A stretch of DNA of 64,000 nucleotides, taken from positions 41,824,466-41,888,465 of the forward strand of contig OY997661.1 of assembly GCA_963921795.1 (NCBI GenBank), given 5' to 3'. The notes under the pieces are model-generated. The model did not search any database. It had not been told where the DNA came from and saw only the letters and a program-made list of their open reading frames with translations. Below, in pieces: positions 1 to 64,000 of the stretch. Position 1 is the first letter of the stretch. Each line of letters starts with the position of its first letter. The translations under genes and the position numbers were made by a program. The stretch comes from Nannobrachium achirus (Eukaryota; Chordata; Actinopteri; Myctophiformes; Myctophidae).

Positions 1-65
1 CGTTAATCGCAATTATTTGTGTGACAATTAATCGTCATGTAAAATGTCATATTGTGACAGCCCTA
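1..65. repeat. Family B hAT-like element, right end only
   Basis: The window opens inside a copy of family B and ends at GTGACAGCCCTA, the same terminus as the complete copies at 10357-10752 and 61822-62230. The rest of the element lies outside the window. Confidence 0.8.
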
Positions 66-486
66 GTCACAACCAGTGCTGTGTTCTACCTGTCATGCGG
101 GTATACGGAGTATGGTGTGAAGACATTTTTTGGAAAAAGGGTCTGCCCTCGTGAACCTCTCAAAGTAGCGTATCTGATGGGCATTATGCGCTGGCCACAC
201 GAATAGCCGTGGATCATAGATTATAGTATGCCCTAAAAGAAAGTCTAGAACACACCACTGGTCGCAACCAAGCATAAATCAGGCCTGTACAAATGACCAA
301 TTATGCAATTACACTGGGTGCTGCAGTTGGAATACGCCTATAGGTGTTGCGCTGAACATTTCAAGCGGTAGGTAAATACCAGGTGGCTCTATAACTCACA
401 TCCACCCAGTCACTGAACCGTCCTCCGCCCGGGTTTGTTGACTCGCCCTGCTCCTGGCCCCCCCGTCCAGGTCACTGTCTCTGACA
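66..486. other. Unclassified non-coding DNA
   Basis: I recognise no gene or repeat end here. Open frames are short and lie in both directions without codon structure or splice context. Confidence 0.5.
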
Positions 487-900
487 GTGGTGGGAAAAGT
501 ACTCAAATGAAAAGTAAAAGTATAAATACTGCAAGGTAGAAATACTCTGTTACAAGTAAAAGTCTGGAATTAAAATTGTACTTGTATGTATGAAAGTTTT
601 GGTTTCAAAATGTACTTAAAGTTATACCATGTAACTTTTTTTATAAAACAAATCTTAAAATTGTCCTAACTGTTAAATCGTTAAAGTTTTAGAACCCCCA
701 CTCCGTTATTTTCAGCTTCTGAAGCCTTCTCTTTATATGTTTTCTACTTAGCCGTGACAGGGGCGGGATTTCCCGGCAAAATTACGTCATCACACTACCG
801 GCCAATCACAGCGAGAGTTATACACTGCCGGCCAATCACAGCGCATCTTGAAGTGGGGTCGCTATGGCTGCCATATTTGTAGTCGCCCGTGTGTCTCTAT

Positions 901-2128
901 TAGGGCTGTGAAAATGTGCCAAAAATAGCATTCGAATATTCGGCCGAAAATCCACCGTTGATTCGAATAAATTCGAATATTCGAAAATATCGAATAATTC
1001 GAAGCATTCGCAATTCGAAGCTGTTTATTCTAATCTTTTTTTTTCTTTTTTTTTAAGAAACCTTTTTCTTTAATTATTTATTTTATTTGCATTGTTATAT
1101 TGCTGTTGGTGTACTGACATATTAACGAGTTTATTATTGTGATGTGTTATCTGCTTATTGTAAATCGCTTTGGATTAAAAGCATCTGCTAAAATGCCTAA
1201 ACTGTAAACTGTAGAGACAGTCGCGGTCGTGCAGCCAGGTCCGCGTTGGTCAGGGACGTGCCGTGCAAAGAATGTTAAGAGAGGCAGGGGCTGACATTTC
1301 TAAAAGGGCATTTTGGCGGACAATTCTCTCTTAAAAGGGCAGGGGCTCAAGCCCCGTTTGATGTCTGTGTGCACGCAGCTGCCAGCATAGCATCGTCGTT
1401 GCGAAGCGTCACACTCACAGCAGCAGCCTGTGATGGAGTTGGACACGACATGAAACGAGCAATTATAATCACACCAATGGAGTATGTTTTGGTTTGAACC
1501 AAATTAGGTAGTCTACAACTTCTACAAGAGTGTGACGGAGGGAGTTTTACCGTGGCTGCGTGCGGGGAGAATAACTCGTGAGAGAAGAAATCCATGCTTT
1601 GTGTTTTTCGGTGGAGAAGTCTCGTTGTCCGGCTTCCCGTCACTACCAAATGCGTCGCCCGTTTCAGATAGACTCGTTAATAATTCTGAATCAAGTTTAA
1701 AAGCGCTGCAAGGCGAGTGCATCTCTCCACCGTCGGAATGGAGAGAGCTCCCCTCCCCTGCGCGGAGCGGACGACGGCCATGCAGTGACAGTGTGAATGG
1801 AAAGTTAAGCAGCTGGAGGTTTATTCTTCGCCGTATGACGGTGTTGCTAAATAGGCACCCTTAATGTACAAGCCCACAGCGTATTGGATCAGCGACGCAT
1901 TGTGGACTTGTAGATCAGCCCACTTTTGCAGCAGCTAATGGAGACTTCTGCCTTGCGAGACCAGGGACCTTTTAACGTTCCATGCGCCCAGAATCTCGCG
2001 AGAAGTGCGGTAGATTTTTTTTAATTAAATATAAATTAATTCGAAGCTCAAGATTTTACTTTCGAATATTCTTTTATTGTTAACATTCGAACGAATATTC
2101 GAATAAAGAATATTCTTTCACACCCCTA
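901..2128. mobile_element. hAT-like element with ATTCGAATATTCG-rich ends
   Basis: The ends are TAGGGCTGTGAAAATG and TTTCACACCCCTA, flanked by a perfect 8-bp duplication GTCTCTAT at 893-900 and 2129-2136, as hAT transposition produces. Both ends are rich in TTCGAATATTCG words. The middle (1377-2030) is unique sequence without a convincing reading frame. A short family G element is nested at about 1249-1376. Confidence 0.8.
1249..1376 (+). mobile_element. Family G short deletion derivative
   Basis: It starts CAGGGACGTGCCGTGCAAAG and ends in a segment containing GGGGCTCAAGCCCCG and GTCTGTGTGCACG, the two ends of family G joined with no hairpin core between them. Confidence 0.6.
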
Positions 2129-2384
2129 GTCTCTATACTCAAAAGGTAATCTCGCCTACCAGGCAGGGTGAAGGAGTCCGTTTCTCCGGAATGCCTGAAC
2201 GCACAGGAACCAGGGACCCCTCTAAAGATAGCTCTCGGCGAGGTGGAGGCAGACGTGGGGGTGTGAAGGTACGAAAAACGGCCGAAAGACGCGGACGCGA
2301 CCGCGGTTTGCTATAGGGCTACTGACCACTAGTTGAGCATCTTACACAGTATAGCTTTAAAGTACGAAAGGTAAAAGTATTGGG

Positions 2385-2545
2385 GACTGCCCATAAGTCC
2401 GAAGGTTCATTAGTCTGAAGGTTCATTAGTCCGAATTTAGTTAGGGTTACTGAGGTTAAGGTTAGGGTTAGGGTTAGGCATAGTATTCTTAACAAATTCG
2501 GACTAATGAACCTTCGGACTAATGAACCTTCAGACCAATGCCATG
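2385..2545. repeat. Foldback repeat with interstitial telomere-like units
   Basis: Two arms made of GGTTCATTAGTCCGAA and its complement TTCGGACTAATGAACC, each partly doubled, flank a centre containing tandem TTAGGG-type units at about 2452-2480. Confidence 0.75.
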
Positions 2546-2689
2546 GCACCAAAGTATTTTGTTGTTGCGACGCATTGTGAGCTTGTAGATCAGATATTTT
2601 CAAATAGCCAAGCTATAAAATAGGGCTAAAGTGGTTCATGTATGTTTTATAATATTATAATTTATATCTGCAAAGTACAGTAACCAGCA

Positions 2690-3110
2690 ACTAAAGTGTT
2701 CAATTCTAAAACTAGTTCCATTCCTTGATTCTGATTGGCTGGTCTCCCTTTAATTGCTGTAGTATATGAGACTATAATCCACACCTTGAATCAGTTTATA
2801 TCAAACCCAGGTGCGTTATTTCTTTCCACAGTCGTGTTGTTGGCAAAAAAGCTGGGAACTACTTTCTTGTAGCTGGGAACTTTGTTGCAGACCTTGTAGT
2901 GAATTATTAGTGAACTAGAACAGTTTTAATGATTTTTCTATGATTTTTCATGTTGCCATATTGTAACCGTTTTAGAAAAACAATAAGCCACGCAAGGCAT
3001 GTGGTTACCTGTATTTTATAACGGCTTAGAGGGTTGCAGACACTCGGCACGTGCCTCTCAGACGTTATAAAATACTAGGTAACCACATGCCTCTTGTGGC
3101 TTATTGCTTC
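2690..3110. repeat. Inverted-repeat insertion inside family E
   Basis: Arms near 2983-3020 (AATAAGCCACGCAAGGCATG) and 3065-3105 (CATGCCTCTTGTGGCTTATT) are inverted copies around a GGTAACC-type step. The left part is AT-rich and otherwise unclassified. Confidence 0.5.
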
Positions 3111-3200
3111 AATAAACGTAGTGGAGTAAAAGTACAATATTTGGATCAGAGAAACTGGAAATACTCAAGCAAAGTACTAATACCTCAAAACTGTGCTTAA

Positions 3201-4527
3201 ACCATTTAGAACGGGTACACATTATTGTGTATCATTATTTTATGCTTTAACTTCGGTGCTGCGCTGCGAGCTTGTAGATCTGCTATTTTTGAAAAATCGT
3301 GAAAATTAGAATTTTGACCCGATTCTATAAGTGTCTTTTGAATCCTTCTAAGGTTTTTTGAAAAACCTATGTTTCTATGTCAGCAATCTGGCCAGCCATC
3401 GTCAAAGAAAAGGTCCTTTTCACTTCAACTGGAGCTCAGTTAGTCTGTTCTTGAGAAACTACTATGTCAGTGGTTCTCAAACCTTTTCATGTGAAGGACC
3501 CCCAAAATGATATTCATTTGGCCACGGACCCCTGATAAATGGATTTTTATAGTGTGTTTCTCTTTTAATCATTTGCATGTTGATCAAATGGATGAGCAAC
3601 TAAATGCTAACTTAAACATAACATGAAGTCCAAAAACCTTGTTAGTAGCAACTGAGTTAAGGTATTTATGATATGGGGGTGTTGATAGAAGGAAGGATTT
3701 TTATCATTTGTATATACAAATGATGATTCATATATTGGAAAGAAGAAGCCACTCAAAGGAAAATATTGGACTATAAGATATCAGACTTTGACCACCACTC
3801 CTCTGCTGTCTGCATCTATTGACACTTCCTGCTGTACTGATGAGGATCCTGGGACTTCACAATGGGAAAGGATGCTAAACCTGTGATGAACTCAAACATA
3901 CAATGACTTGCTGCCTCAGTTGTTGATTCATCCAATCAACAACTATCAGTTTGTGACTGTCTCATCACCCAGTGCCTGCCTGCTACATTGACTTGTTCAT
4001 TTAACTGTTGTCAAAGGATGTGAACTGATTAATCCAATCAACAGCCTCAGCTTTCGACTGTCCCATGACTGCTTGTTGAGTAATTTCCTGCTTGTACTTT
4101 GGAACTTGGAGGTGTGTCTTGAAGAGGAGTGACTTAATTTCAATAGCCTATATAAACCTGTGTCTTTCTGTATTCTGGAGCACTTACTTTGAATAAACCA
4201 TGGAAGGAACACTTTTTACCCTCCTGAGATCTGGCCTGGCGTCTTTTCCTTTTTAAACAATGTTTCTGAGTTAAAGGTTTAATTTCCTAGCTATCAACCC
4301 CCATCTCAACATATTTAGTTCCAGGGACCCCCCCCCAGAAGCAAAATTTGAGTTACAAACGTTCGCTTTGAAAATACATTATATTCAAAGATTTGCACAC
4401 ATTTTCACGACTTTTTCAAAAATAGCAGATCTACAAGCTCGCAGCGCGGCACTCGGTGCCGCGCTGTGAGCTTGTATATCTGCTATTTTTCACTGGTTAA
4501 AGCATTCAATAATTCTTGGCCCTAAAT
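3201..4527 (+). mobile_element. Family A piggyBac-like element with double hairpin module
   Basis: It starts after TTAA (3197-3200) with ACCATTTAGAACGGGTACAC and ends near CCCTAAATG at 4527; the TTAA there is decayed. Other copies show CCC...GGG ends at TTAA, the piggyBac pattern. Inside are half a hairpin at 3258-3300, a CAGTGGTTCTCAAAC-type segment from 3470, and a full hairpin at 4423-4495. About 750 bp near 3530-4290 is an extra insertion absent from other copies. Confidence 0.7.
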
Positions 4528-4816
4528 GAATGTGCTTAGTTGCACCACTGCTGACATCTCCCCCTGATGATGAAATGCATCGGAGCAGCGTCTCAGGGAG
4601 GTACAGGGAGGGGGGAGGGGGGGGCTCAGACCATATGGAATGCACCACGGAGAGGTTAGTCATCTATATTCATACAGCACACTGACGTTTGTTTGAAATA
4701 CAGCAAGCTCCCTCTCGCTCTGAGTACATGCTTTGAATACCTGATAATAGTACCTGAAGTACTGTAGGCTAGGTTGGATTTGTTAAAGTTAGGTTTTTGT
4801 TGACGGACCACTAAAG

Positions 4817-5540
4817 CAGGGGTCTTCAACGTTTTCAGGCCAAGGACCCCCTAGTTGGGAGAGAGATGAAGCAGGGACCCCCACAACCTTTTCATAGATT
4901 CCATATTTAAGCACTTGAACTGTCAATACTTAAAGGACAACTTTGTTTTTTTACAACAAGGGTTCATATTTTAGATTGTAATTAGAGAAAAGAAAAAGTG
5001 AGTTTTCATTTGCTTCGTTCTATTGTTTTATCGTGTTTACCGTACTAAAATGTTGGGCATGCGTACGCATGGGGGCATGCGTACAAGTGGCTAAATATGT
5101 CTTTTTAGACACAATAAGCCAGCAGTTTCTTTATTCCTATTTACTATGTTGCTATGCCCCCAACCACTGAAATAAGAATCTCTAAAACAATAGAAATAAT
5201 GTTAACACTCATCTTTTATATTCTTTAATTACAACCTAAAATATGAACCCTTGTTGTAAAAAACTAAAGTTGTCCTTTAATAAACTTGACCTTTTCACTA
5301 TGTACTTAGTCTGCTCATTTTCTCCTCTACACCAAAGCTCTTTGCCGAAAATAGCCGATCTACAAGCTCACAACGCCTCGCCTCGCCTTTTGGCCAAAGT
5401 TCACAGAATATGAACACTAGGGCTCAAATGGTTAATATAAAATAGGAGGAAAAAAAGTTTCTATCACTCAAAGATTTGGAGGACCCCCTGTAGTAACTCT
5501 GAGGACCCCCTAGGGGTCCCGGACCCCCTGTTGAAGCCCC
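4817..5540 (-). mobile_element. Family D hAT-like element with family K nested
   Basis: It begins CAGGGGTCTTCAACGTTTTC and ends near TGTTGAAGCCCC, in reverse orientation to the copies at 23176 and 35726. A damaged hairpin core lies at 5343-5393, with only one arm intact. A family K element is inserted at 4934-5276. Confidence 0.75.
4934..5276. mobile_element. Family K TTAA-flanked inverted-repeat element
   Basis: It is bounded by TTAA at 4930-4933 and 5277-5280. Its ends AGGACAACTTTG and AAAGTTGTCCT are inverted. Other copies are at 34605-35370 and 46397-47347. No coding capacity is visible. Confidence 0.8.
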
Positions 5541-5810
5541 ATGAAGTAGTTCTGAACTGCATGATATCACAGTGTTTATGTGTGAGTACAGTGGTTTTGC
5601 TTGTTACTGTATGTCTTTTGTCCAAATGAGGTACTGTATATAAAACTACTGCGACGTGCAATTTTTCAAAAATGACCAGCCACTTAACCACTTGAACCAC
5701 TTAGACTTAGTAAACTGAACGTGGGGTTGGCTCTGTACTTGGAACGACACGTTGTGAGCTTTAGAATAACTATATATTGTAGAATATGGATGGAGGTTAC
5801 ATTTATAAAC

Positions 5811-7162
5811 CAGTAAGACTCCCTAATCGGGAGATAAGCGACCGTCAGGTCGCAGCGGGATTTGAGGGCAAAATCTGTAGGAGCAGTGTCCGAAAATGTG
5901 TTTGAAAAAATCTGCCTGATGGTGGCGCTATATGGGACAGATCCATGTTGATGAGATGAGTGTAGACATACTGTGTACCGATTTGCGTGATTTTAGGGCA
6001 AAATCTGTAGGAGCAGTGTCCAAAAATGTGTTTTAAAAAATCGTCCAGAAGGTGCCGCTAAATGGGACAGATCCATCTTGATGACATGAGTGTAGACATA
6101 CTGTGTACCGATTTGAGAATTCATGGGCAAGGAGTGTGTGTGCAATGGATCGGGGCAATGGTTGCAGAGATATGCAGTGATGTTACTAGGTTTTCAATGT
6201 AATGTAATGGGTCCCGGGACCCACAGGTGGTCATTCAAATGGGTCCCAGAAAAGTTTTATGAGTCCTCAATACAATGTTTTCGAGCGCTGTGAGCTTGTA
6301 GATCGGCTATTTTCAAAATGTTTGCCTATTTCTTATATTTATTTTACAATTTGGCTAATGTTTGAACTTAGAACTACTAAAACTACTAAAACATTTGCCC
6401 CTAATGAATTCGGGCGCGCAAAATGGCGTCGGACGTCGGTGGAATCAAAACATTGACGTTTCTATCGCCTGTTTAAGACTTTCTACGTGGATTTTATTTG
6501 TGTTAACGTAGGGTAAAGTAGGATGCTTTCACCCATGAACAATGGTGGTGTCTGTGGAATTTAAAAATGTTTTTCTTTTACTGCGACCCGGTAAATAATT
6601 TTAACATGGACTCCAATGGAGGCGCATCCCCGGGGCGTTATTGGAAATGACACCCGAGCTCCAGGGAAACCCCGCCCACCGAAGCTTTTGATTGGCTGAA
6701 GCGGAGCTAGGGAGCGCTCCATTGTAGTCGCTTGGACAGGGCGTTTATCGTGCGCTTGCCCAGGCCTTACGGCCTGGGCATAAATATAACGATTGCATTC
6801 ACCACGGCTTCGTAACTCGCGCGGCGCTCCGGCGGCCGCGCAGCCCTGGCCCGCTCTTCGCGGCCACTCGCGCCTGCGGCGCTCGGGGGCGAAGAGCAGG
6901 ACCAAGGTCCGCTGGCCTTCGCGCCGCTTGCAGTGTCGTGGACAATCGAGCGGCTCCGCCTGGAGCTCGGGTGTCATTTCCAATAACGCATCCCCGGGAC
7001 CCCAGGACCATGACATGAATGAGTCCCTGGGCGACTTGAATGAGTTTTTGATGCGGGATGCGCACGTAATGACATCACTGGATATGTGACGTGTGACTGA
7101 CTGACAGACTGACGGACAGCTTGTTGAGGTTTTGATTATAGTAACTGCGACCTGACAGTCGC
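5811..7162 (+). mobile_element. Family M element with GC-rich foldback inserted
   Basis: It begins CAGTAAGACTCCCTAATCGG and ends ACCTGACAGTCGCAA. Internally the words AAATCTGTAGGAGCAGTGTC and GGTGGCGCTA recur in about 130-bp steps. The hairpin half-core at 6288-6318 and the GC-rich inverted-repeat unit at about 6605-7003 interrupt it. Related copies are at 8259-8816, 30781-31183 and 39335-39838. Confidence 0.65.
6605..7003. mobile_element. GC-rich inverted-repeat unit, possible captured sequence
   Basis: Arms at 6622-6664 and 6959-7000 share GGAAATGACACCCGAGCTCC in inverted orientation. Between them lies a very GC-rich stretch (about 6780-6965) with open frames on both strands (98 and 203 residues, Arg/Ala/Pro-rich). 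I recognise no protein family. The open frames may simply reflect base composition. Confidence 0.5.
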
Positions 7163-7169
7163 AATAATT

Positions 7170-8258
7170 CAATATGTGTGTGAGTATCGCACAGCTTTAT
7201 CATAATAATAATAGTTACCTACTTCCTCCCGAGTGGGTTAAATTCAGTATTTTCAGCCCAACGCAGCTGATTCGCTATGTCAGGGGTTAGGAGTCTTGCT
7301 CAGGGACACACATTGACATATACAGTAGCTACCCTGGCCTGGAATCGAACCAGGGACAACCAGGGGCTCTGGTTCCGAGCCCAGTATCTATGTGCATGCT
7401 GGCAGTGCATGTCTAAACAAGTGGCAAATCACTTACATACTGTACACACAGTATACACGTGTGTATATAAACTATGTAAATACACTGTATACCGTGTATA
7501 TACGTGTATATCATTACAAAAGTACACAACCTCTTCTTTCTCAAGTTTGAATGCCAACACCACAGATGTCATTGCCAAAAGTGTATAGATTCGATCCCCT
7601 GCAACAGCCAGTGGGTCTATTTGGACAGGTTTTTGGAGATCAGTTTTGCACAAAAAACATTCCTTGGGCTAAAAACGGCCCCACAAGACTATGGTTTAGT
7701 GATGAAAAGTGATGAGTCATCACTTTTCACACTCTTGTGGGGGGCGTTTTAGCCCAAGGAATGTTTTTCGTGCGAAACAGATGCTTGCAATGGATTCAGA
7801 ATAATGAAAAAAACCCTAGTTTGACCCCTCATATGCTACTGAAAGCAGATTAATGTTATGCTTTTTTTCCCTGTAGGCCTATAGTAAAGTTAATGGGATC
7901 CCAACTCTAGCGGCTGATAACACCAATTCAGCTGTGTCTCAGAAAGGGTTATCATACCAAAATATAATCTACAGATATAGAGCTTTTAAAAAATGCATGG
8001 TAACCCTTGCCACCTTTCAGATACCGACATCTATGATACGTGTGGGTTTGCCAACATTACTTCTGAGACTCCTACATTCAATCCCTCATATACTGTGCAC
8101 ACCCCATGAACCAAACTGGCACATACGGCAATTCGGAGCACATTATGTTCGAACGGGCAAGGACTAGTATTGTTTATTTTGATCATTTACAATCTTAGAT
8201 CCACCATCCGTCCTGCTATGGCTCCATGCTATCCACTCCGTTATTAGACGCTGTCTTG
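7170..8258. other. Unclassified stretch with a small palindrome element
   Basis: It includes a GT/TA-rich palindromic run at 7430-7525. A foldback at about 7640-7785 has arms GCACAAAAAACATTCCTTGG and its complement, with the central palindrome GTGATGAGTCATCAC. A GAATCGAACC word at 7341-7350 may be a tRNA-like remnant. No gene is seen. Confidence 0.5.
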
Positions 8259-8816
8259 TTGCGACCGTTAGGTCGCAGTTACTATCAAAACCTCCACCGG
8301 CTGTCTGTCTCTCTCTGTCCGTCACGCCATCACGTCACACTTTTGCCCCTACTCTATCTCCGCCCCAGTTGCCCCATCCATGCCAAACTTTGCACACACA
8401 CTCCTTGGCTGGCAAACCGCACCTCCGCCCCTCATTTCTCACATGCCCCTCTTCTAGCGCCACCATGAGGTTGCTTTTTGCAGACTCTTATCTCCGGCAC
8501 CGTTGCCCCTATCCATGCCAAACTTTGCACACACACACTCCTTGGCTGGCAAACCGCACCTCCGCCCCTCATTTCTCACATTCCCCTCTTCTAGCGCCAC
8601 CATGAGGTTGCTTTTTGCAGACTCTTATCTCCGGCACCGTTGCCCCTATCCATGCCAAACTTTGCACACACACTCCTTGGCTAGCAAACCACAACCTACG
8701 CCCCTGATTTCTCACATGCCCTTCCTCTAGCCGTAGCGCGACCATGGGGTTGCTTTTTGCAGACAACATTATGCGATCTGACGGTCGCTTATTTCCCGAT
8801 TAGGGAGTCTTACTGG
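8259..8816 (-). mobile_element. Family M element, reverse copy with internal tandem repeat
   Basis: It starts TTGCGACCGTTAGGTCGCAG and ends CGATTAGGGAGTCTTACTGG, the complement of the family M start. Its body holds about three tandem units of 134-136 bp (8370-8770), each containing CATGCCAAACTTTGCACACA and ATGAGGTTGCTTTTTGCAGA. Confidence 0.75.
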
Positions 8817-9051
8817 TTATGAAGGGATGGGGTTCCTGATCTGAGCAAGGGAGAGGTCTGTTTCAGAGTGTGGGATTCAGTAGAGGAAAGGGCCCTGTCA
8901 AGTTCTTTGTATGTAATCCCATGTTTACGTACAAGAAGCGAGTGTTCTGGTAGCAGATTAAAAAGATCAAATCTGCCCAGAGCAGAAAAGATGACGTAAT
9001 GCCTGACTGACTAAATACACTGGGATGTCTCAGACAGCTGGTTTCCTAAAT

Positions 9052-9434
9052 CAGTGGTTCTCAAACCTTTTGGGCTGCAGTATCCCCTTATACTGATTTC
9101 TGAAGCCGAGTACCCCCTTCCCCTGAAAACAGCATTTTGCTTTGAAAAAAATGACATCAAAAGTCCAGTTCTCATGCTAATATGTTCAAAATGAAACAGC
9201 ATAATGGCATATAAACATTGCTTTTCTATTCAATAACAGTGTACTAGTCAAGGTATTGATGTAATTTGGTTTAACAATCTACAGATGACCAGGTTCACAC
9301 AAAGTCTGTCGGTGTTTTCTCATTGACCATAACACTAAAATACATATTCCCATTTTCTAGTTTTTTTCCACATACCCTCTGCAGTACCCCTGTGTACCCC
9401 TAGGGGTACACGTATCCCCATTTGAGAAACACTG
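9052..9434. mobile_element. hAT-like element, 383 bp, without hairpin core
   Basis: The ends CAGTGGTTCTCAAACC and TTTGAGAAACACTG are flanked by the perfect 8-bp duplication TCCTAAAT at 9044-9051 and 9435-9442. No GATCTACAAGC core is present. Confidence 0.85.
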
Positions 9435-9671
9435 TCCTAAATGATAACACAAAACTGGATTTGGAAATCCCACGTTTTGCTTTTGTACAACACGCTTTGA
9501 AGGTTCAGATCAAGACCAAACACCTTTTCAAGATTTTATCCAGGCAGATTTATTTCTGAGCAACTGGGCCAAAGACTCTTGGTCCAAATTAAGATCTCCT
9601 CCAGTTTAAGAAAATATGTCACCTTGTCTTCCAAAATTATTACACACATGAAAGTCAAGCATACTGTACAG
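9435..9671. other. Unclassified non-coding DNA
   Basis: AT-rich sequence with no recognisable repeat ends or reading frame. Confidence 0.4.
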
Positions 9672-10251
9672 CAGGGGTCTTCAACAGGGGGTCCAGGACC
9701 CCCTGGACCCCCCTTCTTTTAAATTAACAACTTGAACCCTCGCATCCCTATTCTTTTTAGCTCTTCTTTGTTTTGGGCTTTTATGCCTTTATTTATAGGA
9801 CAGTAGACTGACAGGAAATGGGGGGAGAGATGGGGAGTGACACGCGGCAAAGGTCGTCCGGATCGGGAATCGAACCGGCGGCGCCGCCAGGCATCCATGC
9901 CTATGTGGCAATGCCTAAGTGGTATGCGCCTGGACCAGTAGGCCAGCGGGCGCCCACTCGCCTCACCATTCTGAGGAGAAGTTTTGCGAAAAATAGCAGA
10001 TCTACAAGCTTGTAGATCGGCTATTTTCTGCAAATAGGTTTGGTGTAGAGGGGGGAAAAAAGAGCAGACCAAGTACAGAGTGAAAGGTTAACTAAAAACA
10101 CGAATCCAACATAGACTGATGACAGTGCTGTCTCATGTCTATGAATATATCTCTATCAATGAAAATCTGCATCAGACATTTATACAATATGTAGAGGGGG
10201 GTCCCTGCTTCATCTCTCTCTCAGCTGGCCTGAAAACGTTGAAGACCCCTG
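9672..10251 (+). mobile_element. Family D hAT-like element with SINE insertion
   Basis: The ends are CAGGGGTCTTCAACAGGGGG and CGTTGAAGACCCCTG. Flanks CTGTACAG (9664-9671) and CAGTACAG (10252-10259) are an 8-bp duplication with one difference. A short-loop hairpin core occupies about 9985-10031. A tRNA-derived SINE lies at about 9752-9955. Confidence 0.85.
9752..9955 (-). mobile_element. tRNA-derived SINE-like retroposon
   Basis: On the minus strand a TGGCCTACTGG word (complement of 9935-9945) resembles a pol III A box, and GGTTCGATTCC (complement of 9866-9876) matches the B-box consensus. The spacing suits an internal pol III promoter. The tail runs into AT-rich sequence near 9755. The tRNA of origin cannot be assigned by eye. 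Confidence 0.6.
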
Positions 10252-10356
10252 CAGTACAGGTATATTGGAGCAGCCCAACCCATTTAATCACAATTGTAAT
10301 CCTTCTCCCCCTATTTAATGCTACATTTGTGTGGGTTAAAATCGTATATTTTCAAA

Positions 10357-10752
10357 TAGGGCTGTCACAATTATTACATAATCGTCTAATCGTGATTATT
10401 TGACATAATCGTGATTATTTCTCATAATCGTCATAATCGTTTCCATGTTGAAATGTTCATATATATTTTTTTTAAAGTAAAAAATAGTGGAAATAGCAGA
10501 TCTACGCGTTGTGAGCTTGTCGGTCGGCTATTTCCACTATCAATGTTCTTTTTTAAGTATAAAGTTGTCAAATATGTCAGTAATTTCTTTGTATATTTAG
10601 GTTATGTGTCATATCTACCATGTGCAACTTCAAAGCCTAAAAGCCAAACAGAAATGTAATTGTCAACGACAAAAACACAATTAAATCGTTAATCGCAATT
10701 ATTTGAGAGAAAATGTATCGTCATGTAAAATGTCATTATCGTGACAGCCCTA
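10357..10752 (+). mobile_element. Family B hAT-like element, complete
   Basis: The ends TAGGGCTGTCAC and GTGACAGCCCTA are perfect inverted repeats, flanked by the perfect 8-bp duplication TTTTCAAA (10349-10356 and 10753-10760). The centre holds a partly eroded hairpin core at 10488-10540, bounded by AGTGGAAATAGC and GGCTATTTCCACT. Confidence 0.9.
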
Positions 10753-10760
10753 TTTTCAAA

Positions 10761-11060
10761 CTAGGAAATGATAAATGAACGAACTGAAGTCTTATATTTT
10801 CCACACCTCAAACCGTTCATCTTCCATAGATTACACCGCTGACGGGCAGCCGGCCGCGGCGCATGGGAACGCTGGTTCACACCGATATCGGAGCTTTTGT
10901 GAATGTGCAGCTTATACGGGGGGAGATAGAGCAGCAGCTTTCAGGCCTCTGAAATGTCACAGGGTGCGTGACTGCGTGTGTGGGCGTGGGAGGAGGTTCC
11001 ACGGCACTGGAATGCGCAACAGCTGGAAGTGCCGGCTTGGCAGATGCGGGCGACGGGGAG
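10761..11060. other. Unclassified GC-moderate stretch
   Basis: It contains a GC-rich segment near 10840-11060. The 124-residue frame that spans it runs into the transposon at 11061, so I do not take it as a gene. Confidence 0.4.
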
Positions 11061-11799
11061 CAGGGACGTGCTGGGCCCCTGATTCAGCCCGGGAAAAAGA
11101 GTTGGAGAGGCCCTCGTTGCGTGCTATAGAGAGAGATCTCTCTCTATAGCGCTGCTGCTGCTACTCAAAGATTTGCCATTTCAGATCATGACAAGTGACA
11201 AGCCAGTGGGCCAATTACTGTACATGAGTTATATTTCGTCGTTGTCGGGTGGAAACCTTGTACGTCCAAAACCGTTTGATTTGTATTTATCATTTTAAAA
11301 ATTACACCCAATGTGAAGTGAGCGGTGGTCATAACGTCTTCAGACTAGGATTTGAGTCTAGGATGTACAGGCTATGCTACACACACACACGTTTTACTAT
11401 GGCAAAACGCTGAGGAAAAAGGCTACAGACACACACCCAGCCACTCAATGGATCGGTTTACCACCGCTCAAAAATGATTTAAACTAGTGAAAACAGACGG
11501 TCTACAAGCACACAACGCCTCGCCTTGTAGATCGGCTGTTTTCACTACTTTTGTACGACGGCCTTGTATGATGAAGCAGGGCTTTGCTTTGCGAAAAAAT
11601 TATACATTTGAAACTTGGAGATACGAAGTTTCTGCCCGACAGTGACGATTTACTTTGTGGGCCGCCCAGCCCCCAAAATGGAACGAAGAAGCCGACATTT
11701 TATTTTAATTTTTTTTCCTAATGGCCGGCCTGAACCGGCCGGGAATGAAACGGCCGTTCGGGCGTTGTCCCGCTTTTCCCAATGGCCAGCACGTCCCTG
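11061..11799 (+). mobile_element. Family C hAT-like element with nested family I
   Basis: The ends CAGGGACGTGCTGG and CCAGCACGTCCCTG lie within the perfect 8-bp duplication ACGGGGAG (11053-11060 and 11800-11807). It contains the palindrome GAGAGAGATCTCTCTC at 11128-11143. A family I unit (about 11238-11645) carries a hairpin core at 11486-11550. A GAGCGGTGGTC...ACCACCGCTC unit is inserted in it at about 11321-11472. Confidence 0.9.
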
Positions 11800-11807
11800 A
11801 CGGGGAG

Positions 11808-12069
11808 GCGAGCACGGGGTAGCTGGACGATGGGGGCACCCAGGGCCATGTGGAGGAGGAGGAGGAGGTTGGAGAGGAAGGGGAGCCCGTCCAGCCCCCC
11901 ACACCTCCCCTCCACCCCATCTGTGGGAAACTGGGAGCCGGGCAATTAACGGAGGGTTTTTTGCAATGAGGCAATGAGCTCTGTCCCCATGGGAGGACTT
12001 ACATCCTATCAGATACGCCTCCCCCCTCTCTCTCTCTCTTTCTCCCCCCTCTCTCTCTTTCTCTCCCCC
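11808..12069. other. Unclassified stretch ending in a CT-rich run
   Basis: GGAGGA-rich sequence is followed by TCTCTC/CCCCC simple repeats at 12010-12069. No gene is seen. Confidence 0.4.
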
Positions 12070-12497
12070 CAGGGGTGTCGCACCAAATTATGGGCCCTGG
12101 GCACAAGGATTCACTCACATTTTGTGCTTTGAGCTTGTAGATCTGCTATTTTTGGAAAAATCTTGAAAATGTGTTTTTCTTGAATATTTCAAATCCTTCT
12201 AAGGTTTTTTGAAAAACCTATGTTTCTATGTCAGTGGTGCTCAAACTTTTCCATGTAAAGGACCCCCAAAATATTTAGTTCCAGGGACCCCCCCGAAGCA
12301 AAGTTTTAGTTACAAATGTTAGCTTAAAAAAACACATATATTCAAAGATTTGCACACATTTTCACAAGTTTTCAAAAATAGTAGATCTACAAGTTTGCAG
12401 CGCGGTTTTTCAATAGCTAAAGTATAAAATAATTAAGGCCCTTCCACCTTGGGCCCTAGTAACTCAGTCCCACTTTCCCCCCCTTGTGACGCCCCTG
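12070..12497 (+). mobile_element. Family A2 hAT-like element with two half hairpins
   Basis: The ends CAGGGGTGTCGCACC and TTGTGACGCCCCTG are flanked by TCTCCCCC and TCTCCTCC, an 8-bp duplication with one difference. Hairpin core remnants lie at 12128-12155 and 12373-12405, around a GTCAGTGGTGCTCAAAC segment. Confidence 0.85.
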
Positions 12498-12768
12498 TCT
12501 CCTCCTCTCTCCCCCTCTCCATCTCTCTCTCTCCCTATCTCTTGCTGCCTCATTCTGTCAGCTGCTGTCCTTCATTCATCCCTCGCTCTTCCTGAAGATG
12601 ATTTGCACATCTCCTGCTGGCGTTGTGTCCGCCCATTTAGCAGTACACATGCTGGGGTGTATTCATACTTAGTAATAAGCTGCCCTTTCTTTCGTTTTAT
12701 TTGCCACTTATACCTTACAACTACCTGGTAGATGAGTGAATATTGAGTAATCTCTCTCCAGTGTATTC

Positions 12769-13322
12769 CAGGGACGTGCTGGGCCCCTGATTCAGCCTGG
12801 GAAAAAGAGTTGGAGAGGCCCTCATTGCGCGCTATAGAGAGAGATCTCTCTCTATAGTGCTGCTGCTACTCCATTTCAGATCATGACAAGTGACAAGCCA
12901 GTGGGCCAATTACATGAGTTATATTTTGTTGTTGTCGGGTGGAAACCTTCTATGTCCAAAACCGTTTGTTTTGTATTTATCATTTTAAAAATGATTTAAA
13001 CTAGTGAAAACAGCCGATCTACAAGCACACAACGCCTCGCACCGCGAGGCGTTGTGTGCTTGTAGATCTGCTGTTTTCACTACTTTTGTGCAACGGTCTT
13101 GTATGATGAAGCAGAGCTCTGCTTTGCGAAAAAATGTAAAAATGTGAAACTTGGAGATACAAGGTTTCTGCCCGACAGTGACGATTTACTTTGTTGGCCG
13201 CCCAGCCCTCAAAATGGAACGAAGGCCGACATTTTATTAAAAATGTTTTCCTAATGGCCGGCCTGGAATGAACCGGCCGTTCGGGAGTTGTCACGCTTTT
13301 CCCAATGGCCAGCACGTCCCTG
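12769..13322 (+). mobile_element. Family C hAT-like element
   Basis: The ends CAGGGACGTGCTGGG and GCCAGCACGTCCCTG lie within the perfect 8-bp duplication GTGTATTC (12761-12768 and 13323-13330). The nested family I unit carries a complete hairpin at 13003-13082, with arms ending AGTGAAAACAGC and GCTGTTTTCACT. Confidence 0.9.
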
Positions 13323-13541
13323 GTGTATTCGATTGTATCTCTTTTGATGAACTTCAATCTGAATCCTATGTATTGCTGTCAAGAACCCATAGGCATAGGA
13401 GTAAATTGTGTGTTTTTTGTTGTTGTTGTTTTTTGCCTTTAGACAGGACATTGTACACAGAGACACAGGAAATTGAGCGAGAGAGAGCAGGGAGGAGAGA
13501 AGACCTTCAACACAGGTCTCCACACAGAATTGAACGGGGGA
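13323..13541. other. Degraded repeat fragment
   Basis: The end of this stretch (CACAGAATTGAACGGGGG) resembles the T-arm region of the SINE at 9752-9955. No gene is seen. Confidence 0.35.
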
Positions 13542-13680
13542 CAGGGACGTGCAGAGAATGTTAGAGAGGCAGGGCTGGAATTTCCAAGAGGGCCTTTTTG
13601 GTGGAAGCGCTGAAAATAGCAGACCTCCAAGCTCACAAGCGTTGTAAGCTTGGAGGTCGGCTATTTTCTCACCATTTGGG
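13542..13680 (+). mobile_element. Family G element, truncated
   Basis: It starts CAGGGACGTGCAGAGAATG and carries a hairpin at 13612-13668. The arms are of the family-specific type GACCTCCAAGCTC / GCTTGGAGGTC. The right half of the element is missing. Confidence 0.75.
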
Positions 13681-13858
13681 TATTATTTCAGTTCCCTTTT
13701 GCACTGAACCAAACGTCAGGCACGATTCAAATGATTTCACATCCAAATGAAGAAACTTAGTGTTAGTGCAGGTGACTGCATGTTTGTTTTATGCTAAATG
13801 AATGTGGGGTTCTTAAAGCTCTGGTCCAGAGCGTCAGCTGCACAGATGCTCTGACAGG

Positions 13859-14320
13859 CGGCTGACTAAAAGACTAGACCAGGATTTCTCTACCCCAACG
13901 AGGGCTCAACTTCAGTCAAAATAAACGAAACTACATCACTACTCACCAAACCAAAGGTAGTTTTGCGTTCTTGAAAGTCTATTCTCCGTGGTGGGAAACC
14001 TCTCAGCACCCCACCCACTCTGTATAATACATTATATTTGTCATGAAATAAAACGCATCCAACTCAATCGCCGCTTATTTCCGGGTTGTGTCTGCGGTGG
14101 CCGCTGGGTGGCTCGAGATGGGTGAGTTTTATTTCATGACAAAAAAAATGTATTTTACAGAGTGGGTGGGGTGACGAGAGGTTTCCCACCGCGGAGAATA
14201 GACAACAACGCAAAACTACCTTTGGTTTGGTGAGTAGTGAAGTAGTTTAGTTTATTTTGACTGAAGTCGAGCCCTCGTAGGGGCTGAGAAATCCTGGTCT
14301 AATCTTTTAGCCAGCAGTCA
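13859..14320. repeat. Large foldback with arms of about 220 bp
   Basis: The left arm (about 13859-14090) and right arm (about 14105-14320) are inverted copies. Examples are GAGAAATCCTGGTCTA with its complement and GGTTTGGTGAGTAGTG with its complement. The arms have diverged moderately. The central spacer is short. Confidence 0.8.
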
Positions 14321-14334
14321 GAGCTAAGGTTCTT

Positions 14335-14966
14335 GCGACCGCGTATTTCCCGGTGAACCTAAGCGCAACGGTGGGGGTCGATGGGCAAGGAGGGTTGCGA
14401 GCTTATGAGAAACAACTAAAATAAGACCTTAAAAGTTAAAACCTGTCGAAAACAGTTGCGTGCATTAGCGGAAGATGACGATAAAGGAAATCATTAAATG
14501 GAAAACATTAAATTAACTTCTTAAAAGCTACACGACCTTAAAACATGGCAAAAACAGTTGCGTGCATTAGCCCAAGATTAGATGAGGATAAAGGAAATCA
14601 TTAAATGGAAAACATTAAATTAACTTCTGAAAAGGCTTCTAAGCCTACACTAGCCTACTAAAAACTAGTGGAACCGCGATCTTGCCACGCGTGAATAATT
14701 GTGGTTGTAAACAATAACACAGACAATATAAATCCTTAGTCTAGTTGTGGGAAGAAAAGGTTATCATCATGGCCCCAAATAACTTTTAAATATCTTGCAA
14801 TTGGCGACGAGTCTCTTACTAAATCGGCAAGAGTGCCTCTCATTCTCAATACATAAAGGCTAAGCTATATAACCTCTCCATCATCAGCAATAGTCAGTGG
14901 TGCGTGTTCCCCACACTCCCAAGCCCCCACCGTTGCGCTTAGGTTCACCGGGAAATACGCGGTCGC
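14335..14966. mobile_element. Mutator-like element with 9-bp target duplication
   Basis: Inverted ends beginning GCGACCGCGTATTTCCCGG are flanked by the perfect 9-bp repeat AAGGTTCTT at 14326-14334 and 14967-14975. A 9-bp duplication suits Mutator-like elements. The interior holds two tandem copies of a roughly 95-bp unit (from about 14451 and 14545). No transposase is visible. Confidence 0.75.
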
Positions 14967-14975
14967 AAGGTTCTT

Positions 14976-15291
14976 ATCCAAAGTGACTTAACAGGGAGGA
15001 TGTTAGAGTTCTACCCTGGGACACTTACAGTATGCCTAATTTATGCTCCCTTGTACGACGGTGTCATACACCGCCGTACAACGAAGTATAAATCAAGCTT
15101 TAGACAAGTAACATGGCTGTGTCACAGAGATCAGACCATGTGACTTTTCAATTACATGGTCTGTCTCTGTAATTACTTACAGTACGTTTTTCCAGACTCA
15201 GACATGGTTTTGAAACCGTCCTGAGAAGGTTACAGTGAAGTCTGTCTGTGCAGTTGAAGCGGAGGGCTGCATGCACACATGTGTTCTCTTC
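14976..15291. other. Unclassified non-coding DNA
   Basis: A TTCTTATCCAAAGTGACTTA word is present, common in dispersed fish repeats. A small palindrome near 15050-15080 is visible. No gene is seen. Confidence 0.35.
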
Positions 15292-15958
15292 CAGTGGTGG
15301 AAAGTAACAAGTACTGTACTTAAGTACACGTTTGAGTTATTTGTACTGTACTTACTTTCCAATACCTTTACTTCTACTCCACTACATCTTGGATCCAAAT
15401 ATTGTAGGGGAGAGCCGCTTCATTTGTAACGCTTCATAATTGTAACGCTTCATAATTGTAACATGCACATTATCTCTTGATTGGTCAATGCCATCATGGC
15501 ATCAGTATGTGACCAGTGCTGTAATGAACGTGTCCAGGAAGTAAGAATCATTTTTATTGCAGGAAAACTGGTATTTCTCAAAAAATCAAACCTCGGTTCG
15601 AAGTGAAGCGGTGAACTTTTATTCTATGTGTTCTAGAGCTATGAAATCTGTGTTCTAGATCTATACATTCTGTGTTCTAGATCTATACTTTCTATGTGCT
15701 TTAGTTCTATATTTTTATGAATTCTGAATGAATGAATGATTTTGTCTGGAGGGCCAAATTGTCATATGAAGCTTGACCAATCCTCAATTCAGCATGCACG
15801 GGACATGTACGGGACAGACATTCTCACTCCTTGAGAATCTATGGGAATCCTCAAAAAAACAAAACATGTACGGGACAGACAAAGCCACTCCTTGGAAGCG
15901 GCTTTCACCGCTTCAAAAATCACCTTGAGTATCTTTGGTCGGCAAATCTTTTCTTTAA

Positions 15959-16447
15959 AGCTATACTGTGTAAGTTGCTCAACTAGTGGTCAGTAGCGTC
16001 CGCGTCTTTCGGCCGTTTTTCGCCGCGGACCGGGCCTCACACCCCCGCGTCACCCCCGCGGCTGCCTCCACCTCGCCAAGATCTATCTTTAGAGGGGTCC
16101 CTGGTTCCTGTGCGTTCAGGCATTCCGGAGAAACGGAGTGTTTCACCCGAGTATAGATAGAGACACACGGGCGCCTACAAATATGGCCGCCCTATTGTGA
16201 TAGCTAGCGACCCCACTTCAAGATGCGCTGTGATTGGCCGGCAGTGTATAACCCTCGCTGTGAATGGCCGGTAGTGTATGATGAAGTTCCGCGAAAACCG
16301 GACCCCGGTCAGGATCATAGAAAACATATAAAGAGAAGGCTTCAGAAGCTGAAAATAACGGAGTGGGTGTTCTAAAACTTTAGCGATTTAAGAGTTAGGA
16401 CAATTTTAAGATTTGTTTTATAAAAAAAGTTACATGGTATAACTTTA
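15959..16447 (+). mobile_element. Family F TTAA-type element
   Basis: It starts after TTAA at 15955-15958 with AGCTATACTGTGTAAGTTGC and ends TTACATGGTATAACTTTA. It is full length but its right-hand TTAA has mutated. It contains GTGATTGGCCGGCAGTG words shared with the other copies. Confidence 0.75.
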
Positions 16448-17800
16448 CAGCCATTTACAATATGCTTGTGCGCCTATACTGCCAGGAATATTATTAATTT
16501 CCAAGTTATCAGTAGCCGATCCCAGCAATGATAATATAATTGCAGAATGTAGTACACGTACTATCCACTAGAGTGTGCCCAACGATAAGGTCTTGCAGTC
16601 TGCACTCAGCCTGGACAGCATTGTGCCCCATAATGGCTTCCTATGGAGCCGCCATTTTGGCTCCCGGTCCGCCGAACGGGAGCCATCCTGGAGCGAGTGC
16701 ACGTCGTGCACACACCATATACACTCGTTTTTGATCCTGAGTGACCACTCTGTCAGCCTGCCATTTTTTTCCGAATGAAAATCCGTCTACATATGGTAAA
16801 GTTTGATAAGAAAAACGTCAGCTTTCAATGCTATGGAAAGGCCCATGCTTTGTTATGGCCGAACGACTTCCGGGTTACGTCATCGATGATGTCATTTCCA
16901 TCGCATTTTTGTAGCTTAAGCTTATATGAACCTAGAATGGTCATTTATGGCTCAAAAAATGTCAAAAAAATACAAAAATAATCAGAAAATGATCCCCAAG
17001 GCGACGTTTGGCGATCTGGCACGGTTTGGCGTCCTCAAAATGGCGATGGAAGGCGATTTGGCTAAGAATGAGTTAATGTTGCCGAGATCAAATCTTGATG
17101 GTTGTCTGCATGTATCTGTTCTTCCTTAATTTACATCATTTTAACATGCTATATGTTATTTCTGTTCTGTAGGCAACGCCAAAGCAGGGGTGGGCAAAGC
17201 GGTCCAATTGTAACACAATTTTACATATCATAACATGATAATGATGATAATGTAATTGCGTCGAAGGTCGCAGTTTACTATGAGAAACGTCACAGCTTGT
17301 CCGTGTTCATCCGGACGTGTAGACGTGTACACATTTTTACGGTCTATGGGTTTGTCGCTCTGACATCATGCTCTGGCTTCACTGTGATGTCACACTAACA
17401 GAATCCCTTTTATGCCCATATATGGAGTTCCCTGATGTCATCAATATTAATGATGCCCTGTTAGAGAGGTCCCTGTGATGCCAGGGGGGAACAAATCCCT
17501 TTTATGCCCATATATGGAGATCCCTGATGTCCACATCCATGATGTCCACATCACTGTGGACAGCCACGCCCTGAGGCGTCTTACTAGTAATATTGACATA
17601 ATATTTGACATATTGGCCAATATTGTGTTCAGTCAGCTGACATTCAATTACAGTGTATTCTAAGTCAGATTAGGGATGTATAATATGCTGCATGAATCAA
17701 ACTTGCTATCTTTTTAGGTAATCAATGTATTTTCCCATGGAATTCACTCAAACACTCGATTTGTTTAATGCTGTTTTTTAAGTTAATTACTTGAAACAGG
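16448..17800. other. Unclassified repeat-like insertion DNA
   Basis: A segment at 17375-17585 is shared with 51510-52110 (for example TATGGAGTTCCCTGATGTCA and GAGGCGTCTTACTAGTAAT), so at least that part is a dispersed repeat. I see no gene. Confidence 0.45.
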
Positions 17801-17912
17801 ACGTTCTGCCTAATGAGTACATCAAAATGTACTTTTGTACTTTTAATCAAGTAATTATTTAATTCTGGATTTTTACTTGTAACAGAGTATTTCTACATTA
17901 CAGTACTGATAC

Positions 17913-18490
17913 CAGGGTTCCCACGGTCATGAAATTCCTGGAAATATTTTGAAATTAGAAAAAAAAAAAAAAAAAAAAAATCCAGTACTGGAAAAGTTTT
18001 GGAATTGATCAAGGGTCCTGGAAGGTCCTGGAAAGAAAATGCTATGCATTGTCTTTGGTTATTGATTTTGTTAATACCTCTGAAATGACAAATTAAACAT
18101 TGGCCAAATTGTTTAATATTAGAGGCAGAAATTGTGAAAATAGCCGATCTACATGCTCACAACGCCTCGCAACGCGAGGCGTTGTGAGCATGTGGATCTG
18201 CTATTTTGACAATAGAAACGTGTTATACAAAATTCCTCAACTGAGTCTTAGTGCTCGTCAGGGTGCCGGGTCCCCAGTTAAAATATGATTATCTCAGATG
18301 TCACAGCCTGAAAAGGTTGAGAACCACTGGCATACACTACCTGTCTTTGGGCATTGCGCATAGGAATAAGCGACTTGTTATTGAGCTGAATTATTGTTAT
18401 ATACAGTAGTCCTGGAAATTGGGTTAAATATTCTGGAAAGGTTTTGGAAAAGTTTTGGAAATGAATTGGTAAAAATGTGTAGGAACCCTG
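17913..18490 (+). mobile_element. Family P hAT-like element with a family Q fragment inside
   Basis: The ends are CAGGGTTCCCACGGTC and GTAGGAACCCTG. Both flanks contain TGATAC. A poly(A) run lies at 17959-17980. A family Q right half (about 18073-18330) contributes a full hairpin at 18130-18213 with arms of the CTACATGCTCAC type. A further family P fragment is at about 47819-48200. Confidence 0.75.
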
Positions 18491-18534
18491 TGATACTTTT
18501 ACTTAAGTAAAACACCACTGCATGTCTTCTCTTC

Positions 18535-18706
18535 ATGCTGGAAACCCTCCGAGGAGACCCACTCATCAACTCCACACAAGGGGGGGACAGGAGGGGAGGA
18601 GTCTCAGTGTGACTCATCAGCCAATGAGTTCTGCAAGCCTAGACACCGGGGGTCTCCCGCTGTTCATGTGTGTGTGTGCGTGTGTGCGTGCGTGTGTGTG
18701 TGTGTG
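18535..18706. other. Unclassified, with TG-rich end
   Basis: The stretch ends in a TGTGTGCG-type microsatellite (18665-18706). Its sequence from CTCCCGCTGT onward reappears after the transposon at 19199. Confidence 0.5.
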
Positions 18707-19198
18707 CAGGGGTGTCGCACCAAATTCCGGGCCCTAGGTAGTACAAGGATTCATTCACATTTTGTGCTTTAGCTATTGAAAAACAGCAGATATACAAGCT
18801 CACAGCGCGGCACTCGGTGCCGCGCTGCGAGCTTGTAGATCTGCTATTTTTGAAAAAACCTGAAAAACCCTTTGAAAAGGTCTTTGAAAAACCTATGTTT
18901 CCATGTCAGTGGTGCTCAAACTTTTTCATGTGAAGGACTTCCAAAATGATATGTATTTGGCCATGGACCCCCATTTAAAAATATGTAGTTCCAGGGACCC
19001 CGCAGAAGCAAAATTTGAGTTACAAATGCTCGCTTAAAAAATACACATATTCAAAGATTTGCACACGCTTTCACAACTTTTCAAAAATAGGATCTGCTAT
19101 TTTTCAATAGCTAAAGTATAAAATAATTCCAGGCCCCTCCACCTTGGGCCATAGTAACTCAGAGTCGGTCCCACTTTCCCCCCCTTGTGACGCCCCTG
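18707..19198 (+). mobile_element. Family A2 hAT-like element upstream of col18a1
   Basis: The ends are CAGGGGTGTCGCACC and TTGTGACGCCCCTG. A complete hairpin core occupies about 18775-18858 and a remnant lies at 19080-19110. It sits about 220 bp before the first col18a1 start codon, in the probable promoter or 5' UTR region. Confidence 0.85.
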
Positions 19199-19417
19199 CT
19201 CCCGCTGTGCATGTGTGCGTGCGTGCGTGTGTGTGTGTGCCAGAGCTCTGTCAGAGGGAGGGTCTCTGAGCGTGCAGCAGCGAGGTGTTCGTCTGTGTCC
19301 TGCATCACTTGGCAGTTCCTCAGCGGAACGCATGGAGGAGCAGGGATTTAACTGTTGACCCGCTAGCTGGCTAAACAGGTGCAACCGTCACAGAAGTCAA
19401 CTCATAGCATAGCAGGA
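19199..19417 (+). promoter_or_regulatory. col18a1: Probable 5' flank / 5' UTR of the col18a1 long isoform
   Basis: Unique, moderately GC-rich sequence lies between the transposon and the start codon. No TATA box stands out. A longer upstream frame beginning at 19379 is in phase with the coding exon, but I prefer the start at 19418. The transcription start cannot be placed from sequence alone. Confidence 0.4.
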
Positions 19418-20303
19418 ATGGCCTCCGGGATCCAGCTGTGGTTCCTAGTACTCCTGGTTCTGGGAGCTGCTGGGACCTCGGACGCGTGGTTTTGGAACAA
19501 GGATCCGGACCCGACAACACCGGCGACGACCACGACCGCGCCGGGACCCGGGAAAGGCGCGGGAGGACCCGCGCCGCCCAAAGGAGGCAAGAAAAAGGAC
19601 GGCGGCGACCTGGCCGGGGTCGGGAAGGAGATCATCGAAGTGGCCAGCAGCATCCGTAAGTCTGTCGAGAAGTGGGATGAGAGCCCGACGCCGGTCTGGA
19701 CTACTAACAGAGGAGGACTGGGAGACCCCGAGACCCCTAACACCACGGGTAATGCAGCAGACGGGTCCAGAGGGGTGGGAGGAGGGGGGGAGGAAGGTTC
19801 CGGGGCAGGGGACGGGTCCGGGTCCGGGGTCGGCGCCCTGGACGTCTCGGGCGCGCTTAATTCCGTCCCCGGCCCTGACCCGCCGCCGTCGTGTCTCCCC
19901 ACGCCCTCCGATTGGCCCATTTGCTCGGGCCGGGGGCACAGGCGGCTCGCGCTGCCCAACTTTTTCAACCACACCTCTTTGGAGCAGGTGGGGGCGGTGC
20001 TGCGGCAGTGGGCGTGGCTGGCGAGGGCCGGGTGCCACCACGGCGCGGAGTGGTTCCTCTGTCTCCTGTTGGCGCCCGGCTGTGGCGAGGCGCCGCCGCC
20101 TCCCGTCTCACTGCCGCCGTCGGCCCGGGATATCGCCGCCGCTGCCCCCCGCCTCCTGCCCTGCCGCAGCTTCTGCCATGTCCTGCAAGACAGCTGCTGG
20201 GTGGCGCTGAAGGACGGGCGGCTCCCCGCGGAGTGCCACCTCCTGCCCGACAGGGAGCTGGAGCCCGGGTGGCCGCCCTGTGTGTCAGTTAGTAACCGGA
20301 AAG
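19418..20303 (+). CDS. col18a1: Collagen XVIII exon: signal peptide, N-terminal region and Frizzled domain
   Basis: This encodes the N-terminus of the long form of collagen XVIII, a secreted basement-membrane heparan sulfate proteoglycan; in known orthologs the long form adds a Frizzled domain that can bind Wnt. The start at 19418 has a good context (GGAATGG) and is followed by a hydrophobic signal peptide (residues 1-23, core LWFLVLLVLGAAG). An in-frame ATG at 19379 precedes it and would bury the signal. Residues 24-158 are low-complexity Pro/Gly/Thr-rich, with an amphipathic stretch EIIEVASSIRKSVEKW and acidic Ser-Gly repeats that could carry glycosaminoglycan. Residues 159-288 form a Frizzled cysteine-rich domain with all ten cysteines (159, 169, 206, 215, 222, 249, 253, 260, 273, 288) and the LPNFFNHTS motif. 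Sequons are at Asn108 and Asn184. The exon ends AAAG|GTAACT in phase 1, matching the exon at 50106. The frame stays open past the donor to 20380, which I read as intron. Confidence 0.9.
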
Positions 20304-20518
20304 GTAACTCCGGCGGGTTAAAATGTATCCGCCCCCCCACGGCCGCGATACATTTTGAATCCGATGTCGTCCTGCCTTGACGCCGTTGTGGATGGCATGA
20401 TGATGCGCTGCTGCTGTTTCTGCTGGCTGCGTGTGGCATTTCCGTGTTGAACGTGCGCCCTGTCTTGGCCGGATCACATGGTCCATTTCCAATGCTTTGG
20501 TCTCTGCCTATACCTTTG

Positions 20519-20722
20519 TTTCCTGTTGAGATTGGCACATTTCCTGAGGCAAGCTGCCCAGATCACACGTCACACGGATCTGATGTGTGGGTGCACATCA
20601 TGGCTTGCCTCCTGTGAATTGTTTTATTTTCTGTTTATTTCGTTGCTGAGTGAGGTCAGCAGACAAAGTGAGGTGAGTGAGATGAAAAACCCTGGGTGAA
20701 ATGTGCCAATCTCAGCAGGAAA
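20519..20722. mobile_element. Family X inverted-repeat element
   Basis: Ends TTCCTGTTGAGATTGGCACA and TGTGCCAATCTCAGCAGGAA are inverted repeats of about 25 bp with few differences. A related copy lies at about 57234-57498, sharing the AACGAAATAAACAGAAAATA region. Confidence 0.7.
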
Positions 20723-21199
20723 CATCTGTATAAATGTGGAGCTGCAGGTGATCACTGCTAATCGCGCACTGTCACTGTCATTCTGCTCTGCATTCATTTA
20801 GAGAAGTGGTTTGACTGCAAAAGCATGGCCCGCGCGTCAAATCACTCGCTGCCACAGGTTGCATGCTATGCCTCTTGTCACTCGCTTGTCAGCTGCACAG
20901 CCATGAGCCCCACCCTGAGCTAAGCACCGACCACTGCTATGTATAATACACAGCACAAATATGTGATAATGCAACATTTTGAATGCAAACATGTACTGCA
21001 AGTTCTGCGAGTTTTATTGCTCTCAATCCTTTTGGGGATTCTGCAGCTCTGATTACAGTATACATGAGAATGTTGTTTATAGGCAGCTCACACTGTGGAA
21101 AAAGTCATTGTGTTGCCATGTTCAGTGCACTTGTAGAGGGTTGGATCTGTAGAAAAGGTATAAATTATCTAAAATGGTCAGAAATTCCCCTGAGCAGAG
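20723..21199. other. Unclassified intronic DNA
   Basis: No repeat ends or plausible exon were recognised. Confidence 0.4.
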
Positions 21200-22123
21200 T
21201 AGAGATGGGATTTATGGTCTTTGAAGTGAGCCGGATCTCTGGGATCCGTTCCTTTCAAAGAGCCGTTCAGTTACTAGTTACTTTGTAGATTTTGATTATA
21301 ATTACAAAGTCACTTCAACCCAACACTTCAGCCATATATAGGCTACATTTCCGATCTACAAGCTCACAATGCATCGCGTTGCAACGCATTGTGAGCTTGT
21401 AGATCTGCTATTTTCAAATGATTTTTCTACATTTTCTACATTGGAAAGACTGTGATACTATTGGTATTTTAAAGGTGATACACATGCATTTAAAAAGTAT
21501 TTATGTCATATTGCTTATGTCCCAAAAACGTTTTTCAAAAGGTCTGAGGCTAAATTACCACTCCTGAATAGAGAGCCTCTCTCATTTTTGAATGGCTCTC
21601 AGAGCATTTTCAGCTGCAGTACCACCTTTGGCCTGAACTGCCAATTTTTTTTTTTCTTCAAAAACGGACGTCGATGACATCAGCAACGGCAGCAATTCAG
21701 GACAGCCTGTTCTGAGAACCCGTGGAAAGCTTTTAACCTCAGCCTTCCCAAAAACAGAGAAAGACACAATGGTCAGAAATGGGACTTTGTGAGGATAGAA
21801 GGTGCTAGTGGGACCCCAAAAAAAGGTTTTAAAATAGGAAAAGTTAAAATTCATGGTGTATCACCTTTAAGTGCATTTTGATACCGATACTTTTGTACTT
21901 TAACTCAAGTAGCCTACATTTGAATTCCAAACTTCTACTTGTGGCAGAGTATTTTCACGTTGCAGTATTGATACTTTTACATAAGTAAAGAATGTTTGTA
22001 CTTTTTCCACAACTGTTCATTTACAAAAGGAACGGCTCCCTCCCTACTGCGGACCGGGTCCCATCGTTCATTTACAAAGAGCCGTTCAAAAAACTCGATT
22101 CGTTCGCGAACGTCCCACCTCTA
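21200..22123. mobile_element. Family N hAT-like element with nested repeats
   Basis: The ends TAGAGATGGGA and TCCCACCTCTA are flanked by GAGCAGAG and GAGCGGAG, an 8-bp duplication with one difference. Nested inside are family E sequence with a hairpin core (21353-21420) and a TTAA-type unit at about 21459-21870 with ends AGGTGATACAC and GTGTATCACCT. Confidence 0.75.
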
Positions 22124-22144
22124 GAGCGGAGCCTCTTCAGACAG

Positions 22145-22690
22145 CAGGGTCGTGCTGGCCATTGGGAAAAGCGGGACAACTCCCGAACGGCCGGTTCATT
22201 CCCGGCCGGTCCAGGCTGGCCATTAGGAAAAAAATCTAAATAAAATGTCGGCCTTCGTTCCATGTTGGGGGCTGGGCGGCCAACAAAGTAAATCGTCACT
22301 GTCGGGCAGCAACCTCGTATCGTATTAAGCCCTGCTTCATCATACAAGGCTGTCGCACAAAAGTAGTGAAAACAGCAGATCTCCAAGCACACAACGCCTC
22401 GCGGTGCGAGGCGTTGTGTGCTTGTAGATCTGCTGTTTTCACTAGTTTAAATCATTTTTAAAATGATAAATACAAAACAAGCGGTTTTGGACATACAAGG
22501 TTTCCACCCGACAACAACGAAATATAACTCATGTAGTAATTGGCCCACTGGCTTGTCACTTGTCATGATCTGAAATGGCAAATCTTTGAGTAGCAGCAGC
22601 GCTATAGAGAGAGATCTCTCTCTGTAGCGCGCAATGAGGGCCTCTCCAACTATTTTTCCCGGGCTGAATCAGGGGCCCAGCACGTCCCTG
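22145..22690 (-). mobile_element. Family C hAT-like element
   Basis: The ends CAGGGTCGTGCTGG and CCAGCACGTCCCTG lie within the perfect 8-bp duplication TCAGACAG (22137-22144 and 22691-22698). The nested family I unit (about 22291-22527) has a complete hairpin at 22365-22445. Confidence 0.9.
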
Positions 22691-22698
22691 TCAGACAG

Positions 22699-23175
22699 GA
22701 AACGCTCCGTGGGCCTCAGAGGTCGGGCCAACTTGCTTTTAGCGGCTCCATAAATTGCACGTTACACACGATTCTTTCGGGGATTGATGGCCAGCGCTCA
22801 AACACATAAAACAACAACTCTGTCCATGTTTATCAGCCAATTTGTTTTGTTCCCACGGAGGTTTCTGGTTGGAAAAGAGTAGGCGGTCTGGTTTTAAGTG
22901 TCAACTCCGTTTTCTTTCTAACATTAAGTGCCACTCTAGGCCAGATAGGGTTATGTTTGTATAACCTTTGCGTCTTTTACATAACGCATGTTCTGGGTCT
23001 TTACAAGCGGCGGCCATTTTGCTCTTACATAACACTTGTTGGGGTTTCCCCATACATTTTACAGAGTAGTAAACAATGAACACAACACGTTTTTGCATTG
23101 TCCATCAATAGTTTGTGCTTGTATGTTTCATTTGACAAGTACAGAGGAAACGACATACCCATATATGGTTTTGAG
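22699..23175. other. Unclassified intronic DNA
   Basis: No repeat termini or exon were recognised. Confidence 0.4.
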
Positions 23176-23558
23176 CAAGGGTCTTCAACAGGGGGTCCGG
23201 GGGCCCCTACGGGGTCCTCAGAGTTACTACAGGGGGTCCTCTAAATCTTTGTGTGATAGAAACTAGTTTTTTCCCCCTTTTTTATATTAACCACTTGAAC
23301 CCTAGCGTCCATATTCTGAGAACTTTAGGCAAAGTGCTTTGGTGTAAAAGAGCAGACTAGTACAGTGTGAAAGGTCAAGTTTATTAAGTATTAAGTGGTT
23401 AAATATCTGAAAACACATTCACATGAATCCAAAATACACTGATGATTGTGCTGTCAAACAATGAAACTATAATGGAATCTAAGAACTGATTGTGGGGGTC
23501 CCTGCTTCATCTCTCTCTCAACTAGGGGTCCTTGGCCTGAAAACGTTGAAGACCCCTG
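23176..23558 (+). mobile_element. Family D hAT-like element lacking the hairpin core
   Basis: The ends CAAGGGTCTTCAACAGGGGG and CGTTGAAGACCCCTG lie within the perfect 8-bp duplication GTTTTGAG (23168-23175 and 23559-23566). At about 23320-23330 it reads AACTTTAGGCAAAG where other family D copies hold the hairpin. It is thus an apparent empty site. Confidence 0.9.
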
Positions 23559-23566
23559 GTTTTGAG

Positions 23567-25180
23567 TATATGCTGCCTCACTTGATAAGGGAAGATAGCA
23601 AACCTTTGCTGTGCTTGACAGTTCACTGTTTATCTTGGCTATACACCAAACACCTTAGTGCTTAGACACAGTAAAATCCACAGAGTTCATTTAACTTGTG
23701 TACTATAACAAAATCCATTTGGTTACATTAACACAGAGAATGGCACTCATACTTATTGTATTCTTCGATTTTCTGTATCTTGTATGTTCTATATCCATGT
23801 TATAGGAAAGGATCTCATTTCAGTGTGGAGTGCAGCTACTACTTATTGTGTAGACATCTCGTGCTGAGAATACAAGTCTATAGCATTGTCCGTACGCTGT
23901 CAGAACATGCCCTCTGGCTGCCATCGCAACACAGCCTGGCTGAGGAGATGATCAGAGGGCATTGCTCCCTTTAATCCTGCGATCGCATCCTACTACCAAG
24001 GCCATGCCACACATATCTTCTAGACTAGAGCATCTTCTGCACTGTGCGACTGTTGTGGATCACAATCTGCGGTCCGCCGCCGGCCGGCTTGGAATGTGCC
24101 ATGCGTCTTGTGAGCTCGGGGGTCTCGGCGTCTAAAGACATAGAGAAACAATAGCGCTATCTGATCCTGATTGTGAGGAGGGGGTGGGGTCCGTGGGGTT
24201 TACGATGCAGGCCGTGGGTGGGGGAATGATCCGGGGAAGAGTGTCGCGATTGTGTCGTCACCGCGTGAGAGAGAGGGGCGAGGGTGGTGTCCTCGATAAC
24301 AAGGGGATCCTTGTGGCCGGGGGTGAGACAGTGCTGCTCAAAGACTCCATCGGGGGGGTCAAAGGGCGACGGCCAGTTGCCCACCCTCTCATGCACGCAG
24401 TTGCTGCCAATGTTTTCAAACTCACTTCGGGTGTGTGTAATCTGTGGGGAGTATGTGTCTTTGTGGTGGAATTCAGATCAATCAATAATCAATGAGAAAA
24501 TGAGGAGACAAGAAGACAATTATATTAGGTGGTTGTGGTCAAGTTTATGTAAACATGATATCATGGACAGAAGTACAGTTAACATTCTGGGCAGTGGTAA
24601 GGTAGTTCTGCCAAGAATAATGGTCAGACACTAGAGTTATACATGTGGCTTCAAGGCCTCTGGAACGAGCTGTGCCATAACAAGATAGGCTTTACCAAAA
24701 CAATAGCTACTCAGTCCTAGGTAGACATCTAGACTCTTACAAGTTGTACAGTATCAATGACGTGTCATTAGGCTAGATATTAATATAATCAATGAACACT
24801 TGATCTACTCTATAACTTCATACATAATCAATCATGATAATCTCTAATCTACGACAGTCTATTACAGTATGTCTTGGTATAGTGGGCAGGTGGTTAGAAA
24901 GTGTAGCTCTGTTTCTACCACATTTTGTGTGCAGTGGGTGCATAGTCTGTCTTCCCTTGGGAGTGGTGTCTGTATGTGGTGGCCTTTCTCTATTGCAAGG
25001 CTGCGTTCACCGAGTCTGTACCTAGTCAAGGTTTTTCCTAAATTTTGGGTCGTTTACTGTGCTCAGATATTCTGTTAATGTATATTCTCTTTTTAGTGCT
25101 AGATAGCATTCCATTTTGCTTTGGTTTTGGGTTGTCTCTCTCCAGTATGTTAGGTAGCTTTCTTTTTGTTTTCTTATAAC
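23567..25180. other. Unclassified intronic DNA with one half of a duplicated segment
   Basis: The segment 24298-24420 reappears with differences at 25505-25622. Shared words include GGGGATCCTTGTGGC, CTCAAAGACTCCATCGGGGG and GCAGTTGCTGCCAAT. The rest is unclassified. Short frames on both strands show no family resemblance. Confidence 0.5.
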
Positions 25181-25435
25181 GTCGTTGTCGGGCAGAAACC
25201 TTGTATCGCCACGTTTCAAATTTGTATGTTCTTTCGCAAAGTAAAGCCCCGCTTCATCGTACAAGGCCGTCGCACAAAAGTGGTGAAAACAGCAGATCTA
25301 CAAGCACACGACGCCTCGCGGCGCGAGGCGTCGTGTGCTTGTAGATCGGCTGTTTTCACTAGTTTGAATCATTTTTAAAATGATAAATGCAAAACGAACA
25401 GTTTTGGACATACAAGGTTTTCACCCGACAACGAC
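25181..25435. mobile_element. Family I foldback element, free-standing
   Basis: Ends GTCGTTGTCGGGCAGAAACC and CACCCGACAACGAC are inverted. The centre is a perfect-looking hairpin at 25283-25362, with arms AGTGAAAACAGC... / ...GCTGTTTTCACT. Here the unit stands alone, whereas elsewhere it lies inside families C and J, so it is mobile in its own right. Confidence 0.75.
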
Positions 25436-26019
25436 GATAATCTGGTTTGGTCCAAAGTGTTTTCCATTTGGTAGTTGTGCATCTGTGTGTGCACAGACTA
25501 GTACACAAAGGGGATCCTTGTGGCGGATATGAGACAGCGCTGCTCAAAGACTCCATCGGGGGGTCAAACTAAAGGGCGGCGTCCAGTTGCCCACAACCTC
25601 TCATGCGCGCAGTTGCTGCCAATAGCAACCAATTATGGTGAATGGTCGGATAATTAGGTTTGTGGCCGGTCATCAGAGGGATGAGCTGAGACAGAACAGG
25701 GGTGAAAGTGTGACCGTGTAAAAGAGACACTTCTTTTATGTCAGGAAACGGTCTTTCACCCGTTTGCTCGCTTGTCGAGGACAGAAATACAGTCTTCCTG
25801 TCCAAAGAAGAGATCAAAGCCCGGTCATAATCGCTTTAGACAGCAAGGGCAATAAATAAAGTCTGGATTCGGTCTTGGTGACCTTCTTCCGGAGACACAA
25901 CAGTGCAGAGCACATCATAACTCCCTTTGTAACAAATTAAAAAAGGGGCCCGTGGCGTAATATTAATAGTAAACAATACATATCATTCACCATGTATTAT
26001 AATAGTACACAGTCAACTT
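25436..26019. other. Unclassified, with second half of duplicated segment
   Basis: 25505-25622 is the partner of 24298-24420. No gene is seen. Confidence 0.45.
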
Positions 26020-26416
26020 CAGGGACGTGCAGAGAATTGTAGAGAGGCAGGGGCTGACATTTCTAAAAGGGCCTTTTGGTGAAAATATTGAAAATAGCAG
26101 ACCTCCAAGCTCACTGCGACGCGTTGTGAGCTTGGAGGTCGGCTATTTTCAGTACTTGATACCACACTAAACTAAGCATAAAAAAAGCAATACTGGAGAT
26201 GTGGCGTAACGGCATGGATTTCTACACAGTCAGGGCAATTCTTTCAACATGAGATGCTGCATTCAAGTTCAGGAGAGTTTGGACTTTGGGCATGGAAAGA
26301 GGACATTTGCATGTCTTTCAAAAACTGCATTCATGGTCTGGAGAGGGCACGTTTTACAGACGGATAAAGGGGCAGGGGCTCAAGCCCCCTTTAATGTCTA
26401 TGTGTGCACGTGTCTG
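26020..26416 (+). mobile_element. Family G element, complete
   Basis: It starts CAGGGACGTGCAGAGAATTG and ends TGTGTGCACGTGTCTG. Flanks GTCAACTT and GTCAACTG are an 8-bp duplication with one difference. The hairpin core at 26089-26151 has the family-specific arm GACCTCCAAGCTC. Confidence 0.8.
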
Positions 26417-26424
26417 GTCAACTG

Positions 26425-26852
26425 TATATTAACAGTCAGTGTCAGAGCAGCAATACAGTAAAGCAGTCATCTCTGCACAGTGTCCGGATTGTCCACTCGG
26501 AGGAACAATAGTGCTGGACTGGATCAGAGCCGAGCTGACCCAAGAAGTGCTTCAGACCTTGCCTGGTTAATAAACCAGACTCTATCTGGAATTTCGGGAA
26601 GAGATTATTTTTCTGAGGGGCGGGCTAATGCCTATTGACGTAATGTTAGGGGCGGTTTAAAAAAAATGTCAAGGTGACTTGCTCTTACAGACAACTACCT
26701 CTTTGATGCCTGTCATAGAAGGGAGGGGGAGGCGAGGAATGTTTTTGTGTCCACACAGCCTACAGCCCTGATTGGCTAACCCTTTCTGGTGGCTGGTGGA
26801 AATGGATTCTCAACTGTGAGGCTCCAGACCACACTACACCACGGGGTGGTGT
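26425..26852. other. Unclassified intronic DNA
   Basis: No repeat ends or plausible exon were recognised. Confidence 0.4.
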
Positions 26853-27382
26853 CAGGGACGTGCTGGGCCCCTGATTCAGCCCGGGAAAAAGAGTTGGAGA
26901 GGCCCTCATTGAGCGCTATAGAGAGAGATCTCTCTCTATTAGCGCTGCTGCTACTCAAAGATTTGCCATTTCAGATCACGACAAGTGACAAGCCAGTGGG
27001 CCAATTACTGTACATGAGTTATATTTCGTCGTTGCCGGGTGGAAACCTTGTATGTCCAAAACCATTTGTTTTGTATTTATCATTTTAAAAATGATTTAAA
27101 CTAGTGAAAACAGCCGATCTACAAGCACACAACGCCTCGCGGTGCAAGGCGGTGTGTGCTTGTAGATCTGCTGTTTTCACTACTTTTGTGCAACGGCAAT
27201 ACATTTGAAACTTGGAGATACGAGGTTTCTGCCTGACAGTGACAATTTACTTCAGCCCCCAAAATGGAACGAAGGCTGACATTTTATTTTTTATTTTTTC
27301 CTAATGGCCGGCCTGGACCGGCCGGGAATGAACCGGCCGTTCGGGAATTGTCCCGCTTTTCCCAATGGCCAGCACGTCCCTG
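26853..27382 (+). mobile_element. Family C hAT-like element
   Basis: The ends CAGGGACGTGCTGGG and CCAGCACGTCCCTG lie within the perfect 8-bp duplication GGTGGTGT (26845-26852 and 27383-27390). The family I unit carries a hairpin at 27104-27182. Confidence 0.9.
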
Positions 27383-27390
27383 GGTGGTGT

Positions 27391-27889
27391 TGTGCGGTCT
27401 GGTTTATTAACCAGGCTATACTTCAGACCAGCAGCGATGCCCTTACAAAGTCCAGCGCTGATGTCATCCAAACTGAGGCTGCGGTTTGTTCCCCCTGATC
27501 CCCCTATCAGCCAACTTAATTGCCGTGCTCTTGGCGAACCAAACATGGATTAGGAGCAGAGTGGCCCCAGCTGTGTCGCCTCTGTTTTGAAATGTTAACT
27601 GATGGGCAGAGTCTGGGCCTGCCCTCCCCCCAAGTATAGTTCACAGTCCAGTTGGTACGTTTCCCTAAGCGGGTGCGATTACCTTTGAGTGTGTTAATGG
27701 TTGAACCCGTTGGCTTTTGTCGTCGACAGGGAGAGGGGAAGAGGGCCACTTGACTTTGGTGTGAATTTCAAGAGTTAGATATTTAGACCTGAAAGCCTGA
27801 TGTGTCTCTCAAGACCGGAGCAGTCCAGGATTTAATGGTGAAACGTAAAGATTGTTCATAGCGCAAACATTCACAGGCCAGTACCTTGC
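27391..27889. other. Unclassified intronic DNA
   Basis: No repeat ends or plausible exon were recognised. Confidence 0.35.
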
Positions 27890-27897
27890 TTTGTGAT

Positions 27898-28281
27898 TAG
27901 GGATGGGTATCGTCTGCGATACTTTTAATGGTGTCGATTGCATGGCGTCGATACTATCGGGTATCGGTTCACGTAAAAACTAACGATACCTCGTTTCGAT
28001 ACTCTGGAACGCACCCCGGGCCGGTCACATCTGTAACAGTTGGGCTACTGAGAGTTTAATGACTGCTTCAGTAGGCTACACTCGTTACTGTGGAAAATAG
28101 CCGACAATAGCCTATAATGTTTATTATTATGATGATTATCCAACGTCTATAATCTCCGCTCCGCCACACTGTGTGATCATCATCATCACCTCAACTTGAA
28201 TAAAAAGTATCGAAAATGGTATCGAAAAGGGTATCGTATCGATTCCCAGGTATCGAAAAAGGTGAACGATAACCATCCCTA
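27898..28281. mobile_element. Family V hAT-like element
   Basis: The ends TAGGGATGGGTATCG and CGATAACCATCCCTA lie within the perfect 8-bp duplication TTTGTGAT (27890-27897 and 28282-28289). The arms are rich in GGTATCG words. It has no GATCTACAAGC core. Confidence 0.85.
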
Positions 28282-28479
28282 TTTGTGATTGTAGCTTTTC
28301 AACTTAGGTGAGCCCAGTGTGTATGCCAAATTTGGAAAGAGTACAGCAAAACTACTTTGATGTCATACATGTTTTCAGCGTAGTTGAGGTTTTGAAAATG
28401 AGGTGTAATCGATATCCACAAAATAAAGGAGCAGCTAGGCTGTAAATATGTGATTTTGGATTTAAATTGTCATATCATC

Positions 28480-29750
28480 GTTGTCGGGTGGAAAACCATT
28501 TGTTTTGTATTTATCATTTTAAAAATGATTTAAACTAGTGAAAACAGCCGATCTACAAGCACACAACGCCTCGCACCGCGAGGCATTGTGTGCTTGTAGA
28601 TCAGCTGTTTTCACTACTTTTGTGCGATGGCCATATTAGTGTGGGGATTAAGGGGAGCAAATGCTAATTTCGTGCAATTTTGACTTAAAGCGCGAAATTT
28701 TGCACAGATGTAGCCCAGGGCTTGCTCTAATGATTTAGCTAGGGCGCCCGAGTCTGCGACCTTCGGGGTCGCCACAGCGGCCAAATCAAGTTGGGCTCCC
28801 ATTGACTTTCTATACAGGAGGAAAATACCCAGAATTATTATTTTTTTCTGGGTATTTAAGGAGGATCTGAGGGGTCTAACTAGGGGTTTGTCATGATGCA
28901 GGCATTTGTTTTGCACAAAAAACATTCAGTGGTCTAGAAATGGCCTCAGAAAACAATACACGTATGGGTGAGTATTCATGTTAGTCGGAGGCCTTAGGGT
29001 TTTTTTTTTCTCGTGCTAATCAGTCTAAAAGTTAAAAATTTTGCACAGATGTAGCTCAGGGCATGCTCTAATGATTTAGCTAGGGCGCCCGAGTCTGCAA
29101 CATTCGGGGTCGCCACAGCGGCCAAATCAAGTTGGGCTCCCATCGACTTTAGTGATGAAAAGTGATGAGTCATCACTTTTCAGAGTTTTGTTGGTGCTGT
29201 GGTGACCCCGAAGGTCGCCGACTCGGGCGCCCAAGCTAAATCATTAGAGCATGCCCTGAGCTACATCTGTGCAAAATGTTGCACTTTTAGACTGATTAGC
29301 ACGAGAAGAAAAACCCTAAGGCCTCCAACTAACATGAATACTCACCCATACGTGTATTGTTTTCTGAGGCCCTTTCTAGCCCACTGAATGTTTTTTGTGC
29401 AAAACAAATGCCTGCAATGGATTCAGCATCATGACAAACCACTAGTTAGACCCCTCAGATCCTCCTTAAATACCCAGAAAAAAAAATCTGGGTATTTTCC
29501 TCCTGTATAGAAAGTCAATGGGAGCCCAACTTGATTTGGCCGCTGTGGCGACCCAGAAGGTCGCAGACTCGGGCGCCCTAGCTAAATCAATAGAGCAAGC
29601 CCTGGGTTACATCTGTGCAAAATTTCGCGCTTTAAGTCAAAATTGCACGAAATTAGCATTTGCTCCCCTTAATCCCCACACTATATGAAGCAGTGCTTTA
29701 CTTTGTGAAAAACTTGGAGATACAAGGTTTCTGCCCGACAATGACGATAT
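28480..29750. mobile_element. Family I foldback with family H inserted
   Basis: The left end ATCGTTGTCGGGTGG and right end CTGCCCGACAATGACGAT bracket a hairpin at 28537-28617. Family H (about 28640-29690) then interrupts the right half. Confidence 0.7.
28640..29690. mobile_element. Family H large inverted-repeat element
   Basis: The arms are long inverted copies, starting AGTGTGGGGATTAAGGGGAG and ending in its complement. They repeat words such as GGGCGCCCGAGTCTGCGACC. The centre is the palindrome AAAAGTGATGAGTCATCACT (29159-29178), which contains TGAGTCA. A second copy is at about 43785-44432. Confidence 0.75.
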
Positions 29751-30106
29751 ATTCATTATACTGTAGGTGTCACATTTACTTTTCAAATGATGGTTCTCTC
29801 ATTTTGGTATAAATTCAACCAGTTTCTTTTTCTTTTCACATCTAAGCAACAGACATGAAACTATCTCACGTCGCCCTGGGGAGGCGCGCTCACACTTTGA
29901 AGACCCCTCTAGCCAGACCATTGGTCCCAAGAAACTAATGGGGTTTGTTTTAACTGGCACGAAGTTTGCAGTGTCAGCCCCAATGTGGGCTTTAGGGACT
30001 GATATTTAATGTGCGCTACAACGTTCGTACCGATTCCCTCATGGTCCACTTTCCCATGGACATGCATTTCCTTAGACTCATGTCTCGCCACGCACGCACA
30101 CACACG

Positions 30107-30195
<89 letters not shown>

Positions 30196-30777
30196 ACACG
30201 TACTCCAGACCTGTCTTTTCGTGGTATCCTCATTGCATTTCCTGTGGGATATGGAAAATACAGAAACCCTATCTCAATGATCTCAATGAAGTAGACTGGG
30301 TCAATGTCTGCAAGGCTGTAAATATTCAATTGAATTCAAATCAGCTCAAATGTGAAGTGTTACTTTTGAATATTATAATAATGTTATGGTTTATGCAGCA
30401 CATTCACCCATTATACATTTATCAGATCAACTATCAATCTGAGATAATCAGTTCAAATCAAAAATATTTTTTCCAAAGGTGTATTTTGAGCTGCAAAAGG
30501 TTGAAACTCCAATCAGGGTTCAAGCCCTCGAAACCTGATTTCTCATAGCTTAAATTTTAAGAAACACGTACTTCAGTAAGCTGTACTTCCAAAGGTGCTT
30601 CTTTAATCTAACCAAGTGATACCTCATTGTGTAGCTCTGATTCTCTGCTTGCATATACAATGAAATGAATAATATCTTTCGGCCTAGAGAGGAAGTCTTT
30701 TTGAACCATTTGTGGGCAAGTCAGAATTCCAAAACACATTTAGCCTCTGTAACATGTGTATCACTCTTATTCACTAA
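29751..30777. other. Unclassified intronic DNA around a CA microsatellite
   Basis: The (CA)n tract at about 30088-30195 creates long His/Thr/Val/Cys frames that are not genes. Nothing else is recognised. Confidence 0.55.
30088..30195. repeat. (CA)n microsatellite
   Basis: About 100 bp of CA dinucleotides with CACGCA interruptions at both ends. Confidence 0.98.
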
Positions 30778-30780
30778 TAC

Positions 30781-31183
30781 CAGTAAGACTCCCTAATCGG
30801 GAGATAAGCGACCGTCAGGTCACAGCGTGATTTGAGAGCAAAATCTGTAGGAGCAGTGTCCAAAAATGTGTTAGAAAAAATCGGCCTGATGGTGGCGCTA
30901 TATGGGACATATCCATGGTGATGACATGAGTGTAGACATACTGTGTGCCGCTTTGCGTGATTTTAGGAGCAGTGTCCAAAAATGTGTTTTGCAAGAATCG
31001 GCCTGATGGTGGCGCTAGAAGAGGGCCATGTGAGAAATGAGGGGTGTGCAAAGTTTGGCATGGATAGGGGTGGAGATATGAGTAGGGCAAAAGTGTGACA
31101 TGATATGTGACGGACAGACTGACTGACAAACAGACAGACAGCCGGTGGAGGTTTTGATAGTAACTGCGACCTGACAGTTGCAA
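30781..31183 (+). mobile_element. Family M element
   Basis: It starts CAGTAAGACTCCCTAATCGG and ends ACCTGACAGTTGCAA. The body has two units containing AGTGTCCAAAAATGTGTT and GATGGTGGCGCTA. No GATCTACAAGC core is present. Confidence 0.8.
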
Positions 31184-31525
31184 TTAACCCAATTTCATAC
31201 TTTCATAAATACAACACGTTTTGAACTTGTGAAACTGCAATTCCTGCCATTTTAAATTCACGAGAAAATCACACATTTATGGTGACATTTATAGAGATAT
31301 ATAGAGAGATTTACTGTTGTCCAGAACCTGTACTTTTTCACTTGGACGTGCGTGCTTTCCTTTGGACTCTGTTCAGAGATGGAATAACTTACTATGTTCT
31401 TTGGCAGTGTTGTGTTAGAGATTCTCCCCCGGTATCTTACTCATTCATGGGATTCAGGGAACAAGGAATGTTTGGCCAGCAAAATGAGCATTCATTCATC
31501 TGGAGGGTGGGTGTAATGTTACGAC

Positions 31526-32012
31526 CAGGGGCGTCACAAGGGGTAGGAAAGTGGGACTGAGTTACTGGGGCCCAAGGTGGAGGGGCCTTTATAACTTTAT
31601 CTATTGAAAAATAGAAGATATACAAGCTCACAGCGCGGCACCGAGTGCCGCGCTGCGAGCTTGTAGATCTGCTATTTTTGAAAAGTTGTGAAAATGTGTG
31701 AACATCTTTGAATATAATGTATTTTTTAAGCGAACATTTCTAACTCAAATTTTGCTTCTGGGGGTCCCTGGAACTAGATATTTTGAGATCGGGGTCCGTG
31801 ACCAAATACATATCATCTTGGGGGTCCTTGACATAGGTTTCTTGCACACATTTTCACGATTTTTCAAAAATAGCAGATATACAAGCTCGCAGCGCGGCAC
31901 TCGGTGCCGTGCTGTGAGCTTGTATATCTGCTATTTTTCAATAGTTAACATTCATGGGGGGCCCGCAGTGAATCCTTGTACCCAGGGCCCAGAATTTGGT
32001 GTGACGCCCCTG
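31526..32012 (-). mobile_element. Family A2 hAT-like element with two complete hairpins
   Basis: The ends CAGGGGCGTCACAAGG and GTGTGACGCCCCTG lie within GTTACGAC / GTTACAAC, an 8-bp duplication with one difference. Full hairpins occupy 31605-31690 and 31856-31945. The outer arms use GCAGATATAC and GTATATCTGC-type variants. Confidence 0.85.
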
Positions 32013-32192
32013 GTTACAACCGCCCCATCCAGAAAACTGGGAAAGTCCGAGCTTGAGCACATGTTATGCTATTTTCCCATCGTTCCAATATCGTTTTTTA
32101 AAATAATTTCTGAAATGCATTTTAGAACAAATTCTCCTGTTTATAGCACTCTACATGTATTCTCAAACAATACTTGGACCATGTAGTGTCAC

Positions 32193-32400
32193 CAGGGACG
32201 TGCAGAGAATGTTAGAGGGGCAGGGGCTGAAATATCTAAAAGGGCCGTTTTGTGAAAATATTGAAAATAGCAAACCTCTGAGCTTGGAGGTCGGCTATTT
32301 TCACTACTTGCATTCATGGTCTGGAGAGGGGACTATTTTACAGCTGGATACAAGGGCAGGGGCTCAAGCCCCCTTTGATGTCTATGTGTGCACGTGCTTG
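32193..32400 (+). mobile_element. Family G element, short
   Basis: It starts CAGGGACGTGCAGAGAATG and lies within the perfect 8-bp duplication AGTGTCAC (32185-32192 and 32401-32408). The hairpin at 32263-32305 has lost most of one arm. Confidence 0.85.
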
Positions 32401-32727
32401 AGTGTCACCATGTGGTGGCACAGGTAGGGCAGTTCTAAACAAATCGTAGGAAACAAAAGAGGGATATTCATTTAAAAAAAAAAGGGGTCCCGACTCATTG
32501 TTTGGGCAAACGGCGTTCTCATCTATTCATTCTGTGTCTATGGTTCGACCACAGCTGGACGGGACCTGTCGCCATGTGAGATTAGCCAATAGCAGGTGCA
32601 CCCTGTGGGAATCATTATTCGCCCTCTCCAGCTCTAATTGGCTGAAATCCCACACAGATCTAGCTGATGTGTATGTTAGATGAAGTTATGTCACTGACAC
32701 ACTCTGTGTGTATGTGTATGCGCGCGC

Positions 32728-32812
<85 letters not shown>
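32728..32812. repeat. (TG)n microsatellite
   Basis: About 80 bp of TG repeat with CGCGCG at the left edge. The unannotated stretch before it (32409-32727) holds no recognisable gene. Confidence 0.98.
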
Positions 32813-32813
<1 letters not shown>

Positions 32814-33233
32814 AGTGGTGTAAAGTACATTTACTTAAGTACACTTTTGAGTTATTTGTACTTTGCTTGAGTATTTCCAATTTCCATTACTTTTACTTCT
32901 ACTCCATTACATCTCGGATCCAAATATTGTACTTTTATTCCACTACATTTATTTGAAAACTTTAGTTACTAGTTACTTTTCAGATATAAATTGTAATATT
33001 ATAAAACATACATAAATCACTTTAGCCCTATTTTATACCTAGGCTGTTTGAAAATAGCCGATCTACAAGCTCGCGACACGTTTGTGAGCTTGTAGATCTG
33101 CTATTTTCAAACATTTAGTACTTTTACTTTTGGTATATTAATTTTGATGCCAATACTTTTGTACTTTTACTCAAGTACATTTTGAATTCCGGACCTTTAC
33201 TTGTAACAGAGTATTTCTACATTGCAGCACCTG
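32813..33233 (+). mobile_element. Family E hAT-like element, compact copy
   Basis: It starts CAGTGGTGTAAAGTACATTT and ends TACATTGCAGCACCTG. The (TG)n flanks make the target duplication ambiguous. A hairpin core at 33045-33112 is bounded by GTTTGAAAATAGC and GCTATTTTCAAAC, mirrored beyond the core. Confidence 0.85.
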
Positions 33234-33591
33234 TGCGTGTGCGTGTGTGCGTGCGTGTGTGAAAACATGTGTTATGCATTAACCCAGACAGATTCAAGTT
33301 AGCCACTGCAGATGTGTCAGAAGCTGGTGTGCACCATGCATTTTGCATTGACAGGTTCTCATGACGGCCTCAGCTGCCCCAAGGGACGCATCATGGCACT
33401 GTTATCACCCTGTAACTGATTGTTGCGCTGAAAGATTATTGCGGTGAACACAACTCCCCGGAGAATTTATTTTAGCACTTGGCATTTGCCGTATGCCGGC
33501 GATGCAAGTCTGAAGTGCTTGCGTTGGCGGAGTGTAGATTGTAGTAGCAACGAATCAAGTCACGCTTCAGTCATTGCTAAAGAGGCAGTAT
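33234..33591. other. Unclassified intronic DNA
   Basis: No repeat ends or plausible exon were recognised. Confidence 0.35.
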
Positions 33592-33595
33592 TTAA

Positions 33596-34181
33596 AACCC
33601 ATTCAGAACGGGTACACTATTATAGTGTATCATTATTTTATGCTTTAACTATTGAAAAATAGCAGATATACAAGCTCACAGCGCGGCACCGAGTGCCGCG
33701 CTGCGAGCTTGTAGATCTGCTATTTTTGAAAAATCGTGAAAATTAGAATTTTTACCCGATTCAATAAGTGTCTTTTGAATCATTCTAAGATTTTTTGAAA
33801 ACCCTAAGTTTCTATGTCAGGAATCTGGCCAGCCATCGTCAAAGAAAAGGTCCTTTTCACTTAAATGGAGCTCAGTTAGTCTGTTCTTGAGAGACTACTA
33901 TGTCAGTGGTTCTCAAACGTTTTCATGTGAAGGACCCCCAAAATGATATTTATTTGGCCACGGACCTCCATCTCAAAATATTTAGTTCCAGGGACCACCC
34001 AGAAGCAAAATTTGAGTTACAAACGTTCGCTTTGAAAATACATATATTCAAAGATTTTCACACATTTTCATGACTTTTTCAAAAATAGCAGATCTACAAG
34101 CTCGCAGAGTGCCGCGCTGTGAGCTTGTATATCTGCCATTTTCACTGGTTAAAGCATTCAATAATTCTAGGCCTAAATGGG
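33596..34181 (+). mobile_element. Family A piggyBac-like element
   Basis: It is flanked by TTAA at 33592-33595 and 34182-34185, with ends AACCCATTCAGAACGGG and GGCCTAAATGGG. Hairpins lie at 33650-33735 (complete) and 34078-34140 (shortened), around a GTCAGTGGTTCTCAAAC segment. Confidence 0.85.
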
Positions 34182-34489
34182 TTAATAAATCACTGTGAGG
34201 AAAATAAATGTATTTAATTTACCTTCACTTCAATTGTAGTCATTTCTTTGGTGTATTTTTAAACAGGGGTCCCCAGGCAGTCACTCATGCAGGGCCAAGT
34301 GTGTTCCACTTTTCTACCACATTAAAGTAAGTGGTGAATAAGCGATACGATACAAAAATGCTTCGTGAATATCTCACATCAAACTGTTAATTTAGTGATG
34401 CCTCATTCATACAGGTTGATGCTTTTATTTGATGTCCTCATGTCAAAACAGTAGTTTAAATGAACGTAACCTTAACCCTGGGATCTCTA

Positions 34490-34580
34490 CAACATTTTCC
34501 AAAATAGCCAAAATCTACAAGCTCAATGATTCCTGTTGTGAGGTGTTGTGAGCTTGTAGATTGGCTATTTTTTCCTTGTG
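34490..34580. repeat. Hairpin core copy of unassigned family
   Basis: Arms AAAATAGCCAAAATCTACAA and TTGTAGATTGGCTATTTTTT enclose an unusual loop (AATGATTCCTGTTGTGAGG). I could not assign its host element. 34186-34489 is otherwise unclassified. Confidence 0.6.
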
Positions 34581-34604
34581 AACTACACTGTATAACATCG
34601 CGGC

Positions 34605-34767
34605 TTAAAGGACAACTTTGTTTTTGAGCGGTGGTCACAACGCTCCTATACGTGGCCGTGTGTGTGGGTATGTCTGTCTGTCTGCGTGTCTGTCTGTCTG
34701 TATGTAGCCTACAGTACCTTTTTTGACCACACATGTTAAGGGAGGGGCGTTGTTGTTCAGGCCAGAC

Positions 34768-34820
<53 letters not shown>

Positions 34821-35370
34821 GATGGATACCAGTGGCGGCCTGAGTGACATGCATTTTATTATATTTTGTTTAATATTGTTTTAATATTTTTTATTATATA
34901 TATATACAGGTATATATATATTTGTTTTGCTGTTGCGCAGCCTCCACGACCACCGCTCAGTTCACACGGGTGTGATTTTTTTACAACATGGCTACATATT
35001 TTAGATTGTAATTAGAAAAAATTAAAGATGAGTGTTAAAATGTTTTAATTTACTGCTTTCTATTGTTTTTGTGATTTTAATAATGTTTATTTCAGTGGGT
35101 GGGGGCATGCGTATAGGCTAAATATGTCTTTTTAGACACAATAAGCCCATTCCCAAGATGCACTACAATCTTATGGGGGCTAGTAGTGTCGGCGAATTAT
35201 CGTGTCTAAAAAGACTGTCTAAAAAGACTTATTTAGCCACGTGTACGCATGCTCCCGGCCACTGAAATCAAAACAGCTAAAATGGCTATAACGAAAGAAA
35301 GCGGTAAATGGAAACATTTTAACACTCATCTTTTCTCTTCTTTAATTACAATCTCAAATATGAACCCTTG
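34605..35370. mobile_element. Family K element with a GAGCGGTGGTC unit nested
   Basis: It starts TTAAAGGACAACTTTG and ends near AATATGAACCCTTGTTG. An insertion with ends GAGCGGTGGTC and GACCACCGCTC (about 34627-34968) carries a (CA)n tract at 34770-34819. A CATGCGTA...TACGCATG inverted structure fills the right part. Confidence 0.75.
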
Positions 35371-35717
35371 TTGAAGATGTGCGTACGTGTTGATGGAATC
35401 TAAAACTACAAACACTCAACCCTCCAAGGCTCATTTAGGGACCTCTGTTTTAAAGATATACTGAAAGACAGCTGCAGTTGAAGTTCACATTTTGGCATTT
35501 TGAAGCAGGATTCCCAGTGTAACTTGACAGGTAATTTGCATTCTACCACATGGATTCGAAATCCCGGTTTCCTTTGTGGGAAACCAACTAACCGTTCAGC
35601 CAAAACGCCTGGCCAAGACAAATACTAGGTTTGTGGGCTACAGGCAGGGCTACTCTGCTAGACAGCCAGGTGAAGTCCAAGTCAAAAGGCTTTTATTACT
35701 GCACAGAATCAGTGAAA
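35371..35717. other. Unclassified intronic DNA
   Basis: No repeat ends or plausible exon were recognised. Confidence 0.35.
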
Positions 35718-35725
35718 ATCTATTC

Positions 35726-36169
35726 CAGGGGTCTTCAACAGGGGGTCCGGGGTCCTCAGAGTTACTACAGGGGGTCCTCTAAATCTTTGTGTGATAGAAG
35801 CTTTTTTTTCTCCTTTTCTATAGTAACCACTTGAACCCTAGCATCCATATTCTGAGAACTTTGGCCAAAAATAGCCGATCTACAAGCGCGAGGCGTTGTG
35901 AGCTTGTAGATCGGCTATTTTTGGCAAAGAGGTTTCGTGTAGAGGGGAAAAAGAGCAGACTAAGTACAGAGTGAAAGGTCAAGTTTATCAAGTATCGACG
36001 GTTCAAGTGGTTAAATATCTGAAAACACAAATTTACATGAACCCAATATACGCCGATGATTGTGCCGTCAAACGATGAAACTTTATGGTATCTATGGGTT
36101 GTGGGGGGTCCCTGCTTCATCTCTCTCTCGACTAAGGGGTCCCTGGCCTGAAAACGTTGAAGACCCCTG
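35726..36169 (+). mobile_element. Family D hAT-like element with hairpin
   Basis: The ends CAGGGGTCTTCAACAGGGGG and CGTTGAAGACCCCTG lie within the perfect 8-bp duplication ATCTATTC (35718-35725 and 36170-36177). The hairpin (35860-35932) is bounded by CTTTGGCCAAAAATAGCC and GGCTATTTTTGGCAAAG. Confidence 0.9.
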
Positions 36170-36177
36170 ATCTATTC

Positions 36178-36467
36178 TACAAGCTACAGTGTTTTTGTGC
36201 GGTTCTACAGCCAGTGTGTGAGCCCTCTTTCACACAATGGGTTTATCATATTTGTACAGTTCTGACAGTCATTAATGACAATGGGATGGAAAATGTAGCT
36301 CTCTTCCCTGGAGGCATCTGTCAGATGGCCTTTGTGTATGAGTTATAGCTTCCTCTGTACTCCGTGCTGCTTTACATTTGTCATATAAGCAGATGTATAC
36401 ACTAAACAGCTACACCATTAACAAAAGCTTGGGAAAATCCTATAGTCTGTGACCACTTAGTGACCTT
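36178..36467. other. Unclassified intronic DNA
   Basis: No repeat ends or plausible exon were recognised. Confidence 0.35.
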
Positions 36468-36471
36468 TTAA

Positions 36472-37085
36472 CGCATTTAGAACGGGTACACGTTATTGTG
36501 TAATCATTATTTTATGCTTTAACTATTGAAAAATAGCAGATATACAAGCTCACAGCGCGGCACCGAGTGCCGCGCTGCGAGCTTGTAGATCTGCTATTTT
36601 TGAAAAATCGTGAAAATTAGAATTTTGACCCGATTCTCTAAGTGTCTTTTGAATCCTTCTAAGGTTTTTTGTAAAACCCATGTTTTTTATGTCAGCAATC
36701 TGGCTAGCCATCGTCAAAGAAAAGGTCCTTTTCACTTAACTGGAGCTCAGTTAGTCTGTTCTTGAGAGACTACTATGTCAGTGGTTCTCAAACTTTTTCA
36801 TGTGAAGGACCCCCAAAATGACATGTATTTGGCCACGGACCCCCATCTCAAAATATTTAGTTCCAGGGACCCCCCAGAAGCAAAATTTGAGTTACAAACG
36901 TTCGCTTTGAAAATACATACATTCAAAGATTTGCACGCATTTTCACGACTTTTTCCAAAAATAGCAGATCTACGAGCTCGCAGCGCGGCACTCGGTGCCG
37001 CGCTGTGAGCTTGTATATCTGCTATTTTTCGATAGCTAAAGCATAAAATAATGATACACAATAATGTGTACCCGTTCTAAATGGG
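36472..37085 (+). mobile_element. Family A piggyBac-like element, best copy
   Basis: It is flanked by TTAA at 36468-36471 and 37086-37089, with ends CGCATTTAGAACGGGTACAC and GTACCCGTTCTAAATGGG. Complete hairpins lie at 36528-36605 and 36950-37035. The outer arms (GCAGATATAC / GTATATCTGC) match each other and the inner arms (GATCTGC / GCAGATC) match each other. The whole element therefore reads as a nested palindrome. Confidence 0.9.
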
Positions 37086-37089
37086 TTAA

Positions 37090-38044
37090 TGTGCTGTTAG
37101 GACGGTTTTGGTGCTGCTCCTAACGAGGAAACGGCAGTAGTCATGGATTTATTGTGACAGGCCACCCTCGAGACAACTCTTTTGTTAGGAACTACTGTAT
37201 CTGCTGATCTAGTGCTTTGGTCCCATGTGGTGAGAATTCATGTGAATCTAATAGTCAGTCTCACAGATAGTTGCTCATTCTGCCTCCGCAGGCTATTTCG
37301 GTCTATGGGAACTGAATCAGCAAATCTTTTCCACACGCAAAAATATTCCTTTGACCTCTTTCCTGTCTCACCAACGCGGAGACGCGCTCTGAAGTGCGGG
37401 CGGCGGGCACTTTAGTGTTGTTTTGCTTTGACCAGATTGCCGTTATCACGCATACCTGCCATTTAAAGACTATATTAATCAAATGCATTGTGATTAATCC
37501 ATGTTTGTATTGTATAACCCATGTGTTGAGTTACACAACCCATGACATTACATCACTGCCTTCAAATCGTCTGGTCATACAGTACCAAATAGTTGTATGA
37601 ATCTTTTGAAATTTGATTTAACAGGCCCTAAAGGGCCTGTTAAATCCACAGCGCAATCACTTCCGGTCTGACGTCATCGGGTCCTGCGCCGGAACCGATC
37701 CTTGTCCACGTGGAGTTGTGTAATGGTGGACCGGGAGCTTTTATACATGTATAACATAAGCGAGCATCTGCCTCCATCCTAGCTTCTAAAGTCTAGTTTT
37801 GAGATAATGGACATTAAAGATGAGATCCCCCGTCCACCTCAATGTTATGGATGGGACTATTTTGTGCTCGTGGAGCCGTGATGATGCGAAATCAGCGACG
37901 GATTTCGTCTCCGGACCTCCGGCCATTCTTCTCGGTAATGTATCCGCCGTTACAGTAATCTATTACTTTTCACGAGTATACTCGGGATTGGCACTGCGGA
38001 TACTCTATTACATTTCACGAGTCTTCGCGGGATTGGCACTATAT
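37090..38044. other. Unclassified intronic DNA with a short perfect palindrome
   Basis: A perfect palindrome, TTTAACAGGCCC followed by its complement, lies at about 37617-37648. No gene is seen. Confidence 0.45.
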
Positions 38045-38369
38045 GAGTTAACCACTTGAACCCTAACGTCCAATATTCTGAGAACTTTAGCCAAAAATAG
38101 CAGATCTACAAGCTTGTAGATCGGCTATTTTCGGCAAAGAGGTTTGGTGTAGAGGGGGAAAAAGAGCACACTAAGTACAGAGTGAAATGTCAAGTTTATT
38201 AAGTATTGACGGTTCAAGTGGTTGAATATCTGATAACACAAATTGACATGAATCCAAAATACACTGACGATTGTGCTGTCAAACGATGAAACTATAAGGA
38301 ATATGGGGGTCCCTGCTTCATCTCTCTCTCAACTAAGGGGTCCTTGGCCTGAAAACGTTGAAGACCCCA
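38045..38369 (+). mobile_element. Family D element, left-truncated
   Basis: The sequence matches the right three quarters of 35726-36169 and ends CGTTGAAGACCCCA. A short-loop hairpin (38085-38140) is present: GCAGATCTACAAGCTTGTAGATCGGC flanked by CCAAAAATA and TATTTTCGGC. Confidence 0.75.
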
Positions 38370-38453
38370 TACTTTGTCATACAACTATTTCTGGAAATCT
38401 TAAAAAAAAGACAACTGTCTAAAATGGGGACGTCAGGGTTATAGTGTTGTTAA

Positions 38454-38978
38454 CAAGGGTGTCGCACCAAATTCTGGGCCCTGGGTATAAGGATTCACTC
38501 ACATTTTGTGCTTTAACTATTGAAAAATAGCAAGATATACAAGCTGCAAGCTTGTAGATCTGCTATTTTTGAAAAATCGTGAAAATATGTGCAAGTCTTT
38601 GAATATTTCAAATCCTTCTAAGGTTTTTTGAAAAACCTATGTTTCTATGTCAGTGGTGCTCAAACCTTTTCATGTGAAGGACCCCCAAAATGATATGTAT
38701 TTGGCCACGGACCCCCCATCTCAAAATATTTAGTTCCTGGGACCCCCCAGAAGTAAAGTTTGAGTTACAAATGTTCGCTTAAAAAATACACATATTCAAA
38801 GATTTGCACACATTTTCACGACTTTTCAAAAAAATAGCAGATCTACAGGCTCGAATTGTGAGCTGTGAGCTTGTATATCTACTATTTTTCAATATCTAAA
38901 GTATGAAATAATGAAGGCCCCTCCACCTTGGGCCCTAGTAACTCAGTCCCACTTTCCCCCCCTCTTGTGACGCCCTTG
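38454..38978 (+). mobile_element. Family A2 hAT-like element
   Basis: The ends CAAGGGTGTCGCACC and TTGTGACGCCCTTG lie within the perfect 8-bp duplication GTTGTTAA (38446-38453 and 38979-38986). Both hairpins are present but shortened (38519-38575 and 38828-38890). Confidence 0.9.
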
Positions 38979-38986
38979 GTTGTTAA

Positions 38987-39334
38987 TGGTCTTTGCAGGA
39001 GGGCTGCAGTGTCTTATGAAACAGGAACCAGGATGAGATGGAGGGGGGTCTGAACACGCCAAAGGCTAGGGGTCTTCCGACAGAGCAGGAAGTGCTGTCC
39101 TGTCCACATAGGGGGATTTATGGCACGTACGCTACAACATGAATGATGATGGCACATGTGGTGCACTTGATTTACACTTCTCATGGCACAGAAAGGTGGC
39201 ATACAGTAGTCAACAACAGTGTTATTGTTGCGTTGCATAAGTAACACACTATGTAACCTGCAGCACATTACTTTTTCTAATGGATAATGTATTTTTTACT
39301 GTATCTTCTGTATGAATACAATATGTATACAATA
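38987..39334. other. Unclassified intronic DNA
   Basis: No repeat ends or plausible exon were recognised. Confidence 0.35.
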
Positions 39335-39687
39335 CAGTAAGACTACCTAATCAGGAGATAAGCGACCTCCAGGTCGCATACACAAACTTTAGGCATTGGT
39401 AGCCAATCAGGAGAGAATATGGGAAATGGGACAGATCCATGTTGATGACATGACTTTAGAGATACTGTGTACCGCTTTTGCGTGATTTTAGGGCAAAATC
39501 TGTAGGAGCGGTGTCCAAAAATGTGTTTGAAAAAACCGGCCTCATGGTGGCACTAAGAGAGGGGCATATGAGAGATGAGGGGTGGAGGTTGTGGTTTGGC
39601 AGCCAAGGAGTGTGTGTGCAAAGTTTGGCATGGAATCGGGGCAACGGTGGCGGAGATATGAGTGTGACGTGACGTGACGGACGAACG

Positions 39688-39778
<91 letters not shown>

Positions 39779-39838
39779 TGACTGACTGACTGACTGACGG
39801 TGGAGGTTTTGATAGTAACTGCAACCTGACGGTCGCAA
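39335..39838 (+). mobile_element. Family M element with GACA expansion
   Basis: It starts CAGTAAGACTACCTAATCAGG and ends CCTGACGGTCGCAA. A (GACA)n tract at about 39687-39775, followed by TGAC repeats, lies where the other copies have a single GACAGACTGAC segment. Confidence 0.8.
39687..39800. repeat. (GACA)n then (TGAC)n microsatellite
   Basis: About 22 GACA units are followed by about 6 TGAC units. It is an expansion of the family M internal segment. Confidence 0.95.
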
Positions 39839-40145
39839 CAATATTGAATATTTCGAAGTGAAAACACTTGACTGTTGTTGGCACATTATGCATTCTTCAA
39901 CTGAATGAAACCATTGAAAATTACATTGACTGTATCATTGAGACTTGAATTTCTATTACTGTAGATCAAGCAATGTCCCTAACCCGCACTGACTTCATTC
40001 ACTGCAGGTGCTTATGGCACCCACACCCAATTGCCAGTGACAACGCCAACGGAATAGTTGTTAGCCATTGATTCCCTGATGTTATTTTACCAGTATGTAA
40101 GTAACTCTAAAGTACCCAGGTACAGAATTGAATGAGTGCCATAAA

Positions 40146-40631
40146 CAAGGGCGTCACACCAAATTCTGGGCCCTGGGTACAAGGATTCACTGCGGGCCCC
40201 CCATGAATGTTAAACTATTGAAAAATAGCAGATAAGCTCGTGCCGCGCTGCGAGCTTGTACAGTGTGAAAATGTGTGCAAGAAACCTATGTTTCCATGTC
40301 AGTAGTGCTCAAACCTTTTCATGTCAAGGACCCCCAAAATGATATGTATTTGGCCACGGACCCCCATCTCAAAACATTTAGTTCCAGGGACCCCCCCAGA
40401 AGCAAAATTTGAGTTACAAATGTTCGATTAAAAAATACATATATTCAAAGATTTGCACACATTTTCATGATTTTTCAAAAATAGCAGATCTACAAGCTCG
40501 CAACGCTGCACCGAGTGCCGCGATGTGAGCTTGTAGATCTGCTATTTTTCAATAGCTAAAGTATAGGGCCCCTCCACCTTGGGCCCTAGTAACTCAGTCC
40601 CCCCCCCCCCCCCCCCCTTGTAACGCCCCTG
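40146..40631 (+). mobile_element. Family A2 hAT-like element
   Basis: The ends CAAGGGCGTCACACC and TTGTAACGCCCCTG lie within GCCATAAA / GCCATAAT, an 8-bp duplication with one difference. The left hairpin is reduced (40216-40258) and the right is complete (40477-40553). A poly(C) run is at 40596-40617. Confidence 0.85.
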
Positions 40632-41861
40632 GCCATAATGTGTGTGCTACAGTTCACTGTATACACGCTATGAAGCAACAGAGAAGCGCATAGTTTCCAT
40701 GTCAAGAATGGAAACTAGGAAAGAGGCCATGTTGTTGCAACACATGGTTGATTGTTCACTCATTTCACAAGTGTCTGAGATGACACTACTGACTATTAAA
40801 TTGTGAGCAATTTATGACATGATGTTAATTCATAGTGTGTTGCTATCCATGCAACGATAATGAATTGCTTGCATTTATACAGTTAGTACTATATGGCTTA
40901 CCGGTATGTATCACCTCCAATATTGTATTGTATGATTTCTGTACTTAAAGATGAGAATGGTATTTGTGGTCTATCTATTTATTGTACTGTTTCTCAAGGC
41001 TATTTTGCCTAATCTGTAATCCTGGGTTCTGCTCTCCCTCTGCCGCGCCTGGGGAGACAACAGACTGACCTCATGCTTCCTTCTATGCATGAGGAGTCCA
41101 AGTTGCTTCTTTTCACCTGACAGGGGGGGATTTCCCCGGTTTGGACGTAGCGCCTGGAAGGAACACTTTATTCCAACCAGTTCCTTTCCCCCTCCATCAG
41201 GCGCCCCGGCTGGCCAGGGGGAGGCAGTATAGAGACCAGGATTACTGCATGTTTTAGTGAGGGTAGGAAGTCCTTCTATTGGCTGACCAGCATTTGATGC
41301 TGTCTACATTAAACAAGTCACTATTTCTTCCAAAAGCCTAGCGTCTTGTTGTCACTGACCACAACCAAGACATTCCCAGTCTATGTCTGCATGCCAAACT
41401 TTCCCATATCCTACATCTTCAGGGCCGCTGCAACCCATTTTGGTCACCCACACACAACTGGCTGTTGGGTGCCCCCCACAGCCCCACGACAAAGACACCC
41501 TTGCATGCGTGCCGTGATTACTTTCAGGCGGAGCGAATACATATTAGTTGTTATGATTATGATCGGCTTGGCTCTTCTTCTTTTTTCTTTTCTTAATTCT
41601 TTTTCCTCTCTCTCATTTTTTGGTGCCCTTTGGCAGCGGGATGCCCGACGCACAGTGCGTTGTGCGCGTCATGGTAGCGTCGGCACTGTACATCTTCTCT
41701 GTCCTGTCTGTTCAACTCTCACTCTGCCATGTCTGTTGAACAGTTTTCTGATCACTCTTTCTCTGTCTAAATTGCATAAATGTCTTACGTCTGTATTTAT
41801 CTGTTGTTGTCTTTTGGCTGGACCAGTGGGGCCAGCCCTACAGATGTGAATGACTTTTGAC
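40632..41861. other. Unclassified intronic DNA
   Basis: The 167-residue frame at 41346-41849 has no recognisable domain and no splice context, and I do not call it a gene. No repeat ends were recognised. Confidence 0.4.
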
Positions 41862-41942
41862 CAGGCACGTGCACACATACACATCAGAGGGGGCTTGAGC
41901 CCCTGCCCTTTTAACTGTCTGTAAAAAGTGCCCTCTCCAGAC

Positions 41943-42989
41943 TAGGGATGGCCAAATGGAGATTTTTTCTTAACCGATAACCGAAAGGCCTTATCAGTTA
42001 ATTAACCGTTAACCGTTAAGGAAATGTCTTCAAAAATGCGTTAAGGAAATGTGTTCAAAAATGCGCTATTTTAGCGATTTAAAAAAGGAAAATACACCCG
42101 TTTTTCCCCATAATAAAGTGCCATATGTGTTTACAAACAATAAAACTAGGAGAAACAAGAATACAAATGTTTTCTAAAAGAAATGTGTTTTTGCAAAGAA
42201 ACGGTGGCATTGAAATGATCAGTCTGTAATGTGATGCGCTTTCGCCAGGCACGTGCGCACATACAGCAAAGGGGGCTGGAGCCCTTAACTTTTATCAACA
42301 GAATTGTCCACCAAAAGGCCATTCAGCCCATACCTCTCTAACATTCTGTGCACTCCCTGGCTATCGCCTAACTAAACAGCCGCAGCGAGATGCTCGTATG
42401 TAGAACAATAACTTTCAATCGTATAACTTTTGGAATGGTTGAATCGGCTAAACGTGATGTCCATTTCATAAATTTTCTTCTCTCTCGCCCGTGTTTTGTG
42501 TGTGCTGATGCAGCGATCATTGAATTTGCGAGTCTGAGCTCAGCTTTGTTATTTTCGCATATCCTACTCTGTAACCAAGACGACTTTAGCGTTCCTCACG
42601 TCATCAACGTGTAACATTATAAAGTTGTGTTTTAAGCTCTTCTTAAACGGGATTCAATGTGACGGGGTCTGTTTTGTAAAATCCAATCGACGACGGAGCA
42701 TTTGTTGAATAAGTCAGCGTGTACGACTCGCGTCGCAGACTCGCAGTTGCGTGAATGCTCGATCATGTTACACAGACATTGGTGTCCCAGAAATGTGTGA
42801 CCACAGCGCGTAGTTGCATGGTTGATGACTTGATGTTGCGTAGATATTGGTGTACGGGGCTTTTGGTGTGACACATGGGTTGATTTCCTTTTTCTTTTCT
42901 TTTTTATCAGTCAAAATTGACCGTTAGTGCTTACCGGTAACCAATTTCTTATCGGTTTAACGGTAACGGTTAGCCGTTGGCCATCCCAA
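41943..42989. mobile_element. Family L hAT-like element
   Basis: The ends TAGGGATGGCCAA and TTGGCCATCCCAA lie within the perfect 8-bp duplication CTCCAGAC (41935-41942 and 42990-42997). The arms are rich in AACCGTTAACCG words. A small family G derivative is nested at about 42247-42353. The rest (42360-42900) is unique sequence without a convincing frame. Confidence 0.85.
42247..42353 (-). mobile_element. Family G deletion derivative inside family L
   Basis: The ends are CAGGCACGTGCGCACAT and TCTGTGCACTCCCTG. Flanks GCTTTCGC and GCTATCGC are an 8-bp duplication with one difference. There is no hairpin core. Confidence 0.75.
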
Positions 42990-43317
42990 CTCCAGACCAT
43001 GAATGTAGTTTTTTTGGTGAAAGAAATGCAAATGCCCCTCTTTCCATGCCATACCTGAAGGCAGCATTCAAGAGAATTGCCTTGTCCAAACTCTCCTGAA
43101 CTTGAATACAGCGTCTTATGTTGAAAGAATTGCCCTCACTGACTGTGTAGAAATCCATGGCTTTACGCCACATCTCCAGTATTGAGCTCACAACGCGTCG
43201 CAGCTTGACACGTTGTGATCTTGGAGGTCTGCTATTTCCGATATTTTCACCAAAAGGTCTTTTTAGAATTTTCAGCCCCTGCCTCTCTAACATTCTCTGC
43301 ACGTCCCTGCTTTTGAC

Positions 43318-43784
43318 TGACTGACTGACTGACTGACTGACTGAACAGCTGACTGAGTGATTCAGTCACTGAGTAGCCTCGGAAACCCAGGCTTTTATTT
43401 TGGCGATAGGAAGAAAAATAAAAGCCTGGGGAAACCTGCTGCAATTTCTGGCATAGGAAGTGGGAGGCAGGCCATGGCACAGATTGTGAACCAATAGGAT
43501 CCAGCGGCTGTTTTCAGCCGGTGAATCCGCCCCCTCTAGACCAAAATCAGCCTGTGTTAGGGAAGGCTAGTCACTGAGTGATGAAGCTTCAGCTTCGGCC
43601 CGGCTGGCCTGACATCAAACTAGCCATTTACAAGCAACCATCGCCCCAGGCAAAGGGATGTAGTCTATCCTCGGTTGACCTGACAACAAAAGTAGCAAAT
43701 CAGGCTATGGGATTGATGGGTTTTTGATTAATTCCCATGTATTAATTCCTTTAGAAAGTTATCCTTTCCCAGAAGAGTAGGGTA
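43318..43784. other. Unclassified intronic DNA
   Basis: It starts with TGAC repeats and holds the small inverted repeat CAGGCTTTTATTTT / AAAATAAAAGCCTG (43389-43430). No gene is seen. Confidence 0.4.
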
Positions 43785-44432
43785 TTTAAGTAGGATCTGA
43801 GGGGTCTAACTAGGGGTTTGTCATGATGCTGAATCCATTACAGGCATTTGTTTTGCACAAAAAACATTCCTTGGGCTAGAAATGGCCTCAGAAAAAGATG
43901 CATGTATGGGTGAGCATTCATGTTAGTCGGAGGCCTTAGGGTTTTTTTTTCTCGTGCTAATCAGTCTAAAAGTGCGAAATTTTGCACAGATGTAGCTCAG
44001 GGCATGCTCTAATGATTTAGCTAGGGCGCCCGAGTCTGCGACATTCGGGGTCGCCACAGCGGCCAAATCAAGTTGGGCTCCCATCGACTTTAGTGATGAA
44101 AAGTGATGAGTCATCACTTTTCAGAGTTTTGTGGGTGCTGTGGTGACCCCGAAGGTCGCCGACTTTGGCGCCCTAGCTAAATCATTAGAGCATGCCCTGA
44201 GCTACATCTGTGCAAAATTTTGCACTTTTAGACTGATTAGCACGAGAAAAAAAACCCTAAGGCCTCCGACTAACATGAATGCTCACCCATACATGCATCG
44301 TTTGTATGGGTGCCCTAGCTAAATCATTAGAGCAAGCCCTGGGCTATACATCTGTGCAAAATGTTGTGCTTTAAGACAAATTTGCACGAAATTAGCATTT
44401 GCTCCCCTTAAATCCCCAAACTATTGTTCTCT
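43785..44432. mobile_element. Family H inverted-repeat element, second copy
   Basis: It shares long arms with 28640-29690, including GGATCTGAGGGGTCTAACTA and GGGCGCCCGAGTCTGCGAC. The central palindrome at 44097-44120 again contains TGAGTCA. Confidence 0.75.
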
Positions 44433-45163
44433 TAGTTGTATTGAAAGAATAGTTCCGAGTCAAGGTACAGTACAGCAATTCACCCATAGTGCCTTCTTCT
44501 GCCCTAATAGACAGTCGACATGATTTTATATAGTTACTGTAAGACAGTAGGATGGGTCATATCATAATGATGTCATCCTGTAGAGAGGTCATGTCACATG
44601 GCCTTCGTCAGTGGATAGAATATAACAGAGTTGTTGACTGATGGTGTAATCTTGTTGTTGACGGCTTCCTGCCGTCACTCCATAAGGATAAAGATTGTTT
44701 GCTTAAAAATGGTTTACCAGTTAAATATCAGACACTTACTTGTACAGTGTCAAGGCTGTTAGAATAACAGGGTTTTGTGTTGGAACATAGAGGGACAAAC
44801 AGCACAATTAATAAATGATATTTCATGTACAGTAGTTTGACCTTAAGACAAAATTGGTACAATAATATTAACCAAACTTTTCCAACAGGGATGTACAGTT
44901 TTGTTTAGATTGGCACACTATAATGTTCACTCACTTTTGTAATTACCTTAACCCTGTATTAGTGCTTATTCTGAATTAGAAATATTTGTGTCATCTACGC
45001 CTATGTGTCGACTGTCTGAAAGGAGGAGTACTGTTTCTAGTGTGGAACTAGTTTAACTTTTATGCATTTTGCCACTGCCTGATCGGTTATCAAACCAAAC
45101 AACATAGCAGCAACTGTGGGTTGTCTGTTTGTGTGAAAATATAAGTGAAACCGTCAATCATTA
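44433..45163. other. Unclassified intronic DNA
   Basis: AT-rich sequence with no repeat ends or plausible exon. Confidence 0.35.
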
Positions 45164-45171
45164 GTAGTAAT

Positions 45172-45662
45172 TAGAGCCCGACCGATACCATTTTTTCCGA
45201 CCGATACCGATATCCGATGTTGGAGAGTGCTAGAGCACCGATACCGATGTTTTGTAAAAATCATTTTTATTCATTTAAGATCATTTAATTGACTCGCCCC
45301 TCGGATAAATGGTCAGATTATTGCTTTTTTTTTTTGTGCTTTTCATATCAAACTTTGAGTTTGGTCGCAGTTATCAATTTCTATTGCTTGTTGGATAATA
45401 ATACTCTTTTAATTTGGGGGTTCTGCTGTGTTTTGTCTCGTTTATGAATTAATATGTGTCTTTTACTGCACTCTGCTGGATAATTCTGGTATTGCCCACA
45501 CATAGGCCTATATAACTCAGGGTTTCATGCTCTATCCACAGACACGTTACAGACAATTAATATATCGGATATCGGTGGAATAATTCACCGATGTTCGATA
45601 CCCTTCCGATTGCTCCAAAACGACCGATATATCGAATTGACCGATATATCGGTCGGGCTCTA
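45172..45662. mobile_element. Family U hAT-like element
   Basis: The ends TAGAGCCCGACCGATA and TATCGGTCGGGCTCTA lie within the perfect 8-bp duplication GTAGTAAT (45164-45171 and 45663-45670). It has no hairpin core. Confidence 0.9.
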
Positions 45663-45730
45663 GTAGTAATATGTAATATGTTTATCCTGTGCGGATGGTG
45701 CAGTGAAAGGACTAATGTGTACTGTGTAGA

Positions 45731-46234
45731 CCAGGCCTGGAATTTCTTCATTTTAGGGTCAAGGCCACGTGGCCTTTGGTGTTGTCCATTTTTTGAGGGC
45801 ACAAAGGGCCAAATGCCAGGGCAGGAAGACCATCATATAAAACAAGATTTTAGTCCATTGGAAGAATTTGTTGAATTTAAGGGCTAGGGATGATAGAGTG
45901 AAATAGATAAATGATGGTATTTACCAATCTGATCCATGCTCAGCCCTGCACCAATCAAAGTCACTGGATTGGTTTAAAGATGGGGACTCTGGGGAGTTAA
46001 GATTTCAGAATCTTAACAAAGAACACTGGTGTCTATGACAAGAAAGAGACACTGGTGTCTACTGTCTACATATTGACAAGAAAGAGACAGAGGAGAAAGT
46101 GGTACAGTCAGCTGGGGCATTAAGGCCACTGTGGCCTCAAGTCATGCCATTGATTTGTGGGGCACAAGGCCAAACTGAGAGGCAAAGATGGCCATGGCCT
46201 TCATGGCCTCCCTGAAATTCCTGCTCTGGTGTAG
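45731..46234. mobile_element. Probable hAT-like element, low confidence
   Basis: The ends ACCAGGCCTGGAATTTC and GAAATTCCTGCTCTGGT are imperfect inverted repeats, and GTGTAG occurs near both flanks. The interior is rich in GGCC words. Confidence 0.45.
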
Positions 46235-46396
46235 AAACATCTAGCAATTGTCCTGTATGTAGTCCGGCCAGGGCTGGTTTTGTACTATCACAATCCCATG
46301 GGTGCATTAAGTTGATAGTGTTTTTGTGAGGCTTTGATATTCGGTTAGTCCCTATACTGTAGACATTGCCTGTGGAATAGCATTGCTGCTAGTTAA

Positions 46397-47347
46397 AGGA
46401 CAACTTTAGTTTTTTTACAACAAGGGTTCATATTTTAGATTGTAATTAAAGAATATAAAAGATGAGTGTTAAAATTATTTCATTTTCTTCTTTCTATTGT
46501 TTTAGAGATTCTTATTTCAGTGGTTGGGGGCATGCGTACAAATGGCTAAATATGTCATTTTACACAGAATAAGCCCATTCCCAAGATCCAATGCAATCTT
46601 TCATGGTTGGATGTGACTTATGGGGGCTAGAAGTGTTACTGTAAATAGCAATAAAAACTGCTGGCTTATTGTGTCTAAAAAGACATACTTAGCCACTTGT
46701 ACGCATGCCCCACATTTTAGCACGGCAAACGCGAAAAAACAATAGAACAAAGCAAAAGAAAACATTTTAAAGCCATACTGTGTAAGTTGCCCAACTAGTG
46801 GTCATTAGCCCTATAGCAAACCGCGGTCGCGTCCGCGTCTTTCGTCCGTTTTTCGTACCTTCAGACCCCCGCGTCTGCCTCCACCTCGCTGAGATCTATC
46901 TTTTAAGGGGTCCCTTGTTCCTGTGCGTTCAGTAATTCCAGAGATACGGACTCCTTCACCCTGCCTGGTAGGCGAAATTACCTAGAGAAGGGATGGTACA
47001 AACGGGCGACAACAAATATGGCTGCCATAGCGACCCCACTTCAAGATGCGCTGTGATTGGCCGGCAGTTGTATAACCCTCGCTGTGATTGGCCGGTAGTG
47101 TGATGACGCAATTTTGGCGCGAGATCCGGTCCACGGCAAGGATCTCAGTTTACATATAGAGAAGGCTTTACAGGCTGAAATTCACGGCGCGGATCTTCTA
47201 AAACTTTTGTGATTTAATAGTTAGGAGAATTTTAAGATTTGTTTTATAAAAAAAGTTACATAGTACAACTTTAACACTCACTTTTTCTTTTCTCTAATTA
47301 CAATCTAAAATATGAAACCTTGTTGTAAAAAAACCAAGGTTGTCCAC
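46397..47347. mobile_element. Family K TTAA-flanked element with family F nested
   Basis: It is flanked by TTAA at 46393-46396 and 47348-47351. Family F (46771-47270), itself flanked by TTAA at 46767-46770 and 47271-47274, sits inside it. Confidence 0.85.
46771..47270 (+). mobile_element. Family F TTAA-flanked element
   Basis: The ends AGCCATACTGTGTAAG and TTACATAGTACAACT lie between exact TTAA duplications. It lacks the hAT insertion present in 620-2356. Confidence 0.85.
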
Positions 47348-47351
47348 TTAA

Positions 47352-48974
47352 TTAGTTTTATTTCCTCTCAGCTGCTGAAATTCACAAACACCGCAACAGG
47401 AAGCAAACTTGGAATTGAATGTTAAAAGGTACTGTAATCGTATTGTTGTTTGTGTCAGGGTGGCATTTAAAGTTTTCAAAACGTAGTGTATGTGCATCCC
47501 GTTAATACAAGTGCATCTGCAGCTGCTTGGTGCAATACAGTACATACAATACAACACACTCAGTCAGTGTCAAAACATACGAGTGAGAAACTATCCATTA
47601 TGCAGGCTATTTTTATTTATCAGTAAATTGGATTTGAAGCTCATCACTAGTATCCCTGCTGTCTTCATGTTTGGGAGCATTCAATAATTTAACACAGGTT
47701 ACGGCCAGGTCCGGTATTGATTATTGTGTGTATATTTGATTATTTACAGCTGGCAGGCTTGCCTTGAAGTTTAAGAGTATTTCGCAATCTTGGTTCATGA
47801 ATGTTGTTAAAGTTTTCCTCAGGGTTCCCACGGTCGTGAAATTCCTGGAAACATTTTGAAATTAGAAAAATATTTTTCCAGTACTGGAAAAGGTTTGGAA
47901 TTGATCAAGGTTCCTGGAAGGTCCTGGAAAAAATGGCTATGTGTTGTTTATGGTTATTTCTTTTGTTAATTCATTTACTGCCACCATAAATCGACTTTGA
48001 AGCTTCCCTGACACGATTTTCTTACCTTTTGACGTGGGCACATGCGTGTCCATCGTGCAGGATCCGCATGCACGCCACGGTCTGTTCGCGGCGTGCACGC
48101 TTTATTTTTGCTACTCTGCCTGTCTTTGGGCATTGCACATAGGAGTAAGAGACTTGTTATTGCACCGAATGATTGTTTTATAGTCTTGGGAATTGGGGAT
48201 TTTAATATACGTACTGTATCATAATTAGTTTGAAGTAGGCCAGAGTGGAGTGGAGATGAGTGGAATAGAATTGTAAAAATCGTAATAATGTAAATGAATC
48301 AGTGACGTAGGTGATGTATGTTGCATAATAATGCAATATGAATTTAAAAGGAATTTAATGAAGAATGTACATTTCATGTTGAGCTACATGTTGAGAGTGA
48401 ACATTAAGTATTTATATCATGTTACTGAAAAATAATGCAGATAAGACAGTAAAGGGTCCAGCAGACATACTTATTTGTCCTCGTCTTGTTTATTTTTTAT
48501 TTTTTTTGTTTTGGCTTTTCATTCTGGGTGAGGTGGCATTATACCGCTTACTTGCATGTGGGTGTCACGCACAGAAAATACCAGATCTACAAGCCATCAA
48601 CACATTGCAACATGAATTGTGGGCTGGTAGATTGGCTATTTTTGGTGTGAGACACACCACCGCGCAACTACACGAGGAAGGAGACTTCGCTCACTGAATT
48701 CATCCTCGCGGGGATAGGCTTGACTAACTTAAAACAACAGGAACCCAGCATATAGTTAAACCAGTCGTGGTCAATGTGCGGTCAACATGTCGGTGGGACT
48801 TTCCCATTGAGGTCTTGTGGTTCACCATTGTGACCTCAGGGGGCTACGGGTGGTTTGGCCTATCGAATTAGACGTTTGTATTATTCCACCGCATTATGAC
48901 CTGAGGGATTTTGGACGACTCAGTGAATCAGACTTAATTGACTACTACTTATGTGCACTTCCTTCTCACTGGCC
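47352..48974. other. Unclassified intronic DNA with a family P fragment and one hairpin
   Basis: A family P left half begins CAGGGTTCCCACGGTC at about 47820 and fades by about 48200. An eroded hairpin core lies at 48577-48647. The remainder is unclassified. Confidence 0.5.
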
Positions 48975-48982
48975 ATTTAGAT

Positions 48983-49552
48983 CAGGGGTTCCCAAACTTT
49001 TTTGTCTCAGGGCACCCCATGAATATTTCTTTTAATCCGAGGCACCCCTACATTATAATTTTCACTCCCAACACCTGATATTTAGAGCGTATTGTCGTTG
49101 TCGGGTGGAAACCTTGTATGTCCAAAACGGTTAGTTTTGTATTTATCAACTATAAAATGTACTAAACTAGTGAAAACAGCAGATCTACAAGCGCACAACG
49201 CCTCGCATTGCGAGGCGTTGTGTGCTTGTAGATCGTCTGTTTTCACTAGTTTCGTGCGACAGCCTTGTATGATGAAGCAGGGCTTTGCTTTACCAAAAGA
49301 CACATTTGAAACTTGGAGATACGAGGTTTCTGCCCGACGGTGACGATATTTGAGTGATTATGTTGCGAGGAAAACGTTGAGATAATAGCCATTTTGGTTA
49401 GAACTGACTGAAAATATGCTTGTACTACAATTTTAAAATGATACTAAATAGTGTCCAAATAAATTCCAATTATTATCAAGTTATCTCGCGGCACCCCTGG
49501 ACTGCTGTCGCGGCACCCCAGGGTGCCCCGTCACCCACTTTGAAAACCCCTG
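48983..49552 (+). mobile_element. Family J hAT-like element with nested family I
   Basis: The ends CAGGGGTTCCCAAAC and CTTTGAAAACCCCTG lie within the perfect 8-bp duplication ATTTAGAT (48975-48982 and 49553-49560). The family I unit (about 49092-49347) has a hairpin at 49168-49248 bounded by ACTAGTGAAAACAGC and GTTTTCACTAGT. Confidence 0.9.
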
Positions 49553-49763
49553 ATTTAGATAGCCCAGATGCTAGGTATATGCTTACTTGCTATGCCTGTT
49601 ACTTTGTAACATAATATCGGTATCCATAATATCTTTGTTTTCTTGCACTCTTAATTTCTTGACCACTTACCCATGTTGCTGTGACTGCGAATATTAACAG
49701 AGTTTAACAGAGTTTAAAGATTTGAATAACTCAATAAAAACACAGCTTGTTCTGTTGTTTGTG

Positions 49764-50053
49764 GGGAGAGTGTTTTTGCAGGTCTTTCAGTCCGAGTGTA
49801 TCTAAAAAGCAACTGGGTTAAGCACTGTTGGTCCGACCAGTGTAACATTCACCAGCGTCGTCAGGTTAGCATTTCACCAGGTTAGCATTCACCAGCATTA
49901 GTTTTACTGAGGTTAGGTTTCGGTGTATCTCCGTCCCCCCGACTTTTGGCACCTCTGCACACTCCGCACAGCCAATCACAAGCTTCCGCGGCCTTAACCC
50001 AGTTGCTTTTTTGATACACTCAGACTGAAAGACCTGCAAAAAAACACTCTCCC
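49764..50053. mobile_element. Mutator-like inverted-repeat element just before the TSPN exon
   Basis: The arms GGGAGAGTGTTTTTGCAGG and CCTGCAAAAAAACACTCTCC extend about 55 bp with few mismatches. The flanking 10-bp repeat GTTGTTTGTG (49754-49763 and 50054-50063) suits a Mutator-type duplication. Its right end lies about 50 bp from the exon acceptor. Confidence 0.8.
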
Positions 50054-50105
50054 GTTGTTTGTGTGCCTCTAAAGCCGTGACTATCTTAATTGTTTCATCC
50101 TACAG

Positions 50106-50518
50106 AAGAGAGTGGCGTCTCTCTGCTCCAGTTGATCGGGGACCCTCCGCCGAATGAAATCACCAGGATATTCGGGCCGGGCGGCGCTGCCGCCTACCTC
50201 TTCGGGCCCTCGGCGGCGGCCGGCCAGCCGGCGCTGGCCCACGTCCCCAACCCGTTCTACCGCCACTTCTCGCTGCTCTTCCACATCAAGCCGTCGACGG
50301 ACGACCAGTCTGTGCTGTTCGCCATCACCGACGGCCCGCAGAAGTTCATGTACGTCGGCGTCAAGCTGAGCCGCGTGGCGCCCGGCGGCACGCACCGCCG
50401 GCTGCACTTCTTCTACACCGAGCCCGACTCGGAGGAGTCGTACGAGGCGGCCGCCTTCGACCTGCCGCGCCTCACCGAGACCTGGACGCGCTTCTCGCTG
50501 TCTGTCTTCGAGGACCAG
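50106..50518 (+). CDS. col18a1: Collagen XVIII exon: first part of the TSPN / laminin-G-like domain
   Basis: This encodes 137 full codons plus the split codon of the N-terminal thrombospondin-like (TSPN) domain shared by all collagen XVIII isoforms, secreted and deposited in basement membrane. The acceptor CATCCTACAG|AAGAG enters in phase 1, which fits the Frizzled exon. Recognisable motifs in order are SGVSLLQLIGDPPP, YLFGP, NPFYRHFSLLFHIKP, VLFAITD, GVKLS, FFYTEPDS and RFSLSVFEDQ. The strand order of a laminin-G fold is intact. The exon is strongly GC-rich against its AT-rich surroundings. It ends at CAG|GTGACC in phase 0. If the next intron were retained, translation would stop after 11 residues at 50552-50554. 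Confidence 0.92.
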
Positions 50519-50523
50519 GTGAC

Positions 50524-51351
50524 CAGTGTTGGGGAAGTTAATTTGAAAGCGTAACTTGTACAGTTACAAGTAACTCACCATGGCAGTAACTTGATCAAGT
50601 TAAAGTTATACCCCTGGAGAAATGTAACTTATAAAGTTTCAAGTTACATAGAAAAAGTAACTTGAGTAATAAAATATAATATCCTACAAAAAAAGTCACA
50701 TGCCAGCAGAAATTTGCCTCTCAACTGAGTTTTATGTTTTGTTTCAAAAAGGTTGACATTTTCTTTAGTAAACATCTGTGTTCCTTTAAAGGAGTAGTTC
50801 ACCCCCAAAATGACTTTTTTTCTATTGATTACCCATGCCATGGAGAGTAGAGTTCAATAATATTTTTTGGTTTTTGTCACCCTAAGACACAAATTTGATT
50901 CGAGTAAATTTACCCCCATTGATTCCGGATTTCGAAACGGGTCCCCATCCGGAACGAATGGGGGTACATTTATTGTTATCACATTTTTGTCTTAGGAATG
51001 TGACAAAAACCAAAAAATATTATTGAACTCTACTCTCCATGGCATGGGTAATCAATAGAAAAAAAGTCATTTTGGGGGTGAACTACTCCTTTAATAAAGT
51101 TAAAAAAATAAGAAAATTATGATCTGTTGAGGACATTTGATCGTCAATCTTAACAAAACTTAAATGTAAAATTATAACTTCGCATGTAACTTCTTGTAAC
51201 TTGTAACTTGAGCCAAAAATTACCCAAAAGGTATCTCAGTTACTTGACGAGTTACAGTAATATGAATGTAACTCAGTTACCAGCAAGTTACAGCAAAATG
51301 TAACTTAGTTACGTAACTCAGTTACATGTAACTTTAACTTCCCCAACACTG
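50524..51351. mobile_element. Family R hAT-like element forming an intron
   Basis: Perfect 18-bp terminal inverted repeats, CAGTGTTGGGGAAGTTAA and its complement, are flanked by the perfect 8-bp duplication CAGGTGAC (50516-50523 and 51352-51359). The body is rich in GTAACTT / AAGTTAC words. A TTAA-flanked foldback (family S) is nested at 50790-51090. No transposase is encoded. Confidence 0.92.
50790..51090. mobile_element. Family S TTAA-flanked foldback with perfect arms
   Basis: It is flanked by TTAA at 50786-50789 and 51091-51094. Arms of about 91 bp, beginning AGGAGTAGTTCACCCCC, are perfect complements as far as I can read. That implies recent insertion or strong maintenance. A left-end fragment of the same family starts at about 58404. 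Confidence 0.85.
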
Positions 51352-51354
51352 CAG

Positions 51355-51489
51355 GTGACCTTCTACCAGGGCTGCGACTCGGTGCCGCAGGTGGTGAGGT
51401 TCGAGCGCTCGCCCGACGACATGGAGCTGGACCCCGCGGCGGGCATCTTCGTGGGCCAGGCGGGCGGCGCCGACCCCGACCGCTACCAG
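51355..51489 (+). CDS. col18a1: Collagen XVIII exon: second part of the TSPN domain
   Basis: Forty-five codons in phase 0, beginning VTFYQGCDSVPQ and ending GIFVGQAGGADPDRYQ. The AGGADPD motif is typical of collagen XVIII. The donor is CAG|GTAACG. Together with 50106-50518 it makes 548 nt of continuous TSPN coding sequence. I expect this to correspond to one exon in other vertebrates, but I cannot check that here. Confidence 0.92.
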
Positions 51490-51509
51490 GTAACGTGTGA
51501 GCTGTGAGA

Positions 51510-52110
51510 CTCCATAATACAGTATATGGAGTTCCCTGATGTCATCAATATTAACTCATTCCCCGCCAGGCCCGATAGTCCCGAGAATATGCTCATGTCC
51601 CTCCCCGCCAGGCCCGATAGTCCCGAGAATTTCCCGTTTTTGAAAAAAAAAAAAAAAAAACTTTAGTAGGCATGATAGCAATCTCGAAATTTCATGTTTA
51701 ACCCCCATAGCAACCCCATCTTTCAAACATGGCAGCCATCTTTTGTTTACATTTTAGGAAAACATAATGGCTGCTATTTCATGAATGCCTGAACGGATTT
51801 CCATTCGGATTTTTTTGTTTGAAAGCTGTGAGCAATGTGCACACACGTGGTGCATGATCTAGGCATGGACATGACATTATCAGTGCACTATGAATTACAT
51901 GGAAGTCTATGGAGACAGATGGCATATGAAAGTACGTAGGTATTTGCAAATGGCGGGGCATGTGTTAATGATGCCCTGTTAGAGAGATCTCTGTGACGCC
52001 AGGGGGAACAAATCCCTTTTATGCCCATATTATGGAGAACCCTGATGTCCACATCACTGTGGCGCGACCTCGCCCTTTAGGGGGAGGTCGCCCTGAGGCG
52101 TCTTACTAGT
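51510..52110. repeat. Dispersed repeat shared with 17375-17585, with TTAA-type insertion
   Basis: It shares ATGGAGTTCCCTGATGTCAT and GAGGCGTCTTACTAGTAAT with the earlier copy. An insertion at about 51554-51966 has ends CTCATTCCCCGCCA and TGGCGGGGCATGTG and lies between TTAA-like sites. Confidence 0.6.
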
Positions 52111-52163
52111 AATGTTGTTTTCACTATGGCTATTGGCCTATACTGTATGTAGACTGGTAGAAT

Positions 52164-52850
52164 TAACTCATTTAGTGCCAGCGCCCTCTAGGGGCCATAG
52201 AATGCCAGGGTATCTCTCATAGGCGAGCGCTTTAGCTTCCAGGACCTCACCTTCCAGGACCTCACGTGCTCACGTTCATGCACGTCATGGAAAGGTCCCG
52301 GATGATAATGCTAACAGAATGGCTATTCCCATTTTGTCATCTAAAAGATCATTTTTGGGCGATTTCGCCGTAAATAAACCTCGCGCCGCTTCCCTAAAGA
52401 CACAATCCAGAGATATAAGCCTTCAAAGATGTGGTCTTTCATTGGATTAGGCGGAGATTGGCGATTTCGTTCGCAAATAACGGCCGGCCGGGAGGTTGCT
52501 AGCTTTCGGCTAGTAGCTAGAAAAATCAGGCCAGGCTTCAGAAGGCCTCTTATCATTTTATTCATTTAATTAAAAAAAGCTGAACTACTTCGGGATCGGC
52601 ACACTCGTATACTCATCGGAAGCGGCGCCGAACATTGGGTGAACATTGGGGAGCTCAAAAATGTATTTTAAACCATTTTTAATGGAATATATCGTCGGAC
52701 AGAGTAGAATGGCTAGCTGGCTAGCGGCTAGCGAGCCAGGACCACCCACGACTCTACAAGCAGCTCGGGGTAAGTGAATTAATAAAAAAAAAATTGTATT
52801 GGATTGAAATAAAGCCGAACTAGTTCGGGATCGGCACAGGATGAGTTAAA
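52164..52850. mobile_element. TTAA-flanked element, unassigned
   Basis: It starts TTAACTCATTTAGTGCC and ends GATGAGTTAA. The centre contains two copies of TTCGGGATCGGCACA. No core hairpin or coding frame is seen. 52851-53111 is unclassified. Confidence 0.5.
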
Positions 52851-53578
52851 AGGGCTAGAGTATATCTAGAGTTTATGAGAAAAAGGGCTCATCAATCAAG
52901 TTAAAACAACCATTCACACTTTCAACTTTTTGCGTGAGGCTGGCGCAGAATCCTTTGTGTGGACGCACATGTACTGTATGTGTGTGTAGCTTCATGCATC
53001 TGTAGATTTGTTTTGGTGAGCCGGCACAGCTTGAGCTTGCACACATGTTGAAACCTAATTTATATCCTAATTCAGACTAAATCCCTACTTGGAAGCTCCC
53101 CCTGTGGCATCCAGGGACGTGCTGGTCATTGGGAAAAGCGGGATAACTCCCGAAAGGCCGGTTCATTCCCGGCCGGTCCACGCCGGCCATTAGTAATAAA
53201 ATGTCGGCCTTCGTTCCATTTTGGGGGCTGGGTGGCCAACAAAGTGAATCGTCACTGTCGGGCAGAAACCTTGTATCTCCAAGTTTCAAATTTGTACATT
53301 TTTTCGCAAAGCAAAGCCCTGCTTCATCATTTAATATACAGTAAGGCCATTGCACAAAAGTAGTGAAAACAGCCGTAGTGAAAACAGCCGATCTACAAGC
53401 ACACAACGCCTCGCGGTGCGAGGCGTTGTGTGCTTGTAGATCGGCTGTTTTCACTAGTTTACATCATTTTTAAAATGATAAATACAAAACAAACGGTTTT
53501 GGACATACAAGGTTTCCACCCGACAACGACGAAATATAGCTCAGTACAGTAATTAGCCCACTGGCTTGTCACTTAATT

Positions 53579-55119
53579 GACGAGTACCGGCTCCGCCCCC
53601 TCCAAAAGCTGCCTCCGACCACAATCACAGCGCGCCGCTATTGGCTTCATTCACTTCAATGGGAAATACGGCGGATTGTACACACATTTTACACATTAAA
53701 TACTAATTCAGTGTTGGACCCAGAGCTTTGAAATCTCTTCCTGGTCCGTCGGCAGGGCAAGGCATGCGTTGGAGGAAGGTGTAGTAGCCTACACGGCTAA
53801 TGGAACAAAACTATGGAACAAAACCGCAGAGGAATATTTTGGGGAAAAAAGGAATGAGGAAGCCCCTGTCTGTTGGACCACAGATCGCCGTTTTTTATAT
53901 AAAAAAGACGATTTCTAAAAGGCCATTGACCCATGACTACAACACCTTATTTATTATGTAAAATAGCTACTGATAAAGTAGCCTAATGATGAATGATAAT
54001 GAACAACGCAAAGTGTATTTCTGACATGCAGCAGGATTTGTGCAGGTGCGTCGCAAGAGGGGGGAGAGGGGCCGAGTTACTAAGGCCCAAGGTGGAAGGG
54101 CCTTAATTATTTTATACTTTAGCTATTGAAAAATTGCAGATATATAAACTCGAGAGTGCCGCGCTGCGACGACACCCTTGCTCGTTTTGTGACTCGCACG
54201 GCTAAAACTTTTCGGAATCGAGACGTTTTAACGCCAGAGATATCAAATGTTCTAGGTTTATAAGCAATCGGCATGATAAGAAACATGTAGGCCTAGCCTA
54301 CATTTGAAGCAGTTTATTCTGGTTGTTGTGAAATAAGAGAAATAGACAGAGTAGGATACTGCCTACCTCATTCGTCGCTATAGGCTGTTTAAACACCATC
54401 ATCACAGATCAAATAAATACATTAACACACCGTCAGATGAAGTAGCCTATTCCTTGGTGCTTCTTGATATAAACACATACAATGTTTGTGTTGGTATAAA
54501 TGAGTCAGCCTACACATATTTTCTCAGTTCATATGACTTGATGAAAGTAACTCATTCCGCCCAGGTCAATAACACTAATCATTATAATGGCATGAATCGA
54601 TCTAAACAAATAAAGTCTGTGCTGATGATGATGATGATGTTGGTAGTATGCTTATGGCTGATGTTAGGCAGGCCACTTAATAGATATATAGATAGATAGA
54701 TATCTTTATTATCCCAAGGGGGATAATCAGTAGCTATTTAACATAACAAATAAGGTGTTGGTGTTATAGTCATGAGCCATTTAGCCAATACAGTGTATTC
54801 ATATTTAAATCTTTCCGAGTCAGTGTAAAACGGCTCTGAATCCAGCAGAGAGATTTCCTTCTGTATTCTCTGCTGGTTTGTTTTAATAGGCCTACATATT
54901 TTTCTAATTTCATGCCAGGTCTTGTTGACGAATTTGGAAGAGATTTCGAGGCTTTGGGTCCAAAACGCGACATGCAGTGTGTCTGTGTGTGACATTCTCC
55001 TCCATTGTGCTGACAGTGTTAATGACTGAGTGGGGGCTGTCGGACTTCAAAGCTTGACGGACATAGCGACAGTAACGTGGAGGGAAAGGTGGGGGCGGAG
55101 CTCCCGGTAGTCATGAATT
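53579..55119. mobile_element. Insertion within family C, ends CTACCGG-like
   Basis: Family C copies elsewhere read CACTTGTCATG without interruption. Here about 1.5 kb is inserted. It holds a truncated family A2 end (54041-54175) and a GATA microsatellite near 54685. The 81-85-residue frames inside are not recognisable proteins. Confidence 0.6.
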
Positions 55120-55194
55120 GTCATGATCTGAAATGGCAAATCTTTGAGTAGCAGCAGCGCTATAGAGAGAGATCTCTCTCTATAGAGGGTATGC

Positions 55195-55676
55195 ACGTCC
55201 ACTGGGACCTTCCCCCCTAATCTAGACTGAGTGGCAAAACATTGAGCAGCGTGGAGCATTGGAGTTTAGAAGTGCTTGTTGCAAATCACTCAACAGCCCT
55301 GCATACCACCTGTTTCTAAATGTCACATAATGCAGGAGGCAGCAGAATGTTGTGTTGCTGAAAACGAGCACTTCCAAACGCTGACACTTGGAAAAATAAA
55401 AACCTGCACAGATTGTCTTGACAGAAAGTAGCTCATAACATGCCTATGGTGGATTTTTATGAAACAAAAACTTTGCAGATAGAAAGAGGATAATTCAAGC
55501 TTTCAGTACAGCCGCAATGTTGGTGAGTTAACTTTGTTTAATACAATCAGATAGGACTTTTCTGTTTGGATGTATGGGCTGTCAATGGCAGAAATTAGTG
55601 TTTTGCCACTCAGTAGGCGTGTTCCCACATAACTTCCAGCAACAGTGATGTCACGCGCATACCCTCTATAGCACGC
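55195..55676. mobile_element. Element with TATA duplication inside family C palindrome
   Basis: The ends GAGGGTATGC and GCATACCCTC are inverted, with TATA on both sides (55191-55194 and 55677-55680). It splits the GAGAGAGATCTCTCTCTATAGC palindrome region of family C. The superfamily is not assigned. Confidence 0.7.
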
Positions 55677-55921
55677 AATGAGGGCCTCTCCAACTCTTTT
55701 TCCCGGGCTGAATCAGGGGCCCAGCATGTCCCTGGTGGCATCGTAAGTGTCTGGGTCAGTGCTAACAAGAAAGACAGACTTAATCCTCCTCCGATCCCCT
55801 GTAAACCTATGTCATCACCTTTCACCTCTTGACCCCCGGCCTTGTGCCCAATCAGTGACCCAGCTGACCACATGTGATGGTCACATGAACCTTGAAGCGA
55901 CAAAAGAAGACTGGCGGTAAT

Positions 55922-56492
55922 TAGGCCTAGAATTATCGAATGCTTTAACTATTGAAAAATAGCAGATATACAAGCTCACAGCTGCGAGCTTGTAGATCTG
56001 CTATTTTTGAAAAAGTTGTGAAAATGTGTGCAAATCTTTGAATATATGTATTTTTTAAAGCAAACGTTTGTAACTCAAATTTTGCTTCTGGTCCTTGGAA
56101 CTAAATATTTTGAGATGGGGGTCCGTGGCCAAATAAATATAATTTTGGGGTTCCTTCACATGAAAAGGTTTGAGAACCACTGACATAGTAGTCTCTCAAG
56201 AACAGACTAACTGAGCTCCAGTTAAGTGAAAAGGACCTTTTCTTTGACGATGGCTAGCTGGCCAGATTGCTGACATGGAAACACAGGTTTTTTCAAAAAA
56301 CCTTAGAAGGATTCAAAAGACACTTATAGAATCGGGTCAATATTCTAATTTTCAAAAAATTTCAAAAATAGCAGATCTACAAGCTCGCAGCACGGCACTC
56401 GGTGCCGCGCTGTGAGCTTGTATATCTGCTATTTTTCAATAGTTAAAGCATAAAATAATATTACACTATAATGTGTACCCGTTCTAAATGGG
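55922..56492 (-). mobile_element. Family A piggyBac-like element
   Basis: The right end GTACCCGTTCTAAATGGG abuts TTAA (56493-56496). The left end is eroded. Hairpins lie at 55953-56012 (short loop) and 56357-56440 (complete), around a GAGAACCACTGACAT segment read in reverse. Confidence 0.75.
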
Positions 56493-56696
56493 TTAAAATC
56501 CTTCAATATTTCTTGTGGCCTGTAGTTTCCAATGAATGTCTCCCAATGGGTTTGCACTCCCCCCGCTCACCCCTATAAAGTTTCTGCCCCGTGTGAAATG
56601 TTTTGCACCTCATTTACATGCACATACCTGTCAGTATGTGGACCTATACCAATGTGCTACCACTTTCACACCTCATGCTTAACCTCATGTACATAC

Positions 56697-57189
56697 TAGG
56701 GCATTGACCAAATATTTGAATATTCGAATATCAAAGTCACTATTCGACGTTGTTCACCGAAGTCGAATATTCACTTTTTTTTTTGTTGGTTTGTTTGTTT
56801 CCTCTTTAAAAAATATATAGTTTATAAAGCTTGGCTAGGAAGTCATAAGAATGAGTTGTCAATGCCCCTGGTGGATGAATTTGTTAATGCTCTATACCAG
56901 GGGTTCTCAAACCTTTTTAGGCCGTGACCCCCAAAAAAATAAACATATCTGAACTGGGGACCCCCACCCTGACAAGCACTTGGAATATTACATTTAATGT
57001 GACTCGCTTCCGCAGATAAATATTGTGAAAATAGCCGTTGTGAGCATGTAAATCGGCTATTTTCACAATGTTCGCCTCTTGCTTACTTAATATTTGACAG
57101 TTCGGCCAGTCCTGTCGAATATTCGACTATCCGAACACTTTGAGATTGAATAATTTGAATACTAAAAATCACTATTCGCGAATGCCCTT
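56697..57189. mobile_element. Family W hAT-like element with hairpin
   Basis: The ends TAGGGCATTGACC and GCGAATGCCCTT lie within the perfect 8-bp duplication GTACATAC (56689-56696 and 57190-57197). The arms have ATATTCGAAT words like 901-2128. A CAGGGGTTCTCAAACC fragment (from about 56899) and a short hairpin (57025-57070, edges ATTGTGAAAATAGCC / GGCTATTTTCACAAT) are nested. Confidence 0.8.
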
Positions 57190-57233
57190 GTACATACTAT
57201 TGGTCTTATGCTATAGTATGCGTATATACCGAT

Positions 57234-57498
57234 GTTTCCTGTTGAGATTGGCACATTTCACCCATGTTTTTTCATCTCGCTCACTCAGCAACGAAATAAA
57301 CAGAAAATAAACAAAAATTTAAATAAAACAATTCACAGGAGGCAAAGCAGTGATCACCCCATGATGTGCACCGCACTGTAGTTTCAAATGCACTACACTG
57401 CAGGCGCTTTTTGAGAGTGAAAAAATAAGAAGACCTGTGTGACATGTGTGATCTGGGCAGCTTGCCCCAGGAAATGTGCCAAGCTCAATAGGGAACAT
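57234..57498. mobile_element. Family X inverted-repeat element, second copy
   Basis: It is bounded by CCTGTTGAGATTGGCACATT and AATGTGCCAAGCTCAATAGG and related to 20519-20722. 57500-57982 is unclassified. Confidence 0.6.
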
Positions 57499-57983
57499 GT
57501 ACAGTAGATATCATATCTTGATCTTTTTATTTGTTAGATTTTTTGATCCTCCCTCGTCTCTGGAAAACAACACAAATTATGGGGCTTACGCAAAAAACAT
57601 TTCCCACGCCTTTACATCTGCAAACCAGGCCTGACTTAATCGCTGGTGGGTGGGATATTGGGTTCCAACCAAATACGAATAATCATGATAATAGATTCAT
57701 TTGAGATATCAAAACTATTTAGGTTAATTTTGATGATCTTTTCTTTTATCTTTTTATTTTACCATCTTTAAACAGCAGTGGTTGGGAACACCTGGGGTCT
57801 GTGTCCTTGTGGTGGTTCCAACTGGGGGTCCCCCAGCTATGGATAGTTAGGAACCAAATGGACCATTACAGTTTTGGAACTCTGACAGTGTACAAATGGA
57901 ACCAAATAGACCCTTAACGGTCCGTTTGGACCTCTGAGGGTATACAGTACAGTACACCCTTATTTATGGGGGTCTGTGGCTTA

Positions 57984-58405
57984 AAGCAGTGGTTCTCAAC
58001 CTGTAGGTCAGGACCCCCAGGGGGGTCCCCACAATATTTTGGGGGGTCTCCAGATGATTAACTTAATGTGCAACATTGTTTTTTCACTCAACAGTAAACA
58101 AACCAGCATTAAGTTTATGTGTATAAAGGGCAAATTACTAAAGTAACCATTTTGGGGACTTTTTAATACCTCTAAAATAACAAATTAAATATTGGTCAAA
58201 TTGTCAAATATTAGAGGCAGAAATTGTTAAAATAGCCGATCTACATGCTCACAACGCCTCGCAACGCGAGGTGTTGTGAGCATGCTTCACAATGCTTCAC
58301 AATAGAACCGTGTTATACAAAATGTAATGCCTCGGCTCTTAGTGTTTGTAGGATAAGGGGGGTCCCCAGTTAAAATATGATTATTTTGGGGGTCAGAACC
58401 ACTAA
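57984..58405 (+). mobile_element. Family Q hAT-like element
   Basis: The ends are CAGTGGTTCTCAACCTGTAG and TCAGAACCACT. A hairpin with CTACATGCTCAC arms lies at 58225-58285, one arm partly replaced. It merges at its right edge with a family S fragment starting AAAGGAGTAGTTCACCCC. Confidence 0.7.
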
Positions 58406-58788
58406 AGGAGTAGTTCACCCCAAAATGACTTTTTTTTCTATCGTCGTAGTTTTAGTCGACGAAATCAGCACTGGTTGATGAACACACACAAAGACCCTCT
58501 CATAGTTGACTCCAGAACCAAACCATGAAAAAAAAACTGTCTCTGTGTATGCCCGATGATGTCAAATGCGTCTCTTTCCATTTCATTTAACTCTGAGAAT
58601 GTACGGATGTTTTTTTCGATAACACTGAGGATAATACTGTGGACTGTGAATGCTATGATGAGTCATGTGTCTGCCACGCTCGCATTTTCCACCTCTCAGG
58701 AGATTCATGGAGGATTCGTGTTGTGACCTGATTGATTGCAAGCTGTGGAATAACAGACACAAGTTTTGTCATTCACAATGGAAGAGCT

Positions 58789-59359
58789 CAGGGGTGTACC
58801 GCCAAATTCTGGGCCCTGGCTTGTGGGCACAAGGATTCTCTCACATTTTATGCTTTAACTATTGGAAAATAGCAGATATACAAGCTCGCAGCGCGGCACC
58901 GAGTGCCGCACTGCGAGCACCGCACTGCGAGCTTGTAGATCTGCTATTTCTGAAAAATCTTGTCTTTGAATATTTCAAATCCTTCTAAGGTTTTTTGAAA
59001 AAAACTGATGTTTCTATGTCAGTGGTGTTCAAACATTTTCAATTGAAGGACCCCCAAAATTATATGTATTTGGCACAGACTCCCATCTCAAAATATTTAC
59101 TTCCAGGGACCCCCCCAGAAGCAAAATTTGAGTTACAAATGTTCGCTTAAAAATAAATGCTGTATTCAAAGATTTGCACACATTTTCACGACTTTTCAAA
59201 AACAGCAGATCTACAAGCTCGCAGCGCGGCACTCGGTGCCGCGCTGTGAGCTTGTAGATCTGCTATTTTTCAATAGCTAAAGTGTAAAATAATTAAGGCC
59301 CCTCCACCTTGGGCCCTAGTAACTGAGTCCCACTTTTTTCCCCCCTTGTGACGCCCCTG
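58789..59359 (+). mobile_element. Family A2 hAT-like element
   Basis: The ends are CAGGGGTGTACCGCC and TTGTGACGCCCCTG. Hairpins lie at 58858-58950 (with a duplicated CACCGCACTGCGAG step) and 59195-59275. No clear target duplication was seen. Confidence 0.75.
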
Positions 59360-59370
59360 CTCACAGTCAA

Positions 59371-60031
59371 TAGTGGCGTTTCCATAAACTTATTCGAATT
59401 AGGGAAGCGAATTATCAGAAATGCGCTTTAAGACAAAGCGAATTTAGCCCGTTTCCATTAAACTGGTGAAATGCGATTCTTGGGAGATCCTGCCTGGGTC
59501 CGTCTGACCGACCTGCTGTAAACACTTCCCGCGGGCTTGCACACAGTGCACAGAGCTGGGATGGGGCTGAACTTTTCAGACCAAGAGACGTGAGGGCACT
59601 GCTGTGACTCGCTGCACACGCATCCCGACCCAGAGCCAGTCGCAACGCACCGCCGCGGAGAAAGTACGGCCGGCGGGAGCACAGGCCTGTGCAACACGGT
59701 GTGATGACGAAGGGTCACTCCGTGTTTAACAACCGGTTTGTTTTGTAGGCTAACGCTATGCAATGGACGTTAATCAAGCGGCGGGGGAAAGTGTTATAGG
59801 AGGACGATATGGACCAGAACGTCATATATTATTCGCATTTATTGTCTGACCCGTTTTCATTCACTTATGCGCATTTAGTTTATTCGATTAAGCCTCAAAA
59901 TCCTCCTCCTCCAAGCGGATAATCTTTTTTGCGGATAATGAATGTTTATTCGCATTTTGAAGTGTTTCCATAAAAACATTTTGCGAATAAGCCGTTAATG
60001 CGCAAAAAGTAGCTTTATGGAAACGCCACTA
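59371..60031. mobile_element. Family T element with GTTTCCATAAA ends
   Basis: The ends TAGTGGCGTTTCCATAAA and TTTATGGAAACGCCACTA are perfect inverted repeats. The interior is rich in TTATTCGCATTT words. The superfamily and target duplication are unclear. It ends 64 bp before the next col18a1 exon. Confidence 0.8.
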
Positions 60032-60095
60032 TAGTGTATGTGTTTGTGTGTTTGTGTGTGTGTGTGCGTGTGTGTGTGTGTGTGTGCACGTGCAG

Positions 60096-60176
60096 GGTGC
60101 CATCGCCATGTTGAAAGTGGTGGGGAACCCTCAGGCCGCGGAGCGCCTCTGCGACGACGAGGACGACCCTGATGCT
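60096..60176 (+). CDS. col18a1: Collagen XVIII exon: end of TSPN domain and acidic linker
   Basis: Twenty-seven codons, phase 0 at both ends: GAIAMLKVVGNPQAAERLC followed by the acidic DDEDDPDA. This continues directly from ...DPDRYQ and matches the known collagen XVIII pattern of a short hydrophobic strand, a cysteine and an acidic run. The acceptor is a TG repeat ending GCACGTGCAG rather than a pyrimidine tract. The donor is GCT|GTGAGT. Confidence 0.85.
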
Positions 60177-61417
60177 GTGAGTATTTCCCGTGTTGTAAAT
60201 GAAAAAGAACTTTCCTCAAATATTTCACGCGCCACTCTTTGCCGACTGTCGCAGCAAATCGCTAATCGCCATAGACAATAATGCATGGATCCACACCACT
60301 CCCTCAGAACGTAGAGACTTCCAGACATGGTGTGAAATTGAATTTGGCATTGTACTGTAGCTCGCCTGAACCCCTGCCCGGGTTCGATTCCCGCCGGGGG
60401 ACGCTGTGGGCGCTGGGGGGCGTGTTCTCTTCTCTGCGACATCACAGTTAGTGCTGTCACAAACATTACATAATCGTCTAATCGCAATTATTTTACATAA
60501 TCACAAATATTTTACATAATCACAAATATTTTGTCATAATCGTGAATGTTTAAAAATGTTCATACATTTACAAAAATGTTCAGAAATAGTGGAAATAGCC
60601 GATCTGCAAGCTCACAACGCGTCGCATCGCGACGCGTTGTGAGCTTGTAGATCGGCTATTTCCACGATGTTATTTTTTAAGTATAAGTATCTGCCATTTT
60701 TTAAGTATCACTTCAGTATAACTTCAAAGCCTGAAAGCCAAACAGAAATGTAATTATCAACGACAAAAACACATTTAAATCGTTAATCGCAATTATTTGA
60801 GTGACAATTAATTGTCATGTAAAATGTCATATTGTGACATCCCTATAATCACAGTGCCCATACCCTCGGTGGGGTTGGCAAAAGGGTCTTTCTGTGTGGA
60901 GTTTGCATGTTCTCCCCGTGTTCCCTAGGGTAGGTACCCTCATAGATATAAAAAGGTAGATACCTCAGCCACCGCTGCAGTTCATTGGAGCGACCTGTAA
61001 CAACTGGAGGCTGGACGCCCGGACGTGCGGAGTCAAAATGAATACTGGCCAATCACAGTGCGTCTGTTCCGGGACTTATCAGTTCAGTTCAGCAGAGCTT
61101 TATTGGCATGTTTCCATCCAGTTCCAGCTGTTCTTAGAAACTGCGTACGAAAAGAGTCTGATTGGCCTACCAACTTCTGTTTCTGTGTCCCATCTGTATC
61201 GCCTCAAGATGTAGATGCCCCAGAGCCTAAGGTCTTTGGGTACCCCCGGTACCCCCACAAAACACATGCAGGGCTCTCCCCAGGTTGGCAGAGGGAGAGT
61301 AGCGGCCAGGATTACAGCTTGGGCAATTTTTGGCACTGGGTGAAAAATGGGTTACAAAATCGTGGGATAGAAAATAAATAAAAAATGGCTGACACATCTC
61401 CCCATTCTCTCTCTCAG
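60177..61417 (+). other. col18a1: col18a1 intron with family B element and tRNA-like fragment
   Basis: Donor GTGAGT, acceptor TCTCTCTCTCAG, phase 0. It contains family B (60449-60845) and a GGTTCGATTCC B-box-like word at 60381-60391 without a matching upstream box. The rest (60850-61410) is unclassified. Confidence 0.75.
60449..60845 (+). mobile_element. Family B hAT-like element with complete hairpin
   Basis: The ends are TAGTGCTGTCAC and GTGACATCCCTA. ATCACAGT occurs at 60441-60448 and, two bases past the right end, at 60848-60855. A nearly perfect hairpin at 60589-60665 is bounded by GTGGAAATAGCC and GGCTATTTCCAC. Confidence 0.85.
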
Positions 61418-61477
61418 GGATCAGGCGATTTTGGGAGTGGAGATGGGGACAGAAGACAGACTAGTCCCAGAGTGAAG
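61418..61477 (+). CDS. col18a1: Collagen XVIII exon: Ser-Gly-rich linker
   Basis: Twenty codons (GSGDFGSGDGDRRQTSPRVK), phase 0. Acidic Ser-Gly dipeptides of this kind are known glycosaminoglycan attachment sites in collagen XVIII. The acceptor CTCTCTCTCAG is strong. The donor AAG|GTCTGT is weaker but keeps phase with 63469. Confidence 0.7.
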
Positions 61478-61612
61478 GTCTGTCTTTATATTACCGTCTC
61501 TCTGTCTGTCACTCTGTCCACAGATCTGTCCACCAGTGGGTGCTGAAAACACCAAAAACAAACGTGGGCAGAAACACATCCTCAGCTGTAGTCTCCACCT
61601 CTATGGTTTTCA

Positions 61613-61731
61613 TGTCTTGTCTTGTCTTGTCTTGTCTTGTCTTGTCTTGTCTTGTCTTGTCTTGTCTTGTCTTGTCTTGTCTTGTCTTGTCTTGTCTTGT
61701 CTTGTCTTGTCTTGTCTTGTCTTGTCTTGTT
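61613..61731. repeat. (TGTCT)n pentanucleotide microsatellite
   Basis: About 23-24 uninterrupted TGTCT units. They create long pseudo-frames on both strands that are not genes. Confidence 0.98.
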
Positions 61732-61821
61732 CTCCTCTGATCTGTCCATGTTCTGGTCTCTCATCTCGTTTGTCTTGTTCCACTCTGCTCCTCTGTATTT
61801 CCGTCCCACAGACCACCCTAC

Positions 61822-62230
61822 TAGGGCTGTCACAATCATTACATAATTGTCTAATCGCAATTATTTGACATAATCGCGATTATCTTTCATAATCGTCATA
61901 ATCGTTTCCATGTTGAAAAATGTTTATATATTTTTTTTTTAAGTAAAAAATTGTGGAAATAGACGATCTACAAGCTCACAACGATGCGACGCGTTGTGAG
62001 CTTGTAGATCGGCTATTTCCACTGTTCTTTTTTAACTATAAAGTTGTCAAATATGTCAGTAATTTCTTTGTATATTAGGTTATGTGTCATATTTACCATG
62101 TGCGACTTCAAAGCCTAAAAGCCAAAAAGAAATGTAATTGTCAACAACAAAAACACAATTAAATCATTAATCGCAATTATTTGAGTGACAATTAATCGTC
62201 ATGTAAAATGTCATGATCGTGACAGCCCTA
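61822..62230 (+). mobile_element. Family B hAT-like element
   Basis: The ends TAGGGCTGTCAC and GTGACAGCCCTA are perfect inverted repeats, flanked by CACCCTAC / CACTCTTC, a decayed 8-bp duplication. The hairpin is at 61953-62022. Confidence 0.85.
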
Positions 62231-62276
62231 CACTCTTCTATCTAACTCTGCTCCTCTGTATTTCTGTCCCACAGAC

Positions 62277-62813
62277 CAGGGGTTCCCAAACTCTCAGGGC
62301 ACCCCATGAATATTTTTTTAATCCGAGGCACCCCTACATTATAATTTTCCACTCCCAGCACCTTATATTTATAGCATATCGTCATTGTCACCCGACAGAA
62401 ACCGTTCATTTTGTATTTATCATCTATACTATAACATGTACTAAACTAGTGAAAACAGCAGATCTACAGGCACACAACGCCTCGCGATGGGAGGCGTTGT
62501 GTGCTTGTAGATCGGCTGTTTTCACTAGTTTTGTGCGACAGTCTTGTATGATGAAGCAGGGCCTTGTTTTACCAAAACACATACACATTTCAAACTTGGA
62601 GATACAAGGTTTCTGTCCGACAGTGATTATGTTGCGAGGAAAACGTTGAGATAATAGCCATTTTGGTTAGAACTGACTGAAAATAACGTTGTACTTGAAG
62701 TTTAAGATGATACTAAATATTTTTCAAGTGTCCACATGAATTCCAAATATTATCAAATTATCTTGCCGTCGCGGCACCCCAGGGTGCCCCGCCACCCACT
62801 TTGAAAACCCCTG
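62277..62813 (+). mobile_element. Family J hAT-like element inserted at a splice-acceptor copy
   Basis: The ends CAGGGGTTCCCAAAC and CTTTGAAAACCCCTG lie within the perfect 8-bp duplication CCACAGAC (62269-62276 and 62814-62821), which spans an acceptor CCACAG|AC. The nested family I hairpin is at 62449-62528. Confidence 0.9.
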
Positions 62814-62880
62814 CCACAGACAACCCCTCTATCTAACTCTGCTCCTTTGTATTTATGTCCTACAGACCACCCCTCTATCT

Positions 62881-63424
62881 CAGGGGTTTTCAAAGTGGGT
62901 GACGAGGAACCCTGGGGTGCCGTGACGGCAGTCCAGGGGTGCCGCGAGATCATTTGATAATACTTGGAATTTATTTGGACACTTGAACAAATATTTATCA
63001 TTTTAAACTTGAAGTACAAAGTTATTTTCAGTCAGTTCTAACCAAAATGGCTATTATCTCAACGTTTTCCTTGCAACATAATCACCAAAATATCGTCACT
63101 GTTGGGCAGAAACCTCATATTTCCAAGTTTCAACTGTGTCTTTTGGTAAAGTAAAGCCCTGCTTCATCATACAAGACCGTCGCACAAAACTAGTGAAAAC
63201 AGCCGATCTACAAGCACACAACGCCTTGTGATGCGAGGCGTTGTAGATCTGCTGTTTTCACTAGTTTAGTACATTTTTAGATGATAAATGCGAAACGGTT
63301 TTGGACATACAAGGTTTCCACCCGAAAACGACAATATTCTATAAATATAAGGTGCTGGGACTCGTGAAAATTATAATGTAGGGGTGCCTCGGATTACACA
63401 AATATTCATGGGGTGCCCTGAGAC
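62881..63424 (-). mobile_element. Family J hAT-like element, reverse copy
   Basis: It starts CAGGGGTTTTCAAAGTGGG and ends GGGTGCCCTGAGAC without the last bases of the terminal repeat. CTATCT words flank both sides. The nested family I hairpin is at 63192-63265, with one arm shortened. Confidence 0.8.
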
Positions 63425-63468
63425 TAACTATCTATCTAACTCTGCTCCTCTGTATTTCCGTCCCACAG

Positions 63469-63550
63469 ACCACCCCTCCGTCTCGAGTTCAGCCGGTGCC
63501 AGAGCCCAGCCTGACATCATCAAAGGGCTCCAGAGTCTCAGCAGGCTCAG
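63469..63550 (+). CDS. col18a1: Collagen XVIII exon: Pro/Ser/Thr-rich linker
   Basis: Twenty-seven codons plus one base, beginning TTPPSRVQPVPEPSL and ending SAGS. The composition fits the variable linker between the TSPN domain and the first collagenous stretch. The acceptor GTCCCACAG enters in phase 0. The donor CAG|GTATGA leaves in phase 1. The collagenous exons lie beyond the window. Confidence 0.75.
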
Positions 63551-64000
63551 GTATGAGCACTAAATCACTCGCGGCGGTCGTGTGTAGTTTATCTTTACAT
63601 GGATTTAGTCGGCTGCACTTAGAGTAAATATGGGCAGATTTAGCTCAACGTTCATGGTGGTCGAAAGCTTTCGAAAGGAAATGTCTAAATATGAAGGAAG
63701 GGGGTCGCACACTTGGGGCTGTCACTGTCATTTTACATGACGATTAATTGTCTCTCAAATAATTGCAATTAACAATTTAATTGTGTTTTTGTCGTTGACA
63801 ATTACATATCTGTTTGGCTTGTAGGCTTTGAAGTTGCACATGGCAGATATGACACATAACCTAAATATACAAAGAAATGAAGGACATATTTGACAGCTAC
63901 ACTTTAAAAAGAACATTGATAGTGGAAATAGCCGATCTACAAGCTCACAACACGTCGCGATTGGCTATTTCCACTATGTTTTGAATGTTTGGACATTTTT
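63551..64000 (+). other. col18a1: col18a1 intron, incomplete, with family B start
   Basis: The intron continues past the window edge. From about 63716 it holds a family B copy in reverse orientation, beginning GGGGCTGTCACTGTCATTTT. It has a hairpin at 63921-63975 that has lost most of one arm. Confidence 0.75.

Follow-up and report, generated by a model that had tools for sequence, protein, structure and literature searches.

An insertion of the maize element Ds reportedly formed an intron de novo in a plant mutant allele, and is said to have been spliced through signals at the boundary of element and duplication. A broader class of such events is known as introners, which are described as DNA-transposon insertions that make introns, with splice sites drawn from the target duplication and/or the element. 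In some introner families the duplication or the adjacent exon provides both splice sites, in whole or in part, according to the portions of that survey dealing with splice-site origin (Gozashti et al., 2022; PMC9860276). In fishes, intron 3 of the notothenioid gene slc26a2 is portrayed, in the sections devoted to it, as arising from NTE-1, an element whose inverted ends and direct repeats of 4 nt contain the gt-ag, and as having later been lengthened by a nested second element (Torii et al., 2025; PMC12357937). Novel introns have also been described in the melanocortin (MC) receptor and other GPCR genes of ray-finned fish, where the relevant part of the account dates them to ~320–190 million years ago (PMC3151243), and one passage of a review names transposon insertions as a possible source of novel introns, with a reference to a separate paper on mammals (PMC3899998).

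Recent intron births are seldom found with their evidence intact, least of all in vertebrates. At the col18a1 locus described here the duplication, the inverted repeats, the source family and the uninterrupted homologous exon can all be read. Taken together, these features make it likely that the exon has gained a new, functionally spliced intron from a hAT insertion, with the two copies of the duplication supplying the splice sites.

An interrupted TSPN exon in col18a1

In the 64-kb window (the whole stretch of DNA analysed; all coordinates are its own and all features lie on the plus strand unless stated otherwise), we read the col18a1 TSPN exon as spanning 50106–51489 and as broken at 50519–51354. 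Its left part (50106–50518) ends in the codons GAG GAC CAG, while its right part (51355–51489) supplies 45 codons and ends CAG|GTAACG. The break is framed by two copies of an 8-bp target-site duplication, CAG|GTGAC (CAGGTGAC), at 50516–50523 and 51352–51359, of which the left is the proposed 5′ splice site and the right provides both the proposed 3′ splice site (its CAG) and the resumption of the exon (its GTGAC). Between them lies an 828-bp non-autonomous hAT-like element (50524–51351) with ends CAGTGTTGGGGAAGTTA. The putative phase-0 GT-AG intron, predicted from the sequence, would thus be 836 nt long (50519–51354) and comprise the element together with a single duplication copy.

The ends of the element are complementary at 18/18 positions, and its terminal 18-mer, searched at up to three mismatches, has only these two sites in the 64-kb window; shuffled windows averaged 0.06 matches, and none of 100 gave two. 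The first-pass annotation had described an 828-bp element with perfect 18-bp inverted ends between exact target copies, and this description holds for the copy at hand, although the repeat of the family as a whole is 17 bp. The extra base pair is due to one private change: the 18th base of the terminal repeat (position 50541) is A here and C in 38/38 other copies compared, a private C-to-A.

When 50106–50518 and 51355–51489 are joined they form a single open frame of 182 codons, and with the CAG|GT of each duplication copy as the cutting point the frame reads FEDQ|VTFYQ across the join. This agrees with the earlier proposal that the left donor and right acceptor remove the element and exactly one target copy. 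Such exact restoration is, however, no independent evidence, as any duplication containing AG|GT yields it automatically if both copies are cut alike. What sets col18a1 apart is the position of AGGT within the 8-bp duplication, in sense orientation and in a coding exon. The exon and its insert also differ in base composition, with GC contents of 0.68 and 0.73 in the left and right parts of the exon vs 0.33 in the element. It is practically certain that this exon was formerly continuous and then received the hAT-like insertion.

In this form of col18a1, the first coding exon (19418–20303), recognized by its ORF, a Fz profile match and tblastn with Liparis COL18A1, encodes a putative signal-peptide-like start, an acidic/Pro-rich stretch and a Frizzled (Fz) domain (PF01392 in the joined col18a1 model, E 7.2e-12), and ends AAG|GTAACT. 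Beyond the TSPN exon come the next col18a1 exon at 60096–60176 (GAIAMLKVVGNPQAAERLCDDEDDPDA, also the GAIAMLKVVGNPQAAE exon) and a further one at 63469–63550 (TTPPSRVQPVPEPSLTSSKGSR..., the VQPVPEP exon), followed beyond the window by 13 collagen Gly-X-Y segments that reach ~104 kb in window coordinates. This exon order matches that of proteins from Hucho, Liparis, Scleropages, Ameca and Knipowitschia. The TSPN exon by itself had no match in Pfam or PDB sequence searches, and its assignment to col18a1 is based on named homologues, which also point to a fish as the source. A protein from the same genome was not found among the 35 COL18A1-like proteins returned by a long-query search, the best of which was 71% identical. 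Could the locus be an unexpressed duplicate or pseudogene? We regard this as very unlikely, given that the Fz exon, the TSPN exon, the two further exons and the 13 Gly-X-Y segments are all open as reading frames across ~85 kb. Separately, inspection by eye revealed a direct repeat of TCCCCGCCAGGCCCGATAGTCCCGAGAAT just 3′ of the TSPN exon, at 51560–51588 and 51602–51630, with starts 42 bp apart.

A large and recent family of hAT-like elements

A search of the genome (1.66 Gb in 564 contigs) found 1010 exact TTCCCCAACACTG ends (499 + 511), compared with 27 for a reversed-pattern control. Right ends were scored for 40 of 743 first-look candidates, the col18a1 copy included, and the other 39 are 94–98% identical to the right end of that copy. 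Among the loci retrieved, and counting only those with a paired end, we identified 33 distinct copies (the col18a1 copy and locus L076, discussed below, among them) in which the two duplication copies agree at seven or all eight positions. These are 452–1012 bp long: 31 fall at 452–692 bp, and the others are 828 bp (the col18a1 copy) and 1012 bp.

The terminal inverted repeats of hAT transposons begin CAGNG. The col18a1 insertion has CAGTG ends, CAGTGTTGGGGAAGTTA at both termini and an 8-bp duplication matching at 8/8 positions, features which support its placement as a non-autonomous member of the hAT superfamily, within a large recent family. With a private change defined as a difference from at least 80% of family copies, this copy has three in 257 bp (against 29 right ends) and one in 146 bp (against 38 left ends), or ~1%, so that the insertion appears to be recent, though not brand new. 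Thus the suggestion of a young hAT-type element, made initially from the window alone, gains support from the 8-bp duplications, the CAGTG ends, the hundreds of copies in the genome and the small number of private changes.

The element itself contains a nested foldback element (50786–51094, no strand assigned) with 95-nt perfect arms, which sits at a TTAA-type site and belongs to an abundant family. Among the other family loci compared, foldback sequence inside the hAT copy was seen only at L002 (contig C3), where the junction is different. Dating the col18a1 insertion by its nested foldback was rejected as unsafe, because the L002 copy carries the same foldback family near the same place with other junctions; the foldback could still have nested before the hAT insertion.

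The exon is continuous in nearly all listed homologues

A homologue search matched 135 proteins; the figures that follow rest on the 120 listed, in which orthologues and paralogues are pooled and most entries are unnamed and come from assembled public reads. By BLASTP, 119 of these 120 span the junction, the exception being P0103. Among the spanning homologues, 113 go on with V after the last codon of the exon, as would be seen in read-through of its 5′ splice site, five enter the next exon and one stops at the exon end. In 59 of the 113 V-tailed homologues the sequence also extends upstream of the TSPN exon, by one residue or more. Judging from these tails, the V-tailed homologues would be genomic frames of one uninterrupted exon, and they include a turtle, Chrysemys picta (P0084). 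When all three protein searches are pooled there are 168 homologues, 166 of which cover the junction region (P0128, which stops elsewhere, and P0103 do not). Residues 130–148 are ungapped in 144 of the 166 and gapped in 22. In 21 of the latter the gap lies three residues before the join or eight or more after it, and in the remaining one, from plaice (P0167), the whole 130–148 stretch is missing.

The single exception complicates the picture. P0103 is a 138-residue frame on a 612-bp contig, 70% identical to the window gene, that leaves homology right after DDQ|V, continues as NTSCF and then ends. Its closest relative is 72% identical, with no near ones found, its tail is unlike the hAT end, and its kinship with the window gene comes from a quick tree in which the fork is unresolved. 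P0103 may have been interrupted independently at this proto-splice site, or its break may be an artefact of the contig. As it breaks at the identical codon boundary, the position of the insertion is perhaps not unique to this element.

This record is the one observation that lends something to the idea of an older intron, predating the transposon and now merely occupied by it, since another animal may be interrupted at the same place. Nonetheless, we consider an older intron highly improbable, the least credible of the alternatives weighed here: 119 of the 120 listed homologues, the turtle record included, lack the interruption, and coding sequence adjoins both copies of the duplication, which means that the target was continuous at the point of insertion. 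It is on this second ground that we rejected an intron that was already in place and was later entered by a transposon. The distribution among homologues, which agrees with the earlier expectation that the intron would be absent elsewhere (P0103 apart), suggests that the TSPN intron is new and supports an ancestral exon that lacked it.

Splice signals at the insertion

We scored the proposed splice sites with a U1 sequence and a donor frequency matrix. The donor, CAG|GTGACC, forms a U1 duplex of −8.1 kcal/mol, within the range of four further donors presumed for this gene (−6.5 to −9.1), and is both the strongest U1 match among the GT sites scored in 50106–50600 and in the top 1.2% of GT sites over 114 kb. 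The frequency matrix gives it 80.7, which places it fourth among the five donors compared (74.7–85.4). Its weakness is position +5, where it has C instead of the usual G.

The acceptor region (51329–51354) is largely a product of the element. The terminal repeat at the 3′ side reads ...TTTAACTTCCCCAACACTG and contributes TTAAC, a branch-like motif whose A lies at −18, together with a C/T tract, while the final CAG comes from the right copy of the duplication; that the transposon's terminal repeat provides the acceptor pyrimidines, as initially supposed, is thus supported by the position of both the C/T tract and TTAAC within the repeat. The tract is mixed (14/20 pyrimidines, and 8/12 adjoining the AG), and there is no AG between −35 and −2. 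Because 51329–51354 is without private change relative to the family, copies with consensus ends would carry the same latent acceptor. As predicted from these scores and motifs, the splice signals at the insertion are favourable.

The sequence of events that we propose is as follows. A non-autonomous hAT-family transposon would have entered the single TSPN exon at the proto-splice site CAG|GTGAC, and the resulting 8-bp duplication would have set CAG|GT on each side of the element. The left copy may then serve as 5′ splice site, and the CAG of the right copy, behind the TTAAC and pyrimidines of the terminal repeat, as 3′ splice site, such that the spliceosome could take out the element along with one target copy and leave the protein unaltered. 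With no change to the protein, the element could have stayed in place as a new phase-0 intron. That it is efficiently spliced in vivo, has been fixed and is close to neutral is what we infer from this scheme.

A different outcome of the same insertion has some weight, namely that the assembly caught a young disruptive allele, heterozygous or rare in the population, from which the element is removed badly or not at all and whose effect is borne thanks to another allele or a col18a1 paralogue. If the element were retained, read-through would reach a stop 11 codons past the Q. The element is young, and with only ~1% departure from the consensus a young allele that is null or polymorphic would also be expected to show an intact frame. 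Moreover, a quick, unfinished tree divides the homologues into two large groups, and some bear the name chain a, which leaves room for a paralogue that might make up for the loss of col18a1. On the other hand, the splice signals are correctly phased and placed exactly where they are needed, the neighbouring col18a1 exons are open, and the duplication is of a rare spliceable type, with AGGT following only nine of the 1010 strict ends. On balance we find a disruptive allele rather unlikely, if still the most serious competitor to the birth of a spliced intron.

Other family copies at AG|GT sites

The nine strict ends just mentioned have AGGT within the first eight following bases, a pattern that occurred at none of the control ends. 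They reveal no target preference: 9/1010 is 0.9% vs a naive expectation of 5/256, or 2.0%, and hence shows no enrichment for AGGT. All nine were examined, and a matched duplication at the far end was found in two, the col18a1 copy and L076, both of which lie at coding junctions.

L076 (C12:2432446, locus positions 1005–1521) is a 501-bp copy with an 8/8 CAGGTGAC duplication. Its left duplication copy coincides with an apparent natural intron end, tttccccttgCAG|GTGAC, and its right copy opens an exon, VTAAFYSNMYCSVLLMSV..., that matches residues 137–216 of PDB chain 9d4z_R, the proteinase-activated receptor 1 (E 4.6e-26), and also matches 7tm_1. The element thus apparently lies exactly on the 3′ splice site of a PAR1 (F2R)-like GPCR gene, and with one copy at the intron end and the other opening the exon, its insertion would have doubled that site. 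Splicing may go to the new acceptor, or it may begin at the old one and treat the adjacent GT as a recursive splice point; the protein would be unchanged both ways. By the position-wise composition of 31 other duplications, a second CAGGTGAC duplication would turn up among some 504 copies with a probability of ~0.02, a rough figure. The identical duplication at col18a1 and L076 is suggestive only.

For the other seven loci (L074, L075, L077, L078, L079, L081 and L082), the DNA examined offered no left end whose duplication matches (best 4/8), no coding flank was recognizable by eye in three frames, and on both grounds they were dropped as intron cases. The nine AGGT-type ends thus comprise one exon-internal case (col18a1), one case at a splice site (L076) and these seven. 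Exact CCCAACACTG-CAGGT ends occur at eight more places in the genome and may belong to looser family relatives (C1:56842925, C6:16066349, C7:49193100, C8:65904463, C10:6562136, C10:24759733, C11:58948466 and C19:50902532).

A more general, and to us doubtful, idea is that this hAT family acts as a low-level introner in a vertebrate. On this equally tentative view, the element would carry at either end a ready 3′ splice site (branch-like TTAAC and pyrimidines) in need only of a CAG from the target. If this were true, a genic insertion with sense-strand AG|GT in its 8-bp duplication would become a silent intron, and one landing on an existing 3′ splice site, as the PAR1-like copy does, would yield a longer intron with an AG|GT recursive-splice point. 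Selection would spare just such coding insertions, and more examples would be expected in the genome. Since hundreds of family copies occur in one genome, the silence of a transposon landing on AG|GT is directly testable with RNA.

Comparison with known systems

The col18a1 insertion shares with the maize Ds case, as reported, a hAT-superfamily element, an 8-bp duplication and splice signals at the element boundary. The maize example is said to be a mutant allele, whereas col18a1 is a natural animal locus whose predicted protein is unchanged.

The nearest counterpart among animals is slc26a2. Both cases concern a teleost and a transposon-like element with inverted ends inside a coding exon, both have gt-ag within the repeats of the inserted element, and both have a second element nested inside the first. 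In contrast to col18a1, the described NTE-1 begins tgt and ends aca, has 4-nt direct repeats and forms an intron common to the five species treated in that part of the report (PMC12357937), whereas the col18a1 element has hAT-like ends and an 8-bp duplication, each copy of which would supply a splice site. Introners, as characterized in the portions of the survey cited above, are families that recur as introns (PMC9860276); here, by comparison, there is one exon-internal intron and one insertion at a splice site. The MC receptor introns resemble the present case in occurring in fish, in proto-splice sites that are mostly kept and in the repeats found in some of the new introns, but differ in that no element-plus-duplication boundary is seen for them in the available part of that account (PMC3151243).

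Searches of open-licence papers turned up neither this col18a1 case nor a vertebrate case of hAT type. The initial claim of a new vertebrate example stands as regards a recent hAT insertion and is less novel than supposed in view of the slc26a2 precedent in teleosts, as presented in the sections on that intron (PMC12357937). The making of an intron by a transposon through its own repeats or duplication is already a known mechanism, of which col18a1 is a very clean further case. To the one teleost precedent found in the open-licence literature, it adds a hAT-type case with a candidate splice site in each copy of the duplication.
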